Part shown: positions 1-27,342 of the stretch, in pieces | How positions within the stretch are numbered: the stretch's first letter is position 1 | How the letters are laid out: each line of letters opens with the position of its first letter | Assembly (NCBI GenBank): GCA_021795275.1 | Contig: JAJYPO010000010.1 | Coordinates: 1-27,342 of the forward strand | DNA from: Nitrospirota bacterium | GTDB taxonomy: Bacteria > Nitrospirota_A > Leptospirillia > Leptospirillales > Leptospirillaceae | Direction of reading: 5' to 3' | DNA: 27,342 nt | Made by a program: the position numbers and the translations under genes | The notes under the pieces: model-generated | The model's database searches: none | What the model saw: only the letters and a program-made list of their open reading frames with translations | What the model was told of the DNA's origin: nothing

Positions 1-162
1 CATCTGGCCGGACGGGAAGAGGGAGAAGAGGAGGGCTACGCCCTCCGATTCCCCCGGATGGTTTCGGGCCCCCGGGCCGACAAGGGACCGGAGGAGGCGA
101 CCACCGTCGAGGAAATCCGGCGTCTTTTCGACATTCAGCGCCAACGCTCCCTCCGGGTGTGA
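1..162 (+). CDS. ATP-dependent DNA ligase, C-terminal end (partial)
   Basis: Reading frame 1 is open from the window edge to a TGA at 160-162 and gives 53 residues. The stretch YALRFPRMVSGPRADKGPEE followed by ATTVEEI and a closing LFDIQRQ matches the end of the OB-fold domain of archaeal/bacterial ATP-dependent DNA ligases, where an LRFPR segment is followed by R-x-DK-xPE-(D/E)ATT and a final helix. Enzymes of this family seal nicks through a lysyl-AMP intermediate; the catalytic lysine lies outside the window. No start is visible, so only the C-terminus can be judged. It ends 85 nt before hsp20 on the same strand, so co-transcription is possible but not shown. Confidence 0.8.
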   Translation, partial: HLAGREEGEEEGYALRFPRMVSGPRADKGPEEATTVEEIRRLFDIQRQRSLRV

Positions 163-198
163 CAGGCCGGCCTTCTTTCGCTCGGGAACGGACGGGAG

Positions 199-204
199 TA
201 CAAT
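199..204 (+). promoter_or_regulatory. possible -10 element upstream of hsp20-lon
   Basis: TACAAT lies 43 nt before the hsp20 start and matches the sigma-70 -10 consensus in five of six bases. The -35 region about 16-17 nt upstream (TTCGCT) is poor. I looked for a sigma-32-type CTTGAA/CCCCAT pair and a CIRCE repeat and saw neither, so heat-shock control is not supported by this sequence. Confidence 0.3.
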
Positions 205-247
205 CAGTCGCTGATGAACAGAACCCCCCAGACAAGGAGACGGAGAG

Positions 248-697
248 TTGAAACCACACGATATGGAGCGGTTTTTCTGGCAGCTCGAAGGAGCCCTTTC
301 CAAGGGCATGTGGCCGGACATCGTTTTCAAGGCCGCGGGAGACGGTCGCTGGTCGCCCATGACGGACATCTACGAGACCGATGAAGAAACGGTCATCAAG
401 ATGGATCTGGCCGGCGTCCAGAAGGACGAGATCTCGATCATCGTGGAGGGGAACCGGCTTGTCGTCCGGGGGATGCGAAAGGACGAATCAAAGACATACG
501 AACCACAGAAGAAAAAGAATTACGTGCAGATGGAAATCAATTACGGGGAGTTCGAACGCGTTTTCCTGCTCCGGGACGGAATCGAGGGCCGGCCGGTTCG
601 CGCGGAGTATACCTCGGGTTTTCTCAGGATCATCGTTGGTAAGAAGCCGAAGCAGAAGCTCAATGTTCCCATCACTTTTTCTGAAGGGGGACAATAG
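248..697 (+). CDS. hsp20: Hsp20/alpha-crystallin family small heat shock protein
   Basis: This is a 149-residue small heat shock protein. The alpha-crystallin domain runs from about residue 38 (SPMTDIYETDEETVIKMDLAG) to about 135, with the usual GVQKDEISI and LVVRG strands and the late GFLRIIV motif in place of the classic A-x-x-x-(N/G)GVL. Such proteins hold unfolding cytoplasmic proteins for refolding or degradation. The start is TTG, chosen because AAGGAG at 234-239 is 8 nt upstream; the internal ATG at 263 has no such site. The TAG stop shares its G with the GTG start of lon, so translation of the two genes is probably coupled. Confidence 0.9.
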   Translation: MKPHDMERFFWQLEGALSKGMWPDIVFKAAGDGRWSPMTDIYETDEETVIKMDLAGVQKDEISIIVEGNRLVVRGMRKDESKTYEPQKKKNYVQMEINYGEFERVFLLRDGIEGRPVRAEYTSGFLRIIVGKKPKQKLNVPITFSEGGQ

Positions 698-3186
698 TGG
701 CAGACGATCCGATCAAGGTTCCCAACGACTCTCCCTATGTGGTCCTCTCAGACACAGTAGTCTTTCCTCACATTCTTGCATCGATCGCCTTCCATGATCC
801 GAAAGCCATGGCCGCCATCGACGATGCGATGAACCGGGATCCCAAAACTTTGGTCTGCGTGGCCGGACAGAAGGCGGAGGGAGAGGGGGAAGCACCCGAC
901 TCCGTCATTCTGTCGGAGGCCGAGGCTGAAGAAATCTTCGGGACAGGCACCCCGGCCACGACCGGTAACGAATCTCCGCCCATGCGCCATTATCGGGTCG
1001 GGACACTCGTCGTGATCCACAAGCTCCTCCGCATTCCGGCGGGAGGGATCGCCATCATGGTCCAGGGTGTCCGGCGTGTCCGCATCGAGTCAGAACTCTC
1101 CCATTCCCCCTTCAACCGGGCCGTCATTTCCGAATTTCCGGAGATAATGGAGAAGAACGACAACACCGAGGCCCTCCTCCGGACGATCCTGAGCCAGGCG
1201 AAGAAGCTCGGAACACTCGCCTCCTACCTTCCGGACGAGTTCGAGACGATGACCCTGAACGTGGAAAATCCGTTCCACCTATGCTATCTCATCGCCACTT
1301 TCCTTCGCCTCCCCCTCGAGGAGCGGCAGGCCGTTCTCGAAGCTCCGACGCTCGAGGACAAGCTGATGCTGATCGCCCGTGACCTGGTCAAGGAAATCGA
1401 AATCCAGGAGTTGGGAGGAAAGATCAAGTCCAAGATCGCCGACGAAGTCCAGAAATCACAGCGGGATTTTTTCCTCCGCGAGCAGATGAAGGCGATCCAG
1501 AAAGAGCTCGGGGACGGGGAAGAGGGAGACGAGGAAGTTGTCCGATATCGACAGAAAGCCGAGGAGATCGGTCTCACTCCCGAAGCCCACAAGGAGGTCT
1601 TACGGGAGATCTCGCGGCTCATCCGGGCGGGAGGGCAGTCTCAGGAAGCCCAGGTCATCCGGACCTATCTCGACGTGGTGCTCGATCTTCCCTGGAGCAA
1701 AGAATCTCCCGAAGTCTTCGATCTTGAAGAGGCCCGCCGGATTCTGGATGCAGACCACTATGATCTCGAAAAGGTCAAGGAACGCATTCTGGATGAGCTG
1801 GCCGTCCTCGCCCGGAAGAAGACGGGGGAGGGTCGTGGGCCAATTCTTTGCTTTCTGGGGCCCCCCGGCGTCGGAAAGACAACCCTGGGCCAGTCCATTG
1901 CCCGCGCCATGGGGCGGGAATTCGTCCGGATCTCCCTGGGCGGGGTCAGGGACGAAGCCGAAATTCGGGGACACAGGAGAACCTACGTCGGGGCGATGCC
2001 AGGCCGGATCATCGCGGGACTCAGAAAGGCCCAGACGAAAAATCCCGTCTTCATGCTCGATGAAATCGACAAGGTTGGCGCCGATTACAGGGGAGACCCT
2101 TCCTCCGCTCTTCTCGAGGTTCTGGACTCGGCCCAGAACAAGGATTTTCGGGATCATTACCTCGATCTGGCCTTCGACCTGTCCCGGGTCTTTTTCATCA
2201 CGACGGCCAATGTGGCCCAGACTATTCCCCCTCCGCTTCTGGACCGGATGGATCTGATCCGTCTCGCGGGATACACTTGGGAGGAAAAGCTTCATATCGC
2301 CCGACATTACCTGATTCCCCGGGCGATTTCGGATCTTTCCCTCACGGCTCGGGAGTTCGAGCTTCCCGACGTGACCCTCAAGAAGATCATCCGTGAATAT
2401 ACCCGGGAAGCGGGCGTGAGGAGCCTCGATCGCAAGATCACAACCATCCTTCGAAAAGTGGTCCGGACCCGGGCGACCCAGAAACCGAAGCGGAAGGTCG
2501 TGATCCGTCCATCCAGCCTGACGGCCTTTCTTGGCAACGAGTACATTGAGCCTGAGACACGTCTGGAAAAAACGCCTCCAGGTCTGGTGACGGGGCTGGC
2601 CTGGACCCCCAATGGGGGAGAGGTCCTCTTTGTGGAATCAGTGGCCATTCCCGGCTCACGAGGTTTCATTCTGACCGGACAGCTGGGGGATGTCATGAAG
2701 GAGTCGGCCCGTGCGGCACTCTCTTTTGCGCAGTCCCGGAGTGAGGTTCTGAACATTCCCCCCTCCTTCTTTTCGAAGAACGAAATTCACATCCATGTTC
2801 CGGGGGGAGCCATTCCAAAGGACGGTCCCTCGGCTGGCATCACGATGACAACGACCATTCTCTCCCTGGCGACAGGCATCCCTGTTCCTTCCACGGTGGC
2901 GATGACCGGTGAAATATCACTCTCCGGAAGAGTGCTTCCGGTCGGAGGAATCAAGGAAAAACTCATCGGTGCCCGCGAAGCGGGAATCACGACCGTCTAT
3001 CTCCCGACAAAAAACGCGAAAGATGTTTCGGATCTCCCGGAAGAGGTCCGAAAGGATCTGACAATCCATCCGGTTGAATCGATGGATGAGTTGATCGGGA
3101 TTTTCTTCGCCCAAGCGAAAAAGAAAAGGCTGAATGGCTCCGGAAGCGGAAATGACCGGAGAGCTTTAAAAAAAATGTCGGGATGA
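697..3186 (+). CDS. lon: ATP-dependent protease Lon
   Basis: Full-length Lon of 829 residues, a cytoplasmic homo-oligomeric AAA+ serine protease that degrades damaged and regulatory proteins. The N-terminal substrate-recognition domain spans about 10-210. The AAA+ module has Walker A GPPGVGKT near residue 388 and Walker B VFMLDEID near 451. The protease domain carries the Ser-Lys dyad: Ser712 in KDGPSAG and Lys755 in GGIKEK, spaced 43 residues apart as in E. coli (S679/K722). The start is GTG overlapping the hsp20 stop by one base, behind a GGGGG-A-type ribosome site. The C-terminus is a lysine/glycine-rich tail of about 25 residues after the conserved fold. Pairing with Hsp20 suggests a holdase-protease unit. 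Confidence 0.97.
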   Translation: MADDPIKVPNDSPYVVLSDTVVFPHILASIAFHDPKAMAAIDDAMNRDPKTLVCVAGQKAEGEGEAPDSVILSEAEAEEIFGTGTPATTGNESPPMRHYRVGTLVVIHKLLRIPAGGIAIMVQGVRRVRIESELSHSPFNRAVISEFPEIMEKNDNTEALLRTILSQAKKLGTLASYLPDEFETMTLNVENPFHLCYLIATFLRLPLEERQAVLEAPTLEDKLMLIARDLVKEIEIQELGGKIKSKIADEVQKSQRDFFLREQMKAIQKELGDGEEGDEEVVRYRQKAEEIGLTPEAHKEVLREISRLIRAGGQSQEAQVIRTYLDVVLDLPWSKESPEVFDLEEARRILDADHYDLEKVKERILDELAVLARKKTGEGRGPILCFLGPPGVGKTTLGQSIARAMGREFVRISLGGVRDEAEIRGHRRTYVGAMPGRIIAGLRKAQTKNPVFMLDEIDKVGADYRGDPSSALLEVLDSAQNKDFRDHYLDLAFDLSRVFFITTANVAQTIPPPLLDRMDLIRLAGYTWEEKLHIARHYLIPRAISDLSLTAREFELPDVTLKKIIREYTREAGVRSLDRKITTILRKVVRTRATQKPKRKVVIRPSSLTAFLGNEYIEPETRLEKTPPGLVTGLAWTPNGGEVLFVESVAIPGSRGFILTGQLGDVMKESARAALSFAQSRSEVLNIPPSFFSKNEIHIHVPGGAIPKDGPSAGITMTTTILSLATGIPVPSTVAMTGEISLSGRVLPVGGIKEKLIGAREAGITTVYLPTKNAKDVSDLPEEVRKDLTIHPVESMDELIGIFFAQAKKKRLNGSGSGNDRRALKKMSG

Positions 3187-3218
3187 ATGGGTTCCGGATG
3201 AATTAGGAATAGGCGCGC

Positions 3219-3255
3219 ATGGGGGCTCCTGTCATGGAAGGCCCCCATTTTTTTT
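3219..3255 (+). terminator. rho-independent terminator of hsp20-lon
   Basis: An exact 8-bp stem, ATGGGGGC (3219-3226) with GCCCCCAT (3241-3248), encloses a 14-nt loop and is followed by a run of eight T (3248-3255). It sits 33 nt after the lon stop. On the minus strand there is no T run after the stem, so it should act mainly on lon transcripts although it also abuts the end of the convergent permease gene. Confidence 0.88.
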
Positions 3256-3257
3256 CG

Positions 3258-4352
3258 TCAAGGGCCTTTTTGTTCGGCTTTTTCTCGCACGCTCTGTTGC
3301 CAGAGAGTCTGCAGGATCGCAAGGATCACCGGACCTATGAAAAGACCGATGATTCCGAAGGCTTCGAGTCCCCCCAGAACTCCCAGAAGAATCAGGATGA
3401 AAGGCATCTCCGAAGACCGGCCGATGAAAATCGGTTTGATCACGTTCTCGATGCCTCCCACCACAAGCGCGTTCCAGACGAGAAACAGGATGAAGGTCAG
3501 CGTTCTTCCCTGGGCCAGCAGGGTGAAGGAGGCGGGAAGCCAGACGGCCACCGCACCCATCGGAAAGAGAGCCAGGAAGAAGAGCAGAAAGGTGAGGAGA
3601 AGGGCGTCAGGAATCCGCGCCACCTCGAAGCCGATTCCGGCCAGGACAGCCTGCGTCAATGCGGTGAAAAACATGCCGTAGACAACTCCCCGGGTTACGG
3701 GAGCGATCTGGCCGAAGGGCCCCTCAACCGCCGGCCCGCCCCATTTCAGCAGCAAGGTCCGTATCCCCTTCCACAGTTCCGGCCCCTTCAGGTAGAAACT
3801 GAAGAGCCCCAGAAGAAGCACCAGCGTTTTTACGGCAATCTTTCCGGCGTCGGTCATGATGGCGAAGAGGCGGTCCCCAAATGTCAGAAGATGAGACTGG
3901 AGACGGTCCATGAAGATGGAGACGCTGGGGGTATGGGTCCGGAAGTTCTGGTACCACTGCTGGATCCGCGTGCCGGCGAAGGGGATATGGGAGATCCATG
4001 CAGGAAGCGTGGCCTGGGGGTTCTCGATGAATCCCCTGAATTTGGCCACCTCGGTCAGGATTTCCTGGGTCAGCGGGAGGGCAAAGGAGAGAAGGGGCGC
4101 GAGGACGAGCGCCAGAAAAAGCACGGTCATCAGGAGCGCCGACAGAATGGGTTTTTTGACGACGCGTCGGAGGGTCGCGAGAATCGGGTAGGTCGCAAAA
4201 GCCAGGATCCCGGCCCAGAGAAGGGGGACCGCATAGGGGAGAAGTACATATCCCGCGGTTGACAGCAGTATCGCCAACAGGAGTGCCCTGACAAGCGGAG
4301 ATCCCGGTGGTGAACCTTCCGGCGTCACAAGGTTCGCAGAGGCATCTGTCAT
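3258..4352 (-). CDS. AI-2E family transporter (UPF0118 permease)
   Basis: A 364-residue polytopic membrane protein with about eight hydrophobic segments: a pair at the N-terminus (about 22-55), one near 70-95, a soluble middle portion around 100-160, and a dense membrane half from about 175 to 350. The family signature is in the second half: the [15 protein letters not shown] region, [11 protein letters not shown] and the final [17 protein letters not shown] motif. Members were named for AI-2 export (TqsA) but include Na+/H+ antiporters and many of unknown substrate, so no substrate is assigned. Its ATG overlaps the leuD stop by four bases (ATGA), placing it as the third gene of the leuCD operon. 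Confidence 0.85.
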
Positions 4353-5002
4353 GCGGCGGGAGGTGTCGTGGGACGAGTCCAGGGGGCCGATTTGTCCTGA
4401 CGAGTTTCGTATGCGGTGATTTCCTGTGTTTTTTTGAGAGAAAGTCCGATTTCGTCGAGTCCTTCAAGGAGGTGCGTTTTTCGGACCGGGTCGACGGAAA
4501 AGGAAAAGACTTCACCGGAGGTGGTCTGGACCTGCTGCTCCGGGAGGTCGATAGTCAGCTGAAAGCCGGGGGTTTTCGACACCTCGGAAAAGAGCGAGTC
4601 CACTTGCTGGGCGGTGAGAACAACCGGAAGTATCCCGTTCTTGAAGCAGTTGTTGTAGAAAATGTCGGCAAAAGAGGGCGCGATGATCGCACGGAAGCCA
4701 TAGTCCAGAAGGGCCCAGGGGGCGTGCTCTCTCGACGAGCCGCAGCCGAAGTTTTCTCTTGCCAGAAGGATCCGGGCTCCATGGTAGCGGGGATTGTTCA
4801 GGACAAAGGAGGGATCCGGAACGAGTCCGTCCGTGCTCCCGTCTGAGGGAGCGTCCTTGTATCGCCAGTCGTGGAAAAGGCTCACGCCGAGTCCGGTCCT
4901 CCTGATTGTTTTCAGAAACTGCTTGGGAATGATTGCGTCGGTATCGACGTTGGCCCGATCAATCGGGGCGACCATGGCGGTAAGAGTCACGAATGGTTCC
5001 AT
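4349..5002 (-). CDS. leuD: 3-isopropylmalate dehydratase small subunit LeuD
   Basis: A 217-residue aconitase-superfamily swivel domain that joins LeuC to isomerise 2-isopropylmalate to 3-isopropylmalate in leucine synthesis. Visible signatures are [14 protein letters not shown] near residue 19, the [14 protein letters not shown] loop that holds substrate-binding residues, and [13 protein letters not shown]. Length agrees with the usual 190-215 residues. GAGGAG lies upstream of the ATG, within a short GAGGA/TCCTC inverted repeat that could partly mask the ribosome site. The gene follows leuC by 23 nt and overlaps the permease gene by four. Confidence 0.96.
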
Positions 5003-5025
5003 GGAGGATTCTCCTCAAAGTTTTT

Positions 5026-6429
5026 TCAGGATTTTGGAAGCGTCCGTATGTCCACGAAGTGTCCGGCGATGGCGGCGGCTGCGGCCATTTCGGGGCTGAC
5101 AAGGTGCGTACGCCCGTTCTTGCCCTGACGTCCCTCGAAGTTCCGGTTGGAGGTGGAGGCGCAGCGCTCAAAGGGCGCAAGCTGGTCGGGGTTCATACCC
5201 AGACACATGGAGCATCCGGGTTCACGCCACTCGAGGCCCGCTTCGATGAAGATATGATGAAGGTTCTCTTTTTCGGCCTGTTGCCGGACAAGTCCGGAGC
5301 CAGGAACGACCATGGCGCTCACACCCCTGGCGACTTTGTGGCCCTTGACGATCGCGGCAGCGGCTCGAAGATCCTCGATCCGGCCGTTAGTGCAGGAGCC
5401 GATGAAGATGCGGGTGACGGGAATCCCGGTGATCGGAGTTCCCGGAGAAAGTCCCATGTAGGCAAGGGCTTTTTTGGCCATTTCCCGTTCGACAGGATCG
5501 GTGAACTGGTCGGGATCCGGAATCCGTCCGTCAACCCCGGTCACCTGTCCTGGATTGGTTCCCCATGTCACCTGGGGGGAGAGGCGGGAGGCGTCGAGGG
5601 TGACCGTCCTGTCATAGGTGGCGCCGGGATCCGTGGCGAGCGACTGCCAATAGGAGATCGCACGGTCCCAGAGGTCTCCCTTGGGCGCGTATGGTCGTCC
5701 CTTCAGGTAGTCGAAGGTCTTTTTATCGGGAGCCACAAGACCGGCCCGTGCCCCGGCCTCAATGGCCATGTTGCAGAGGGTCATGCGCCCTTCCATGGAG
5801 AGGGATTTGACTGCTGACCCGGTGAATTCGAGGACGTGTCCGGTTCCGCCTGCCGTCCCGATCTGGCCGATGACCGCCAGGATCATATCCTTGGGTGTGA
5901 CTCCGGGAGCCGGCGTGCCTTCGATCCGGATTTCCATGGTTTTGGGACGCGTCTGCGGAAGGGTCTGTGTTGCCAGAACATGCTCCACCTCGGAAGTGCC
6001 GATGCCGAAAGCCAGGGCCCCAAAGGCCCCGTGCGTCGCTGTGTGGCTGTCTCCGCAGACGATGGTGAGTCCCGGAAGGGTGATTCCCTGTTCGGGGGCG
6101 ATCACATGGACGATGCCCTGGCGCGGGTCGTTCATGGAGAAATAAGTCACGCCGAATTCCCTGGCATTTTTCTCCAGCGTATTGACCTGAAGAGCACTGA
6201 CCGGATCGGTGATCCCGTGGGATCGGTCGGTGGTCGGGACGTTGTGGTCGGGAACTGCGAAGGTCAGATCTGGACGGCGAACCTTGCGTCCGGCCATTCG
6301 GAGCCCTTCGAAAGCCTGAGGGCTCGTGACCTCATGGACGAGCTGCCGGTCGATATAGAGGAGAACCATTCCCTGATCCTCCGTGACGACATGGTCATTC
6401 CATATTTTCTCAATGATCGTTCTGGGCAT
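5026..6429 (-). CDS. leuC: 3-isopropylmalate dehydratase large subunit LeuC
   Basis: A 467-residue aconitase-family protein carrying the [4Fe-4S] cluster of isopropylmalate isomerase. The cluster ligands are visible as Cys346 (IGSCTNGR) and Cys406/Cys409 (GCSMCLGMN). The N-terminal signatures [17 protein letters not shown] and [13 protein letters not shown] are intact, as is the late [20 protein letters not shown] motif. The ATG has AGGAG at 6436-6440, six bases upstream. It is the first gene of leuC-leuD-permease on the minus strand. Other leucine genes (leuA, leuB) are not in the window. Confidence 0.97.
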
Positions 6430-6473
6430 GGCGCGCTCCTGATGGCAAGAATCAATTTTTGATCAACGTCCAT

Positions 6474-6482
6474 TCACTATAC
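6474..6482 (-). promoter_or_regulatory. possible extended -10 promoter of leuCD
   Basis: Read on the minus strand, TGGTATAGT is an extended -10 element (TGn followed by TATAGT, five of six to consensus). It would start transcription near 6466 and give a leader of about 36 nt before leuC. The -35 region is weak. No leader peptide with Leu codons or T-box-like structure was seen in this short leader. Confidence 0.4.
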
Positions 6483-6595
6483 CAAACATCCGTGGGATCT
6501 CTCCAGGGCTGAAGACGATTTCACGGACGGGAAAGGAGGGTCTTGTTAAAATATAAACGATGAAAAAAGATAAGTATAGTGATTCTTTTCTATGA

Positions 6596-6620
6596 AAATG
6601 ATGAAAATAAATCATCATTT
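6596..6620. repeat. perfect 9-bp inverted repeat
   Basis: AAATGATGA (6596-6604) and TCATCATTT (6612-6620) are exact reverse complements around a 7-nt A/T loop. No T run follows on either strand, so it is not a standard terminator. It could be a protein-binding site or an RNA hairpin upstream of leuC; function unknown. Confidence 0.6.
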
Positions 6621-6660
6621 AGAAAGCTTGTGCAATCTCAGCCGTAGAATTCCCTTTCAT

Positions 6661-6689
6661 CATTCTGAAATGCCTCGTTGATCAGAATG
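6661..6689. repeat. perfect 8-bp inverted repeat
   Basis: CATTCTGA (6661-6668) and TCAGAATG (6682-6689) are exact reverse complements around a 13-nt loop. It lies 41 nt from the AT-rich repeat at 6596-6620. There is no flanking T run. Function is unknown. Confidence 0.55.
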
Positions 6690-6867
6690 GCTTGCAGGCG
6701 CTTTCTTTAACAGAGGATGCTGTTGGTTTTGTCTGGGTTTTATCTGTAGGGATACCCCAAAGAAGAGGAAAATCGGGAGAGGATAACGGCAGGATTTTGT
6801 GAAACCGGCACCTGATCCGGATTGAGAATTCTGAGGAGGGCAGAGACCTTTTTGAGGGCTTGATAAA

Positions 6868-6944
6868 TGGCGTCCCCAACGGGATTCGAACCCGTGTTAC
6901 CGCCGTGAAAGGGCGATGTCCTAGGCCGGCTAGACGATGGGGAC
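6868..6944 (-). tRNA. tRNA-Glu (anticodon TTC)
   Basis: The minus strand folds as a complete 77-nt tRNA. The acceptor stem pairs GTCCCCA with TGGGGAC, the discriminator is G and CCA is encoded. The anticodon loop CTTTCAC gives anticodon TTC, reading GAA/GAG. The T arm contains GGTTCGAATCC. The gene stands alone between leuC and the rfb genes, with a good promoter upstream. Confidence 0.95.
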
Positions 6945-6976
6945 GTTAAAGGGATCTGAAGACGGCAAACTTGATC

Positions 6977-7006
6977 ATTATCTTTTAGACCCTGACTTAA
7001 AGTCAA
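6977..7006 (-). promoter_or_regulatory. sigma-70-type promoter of tRNA-Glu
   Basis: On the minus strand TTGACT (7001-7006) and GATAAT (6977-6982) are separated by 18 nt; each matches consensus in five of six bases. Transcription would start about 26 nt before the tRNA. The -35 element lies in a perfect palindrome, TGACTT-A-AAGTCA (6993-7005), which might be chance or a regulator site. Confidence 0.6.
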
Positions 7007-7047
7007 TAGGTTTATCGACTCAAGAGGGGACGAGATCTCCTCCGGTG

Positions 7048-7063
7048 TGGCTGAGTCAAGCCA
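7048..7063 (-). terminator. weak hairpin after rfbC
   Basis: TGGCT and AGCCA form a 5-bp stem around a 6-nt loop, three bases after the rfbC stop on the minus strand. There is no T run, so it is at best a factor-dependent or RNA-stabilising structure at the end of the rfb operon. Confidence 0.25.
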
Positions 7064-7066
7064 TAG

Positions 7067-7618
7067 CTACAGGGTCGGAAGCAGTTCCCGGGAGGTTTGG
7101 GAAAGAAGCCGGTAGCGGCTATCTTTGGCTGATACGACGGTGTCCCTGAGGGGCCATTCGATTCCGATCTCCGGATCGTTCCAGAGGATGCCTCCTTCGT
7201 CTTCGTGATCGTAGAAGTCGGTGCACTTATAAAGAAAATCGGCTTGGTCGCTGATTACCTGGAATCCATGGGCAAAGCCCTCGGGAATGTACATCATCAG
7301 ATGATTTTCCTCGGAGAGCACCGTTCCGAACCACCGTCCGAAGGTGGAGGATCCGGATCTAAGGTCCACGGCCACATCGAAGACGGATCCGGTCACGACG
7401 CGGACCAGCTTCCCTTGGCCATGTCGCCTTTGGAAGTGGAGCCCACGGGTGACGCCCCGGGTTGATCGGGAGTGGTTATCCTGGACGAAGAGCTGCGGAA
7501 TCCCGTGTCGTTCGAAGGTCTTGGCGTGAAATGTTTCCATGAAAAAGCCGCGACTGTCTCCGTGAACGCGGGGAGACAGCAGTCGAACTCCTGGAAGAGA
7601 CGTTTCCTTTACGACCAT
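7067..7618 (-). CDS. rfbC: dTDP-4-dehydrorhamnose 3,5-epimerase RfbC
   Basis: A 183-residue cupin-fold epimerase, the third step from dTDP-glucose to dTDP-L-rhamnose. The motif [12 protein letters not shown] (19-30) and the GVTRGLHFQ segment are intact. His61 is the catalytic base and Tyr130 ([10 protein letters not shown]) the catalytic acid by family knowledge. Length matches the usual 180-185 residues. The ATG lies inside the end of rfbA (10-nt overlap), with GGAGG in the last rfbA codons, so translation is likely coupled. It is the last gene of rfbBAC. Confidence 0.95.
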
Positions 7619-8490
7619 GCACCCTCCTCGAGGACGAGCATTTCTCGAAGATAGGCCCCATAGCCGTTCTTGAGGGGAGCGGCGAGGGAAAGAACGGCCG
7701 CTTTCCCGATGTATCCCATCCGGTAGGCGATCTCTTCCGGGCAGGCCACCTTGATTCCCTGTCGACGCTCGATGACCTCCATGAAGATAGAGGCTTCCAG
7801 CAGGGATTCGTGGGTTCCCGTATCGAACCAGGCCGTTCCCCGCCCGAGCTTTTCCACCTTCAGGAGCCCTTCCTTCAGGTAGAGGCGGTTTAAGTCGGTG
7901 ATCTCGAGCTCCCCACGGGAGGAGGGGGAAAGGGATCGGGCGCGAGCGACAACGGTCCGGTCATAAAAGTAGATTCCTGGGACGGCGTACCGCGATGGAG
8001 GATTGGCCGGTTTTTCGACGATCTCCCGGACCGATCCTTGATGGTCGAAGGAGAGGACGCCGTATCGTTCCGGATCCCGGATCGCGTACCCGAAGATCAG
8101 AGATCCTTCAGAAAGACTCGCGGCCTTCTGAAGTGTTTCTGAGAGGCCGTGGCCGTAAAAGATGTTGTCTCCCAGAGCCAGGCAGACAGGGGCGTCCCCG
8201 ATGAAGGATTCCCCGATAAGAAAGGCTTGGGCGAGCCCTTCGGGCTTGGGCTGGACGGCATAGGAGACGGAGATTCCCCATTGGGCGCCGTCTCCGAGCA
8301 GACGTTTGAAGAGGGGGGTGTCCTCGGGCGTGGAGATGAGCAGAATCTCCCGTATGCCCGCCAGCATGAGGGTGGTCAGGGAGTAGTAAATCATGGGTTT
8401 GTCATAGACCGGCATCAGCTGCTTGCTCACCGCCCGCGTCAGAGGATAAAGCCGTGTCCCCGAGCCTCCGGCCAGAAGAATTCCTTTCAT
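7609..8490 (-). CDS. rfbA: glucose-1-phosphate thymidylyltransferase RfbA
   Basis: A 293-residue nucleotidyltransferase that makes dTDP-glucose from dTTP and glucose-1-phosphate. The N-terminal signature [17 protein letters not shown] is complete, followed by [15 protein letters not shown]. Further family motifs are [29 protein letters not shown] and the [15 protein letters not shown] segment. Length agrees with RmlA proteins of about 290 residues. Its ATG overlaps the rfbB stop by four bases. The product supplies the substrate of RfbB in the same operon. Confidence 0.97.
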
Positions 8491-9587
8491 CGTCCGCCTC
8501 CCGGGATATTGCTTCTTCCTGTGCCCTGTCGGGATCCATCATAGCGGGCGCGAAGGTCGCTCCACCAGGAAGTGTGGTCGAGATACCACCGGATGGTCTT
8601 TTCCAGGGCTTGTCCGAAGGTGTGGGCCGGTTTCCAGTCGAGGTCCCTCCGGGCTTTCGAGGCGTCGATCTCGTAGCGCCTGTCGTGGCCCGGCCTGTCC
8701 GGGACGGATGTGACGAGCCTGGCATAAGATGATCCGTCGGTGGACGGATGGACCCTGTCCAGGACCTCCAGAATGGTCGTTACGACCTCCCGGTTGGTTC
8801 GGGGGTTGCCCGCCCCCAGGGCATAGGTCTCTCCAGTCGTTCCCCTGTCGAAGGCGGCGATGACTCCTTCGCAGTGGTCTTCCACGAAGATCCAGTCCCG
8901 GATATTGAGGCCGTCCCCGTAAACGGGGATGGGACGCCCTTCAATGGCGGCGAGGATGACGGTGGGAATGAGCTTTTCGGGAAACTGCCATGGGCCGTAG
9001 TTGTTCGAGCAGTTGGTCGTGACAAGGGGAAGTCCATAGGTGTGGACGTAGGCCCTGGCCAGATGGTCGGACGAGGCCTTGGAAGCGGCATAGGGAGAGT
9101 TGGGGGCGTAGGGGGTTCGCTCGGAGAAGGGAGGATCCGATGGAAGAAGCGAGCCGTAGACTTCGTCCGTGGAGACGTGGAGAAATCGGAAACCCTTCGC
9201 TGATCCCCCGCCCCGGAGGTATCGGAGCGACTCGTCGAGAAGGACGAAGGTGCCGGTCACATTGGTTTCGATAAAGGCTTCGGGGCTTTCGATCGACCGG
9301 TCGACATGGCTTTCGGCAGCGAAATGGAAAAGGCCCGTGGGTTGATAGCGGTCAAAAAGCCCGGCAACCACCTTTCGGTCCCGGATGTCTCCCCGGACGA
9401 AAGTGTGATCGTGATCGTCCTTGAGGTCGTCAAGATTGGCAAGGTTGCCGGCATAGGTGAGCGCATCGAAGGTCACTACACGGGCCCGATTCTGTCTCCG
9501 GACCATTCGGACAAAATTCGAGCCGATGAAGCCGGCCCCCCCCGTGACGATCCAGCATTCGGCCATCGAGTCCTTTTCTGTAGTCAA
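8487..9587 (-). CDS. rfbB: dTDP-glucose 4,6-dehydratase RfbB
   Basis: An extended short-chain dehydrogenase/reductase of 366 residues with this start. It has the NAD-binding GGAGFIG (16-22), STDEVYG (139-145) and the catalytic YAASK (Tyr166/Lys170). It converts dTDP-glucose to dTDP-4-keto-6-deoxyglucose. The start is uncertain. TTG at 9587 follows AAGGAGGG (9593-9600) by five bases. ATG at 9566 begins at the usual family N-terminus but has only AAGGA four bases upstream. The more distal ATG at 9632 sits on the predicted transcription start and is unlikely. The gene opens the rfbBAC operon; rfbD is absent here. Confidence 0.95.
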
Positions 9588-9632
9588 TGTCCCTCCTTGA
9601 GAAGCCGTTTTCCTGGAGAAATCGATTGCCAT

Positions 9633-9638
9633 ATCATA
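9633..9638 (-). promoter_or_regulatory. possible -10 element of rfbBAC
   Basis: TATGAT on the minus strand would start transcription about 40 nt before the TTG start of rfbB. The -35 (TGTTCA, 17 nt upstream) is weak. It is back to back with the argA promoter. Confidence 0.35.
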
Positions 9639-9713
9639 GTCGATTTGGAATGGGATGAACAGGTTCCGGCTGCTTCCGCAGGGACTCCTGTCGGGGGGTG
9701 TGCCGTTGTCCGT

Positions 9714-9743
9714 TTGAAGGAGTTCCTCCCAAAAAGGTATGAT
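9714..9743 (+). promoter_or_regulatory. sigma-70-type promoter of argA
   Basis: TTGAAG (9714-9719) and TATGAT (9738-9743) are separated by 18 nt. Transcription would begin near 9750, about 40 nt before the argA ATG at 9790. The in-frame ATG at 9739 is part of the -10 element, which argues against it being the start codon. Confidence 0.5.
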
Positions 9744-9789
9744 CGTGAGAAGAATTTCAGGCGAATGTCGGAACGGGGAGAGGGCGGGG

Positions 9790-11121
9790 ATGGCGGAAAA
9801 GGAAAGAAATGGAGAGATCCCGGAAAAGAATGGCCCCGGGTATGTGGAGTGGTTTCGGGAGGCTTCTCCCTATATCCACCGGTTCCGGGGGGAGACCTTC
9901 CTCCTCCTGCTGGATGGCGACCTTCTGAGAGAGGGCCGTATGGGTGCCCTGGCCCATGATATCGCCCTTCTGTCGAGCCTAGGGATCCGGCTGGTCATTG
10001 TCTTCGGGGCTGGTCCCCAGATCGATGCCAGCCTCGAATCCCGGGCCGTCGAAACCGCACGGGTCGGAAGGCGCCGTATCACCCCTCCCGAAGCGTTGGT
10101 CCCACTCATGGAGTCGGTGGGACGAATCCGTTTCGAGATCGAAGCCTCTCTCTCCCAGGGGACCGACGGGACGCCCATGGCGGGATCCAGGATCCGTGTG
10201 GTTTCCGGAAACTTCGTCATCGGACGCCCATTGGGGGTGATAGACGGGATCGACTTCCTGTACACCGGGACGGTCCGCCGGATTGAATCCGAGGCCATTC
10301 GGCACCACCTGGACCAGGGAGATGTCGTCCTTCTTTCGCCCCTTGCCTTTTCACCGACCGGTGAGATTTTCAATGTCCTGGCATTCGAGGTCGCCTCCAG
10401 GGCTGCGGTCGCGGTGGATGCAGCCAAACTCATACTGCTTGGCCTGGCCCCGGAGATCAGAAACGAGAGGGGAGAGGCCCTGAGGCAGCTGGTCCTTCCG
10501 GATGCCCGGGCCAGGGAATCGCAATCCTCTCTTCCTTTTTCGGTTCTTTACGAAGCTCTGGAGCAGGGGGTTCCCCGCCTCCACCTGCTTGACGGAAGGC
10601 GGGACGGAGCCCTTTTGCTGGAACTCTTCACGCGGGACGGGATCGGAACGCTTGTATCGAGGGATCCGTTCGAACATATCCGTCCGGCCGTTCTCGACGA
10701 TCTGGTCGATATTCTGGGGATCATTCGTCCCCTCGAGTCGGGAGGCGTTCTCGTTCGAAGGCCCCGGGAGCGTCTCGAAATGGAGCTCGCACACTTCACT
10801 GTGACCTGTCGGGACCGGACGGTGATCGGCTGCGTCTCCCTCACTCCCTATCCTGCCTCGGCCATGGCCGAGATGGCCTGCCTTGCCATTCTTCCCGAAT
10901 ACCAGGGCGCGGGACGCGGAGAGCAGCTTCTGGCCTGGTGCCGGGCCGAGTCGAAACGACTGGGTCTCAAGAGGATATTCGTCCTGACGACCCAGTCCTC
11001 CCGGTGGTTCATGGAGCGGGGGTTCGTCCCGTCGAGTCCGGACATCCTGCCGCCGGAGCGAAAAAAGCTCTATGATCCGGATCGCAAGAGCCAAGTGCTG
11101 GTTTCCGAGGTCGGCCCCTGA
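9790..11121 (+). CDS. argA: N-acetylglutamate synthase ArgA (kinase-like + GNAT)
   Basis: The product is 443 residues, the same length as E. coli ArgA. The N-terminal half is an amino-acid-kinase-like domain (about 20-280), with WFREASPYIHRFRGETF, SLGIRLVIVFGAGPQID and VVSGNF close to the gamma-proteobacterial ArgA consensus. The C-terminal third is a GNAT acetyltransferase domain with the acetyl-CoA loop EYQGAGRG near residue 370 and FMERGF near 415. It acetylates glutamate at the start of arginine synthesis and is usually arginine-inhibited. I start at ATG 9790 because the upstream in-frame ATG at 9739 lies inside a promoter -10 and the family N-terminus aligns here. No other arg genes are nearby. 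Confidence 0.93.
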   Translation: MAEKERNGEIPEKNGPGYVEWFREASPYIHRFRGETFLLLLDGDLLREGRMGALAHDIALLSSLGIRLVIVFGAGPQIDASLESRAVETARVGRRRITPPEALVPLMESVGRIRFEIEASLSQGTDGTPMAGSRIRVVSGNFVIGRPLGVIDGIDFLYTGTVRRIESEAIRHHLDQGDVVLLSPLAFSPTGEIFNVLAFEVASRAAVAVDAAKLILLGLAPEIRNERGEALRQLVLPDARARESQSSLPFSVLYEALEQGVPRLHLLDGRRDGALLLELFTRDGIGTLVSRDPFEHIRPAVLDDLVDILGIIRPLESGGVLVRRPRERLEMELAHFTVTCRDRTVIGCVSLTPYPASAMAEMACLAILPEYQGAGRGEQLLAWCRAESKRLGLKRIFVLTTQSSRWFMERGFVPSSPDILPPERKKLYDPDRKSQVLVSEVGP

Positions 11122-11143
11122 CCCGGCCAGACGATGCCGGGTC
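11120..11143. terminator. perfect hairpin at the end of argA, between convergent genes
   Basis: GACCCGGC (11120-11127) pairs exactly with GCCGGGTC (11136-11143) around an 8-nt loop and begins within the argA stop codon. No T run follows on either strand. It may block read-through between argA and the convergent cytochrome gene, but not as a classical intrinsic terminator. Confidence 0.4.
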
Positions 11144-11166
11144 GCGAGACACGGTATATGCAGGAA

Positions 11167-11547
11167 CTACTTTTTGAGGAAGGTTCGCTCGTAGGAGAGA
11201 ACGTCACGAATCTGTTGGGGGTCGATGACATCCCAGAAGGCGGGCATGATTTTCCGTCCGCGACGGATGACGTGGATGTAAAAGGCTTCGTCCCCCATCT
11301 GCCAGGTCTTGGGGTTGGTGAAGTTGGCTGGTTTTTCCATGAGGGCCGGGGCGGCTACCCCGTTTCCGTCTCCGTTGACCCCATGGCACTGGATGCAAAG
11401 CCCCTGATAGATTTTTTTTCCTCTGACAGGATCTCCGGTGGCACCCGATGCGACGGGAATGGCTGACAGGGTGACCGTCATGGCCATGATGAGTCCAATC
11501 AATGAAATGAATCCCGATTTTCCATGTGTGCAGTGGGTTGGCCCCAA
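11167..11547 (-). CDS. exported monoheme c-type cytochrome
   Basis: A 126-residue protein with an N-terminal signal peptide (basic start, hydrophobic FISLIGLIMAMTVTLSAIPV, cleavage probably after VASG or GA) and a class I cytochrome c domain. The heme site CIQCHG is at Cys51/Cys54/His55 and the likely axial ligand is Met102 in KIMPAFWD. It would act as a small periplasmic electron carrier. The start is TTG at 11547, because AAGGAG (11555-11560) is seven bases upstream; the longer frame to 11640 would bury the signal peptide behind about 30 residues. It resembles small cytochromes of the cbb3-III/c552 type, but the partner is unknown. Confidence 0.88.
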   Translation of the reverse strand: MGPTHCTHGKSGFISLIGLIMAMTVTLSAIPVASGATGDPVRGKKIYQGLCIQCHGVNGDGNGVAAPALMEKPANFTNPKTWQMGDEAFYIHVIRRGRKIMPAFWDVIDPQQIRDVLSYERTFLKK

Positions 11548-11593
11548 GGTTCTTCTCCTTCCGTGTTGTTGGGTTCGAAAGCAGGTCGGATTA

Positions 11594-11599
11594 TTTATA
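11594..11599 (-). promoter_or_regulatory. possible -10 element of the cytochrome gene
   Basis: TATAAA on the minus strand lies in a locally A/T-rich stretch and would start transcription about 40 nt before the TTG start. An inverted repeat TTTCC-A-GGAAA (11608-11618) sits where the -35 would be, which is itself weak; it might be an activator or repressor site. Confidence 0.35.
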
Positions 11600-11780
11600 C
11601 TATTTTCCTTTCCAGGAAAAAAGGAATGCTCTGTTCCCATGTTTTTTCATGAGAGTGCGTATGGCTCGCCGCCAGCCCTCCGGGACAAGGTCTGGCCATC
11701 AGACTTCTGAAAGGCGGAACCTTAAGGAAGACCCCTGTGGATCTTTTTGAGACGTACATTCATGTTGGGCGAGGTCGATC

Positions 11781-12857
11781 ATGAGCCGGAAATCTCTTCC
11801 GTCCCGGGGCCGTGGGGCCCTCTCGCTTCCCGACAACCGGTTCGAAAAGGAAACCCGGGAGATATGTCCGGAGGTGATTGACGAGGCCCAATCCTGCAAC
11901 GACACCGTTCTCCTCCCCGATACGGCCCGATCCGTCCTGTGCGAAAACGAGTCTCCGGATGTGGGATTCTCCCGCTCCCTGAATCCCTACCGGGGGTGCG
12001 AGCACGGGTGCATCTACTGCTTTGCGAGGCCTACACATGCCTATCTCGGGCTTTCTCCAGGACTGGACTTCGAGCGGAGGATCTTTTTCAAGAAAGATGC
12101 GGCTTTCCTTCTTGAAAGGGAATTGGACAGGAAGGCCTATCGATGCAAGCCGATCGCTCTCGGAATCAACACCGACTCCTACCAGCCGACGGAAGAGAAG
12201 CTCGGGATCACACGATCGGTCCTCGAAGTGATGGTCCGCGTCCGCCATCCGCTGACCATTGTCACGAAGTCCGCCCTCATCGAACGGGATCTCGACCTCC
12301 TGACCGCACTTTCGGCCCGGCGGTGTCTTCTGGTATTCATCTCTCTTCCGACCTTGGATGAGGATCTTTCCGGGAAGCTCGAGCCCCGGGCCACGCGCCC
12401 ATTGCGGCGGTTGGAGACGATCCGGAGACTGTCTGAGGCGGGAATCCCGGTGGGAGTTCTCGTGGCTCCTGTCATCCCAGGACTGACCGACCACGAACTC
12501 GAGCGGATCCTGGAGAGCTCACGAAAGGCCGGGGCTCTTTCGGCGGGGTACATTTTGTTGCGGCTCCCTCTCGAAGTGCGACCGCTCTTCCTCGAATGGC
12601 TTTCGCATCATTATCCGGATTCGGCAAAAAAAGTGGAGCATCGATTGAGGAGCTTTCATGGGGGGGGCCTCTACGATTCGGAATTCGGAACCCGCATGCG
12701 GGGAAGCGGGCCACTGGCCGAATTGCTATTGAAACGATTTGAGGTGGCTGCCCGACGTCTTGGTTATGGTCCGATGCCGGAGCTCGATTCGTCAGGGTTT
12801 GCCCCCCCCGTTCCGCCTCCGAGACGCTCCCGGCTCTTCCCGGACTTCACCCCTTAA
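11781..12857 (+). CDS. PA0069-family radical SAM protein
   Basis: A 358-residue protein with the radical S-adenosylmethionine cluster motif C-x3-C-x2-C at Cys73, Cys77 and Cys80 (CEHGCIYCFARP). The preceding SLNPYRGCEHGC, the N-terminal GRGALS..NRFE segment and the downstream GINTDSYQPTEEKLGITR and TKSALIERDLDLL place it in the SplB-like PA0069 family of unknown reaction. Residues 300-345 contain the family's late Arg/Gly-rich FGTRMRGSGP region. The family is widespread; its substrate has not been settled to my knowledge. The ATG is preceded by GAGG six bases upstream. It stands alone, divergent from the cytochrome gene. Confidence 0.88.
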   Translation: MSRKSLPSRGRGALSLPDNRFEKETREICPEVIDEAQSCNDTVLLPDTARSVLCENESPDVGFSRSLNPYRGCEHGCIYCFARPTHAYLGLSPGLDFERRIFFKKDAAFLLERELDRKAYRCKPIALGINTDSYQPTEEKLGITRSVLEVMVRVRHPLTIVTKSALIERDLDLLTALSARRCLLVFISLPTLDEDLSGKLEPRATRPLRRLETIRRLSEAGIPVGVLVAPVIPGLTDHELERILESSRKAGALSAGYILLRLPLEVRPLFLEWLSHHYPDSAKKVEHRLRSFHGGGLYDSEFGTRMRGSGPLAELLLKRFEVAARRLGYGPMPELDSSGFAPPVPPPRRSRLFPDFTP

Positions 12858-12950
12858 AAAGAACCTGATCAGCACGTTTCTTCCGCCGGCTCTGACAATC
12901 TGCTCGCGGAAGGCGCATACGCATTTTCAGCGATATCCGGAGGCCTCCCT

Positions 12951-13320
12951 ATGGCTCGCGTTGCCCCCGTTTTGACCTGTACCGCAGAGGAACGAACCAC
13001 CCTGACCCAGTTTGGCCCAAATCGTAGCGAAGAGGCGCGTCTTGTGGGATGTGCCAGGATTTTTCTCCTGTGCCTTGACGGAAAACGGAACGAAGAGGTG
13101 GCCCGGGAACTGTGGGTGCGTTCCAGTACCGTCGGAGTGCGGCGACAACGATGCGCGGAACAGGGACTCCGGGATCGTCATCGGTCTGGACGCCCTTCAT
13201 GGAGGGGAGCTCCGGACCCGGATTCTGACCCAGCTTTCGCAACCGCCTCCCCCTGTCGGACCCAATTGTGTCCAGGGCCTCCGGGCGAAAACGGGTGGAA
13301 CCTCTCGGGGGGACGGTGAA
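12951..13320 (+). pseudogene. IS630-family transposase remnant, frameshifted
   Basis: From the ATG at 12951 about 80 residues match the N-terminal helix-turn-helix region of IS630-type transposases: MARVAPVLTCTAEERTTL, then ARIFLLCLDGKRNEEVAREL and the AEQGLRDRHRSGRP hinge. After about 13195 similarity continues in another frame (GGELRTRILTQLSQPPP at about 13202-13250), so a frameshift has occurred. The catalytic DDE domain is absent. GGAGG stands upstream of the ATG. Terminal inverted repeats were not identified. It is a decayed mobile-element fragment, not a functional gene. Confidence 0.7.
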
Positions 13321-13412
13321 GAAGAGCCAATTTTTCCTGCATCCAACCATCCAGGACCGGACCCTTGCACAGAGCCCGTGGCGGAAGGGAAAACGTCAAT
13401 TCCCTCTGATAC

Positions 13413-14870
13413 CTAGAGCCAGATGTTGAATCCGAACATCATGGTGGTGACGGCACCGATGTACGCGGCCGCCAGGGACTCGTAGGAGATGTTTGCGTAG
13501 AATTCGAAATGAGGGTTGATCTGAAAAGAAGCCCCCCCATCCGCCTGGAGACCGGTCAGTGGGCCGGGTGTGTCGAAGGTTCCCACCACTCCGCCAATTT
13601 GGCCGTTTAACACCACATACCGGCCAATCTGATCCAGGGTGGAAAGCCCTGCAAATCCAAAATTTGACGACAACAGAACCGGAACCAGGGCGGTCGGATT
13701 CTGAAGAAAAGGAGTATAGGACTGGGTGTCATACCCGACGAGCAGATGAAGATCGGGTTTTTTCAGAAAGTTCCAGTCAAGAGCGAACATCGTGTTGTGG
13801 TTGATTCCGAAGGGGGTCTGGATCCCCTGAAGAGTGTCATAGGTATATTCGTATTCTCCCGACAGAGACAGTGTGGGAGTCAGAGAAAAGGTTGCGTTCA
13901 TCAGGCCTCCTGACTGGAGTCCCCCCTCCAGGAGGGCTTGGCCGTACCCGCTCCAGGGAAGCTGGTACCAGCCCTGGGCGTCAAGACGCAACGGTCCGGC
14001 CGGAAGATCGACATGGCCGTAGAATCCCGCATTGATCTGGTTTCCCGCAAACACCTCTCCCGTGTCCAAGAGGAAACGAATCCCGTCCGGTCCCTGACCG
14101 TCGACTCCAGCGAACAGGTAGGACTCGGGCGAACTCGTCTGTCCGGCGGCGGACCCGACATATAGGTTGGTCCCTGCCTGAAAGTGAACGACATCTTTCA
14201 GGAGGGGGGTTTCAACCGCGATGCCGGTCCCGATGGTGGAGCCGCCGGAGTAGGCAATGTCGATGTTCTGGACGCGTATGTGATATTCGGAGTTCTCCAG
14301 TTCGTAGGTGGAAGGAGACTGGAAGGGGGGCGGTAGCGGTTCCTGAAAGTTAATGTTCTGATCGAACGTGACCAGGGGCGGTATCGACAAGGCCAGAATC
14401 TCGAGAGTTTTCAGGTCGTCCCTGACCTTGTTTCTCTCTTCCTCGCCCAGGGAGGAATCGTGGGCGAGTCCGGCGAGGATCTTCCGGGATCGGGAGAGGG
14501 AGCCTTTTTGCATGAGGAGTTCCGCCTTCAGCCGATGAAGGGTCTTATCATTGGGAAACTCCTTGATCCCCCGGTTCAGGATACGAAGGCCGGTGTCGGG
14601 CTGGTTGATCTTCCTCGCAATTCTTCCTCCCAGCCGATAGGCTGCCAGATTTTTCGGATGGTTCCTGACATAGAGGTTGATCCGCTCTTCCGCCAGCGAA
14701 TACTTTCTCGCCCGAACGGCCTCCTGGACCAGGGTCCATTCATGGTCAGTATTGGTTGACAGGGAGAGTTCGGAACCCAATGCACCAGGACAGGACAGGA
14801 GGGGCTGGCTACAGATCCCGAAAAGGAGCAGGGCCGGAATGAGTCCGGCCCTGGGAGTCGCGGGGGGCAT
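13413..14870 (-). CDS. TPR/beta-barrel outer-membrane protein (unknown function)
   Basis: The 485-residue product starts with a signal peptide (about 1-33, hydrophobic LIPALLLFGICSQPLL). A helical region of about 45-155 has TPR-like repeats, for example YSLAEERINLYVRNHPKNLAAYRLG and TGLRILNRGIKEFPNDKTLHRLKAELL. From about 165 to the end it is rich in alternating aromatic/glycine/polar strands typical of an outer-membrane barrel, closing with FGFNIWL. This architecture resembles TPR-porins that export polysaccharide (PgaA/BcsC type), but no specific family was recognised. The ATG overlaps the TAA of the upstream coiled-coil gene (TAATG), so the two are translationally coupled and probably act together at the cell surface. 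Confidence 0.75.
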   Translation of the reverse strand: MPPATPRAGLIPALLLFGICSQPLLSCPGALGSELSLSTNTDHEWTLVQEAVRARKYSLAEERINLYVRNHPKNLAAYRLGGRIARKINQPDTGLRILNRGIKEFPNDKTLHRLKAELLMQKGSLSRSRKILAGLAHDSSLGEEERNKVRDDLKTLEILALSIPPLVTFDQNINFQEPLPPPFQSPSTYELENSEYHIRVQNIDIAYSGGSTIGTGIAVETPLLKDVVHFQAGTNLYVGSAAGQTSSPESYLFAGVDGQGPDGIRFLLDTGEVFAGNQINAGFYGHVDLPAGPLRLDAQGWYQLPWSGYGQALLEGGLQSGGLMNATFSLTPTLSLSGEYEYTYDTLQGIQTPFGINHNTMFALDWNFLKKPDLHLLVGYDTQSYTPFLQNPTALVPVLLSSNFGFAGLSTLDQIGRYVVLNGQIGGVVGTFDTPGPLTGLQADGGASFQINPHFEFYANISYESLAAAYIGAVTTMMFGFNIWL

Positions 14871-15712
14871 TACCTGTGATGTCTGTGCATGCGGGCATGA
14901 TAACCGGCTTGGTGAGAAGGGGAATAAAGGGAGGCAATTCTCTGGTGGGAGCCCTGGACAATTTCCCGGGTCGCCTCCATATGGTGGTCACGGAGGAGGT
15001 CCGCCCTCTTGAGGCCATCATTTTGATCATCCCCGTCGTGGTGAAAGGAGGCTTCCGGGGATTCGTGGTCGCGAATATCTCTGTCAACCCGATCGAAATC
15101 CGGACGGTTTTCGCCGCGCAACTCCTTGAGGCGGTCCTTCAGCCTGGCGATCCTGGTACGGATGGCGGCAATATCCTCTTTCCGGTCGGGGTCGAAGTGT
15201 TTTTGTCTTTCGAGAGCGGTTAAACGGGCCCTGAGTTTTTTGATTTTAGTCTGGATGGCGGCAATGTCCTCCTTCCGGTCAGGATTGGAAGGTTTCTGGG
15301 CGTTGAGAGCGGTCAAACGGGCCCTGAGTTTTTTGATTTTAGCCTGGATGGCGGCGATATCCTCCTTCCGGTCAGGATTGGAAGGTTTCTGGGCGTTGAG
15401 GGCGGTCAGTCGGGCCCTGAGTTTTTTGATTTTAGCCTGGATGGCGGCGATATCCTCCTTCCGGTCAGGATTGGAAGGTTTCTGGGCGTTGAGGGCAGTC
15501 AGTCGGGCCCTGAGTTTTTTGATTTTAGCCTGGATGGCGGCGATATCGCTCCTGTTGTCGAATCTGTCAGCCATCAGATCTTGATCGGTTCCCGGAGGAA
15601 GCGCAATCGAAGATCCCGAAGGTTTGGTGATAGAGGTCGACCCATGGGCGAATCCCCATCCGGTGAGCAGGGAAATAACAACAACGGCCGGAATTGTTTT
15701 ATTAATTTTCAT
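14870..15712 (-). CDS. exported coiled-coil repeat protein with His-rich tail (unknown)
   Basis: A 280-residue protein of no recognised family. It has a signal peptide (about 1-24, MKINKTIPAVVVISLLTG then AHG). Residues 56-210 are five 31-residue repeats (consensus begins DIAAIQAKIKKLRARLTAL and ends NPDRKE) with heptad-spaced I/L, a likely coiled coil. The tail (about 225-280) holds many histidines, including SFHHDGDD, LLRDHHME and HARMHRHHR. The ATG is supported by GAGGAG (15719-15724) at six bases. The stop overlaps the start of the TPR/barrel gene. Possible roles are a surface fibre or lysine/arginine-rich passenger delivered or anchored by the barrel, or a periplasmic metal binder; none is shown. 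Confidence 0.75.
   Translation of the reverse strand: MKINKTIPAVVVISLLTGWGFAHGSTSITKPSGSSIALPPGTDQDLMADRFDNRSDIAAIQAKIKKLRARLTALNAQKPSNPDRKEDIAAIQAKIKKLRARLTALNAQKPSNPDRKEDIAAIQAKIKKLRARLTALNAQKPSNPDRKEDIAAIQTKIKKLRARLTALERQKHFDPDRKEDIAAIRTRIARLKDRLKELRGENRPDFDRVDRDIRDHESPEASFHHDGDDQNDGLKRADLLRDHHMEATREIVQGSHQRIASLYSPSHQAGYHARMHRHHR
15083..15547 (-). repeat. 93-bp in-frame tandem repeat, five units
   Basis: Five head-to-tail units of 93 bp encode 31 residues each. The three units nearest the gene start (15269-15547) are almost identical in DNA; the fourth (to 15176) carries several changes and the fifth (to 15083) is diverged (DIAAIRTRIARLKDRLKEL). The gradient of identity implies recent expansion from the 5' side, so unit number may vary among strains. 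Confidence 0.92.
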
Positions 15713-15732
15713 GATGTTCTCCTCTATTATGA

Positions 15733-15761
15733 AATATGAACGCGATGACCCATCATAGCAA
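15733..15761 (-). promoter_or_regulatory. possible promoter of the coiled-coil/TPR-barrel operon
   Basis: On the minus strand TTGCTA (15756-15761) and CATATT (15733-15738) are 17 nt apart, each four of six to consensus. The leader would be only about 14 nt, just enough for GAGGAG. A small GATG/CATC inverted repeat lies in the spacer. Confidence 0.35.
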
Positions 15762-15947
15762 AAACTAATTCCGGGTGATGTGATTTAAGACACGGATTCC
15801 CGGAGTGTCCCTGGTCCGTCTGGTGGTCGAAAATCACTTCTGGTATGGATGAAGGGGTTGTCGTCGAGACTTCAGGGAATGGCTGCGAAAGAGGTGGCGG
15901 TGCGGGCCCCTTTCCCGGCAAAATCTCCTGTGATACCCAACAAGGAG

Positions 15948-16145
15948 GTGTTCACGGTATACGGGCTCAAAATGTCCCAAAGAGACGCGATCCTTGGTTT
16001 GCTGGCATTGGGATGCTCCCATCGCCGGATCGCCCGCGAAGTCGATCGGGAAACCGTAAGCCGTTACGCCAAGCTTCAACGGAGTGCCGCCAATCCGGCC
16101 ATTTCGACCCACGGATTCCGATTGAGGTTATCCCGGCAATCTCAG
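15948..16145 (+). pseudogene. IS21-family istA transposase fragment
   Basis: The frame reads VFTVYGLKMSQRDAILGLLA, then GCSHRRIAREVDRETVSRYA and SAANPAISTHG. This matches the start of IS21-type IstA proteins: the N-terminal helix-turn-helix (RRIAREVxxxRETVxRY) followed by the short SAANPAIST linker seen after the variable proline-rich stretch. The helix-turn-helix has lost about two residues, the linker is mostly deleted, and no integrase core follows before tRNA-Arg. An AAGGAGGTG overlaps the possible GTG start; ATG at 15972 is an alternative. It is a relic of an insertion. Confidence 0.65.
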
Positions 16146-16184
16146 ATTAATGTCGAGGTATTTTTATATATTTGGCTCTGGTAT

Positions 16185-16261
16185 TGGTGCGCCTGGCAGG
16201 AATCGAACCTGCGACCTGCGGATTCGAAGTCCGACGCTCTATCCTACTGAGCTACAGGCGC
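16185..16261 (-). tRNA. tRNA-Arg (anticodon TCG)
   Basis: The minus strand folds as a 77-nt tRNA. Acceptor stem GCGCCTG/CAGGCGC, discriminator A and encoded CCA are all present. The anticodon loop CTTCGAA gives TCG, reading CGA. The T arm has GGTTCGATTCC. Its 3' end faces the accessory region that holds the two transposase relics and the coiled-coil operon, the usual side for integration at tRNA genes. Confidence 0.95.
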
Positions 16262-16293
16262 CCTGGGGAGGGATTTATCTTTTTATGATATCA

Positions 16294-16305
16294 GGAAGCG
16301 CTTCC
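16294..16305. repeat. 12-bp perfect palindrome
   Basis: GGAAGCGCTTCC is a perfect palindrome without a spacer, between the ppk2 stop and tRNA-Arg. It may be a dimeric protein site or a short hairpin with a GCGC loop at the ppk2 transcript end; no adequate T run follows. Confidence 0.4.
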
Positions 16306-16318
16306 CTTTTCCATGCGG

Positions 16319-17140
16319 TCAGGGGGCGATCATGCCGTTGTCCAGGTAGGAGCGAGAGTAGAGAAAGACCGTTGTCGGGTCCGGAAGAACCACCGCCTCT
16401 TTTTTTCCCTTGTAGGAAACCCTGGAAAGGAAATCCCGGATGACATGGATCCGGGCGTGGTCCTTATTGTCGGCCCGGACGACGATCCAGGGGGCTATGG
16501 CCGAATGGGTCCGCGCGAACATCTGGTTCCTTGCGTTGCTGTAGTCATCCCAGTGCTTCTGGGCCGCCATGTCGATGGGGCTGATCTTCCATTGTTTGAG
16601 AGGATCCTCCTGGCGGCTCTGGAGCCGTTTTTTCTGTTCGTCCCGGTCGATGTCGAGATAGTACTTGTAGAGACGGATTCCCGAACGGACAATCATCTGC
16701 TCGAAGGACGGAACGGTCTCCATGAACTCTTCATACTGTTCTCCTGAGCAGAATCCCATCACCCTCTCCACCCCTGCCCTGTTGTACCAGCTCCGGTTCA
16801 TGAAGACCATCTCCTGGGCCGCTGGGAGATGGGTGACATAGCGCTGGAAATACCACTGGGACTGCTCCCGGTCGGAGGGTTTTCCCAGTGCCACCACGCG
16901 GGTTTCCCGGGGAGACAGGTGCTCGGTGAAGTGCTTGATCGTCCCGTCCTTTCCCGCGGCATCGCGTCCTTCAAAAATAATGAGGACCTTCTGGTTTTCC
17001 CTGATCAGATGCTTCTGGAATTTGACGAGTTCGATCTGGGCTTCCCGGAGGTCCTGGTGATATTGGACCAGTTCAGGGGTCGGTTCGGAGGAGCGATTGA
17101 TTTCAGGAGATTTTGGGGGTTTGGAATGTTTGGCGCTCAT
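16319..17140 (-). CDS. ppk2: polyphosphate kinase 2 (PPK2 family)
   Basis: A 273-residue P-loop kinase that transfers phosphate between polyphosphate and nucleoside diphosphates or monophosphates. The Walker A motif is GRDAAGKDG (58-66). The Walker B region reads VFMNRSWYNRAGVERVMGF, so Asn115 stands where most members have Asp. The lid segment DPLKQWKISPIDMAAQKHWDDYS and NARNQMFARTHS are typical of one-domain class I PPK2. The start is ATG 17140 behind GAGGAGG; the same frame is open further upstream to 17788, but that part is antisense to the neighbouring glycosyltransferase gene and has no family match. It is transcribed toward tRNA-Arg and diverges from the glycosyltransferase. Confidence 0.93.
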   Translation of the reverse strand: MSAKHSKPPKSPEINRSSEPTPELVQYHQDLREAQIELVKFQKHLIRENQKVLIIFEGRDAAGKDGTIKHFTEHLSPRETRVVALGKPSDREQSQWYFQRYVTHLPAAQEMVFMNRSWYNRAGVERVMGFCSGEQYEEFMETVPSFEQMIVRSGIRLYKYYLDIDRDEQKKRLQSRQEDPLKQWKISPIDMAAQKHWDDYSNARNQMFARTHSAIAPWIVVRADNKDHARIHVIRDFLSRVSYKGKKEAVVLPDPTTVFLYSRSYLDNGMIAP

Positions 17141-17290
17141 GGGACCTCCTCGGGTTGACGACGTCTTTTTCCACGTTAGCAAAATCTGACGAAGGAAACA
17201 CCCCTTTTCCCCGAACCCTGTCTTGGTTTTGAGATGGATTCTTGAAGAAGTTGTCTTTTTCTCCCGGCAGAATGGGTTCGAAAGTCGGGA

Positions 17291-17298
17291 AAGGAGGG
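17291..17298 (+). promoter_or_regulatory. ribosome binding site that points to a non-standard start
   Basis: AAGGAGGG is an almost ideal Shine-Dalgarno sequence. Four bases after it comes ATC (17303), in frame with the glycosyltransferase. No ATG, GTG or TTG exists in that frame between the upstream stop (17243) and the GTG at 17363, so this site decides the proposed start. Confidence 0.6.
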
Positions 17299-17302
17299 CA
17301 CC

Positions 17303-18739
17303 ATCGAGGCCACGGAACCCCTTCCGGAATATCGCAGTAAAATCCTGATTGTTGGGGCGAATGTGGGAAGCGGCCACATGCGCGCGGCACAGGCGGTCGC
17401 AAAAGCCCTTTCCAGGATCTCCCCATCGTATGACGTAAGGGTCGAGGATCTTCTGGAAAAGGGCCGCCCTCTCTATTGTTTCCTTTATCGCACCGGCTAC
17501 CTTTTCCTCGCCCGTCGCTTTCCCCGTCTCCTCGATCGCCTTTACGAATGGAGCGACCCCATGCCGCGATGGGTTGCCCTCCTTATTTCTCGGATCGACC
17601 GATTGGCATTCCGTGAGTTTTTGAAAGAAATCCATGCAGATCCTCCCGATCTTGTCCTCTCCACCCATTTCCTTCCGCTTGAAATACTGTCGCCGGATCG
17701 CCTCAAGGGAGTCCTTCGGGCGCCTCTCTGGACTATCGTCACCGATCTTTATCCCCATGGGATCTGGTTCTGGCCGGGCGTCGATCATTACTTCGTCTCA
17801 GGTGAGGCTGCCGAGAGGACGGTCCGGAAGAAAGGAGAGGACCAGACGATTTCCGTTTCGTCGACGGGTATCCCGGTGGATCCTGATTTTAATGTCCATC
17901 CGACGCGGGGCGATCTTCTGGAGAGGATGGGACTTCCTGACCGAAACACGGTGCTCCTCCTGTCAGGAGGGGAGGGCATCGACGATCTTGTCTCCCTCCT
18001 CGACTCTTTCGTCGGCTTCTCCGGAGAACTGACCCTTATCGCGGTTGCCGGAAAAAACAGCCGGCTTTTCAAAAAATGCAGTCGGTGGGCGGCTCTTCAT
18101 GAAAGTCCCGGACGGGCCGTCAGGGCCCATGGCTTTGTACAAAACATGCCGGAATTGATGGGGCTTGCCGACGTGGTGGTCACCAAGCCGGGGGGAATGA
18201 CCCTTTTCGAAGCGCTGGCCCTTGAAAAGCCCCTGGTCCTTCTTCCGGCCAGGGGGGGACAGGAGACGATCAACCGGCGCTGGGCGGTAGACGCCGGGGC
18301 GGCGGTGCCCTGTGATCAGCCCCGGAGGGCAGGCGCCCTCGTTTGCACCCTCTTCGAAGATCCGGAGCGCCTTTCGGATATGGCGCGCGCCTCCCGTCGC
18401 TCCGGCCGTCCGGAGGCGTCCACCCTCATTGCCCGGCAGGTTGCCGGTTGCCTTTCCCGTGACGTCTTTTCAAAAGGAGGTTTCCATGCCGACAGCCCAT
18501 TACCGGTCGGTCTTCATTTCCGACGTGCACCTCGGAACCCGGGACTGCCGGGTGGATCTTCTTCTGGACTTCCTGAGGGAGAGCGAGTGCGAGACCCTTT
18601 ATCTCGTGGGGGACATCCTGGACTTCTGGCAACTGAAGCGGAGCTGGTTCTGGCCAGAGGCCCACAGCACCGTCATCCAGAAGATTCTCCGAAAGTCCCG
18701 CCATGGAACCAAGGTGGTCTATCTCGAGGGGAACCATGA
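17303..18739 (+). CDS. GT28/MGDG synthase-type glycosyltransferase, unusual start and long overlap
   Basis: A glycosyltransferase of the processive diacylglycerol glycosyltransferase/MurG-like GT28 superfamily. From codon 17303 the first strand KILIVGANVGSGHMRAAQAV forms the acceptor-side fold (MGDG_synth domain, about 13-170). The C-terminal nucleotide-sugar site has KPGGMTLFEAL (Lys295-) and ARGGQETIN. It probably glycosylates a membrane lipid at the cytoplasmic face. The only standard start, GTG 17363, would delete the first beta strand; ATC 17303 has a strong ribosome site. Family-like sequence ends near 18480, yet the frame continues to 18739, overlapping the next gene by 254 nt with a low-complexity Gly/Arg/Pro tail. 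A lost stop or frameshift is possible. Confidence 0.8.
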   Translation: MEATEPLPEYRSKILIVGANVGSGHMRAAQAVAKALSRISPSYDVRVEDLLEKGRPLYCFLYRTGYLFLARRFPRLLDRLYEWSDPMPRWVALLISRIDRLAFREFLKEIHADPPDLVLSTHFLPLEILSPDRLKGVLRAPLWTIVTDLYPHGIWFWPGVDHYFVSGEAAERTVRKKGEDQTISVSSTGIPVDPDFNVHPTRGDLLERMGLPDRNTVLLLSGGEGIDDLVSLLDSFVGFSGELTLIAVAGKNSRLFKKCSRWAALHESPGRAVRAHGFVQNMPELMGLADVVVTKPGGMTLFEALALEKPLVLLPARGGQETINRRWAVDAGAAVPCDQPRRAGALVCTLFEDPERLSDMARASRRSGRPEASTLIARQVAGCLSRDVFSKGGFHADSPLPVGLHFRRAPRNPGLPGGSSSGLPEGERVRDPLSRGGHPGLLATEAELVLARGPQHRHPEDSPKVPPWNQGGLSRGEP

Positions 18740-19313
18740 TCCCGTCCGATCCTTCCTCGACAAGATCCTCGACCGGGGGGTGATCCATTTCGGCGATCTC
18801 GAGATCGCCAAGGAATGGATCCACAAGGGCGTCGACGGGCGCCGCTATCTTGTCGTCCATGGCGACGCCTTCGATTTGTGCCTCCAGACACTTCCGATGC
18901 TGACCCGATTCGGGGATTGGGGCTATTCACTCCTCCTCCGGATCAATCTTCTCCTTTGCGGAATCAACCGGATTCTGGGCCGGACGAGCCGGTGGTCCCT
19001 TTCCCGTGCGGTAAAGAACCGTGTCAAGAAAGTGACCCGCTTCATCGGGGAGTACGAAGGGATACTGGCCGCCTCTGCACGGGCCAGGGGGATAGACGGC
19101 GTCGTCTGCGGCCACATCCATTACCCCGCCATCATTGAGAAGAGTGGCGTCCTGTATCTGAACACGGGGGACTGGGTAGAGCATGGATCGGCCCTCGTCG
19201 AACATGATTCGGGCCGTTTCGAAGTCATCTACTGGGGCGACAGGGCGGATGTTCCCGGAGGCGAATCAAGGCTTTCGTCGAGCGTCATTGGGACGGTGGC
19301 GGGAGGAGAATGA
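18486..19313 (+). CDS. LpxH-like UDP-2,3-diacylglucosamine diphosphatase family metallophosphoesterase
   Basis: A 275-residue calcineurin-fold phosphoesterase of COG2908 type. The two-metal site is complete: SDVHLG (Asp13, His15), GDILDFW (Asp43), GNHD (Asn83, His84), HGD (His125) and GHIHYP (His210, His212). The family hydrolyses UDP-2,3-diacyl-GlcN in lipid A synthesis; this longer, non-E. coli branch is less well defined, so the substrate is inferred. The hydrophobic stretch around 146-164 may contact the membrane. The ATG has AAAAGGAGG five bases upstream, although the same frame is open earlier. It lies within the end of the glycosyltransferase frame, suggesting a linked envelope-lipid function. 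Confidence 0.85.
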   Translation: MPTAHYRSVFISDVHLGTRDCRVDLLLDFLRESECETLYLVGDILDFWQLKRSWFWPEAHSTVIQKILRKSRHGTKVVYLEGNHDPVRSFLDKILDRGVIHFGDLEIAKEWIHKGVDGRRYLVVHGDAFDLCLQTLPMLTRFGDWGYSLLLRINLLLCGINRILGRTSRWSLSRAVKNRVKKVTRFIGEYEGILAASARARGIDGVVCGHIHYPAIIEKSGVLYLNTGDWVEHGSALVEHDSGRFEVIYWGDRADVPGGESRLSSSVIGTVAGGE

Positions 19314-19365
19314 GGTCTTGAAGCCTTCTTGAAGGATTTGACACCTCGCCGCGCTTTCGTGTCCA

Positions 19366-19374
19366 TGCTATGAT
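19366..19374 (+). promoter_or_regulatory. possible extended -10 promoter of ackA-glgP
   Basis: TGCTATGAT is an extended -10 (TGn plus TATGAT). A perfect TTGACA lies at 19338-19343, but the 25-nt spacing is too long for a standard promoter, so the extended -10 would have to suffice. Transcription would start near 19381, about 43 nt before the ackA ATG. Confidence 0.35.
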
Positions 19375-19423
19375 CGTGGACGAACTCCTGTGGTTGGGGA
19401 AGACTCTCGACGAAGGATCTCCC

Positions 19424-20560
19424 ATGCGCGTTCTTTCCGTGAATCCCGGTTCCTCCTCCCTGAAGACGACGCTCCTTGACGGGGATGAGATTCTCGCCGA
19501 TCACGAGATCCCTCTCGAGGATTCGGTGACGGGAATGCGGAAGGTCCTGTCTGCTCTCTCCATGTGGAGCCATAAATCGCCTCCCCAGGCGATCGGGGTC
19601 CGGGTTGTTCACGGAGGGCGAGCCTTCCAGGACAGCGTCAGGGTCGACCCAACAGTCCTCTCCGTTCTGGAGAAGCTCTTACCTCTGGCCCCTCTTCACA
19701 TTCCCATCGCCATTCGCGTTCTCTCCGCCCTGACAGGGATGGAGCAGTCCCTTCCGGTGGTCGCTGTTTTCGACACCCAGTTCCATCGGACCCTTCCCGA
19801 GACGGCAAGGCGCTACGCCCTTCCTGATGAATGGGAAAAAAATGAGGGAGTCGAGAAATACGGTTTTCACGGCCTTTCCTACGACGATGTCGTCCATCGT
19901 CTTCCTGGCTTCTTGGGAGGCGCCCTTCCGGAACGGTTGGTGGCGGTCCACTGGGGGAATGGAGCATCGGCCTGCGCTCTCTTGCGGGGGAGATCTGTGG
20001 AGACCTCCATGGGGTTCACACCTCTGGATGGTCTGGTCATGGGGACCCGGCCTGGGTCGATCGACCCAGGCATCTTTCCTGCCTTGCTTCGGAGAGGATA
20101 TTCGCCCGAGGCTCTGGAGGAAGCCCTGAATCACCGCTCGGGTCTTTTCGCCCTTTCGGGGGGGGTCTCCGACTTCAGGGAGATCGAGAAACGACTCGAA
20201 CAAAAGGATGCGCGCGCCGTTTTGGCCTTTGAAAAGGCCGTTCTTTCGGTCGCCATGACTGTCGGAGCCTATGCGCCCCTTTTGGGAGGACTCGAGGCGC
20301 TGGTGCTGACTGGAGGCATCGGCGAGCACTCCTGGCGGGCACGGGAGGCCGTCATGGAACGCCTTGCCTTTCTGGGCGTCAGGAGCGATCCAGAATCTAA
20401 CCGTTCAGGAACGGGGGACCGACGGGTTTCGGGAGAGGGCTCCCGTGTCTCCGTATGGGCTCTTCATGCCCGAGAAGACAGGACCATCGCGCGGGAAACT
20501 GAAAGGATATTGGGGGGCACGGAAAAAGAAATTCACAAATCGGGAGGTGTCAATGCTTGA
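19424..20560 (+). CDS. ackA: acetate kinase
   Basis: A 378-residue ASKHA-fold kinase interconverting acetyl phosphate/ADP and acetate/ATP. The N-terminal VLSVNPGSSSLKT, then FHGLSY, VAVHWGNGASACALLRGRSV, MGFTPLDGLVMGTRPGSIDPG and the late LVLTGGIGEHS match the family. It is slightly shorter than the usual 395-405 residues. I start at ATG 19424, with GAAGGA seven bases upstream and the family N-terminus directly after; the upstream ATG at 19370 lies in a probable promoter. No phosphotransacetylase gene is in the window. Its end overlaps glgP by eight bases, so the two are probably co-translated. Confidence 0.94.
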   Translation: MRVLSVNPGSSSLKTTLLDGDEILADHEIPLEDSVTGMRKVLSALSMWSHKSPPQAIGVRVVHGGRAFQDSVRVDPTVLSVLEKLLPLAPLHIPIAIRVLSALTGMEQSLPVVAVFDTQFHRTLPETARRYALPDEWEKNEGVEKYGFHGLSYDDVVHRLPGFLGGALPERLVAVHWGNGASACALLRGRSVETSMGFTPLDGLVMGTRPGSIDPGIFPALLRRGYSPEALEEALNHRSGLFALSGGVSDFREIEKRLEQKDARAVLAFEKAVLSVAMTVGAYAPLLGGLEALVLTGGIGEHSWRAREAVMERLAFLGVRSDPESNRSGTGDRRVSGEGSRVSVWALHAREDRTIARETERILGGTEKEIHKSGGVNA

Positions 20561-23060
20561 GCGATACAGGACAAGGGACTTGCCCCAGGGACTCGAACCT
20601 CTGGTGGAGATGGCGCTCGATCTCAGATGGACATGGAACCACCGGGCCGACGAACTCTGGAACCAGCTCGATCCGGTCCTCTGGAAGCTGATCCGGAACC
20701 CCTGGCTGATCCTGCAGACCGTCTCGGTCGCCCACCTGAATGCCCTGGCCCAGAACGGAGAATTCCTGGCGCGAATCGCCGAAGTCCACAATCTCTGGAG
20801 CCAGGAGGACCATGCCCCCACCTGGTACTCCGAGCATTACGGCCGCTCGCCGCTTAAGACGGTCGCTTACTTCAGCATGGAATTCGGACTCTCCGAATCT
20901 CTTCCCATCTATGCGGGTGGTCTTGGAATCCTGGCGGGTGACCATCTTAAAAGCGCCGAGGACCTCGGGGTTCCCCTTGTGGGAGTGGGCCTCCTGTTCC
21001 AAAAGGGATACTTCCGCCAGGTGGTCAACGCCCAAGGGGAGCAGATCGAAAGCTATCCCTACAACGATCCCGATTCGCTTCCGATCAGCCCGCTACGCGG
21101 ATCGACGGGACAATGGCTCCGGATTCCCATTCCCCTTCCGGGACGGACCCTGATTCTGCGTGTCTGGCAGGTCCGGCTGGGAATGACGACCCTCTACCTT
21201 CTCGACTCGAACGACCCCGTCAACACCCCTATGGACCGGGGCATCACCGGCGAGCTCTATGAAGGTGGACGCGAGATGCGGCTGGTTCAGGAGATGGTCC
21301 TGGGAATAGGAGGGTACAGGATCCTTCATGCCTTGGGGATCGACGTGAACGTGCTGCACATCAATGAGGGCCATCCTGCTTTTGCCATTCTGGAGAGGGC
21401 CCATGCCTGGATGGTCCGGGAGAAGATTTCCGATTTCCGCCATGCCCTTCACGTGACGCGGGCCGGAAATGTTTTCACGACCCACACCCCCGTTCCCGCC
21501 GGCTTCGATGCCTTCGATCCGGCGCTTTTTCACCAGTATTTTTCCCTCTACCAGAAGGAATGGAACCTGAGCGACAAGGATCTTCTGGGGCTGGGACGAA
21601 TCGATCCTGAAGACGACAAGGAGGCTTTCAACATGGCGCGACTGGCCATCGGGGGAAGCGGATTCATCAACGGAGTGAGCCGCATCCATGGAGAGGTCAG
21701 CCGGAAAATCTTCTCTCCGCTCTTCGACCGTTGGCCGGTGGAGGAGGTGCCAGTGACCCACATCACCAACGGGATCCATACCCTCTCCTGGGATTCCCTG
21801 ATCTCCGACGCCTTCTGGACGGAAAAAGTTCCCAAGCGGCGGATGCACAGGGACGGATCGTCCGAACCGGCCCAGGAGATTATGGCCGCTTCCGACGAGT
21901 TTCTCTGGGATCTCCGGATGAAGAACCGGATCGCGATGCTCGAAGGGGTCCAGCGCCACCTGGTCCGTCAGCGATCAGTTCGGGGCGAGAACGCCCCCCT
22001 CCCATTCCTGGATCCGAATGCCCTCTATATTGGTCTTGCCCGCCGATTCACCTCCTACAAACGCCCTAACCTTCTTCTTTTCAACCACGAACGCCTTCTC
22101 GGTCTCCTGTCTCATGCAGACCGTCCGGTCCGCATTCTCGTCGCAGGCAAAGCCCATCCCCAGGATATGGCCGGAAAGGGTTTCATCCAGGAGTGGGTCC
22201 ATTTCGCCTCCGATCCGCGGACACACGGGATGGTCTTCTTCCTGAGCGACTACGACATGAACGTGGCCCAGACTTTGGTCGGAGGGATCGACCTCTGGGT
22301 CAATTGTCCACGGCGACCCTGGGAGGCCTCCGGGACCAGCGGCATGAAGGTGCTCGTCAACGGGGGGCTGAACTGTTCGATCAGGGACGGGTGGTGGGCA
22401 GAGGCCTACCGCCCCGAGGTCGGGTGGGCCATCGGCGATGACACCTCCTTTGAAGATCCGTCGAGAGATCGTCGGGATGCGGAGGACCTCTACCGGATCC
22501 TCGAACAGGAGGTGATCCCCGACTTCTACGACCGGGATGAGAGCGGGATCCCGACACGCTGGATCAGCCGGGTCCGGGAGAGCATGGCGACACTGACACC
22601 GGTGTTCAGCACGGACCGGATGGTCCGGGAATATCTCGAACGGGCCTATCTGCCGGCCGCCACGGCCTATGAATCACGCCAGTCGAATGGAGGGGCACAG
22701 GCCCGGGCAATCGATGCCTGGAAGGAGCACTTGGACCGGAACTGGGAAGGGATCCGTTTCGGAACGGAGACGGTGCAGGAATCGGAGGAGGGGCACCGGA
22801 TTGAATGCGCCGTCTGGCTCGGGGAGATCGCCCCCGAGGATGTGAGGGTCGAGATATACGCGGCCCCTCCAGAGAAAGGTGTTTCATTCCGAAAGACGAT
22901 GGATCGGGTCAAAACCCTTGCCGGAGCACGCAACGGCTATATCTATGGGGTCACTGTGCCCGCCGACCGTCCTGTGGGGGACTACACCCTCAGGGTGGTC
23001 CCCTACCACGAAGGGGTCAAGGTTCCGCTCGAATACGGCCGGGTACTCTGGCAGCGCTAG
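20553..23060 (+). CDS. glgP: glycogen/alpha-glucan phosphorylase
   Basis: An 835-residue alpha-glucan phosphorylase of the Thermus/archaeal-like branch. It carries an N-terminal DUF3417 domain (about 1-110, with DLRWTWNHRADELW) before the GT35 catalytic region, which starts YFSMEFGLSESLPIYAGGLG. The pyridoxal phosphate lysine is Lys599 in EASGTSGMKVLVNGG. It releases glucose-1-phosphate from storage glucan. The ATG at 20553 has GGGAGGTG upstream and lies inside the ackA end; the same frame is open further back but inside ackA. Coupling with acetate kinase suggests joint control of reserve mobilisation and fermentation or overflow metabolism. Confidence 0.95.
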   Translation: MLERYRTRDLPQGLEPLVEMALDLRWTWNHRADELWNQLDPVLWKLIRNPWLILQTVSVAHLNALAQNGEFLARIAEVHNLWSQEDHAPTWYSEHYGRSPLKTVAYFSMEFGLSESLPIYAGGLGILAGDHLKSAEDLGVPLVGVGLLFQKGYFRQVVNAQGEQIESYPYNDPDSLPISPLRGSTGQWLRIPIPLPGRTLILRVWQVRLGMTTLYLLDSNDPVNTPMDRGITGELYEGGREMRLVQEMVLGIGGYRILHALGIDVNVLHINEGHPAFAILERAHAWMVREKISDFRHALHVTRAGNVFTTHTPVPAGFDAFDPALFHQYFSLYQKEWNLSDKDLLGLGRIDPEDDKEAFNMARLAIGGSGFINGVSRIHGEVSRKIFSPLFDRWPVEEVPVTHITNGIHTLSWDSLISDAFWTEKVPKRRMHRDGSSEPAQEIMAASDEFLWDLRMKNRIAMLEGVQRHLVRQRSVRGENAPLPFLDPNALYIGLARRFTSYKRPNLLLFNHERLLGLLSHADRPVRILVAGKAHPQDMAGKGFIQEWVHFASDPRTHGMVFFLSDYDMNVAQTLVGGIDLWVNCPRRPWEASGTSGMKVLVNGGLNCSIRDGWWAEAYRPEVGWAIGDDTSFEDPSRDRRDAEDLYRILEQEVIPDFYDRDESGIPTRWISRVRESMATLTPVFSTDRMVREYLERAYLPAATAYESRQSNGGAQARAIDAWKEHLDRNWEGIRFGTETVQESEEGHRIECAVWLGEIAPEDVRVEIYAAPPEKGVSFRKTMDRVKTLAGARNGYIYGVTVPADRPVGDYTLRVVPYHEGVKVPLEYGRVLWQR

Positions 23061-23093
23061 GAGAGCTGTGGCATCAGGAGGGGAAAGTGGCGT

Positions 23094-24035
23094 TCATCTT
23101 TTTTCCGAAAGACCGGTCCTGACCCGCTCCTTGAGGCGGCAAAAGCTGCAGACCGGTGTCCAGGAGATTTCTCCGCACTGTTCGCAGCGGCCGTCAGGGG
23201 CAAGACCGGATGCCTCTTCTTTTGTTTCCGGCGGGGAGCCCTCGGGGTAGAAGCGGTCGATCCTGTCCAGGAATCCGAAGAGAAAGGCATGCTTCGTGCC
23301 GGGGGAGGCGGCCTCGACTTCGTTCAAAAGCTTCTTGTAAAGAAGCTGCTTGGCATCCGCGGAATGCGGACACTCCTGGAGGACGTAGGGGATTTTCCGG
23401 AGAAAGGCGTAGGTGGCCATTTCCTTTTCGGTCAGACGGACAAGAGGCTTCACTTTTTTCGACAGGCCTTCGAGGGAGGGTAAATCGGGCCTGTTTTTCG
23501 CCAGATATTCGTCGTGCCAGTGAAGCAGGTTCCCGAACAGGCGGGATACCTCGTCGTCGAGGTTGTGGCCCGTGGCAAGGACCGTCGCTCCCGTCCGGAG
23601 TGCGGTCCTGTTGAAAAAATATCTTTTGGACAGGCCGCATCCCGAGCAGGCGGGGCGTCTTGTCGCCCGGGCGATGTCGGACACCGATCCGTCGACCTCA
23701 TCCCGGAGGGATTCGATCGTGAGCGGAAGTCCGTGCCGCGAGGCAAAGGATTCCACATGGGACCGGCTTTCCCGGGAATAGTCTCCAATCCCGAGGTCGA
23801 GATGGAATCCCGTCGTCCTAAATCCCAGTCGCATCAGGATCTCCCACAGGGCCAGCGAGTCCTTGCCGCCGGAAACCGCCACGAGGACATGGTCGCCGGG
23901 GGCGATCATGCTCCGCTCTTCAATGGCCCGCCCAACCTGGGAGAGGACGAAACGGTCGAAACAGTCCGGGCAGAAGGCGCTGTTGTGGCTGGGGAGCTTG
24001 ATGACGGCTTTCCTGGTGCAGGCCCGGCACTTCAC
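23094..24035 (-). CDS. ttuA: TtuA-type tRNA 2-thiouridine synthetase
   Basis: A 313-residue PP-loop ATPase. It has an N-terminal zinc finger (Cys3, Cys6, Cys22, Cys25), the ATP loop SGGKDS (55-60), an iron-sulfur triad Cys130/Cys133/Cys222 (CSGC and ECP) and a C-terminal zinc finger (Cys284, Cys287, Cys296, Cys299). This is the full TtuA/Ncs6 layout; the triad numbering agrees with Thermus TtuA as I recall it. TtuA thiolates uridine in tRNA (position 54 in Thermus), taking sulfur from a ubiquitin-like carrier. The start is GTG, overlapping the carrier gene's stop by four bases; GGAGGG (24044-24049) eight bases upstream serves as ribosome site. The neighbouring carrier strongly supports the function. 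Confidence 0.88.
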   Translation of the reverse strand: MKCRACTRKAVIKLPSHNSAFCPDCFDRFVLSQVGRAIEERSMIAPGDHVLVAVSGGKDSLALWEILMRLGFRTTGFHLDLGIGDYSRESRSHVESFASRHGLPLTIESLRDEVDGSVSDIARATRRPACSGCGLSKRYFFNRTALRTGATVLATGHNLDDEVSRLFGNLLHWHDEYLAKNRPDLPSLEGLSKKVKPLVRLTEKEMATYAFLRKIPYVLQECPHSADAKQLLYKKLLNEVEAASPGTKHAFLFGFLDRIDRFYPEGSPPETKEEASGLAPDGRCEQCGEISWTPVCSFCRLKERVRTGLSEKR

Positions 24036-24280
24036 GAGAGGGACCCTCCGGAAATGACAGGCCTGATCTCGACCGGTTTTCCGGGATCCAGGGGATCGTC
24101 ATCGCACAGGAGCGAGTCCTCCTGGATGACGAGGACGGTTTCGGGACTCAGGTCGAGTGCTCCCAGCAGGGCCTGGACAGTTTTGACGGGTTTCAGGTGA
24201 AGGGTCGTTCCGCTCTGATGGTTGAGAACGGTGAGGGTCCTGTCGGGATGGGGGATGGAGAGATGAATTTTCTGGTCCAT
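24032..24280 (-). CDS. ubiquitin-fold sulfur carrier (TtuB/ThiS/MoaD-like) with C-terminal extension
   Basis: An 82-residue beta-grasp protein. The order of short strands, the helix TVQALLGALDLSPETVLVIQ, then LLCDDDPLDPG and KPVEIRPVISGG are typical of ThiS/MoaD/TtuB carriers, which end in a Gly-Gly that is adenylated and thiocarboxylated. Here Gly-Gly is followed by Ser-Leu-Ser. The ATG at 24280 has AAGGA five bases upstream; a longer frame to 24340 has no support. The codons for Gly-Gly (GGA GGG) are also the ribosome site of ttuA, and the tail spans the spacer to its GTG. It probably supplies sulfur to TtuA after trimming. Confidence 0.82.
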   Translation of the reverse strand: MDQKIHLSIPHPDRTLTVLNHQSGTTLHLKPVKTVQALLGALDLSPETVLVIQEDSLLCDDDPLDPGKPVEIRPVISGGSLS

Positions 24281-24294
24281 GTCGATCCTTGCCG

Positions 24295-24318
24295 GATGAA
24301 AGAAATGATGAAAGAAAT
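24295..24318. repeat. 12-bp tandem direct repeat upstream of the sulfur carrier gene
   Basis: GATGAAAGAAAT occurs twice without a gap. It lies in the leader between dciA and the carrier gene. A possible extended -10 (TGCTAGGAT, minus strand, 24339-24347) stands just upstream, so the repeat would be at the start of that transcript. Significance is unknown. Confidence 0.6.
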
Positions 24319-24368
24319 ATGGATGAGGGGGTCCCTTCATCCTAGCACGCGGATCCGGGGCCGAACAA

Positions 24369-24881
24369 TCAGGGGGCGGGTGAGGGCGGCGTGAGGGTGC
24401 TGTCCGAAAAGAGCTGTCCCTTCAGCAATTGCTGGAGGACGAATGCCCGACCCCGTTCGCGCAGGGGAGGAGGGAGGCGCGAGGCGATCTCTTCGGCCCG
24501 GGTCCAGAGAGACTCGATCAGGATGGAAGGCCCGGGAGTTTTTCTTCTGTCGGAGAGGGGGGGGGAAAAAGGGCGGACCGTCCGGAAGACGAGGGCGATC
24601 CCCGCAAGGGTGGGACAGGCATTCTGCAGCTTCAGGCGGATTTCGGGAAGGAGGTATGTCAGCTCGCGTTTCCAGAGAGGAGAAGAACAGGCGACAACAA
24701 GTTCCTTGTCGAGGAGGGCCGAAGGGTAGGAAACCCGGGCGATCGGTTCCCCGAAGATCTTCCGCCACTCCCGGTTCAGGGCGACGAGCCGCGCCTCCCG
24801 TTCCCAGCCCAGAGAGGTGGCGACCTTACGTGCAACGGACTCCATGGAGTCGAATGTCGAACGATAATCGAGATTGTCCAT
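24369..24881 (-). CDS. DUF721 (DciA-like) protein
   Basis: A 170-residue protein whose N-terminal half (about 15-115) is the DUF721 domain: WRKIFGEPIARVSYP, then ELVVACSSPLWKRELTYLLPEI and LKLQNACP match the family's W-x-x-(I/V)-(V/A)G, V-x-(V/A)-x-SPxWxxEL and LN..LG elements. DciA proteins in this family load the replicative helicase DnaB in bacteria without DnaC. The C-terminal half (about 115-170) is Pro/Arg-rich and not conserved. The ATG at 24881 has AAGG eight bases upstream; the internal Met13 has no ribosome site. It diverges from the PCP_red-Cld gene and is 88 nt before the sulfur carrier gene. Confidence 0.75.
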   Translation of the reverse strand: MDNLDYRSTFDSMESVARKVATSLGWEREARLVALNREWRKIFGEPIARVSYPSALLDKELVVACSSPLWKRELTYLLPEIRLKLQNACPTLAGIALVFRTVRPFSPPLSDRRKTPGPSILIESLWTRAEEIASRLPPPLRERGRAFVLQQLLKGQLFSDSTLTPPSPAP

Positions 24882-24912
24882 GGCTATGGCCTTATGGGTG
24901 AAAAGGAAAGAT

Positions 24913-24942
24913 TTGCGACTTTTTTGACTCCTGTGGCATAAT
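24913..24942 (+). promoter_or_regulatory. probable promoter of the PCP_red-Cld gene
   Basis: TTGCGA (24913-24918) and CATAAT (24937-24942) are 18 nt apart, and TGG directly before CATAAT makes an extended -10. Transcription would start near 24949 and give a leader of about 125 nt. I saw no riboswitch fold in the leader. Confidence 0.45.
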
Positions 24943-25073
24943 AGCCCGCGATTCCCGTTTGTGGCAAGAGGTCCAGGGGTTCGGAAGGGCGTATCGTCGG
25001 TTCCTGCGGACCGTTGAACGCCGGAGAAAGTCGGGTACTTCGGCAGGATTGACCCAAGGGAGGACGGACAGTT

Positions 25074-26078
25074 ATGGCGGCTGATGAGGCGAAAGACCAG
25101 GAAAGTGCTGGGATCCCCTGGACAGACGATGCCCAGGCACTGCTGAAAAAGGTTCCGTTCTTTATCCGCAAGAACGTGGAAAAGGAAGCGGAGGATTACG
25201 CGCGATCCCATGGCATGGCCCGGGTCGAAGCCAGTGTCATCGTCAGGATCAAGGCCTCGAAATCCAGTGAGGGAGGAGAGTCATCGGCTTCGCCCGAGAT
25301 CCCGGCGCCCACTCCTCCTCCCGCCGCCGAATCTTCGTCTTCACCTCCTTCTTCCCGAGAGACAGTTGTCGCCGAATCCACCCGCACGGCGGAGCCCCCT
25401 CCCTCGAAGACTTCCCATTCCTCTTCCTTGAGGGAATTCGCCAGCTTCGTCATCCTGCGGATCGATCCGGAGTGGCGGAAAGTTCATCCCGCCGAGGTCG
25501 GACACGGCAAAAAGGAGTTTGCTGACGTTGTCCGGACATTCGAATCCCAGATCGCCAGCAGTTCCTACAGTCTGGTGGGCCTTTCGGGGCTGGGAGACGT
25601 GCTTCTCTGGAGGGTCGGAACCAATATCGGTCTCCTGCAGGAAATGACCGGCAAGCTGCTTTCAACCTATCTGGGCCGCTACCTGACCGTCGAGAAGTCC
25701 TATCTCGGCTTCCTGGGAGAAACGGGAACCCGGAGCCCATTCCTTCCCCGCAACTCGCGGTTCATCCATGTCAGGCCTCTCGTGCGATCCAAAGACTGGC
25801 CCCAACTTCCGGACTTTGTCCGGGAAGGGTCGGAGCGCGAACGCCGGAAGGTGACGGAAGGGTTCTCTGGTGTCAGGATGACGATGGCGTCCAGTTACGG
25901 TCTGGACGAGTCGGATCTTCTCATGATCATGGAGTCGGATTCAGCAGAAGCAATCGTTGACCTGAATCAGGCGCTTCAGACCACCGAGGAGAATCGCTAC
26001 CTGCATATGACCTGCCGGGGCCTCACCGGCATTTCTCGGCCTCTGGGAGAGGTCCTCGACATGTTGGGCGGTGTGTAA
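25074..26078 (+). CDS. PCP_red domain fused to a chlorite dismutase-like domain
   Basis: A 334-residue two-domain protein. Residues about 14-60 (PWTDDAQALL, VPFFIRKNVEKEAEDYARSH) match the small domain found at the C-terminus of light-independent protochlorophyllide reductase subunit B (PCP_red). Residues 65-118 are a Ser/Pro/Glu-rich linker. Residues 120-334 are a chlorite dismutase/HemQ-fold domain: RIDPEWRK, SLVGLSGLGDVLLW, SYGLDESDLLMIMES and the closing ENRYLHMTCRGLTG. The segment that should hold the proximal heme histidine (about 258-270) has none; no histidine occurs between 232 and 311. The HemQ catalytic Tyr position appears to be Arg234. No signal peptide is present. True chlorite dismutase or coproheme decarboxylase activity is therefore doubtful. 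Confidence 0.8.
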   Translation: MAADEAKDQESAGIPWTDDAQALLKKVPFFIRKNVEKEAEDYARSHGMARVEASVIVRIKASKSSEGGESSASPEIPAPTPPPAAESSSSPPSSRETVVAESTRTAEPPPSKTSHSSSLREFASFVILRIDPEWRKVHPAEVGHGKKEFADVVRTFESQIASSSYSLVGLSGLGDVLLWRVGTNIGLLQEMTGKLLSTYLGRYLTVEKSYLGFLGETGTRSPFLPRNSRFIHVRPLVRSKDWPQLPDFVREGSERERRKVTEGFSGVRMTMASSYGLDESDLLMIMESDSAEAIVDLNQALQTTEENRYLHMTCRGLTGISRPLGEVLDMLGGV

Positions 26079-26111
26079 GACCCTGAGCCCGGGGGTCGAA
26101 GGGGAGAGGGC

Positions 26112-26630
26112 ATGGAACGGACCTTGCTTCTCAATGCGACCTATGAGCCGCTGAAGATCGTTCCCTGGCAAAAGGCGGTTCACCTTTTATTTCAGGGAAA
26201 GGTCGAGGTCGTGGAGACCTACGGGCGCGACATCCGTTCAGCCCGCATGTCCATGAAAGTTCCCGCCGTTGTCCGCCTCTACCGGATGGTTCTGTTTCAC
26301 CACACCCGCCGTCTCGTCAAGTTCTCCCGTGAGACCATCTTTGCCCGGGACCGCAATTGCTGCCAGTATTGCGGAAAAGCCTTTCCTCCTGAGGACCTGA
26401 CCTTCGACCACATCGTTCCTGTGGCCCAGGGCGGGATGAAAACCTGGGAAAACATCGTCACCGCCTGTCGTTCCTGCAACCACAAAAAATCCGGCAAGAC
26501 CCCCGAACAGGCGGGCATGATCCTTCTGGCCCGCGTTCAGCGTCCTCACTGGTCCCCCGCCATCATGGTCATGATGACAATGGCCGGGAATCCCCCCAAG
26601 GTCTGGGAAAACTACCTCTTCTTCCGCTGA
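26112..26630 (+). CDS. HNH endonuclease family protein
   Basis: A 172-residue protein with an N-terminal region (about 1-70, LLLNATYEPLKIVPWQKAVHLL and VPAVVRL) common to a widespread HNH family, and a zinc-bound HNH fold at 78-125. Cys84/Cys87 and Cys119/Cys122 form the zinc site, Asp99-His100 (TFDHIVP) the catalytic core, and Asn114 and the CNHKK end complete it. Members are usually described only as HNH nucleases; a biological role is not established. The ATG has GGGGAGAGGG upstream. It follows the PCP_red-Cld gene by 33 nt, where a GACCC/GGGTC hairpin lies, and its end overlaps murJ tail to tail by 19 nt. Confidence 0.85.
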   Translation: MERTLLLNATYEPLKIVPWQKAVHLLFQGKVEVVETYGRDIRSARMSMKVPAVVRLYRMVLFHHTRRLVKFSRETIFARDRNCCQYCGKAFPPEDLTFDHIVPVAQGGMKTWENIVTACRSCNHKKSGKTPEQAGMILLARVQRPHWSPAIMVMMTMAGNPPKVWENYLFFR

Positions 26631-27342
26631 GGCCTCCCCGTCAGCTTTTCCATCAGAAGCCGGCTTTCGGTCACTCCCGTCATTGCTGTGAGAAGTCCGT
26701 AGAACAGGGCCCCCGATCCGATCAGCCCCAGAAGGGCAACAAGGAGGGATGCTGTCCCGGAAGGCAGGATGTGCGAGAGGCCGAGCCAGAGAAGACGGAC
26801 GAAAACGAGGAGCAGAAGGGAGTGGAGGATGACCATCGGGGCATTGCCGAAGATCTCCCAGGGACGGCGTCCCAGCAAGCGTTTCAGACTGATGAAGAGA
26901 TAGGCCTGGTTCACCAGGGACCCGAAGGAAATTCCCAGGGCCAGGGCGAAGACCCCCACCCTCGGGGCGAGAAGTCCGCTTGTGGCGAGGTTGGTGAAAA
27001 GTCCGGCGAGTGCGGCGAGGACAGGCGTTTTCATGTCTCCGGTCGCGTAGAAGGCCCGGACGATGATCCGGACTCCGGAGAAGGACCACAGCCCGATGGC
27101 GTACCCCATGAGGGCGACGGCTGTCTGTTCGGCGCTCGTCGTATTGAAGCGGCCGTGCTGGAAAAGAAGCCGGATCAGTGGTTCCCGGAGCGCCACCAGC
27201 CCGGCCGAGGCCGGGAGCATGAGAAAGAGCGAGGCGCGGTAAGCATGGGCGAGAGTCTCTGCGAGTTTTTCCTGAGACCCTTTTTCATCCCGGGCATGGA
27301 GTGAAAAAAGTGGAAGGATGACCGTGGCCACCGCCGCGATCG
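26612..27342 (-). CDS. murJ: lipid II flippase MurJ (C-terminal part)
   Basis: The frame is open from the window edge to a TAG at 26612-26614, giving the last 243 residues or so. IAAVATVILPLFS at the edge is the family's ATxxLPxLS motif. The rest shows six or seven membrane segments of a MATE/MVF-type flippase (ASAGLVALREPLIRLLFQHG, then FYATGDMKTPV and LGISFGSLVNQAYLF). MurJ moves lipid II across the inner membrane for peptidoglycan synthesis. The GTG at 27331 is internal; the true start is outside the window. The C-terminus ends in a short basic tail (RPQRKKR). Confidence 0.93.
   Translation of the reverse strand, partial: IAAVATVILPLFSLHARDEKGSQEKLAETLAHAYRASLFLMLPASAGLVALREPLIRLLFQHGRFNTTSAEQTAVALMGYAIGLWSFSGVRIIVRAFYATGDMKTPVLAALAGLFTNLATSGLLAPRVGVFALALGISFGSLVNQAYLFISLKRLLGRRPWEIFGNAPMVILHSLLLLVFVRLLWLGLSHILPSGTASLLVALLGLIGSGALFYGLLTAMTGVTESRLLMEKLTGRPQRKKR

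Follow-up and report, generated by a model that had tools for sequence, protein, structure and literature searches.

Among described systems, those closest to the locus studied here are built around outer-membrane barrels. PelB (~1150 aa), which acts with PelC in exporting Pel polysaccharide and is encoded with the other pel genes, joins a 16-strand barrel to a long periplasmic TPR scaffold and an inner-membrane anchor; according to PMC12141448, the scaffold has been modelled at more than 20 nm, an element named Plug-I sits between barrel strands 7 and 8, and matching by charge of a cationic partner with the anionic barrel has been proposed. PgaA and BcsC export PNAG and cellulose, respectively. 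Type 11 secretion systems (T11SS/Slam, DUF560) combine a TPR-barrel outer-membrane protein with a secreted partner that is targeted by its C terminus (PMC8406197 and PMC12282271); the T11SS barrel has 14 strands, its cargo carries an 8-strand C-terminal barrel, and PgaA has earlier been suggested to parallel the DUF560 proteins (PMC8406197). In two-partner secretion, the barrel of TpsB is preceded by POTRA domains.

Here we describe two overlapping genes, P1 and P2, on a 27,342-nt stretch of DNA (the window, meaning this whole stretch, to which all unprefixed coordinates refer; Table 1), the first encoding a secreted repeat protein and the second a short TPR-barrel protein; among the papers listed by literature searches, no title or abstract opening described such a pair. 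Like PelB, P2 is predicted to combine TPR-type helices with a 16-strand barrel, has a short helix (residues 310-314) between strands 7 and 8 at the position matching that of Plug-I, and carries a net negative barrel that is ~28% identical to that of PelB from the same bacterial family. Unlike PelB, P2 is 485 aa long, its TPR-type helices are confined to residues 43-161, its start is signal-like, and neither a pel gene nor a PelC-like gene adjoins it in the window or in genome G016. With respect to PgaA and BcsC, a sequence search of PDB chains with the barrel profile gave no match at E ≤ 10, and the 60 rows listed for a profile that included the TPR region matched in the TPR part only. The pairing of a TPR-barrel with a secreted protein is shared with T11SS/Slam, but the P2 model has 16 strands rather than 14, the P1 tail is modelled, at low confidence, as helical and free of strands rather than as a barrel, and DUF560 (PF04575) is absent from the P2 Pfam matches at E ≤ 1; a DUF560 search of the 21 genomes was likewise empty at E ≤ 1, but its controls were equally silent. 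In contrast to TpsB, P2 has no POTRA among its Pfam matches at E ≤ 1 and has TPR-type helices instead.

P1 and P2 as a two-gene module

P1 and P2 form one two-gene module. Close P2 orthologues (63-71% identity) occur in 6 of the 21 genomes of the Leptospirillum-containing bacterial family, with P2 fragments at contig ends in G007 and G015, and in all six testable genomes the gene immediately upstream of P2 is P1. A search with the P1 tail, run against all 21 family genomes at E ≤ 0.01, matched only at the six places adjoining P2 (the whole-protein P1 search covered 16 of the 21). In the window the two genes lie on the minus strand at the coordinates first described and overlap as TAATG. Their overlap is kept in seven of seven loci including the window; six have TAATG, and in the remaining one a TTG start overlaps TGA. 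P1 and P2 are moreover the only genes common to all compared loci (the window plus five; ORFs of at least 110 aa from a simple caller, the contig of the sixth locus being too short), while four further genes are common to L037 and L049, which belong to one genus, and one L040 gene weakly resembles two L047 genes. Loci from assemblies already among the G genomes were counted once, and the 28 relatives from another search, which scored 7996 candidates sharing most words, stand outside the adjacency count. We judge this adjacency and overlap to be well beyond chance, and the proposal in the preliminary description that the two genes are coupled is well supported. Neither of the two outcomes named there as refuting occurred: homologues are adjacent in all six testable genomes, and a barrel is predicted in P2.

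In the window, the pair is flanked on both sides by ORFs (12951-13319 and 15849-16250) that resemble transposase remnants and that had no Pfam match. A tRNA lies at 16188-16261, and an Rfam scan returned two tRNAs and no other RNA.

Table 1 Coordinates of the gene pair, its parts and the related loci. Prefixed coordinates refer to loci other than the window.
Feature	Coordinates	Strand	Basis
P1 (280 aa), secreted repeat protein; first of the two genes	14870..15712	-	Orthologue upstream of P2 orthologues in 6/6 testable genomes
Signal sequence of P1 (residues 1-25; approximate cleavage site)	15638..15712	-	Read by eye
Helical repeats of P1, 31-residue units in tandem (residues 56-204): four alike and a fifth that has diverged	15101..15547	-	Repeat finder, model
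Conserved C-terminal tail of P1, rich in His (residues 205-280); proposed as a recognition element	14873..15100	-	Alignment
TAATG, P1 stop overlapping P2 start	14868..14872	-	Overlap in 7/7 loci
P2, short TPR domain and 16-strand PelB-type barrel, 485 aa	13413..14870	-	Sequence, model, Foldseek
P2 TPR-type region, residues 43-161	14388..14744	-	Pfam TPR E 3e-4, below curated cut-off; helices in model
P2 barrel, residues 197-484, 16 predicted strands	13419..14282	-	Model, Foldseek
Second module (Ser/Thr-rich secreted protein, short barrel, PelC-like lipoprotein)	L039:8159-12469, L041:1-3248, L044:162-3193, L045:9265-12236, L050:8387-11203, L100:1024-3995		
Acidic low-complexity secreted protein upstream of another short barrel, G018	L043:5240-5896 and 3706-5406	-	
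Apparently split PelB in G017 and G015	L042:9048-13071 and L102:3465-6972	-	

At the start of both products is a sequence that by eye looks like a signal, in keeping with the signal peptides first assigned to them. The P1 repeats correspond to a 93-bp unit (4.2 copies, 93% matches at 15160-15553, Tandem Repeats Finder), that is, to units of 31 aa. The tandem repeats of the preliminary description are therefore present, but in the low-confidence P1 model (mean pLDDT 59.2, pTM 0.26) they appear as separate helices of ~26 residues split by Pro-containing linkers, and the model shows no continuous coiled-coil fibre. Three near-identical P1 forms of 280, 249 and 218 aa stand one and two 31-residue units apart, and across the 15 rows of the alignment a simple pattern counts 0 to 7 units, the forms with zero being those of G019 (187 aa) and G017 (345 aa), whose helical repeats have diverged. 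Mean pairwise identity, computed from 9 of the 15 rows after six near-duplicates were dropped, was 0.67 in the tail, 0.91 in its core (residues 215-229) and 0.50 in the repeats, the last value depending on how the repeats are aligned; a conserved tail joined to a variable remainder fits a recognition element with a passenger. The tail is rich in His, as noted at the outset (11 of the last 75 residues, 14.7%), and six His are invariant among the 15 aligned rows, some of which are near-duplicates. Leptospirillum lives at low pH, at which His would be protonated, and the six invariant His fit a recognition element equally well; we therefore regard the earlier idea of a metal-binding layer as doubtful. 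Matches of P1 in Pfam and NCBIfam (FlxA, DUF2730, SMC-like and others), some of them above the Pfam cut-off, were attributed to helical composition and disregarded, as was a weak match of the repeats in G024, outside the bacterial family (E 3.7e-4).

The P2 model (mean pLDDT 76.6, pTM 0.60) bears out the reading of this protein as a TPR domain followed by a barrel and, together with Foldseek, its likeness to PgaA/BcsC-type exporters. The top solved structure in Foldseek was PelBC, with many porins among the weaker matches, and apart from TPR families the only Pfam match at E ≤ 1 was a weak one to DUF2730.

Barrel family and pel genes

Judged from sequence, the P2 barrel is related to the barrel of a pel-operon PelB in the same bacterial family, which corrects the initial statement that no family could be recognised for either gene. 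The match (E 6.4e-46) lies at the C-terminal end of a G016 protein of 1156 aa. This protein opens an operon that also encodes PelF (NF038011, E 9.2e-139), PelG (PF16933, E 2.6e-124), a protein of GH114 and a lipoprotein with weak likeness to GNA1162; the first protein and the lipoprotein are named PelB and PelC by position. The gene pair (157-159 kb) and the pel operon (~766-777 kb) lie on the same G016 contig. A possibly new, duplicated pel operon has already been published for L. ferrooxidans (PMC7112194). Because there was no sequence match to Pseudomonas aeruginosa PelB, the link to that protein rests on the fold and on the local pel operon; the curated barrel model PF24604 exceeded its cut-off in none of the 21 genomes, the family's own pel-operon PelB being missed equally, and when the G016 PelB barrel served as a protein query, none of the 15 other proteins retrieved bore the name PelB. 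With its short TPR region and no adjoining pel genes, P2 itself is not PelB.

A barrel-only profile run against Nitrospirota genomes found 24 places in 17 of 295 genomes, all 17 within this bacterial family. The 24 barrels were sorted into eight of P2 type (six testable, with P1 beside all six), six that accompany a Ser/Thr-rich protein, nine taken as PelB and one in G018. A PelC-like lipoprotein adjoins all nine barrels taken as PelB, and PelG is on the same contig in seven of these nine; it is on a different contig in G012 and G015. PelG occurs in 11 of the 21 family genomes, among them G003 and G011, in which PelB was not found. A tree built from 16 barrels has separate clades for three PelB rows (100/100), for barrels of the Ser/Thr type (100/99) and for those of the P2 type (100/100), while the G018 barrel and the G017 PelB had long branches and uncertain placement; as the tree is midpoint-rooted only, it does not give the order in which the forms arose. 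In G017 and G015, PelB appears to be split, one part being a TPR protein and the other a short TPR-barrel that has a signal-like start of its own, and a frameshift is possible there.

Other barrels beside secreted proteins

Two barrel lineages besides that of P2 follow a low-complexity secreted protein, one in six genomes and the other in a single genome. The first belongs to a second module, in which a Ser/Thr-rich secreted protein is followed by a short PelB-type barrel and then by a PelC-like lipoprotein (6/6 genomes); the loci of G003 and G009 are nearly the same. It is like P1/P2 in that a secreted low-complexity protein is encoded upstream of a short TPR-barrel, but differs from it in having its own barrel clade and in the lipoprotein. 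Like P1, the Ser/Thr-rich protein has a basic C terminus with His close by. The second lineage is that of G018, where the secreted protein is acidic.

Searches for the Ser/Thr-rich protein scored 60 candidates per genome, and a 31-residue match to its signal region in G015 was not counted. G017 encodes a further Ser/Thr-rich secreted protein (L098:362-1789, minus strand) on a contig that ends 361 bases downstream, before any barrel. An hhalign comparison of P1 with the Ser/Thr-rich protein gave a probability of 94%, but the match was confined to 41 low-complexity helical columns and homology of the two proteins, their tails included, was therefore not accepted.

Proposed surface export or display and its alternatives

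The best of several readings is that P2 exports or displays P1 at the cell surface, and we hold it with confidence and doubt in about equal measure. Adjacency speaks for linkage only and not for what moves what; export or anchoring of the repeat protein by the barrel, as first proposed, is kept as the leading reading, with transport itself being what we infer. P1 would cross the inner membrane by Sec, its tail would dock on the TPR domain of P2, and it would then pass through the barrel or stay held in it, so that the helical repeat part would end up on the cell exterior, either set free or displayed there, and might act as a protein of the biofilm matrix. In this way a barrel of polysaccharide type would serve a dedicated protein partner, in the manner of Slam/T11SS on another barrel.

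An alternative interpretation is that P2 exports a polysaccharide and that P1 is a co-expressed accessory, either a polymer-binding secreted matrix protein or a periplasmic helper replacing PelC. This would agree with the relation of the P2 barrel to a PelB from an operon with PelF and PelG, with the role of the best solved TPR-barrel folds (PelB, PgaA and BcsC) as polysaccharide exporters, and with the presence of PelG in two genomes that carry the pair, G016 and G017, and in G015, which carries a P2 fragment; moreover, short TPR-barrels are also seen in the apparently split PelB, so the short form alone is no proof of protein export. We nevertheless consider this interpretation unlikely, while giving it more than passing weight, because no polysaccharide-system synthase, deacetylase or hydrolase was recognised immediately flanking the pair in the maps of the window and G016, and because G010, G014, G019 and G021 have the pair with no PelG or PelC-like lipoprotein detected. 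At the completeness of these four genomes (81%, 86%, 64% and 72%, respectively), absence from all of them by chance is unlikely, though still possible. In the window, a GDP-mannose dehydratase-type protein (8487-9632) and an MGDG-synthase-type glycosyltransferase (17363-18739) are encoded at positions not adjacent to the pair.

P1 might instead be a periplasmic scaffold whose helices stand in for PelB's long TPR arm, P1 and P2 acting together as a split PelB. The short TPR region of P2 beside the extended PelB scaffold, the modelling of P1 as an array of helices at low confidence and the apparent splitting of PelB in G017 and G015 are consistent with such an arrangement, which we nonetheless hold to be improbable: the start of P1 looks by eye like a cleavable signal rather than an anchor, and a protein whose length shifts by whole units, and that is reduced to 187 aa in G019, is ill-suited to a fixed span. 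That P1 and P2 are separate envelope proteins with nothing but co-transcription to join them, and that P2 is a porin-like channel, is more improbable still, for although porins are numerous among the weaker Foldseek matches, the overlap persists in seven of seven loci with mostly unlike flanks and two other lineages of P2-like barrel also have an adjoining secreted partner.

Charge offers no explanation of the pairing. The barrels have net charges of -12 to -21, negative in all 16 rows, whereas the charges of ten secreted proteins (one of which, at L098, has no barrel in view) range from -35 to +33, and charge matching as a general rule is broken by three of the ten (+2, +2 and -35).

Returning to export or display of P1 by P2, the three barrel lineages within one bacterial family allow a wider and more tentative proposal, on balance somewhat less probable than its negation, that PelB-type barrels export or anchor a protein dedicated to them, of low complexity or built of repeats, whose C-terminal tail serves for its recognition, by a route distinct from the numbered secretion systems. 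Were this so, barrels of biofilm-polysaccharide export could be turned to the movement or display of proteins, which would link the synthase-dependent export of polysaccharides to protein secretion of the Slam type, and a dedicated surface-protein system would be named for the relatives of Leptospirillum, bacteria known from acid mine drainage and bioleaching. The tight coupling of the two genes suggests that in these organisms a channel of a kind that normally exports slime polysaccharide may have been put to a new use, the export or display of a protein.
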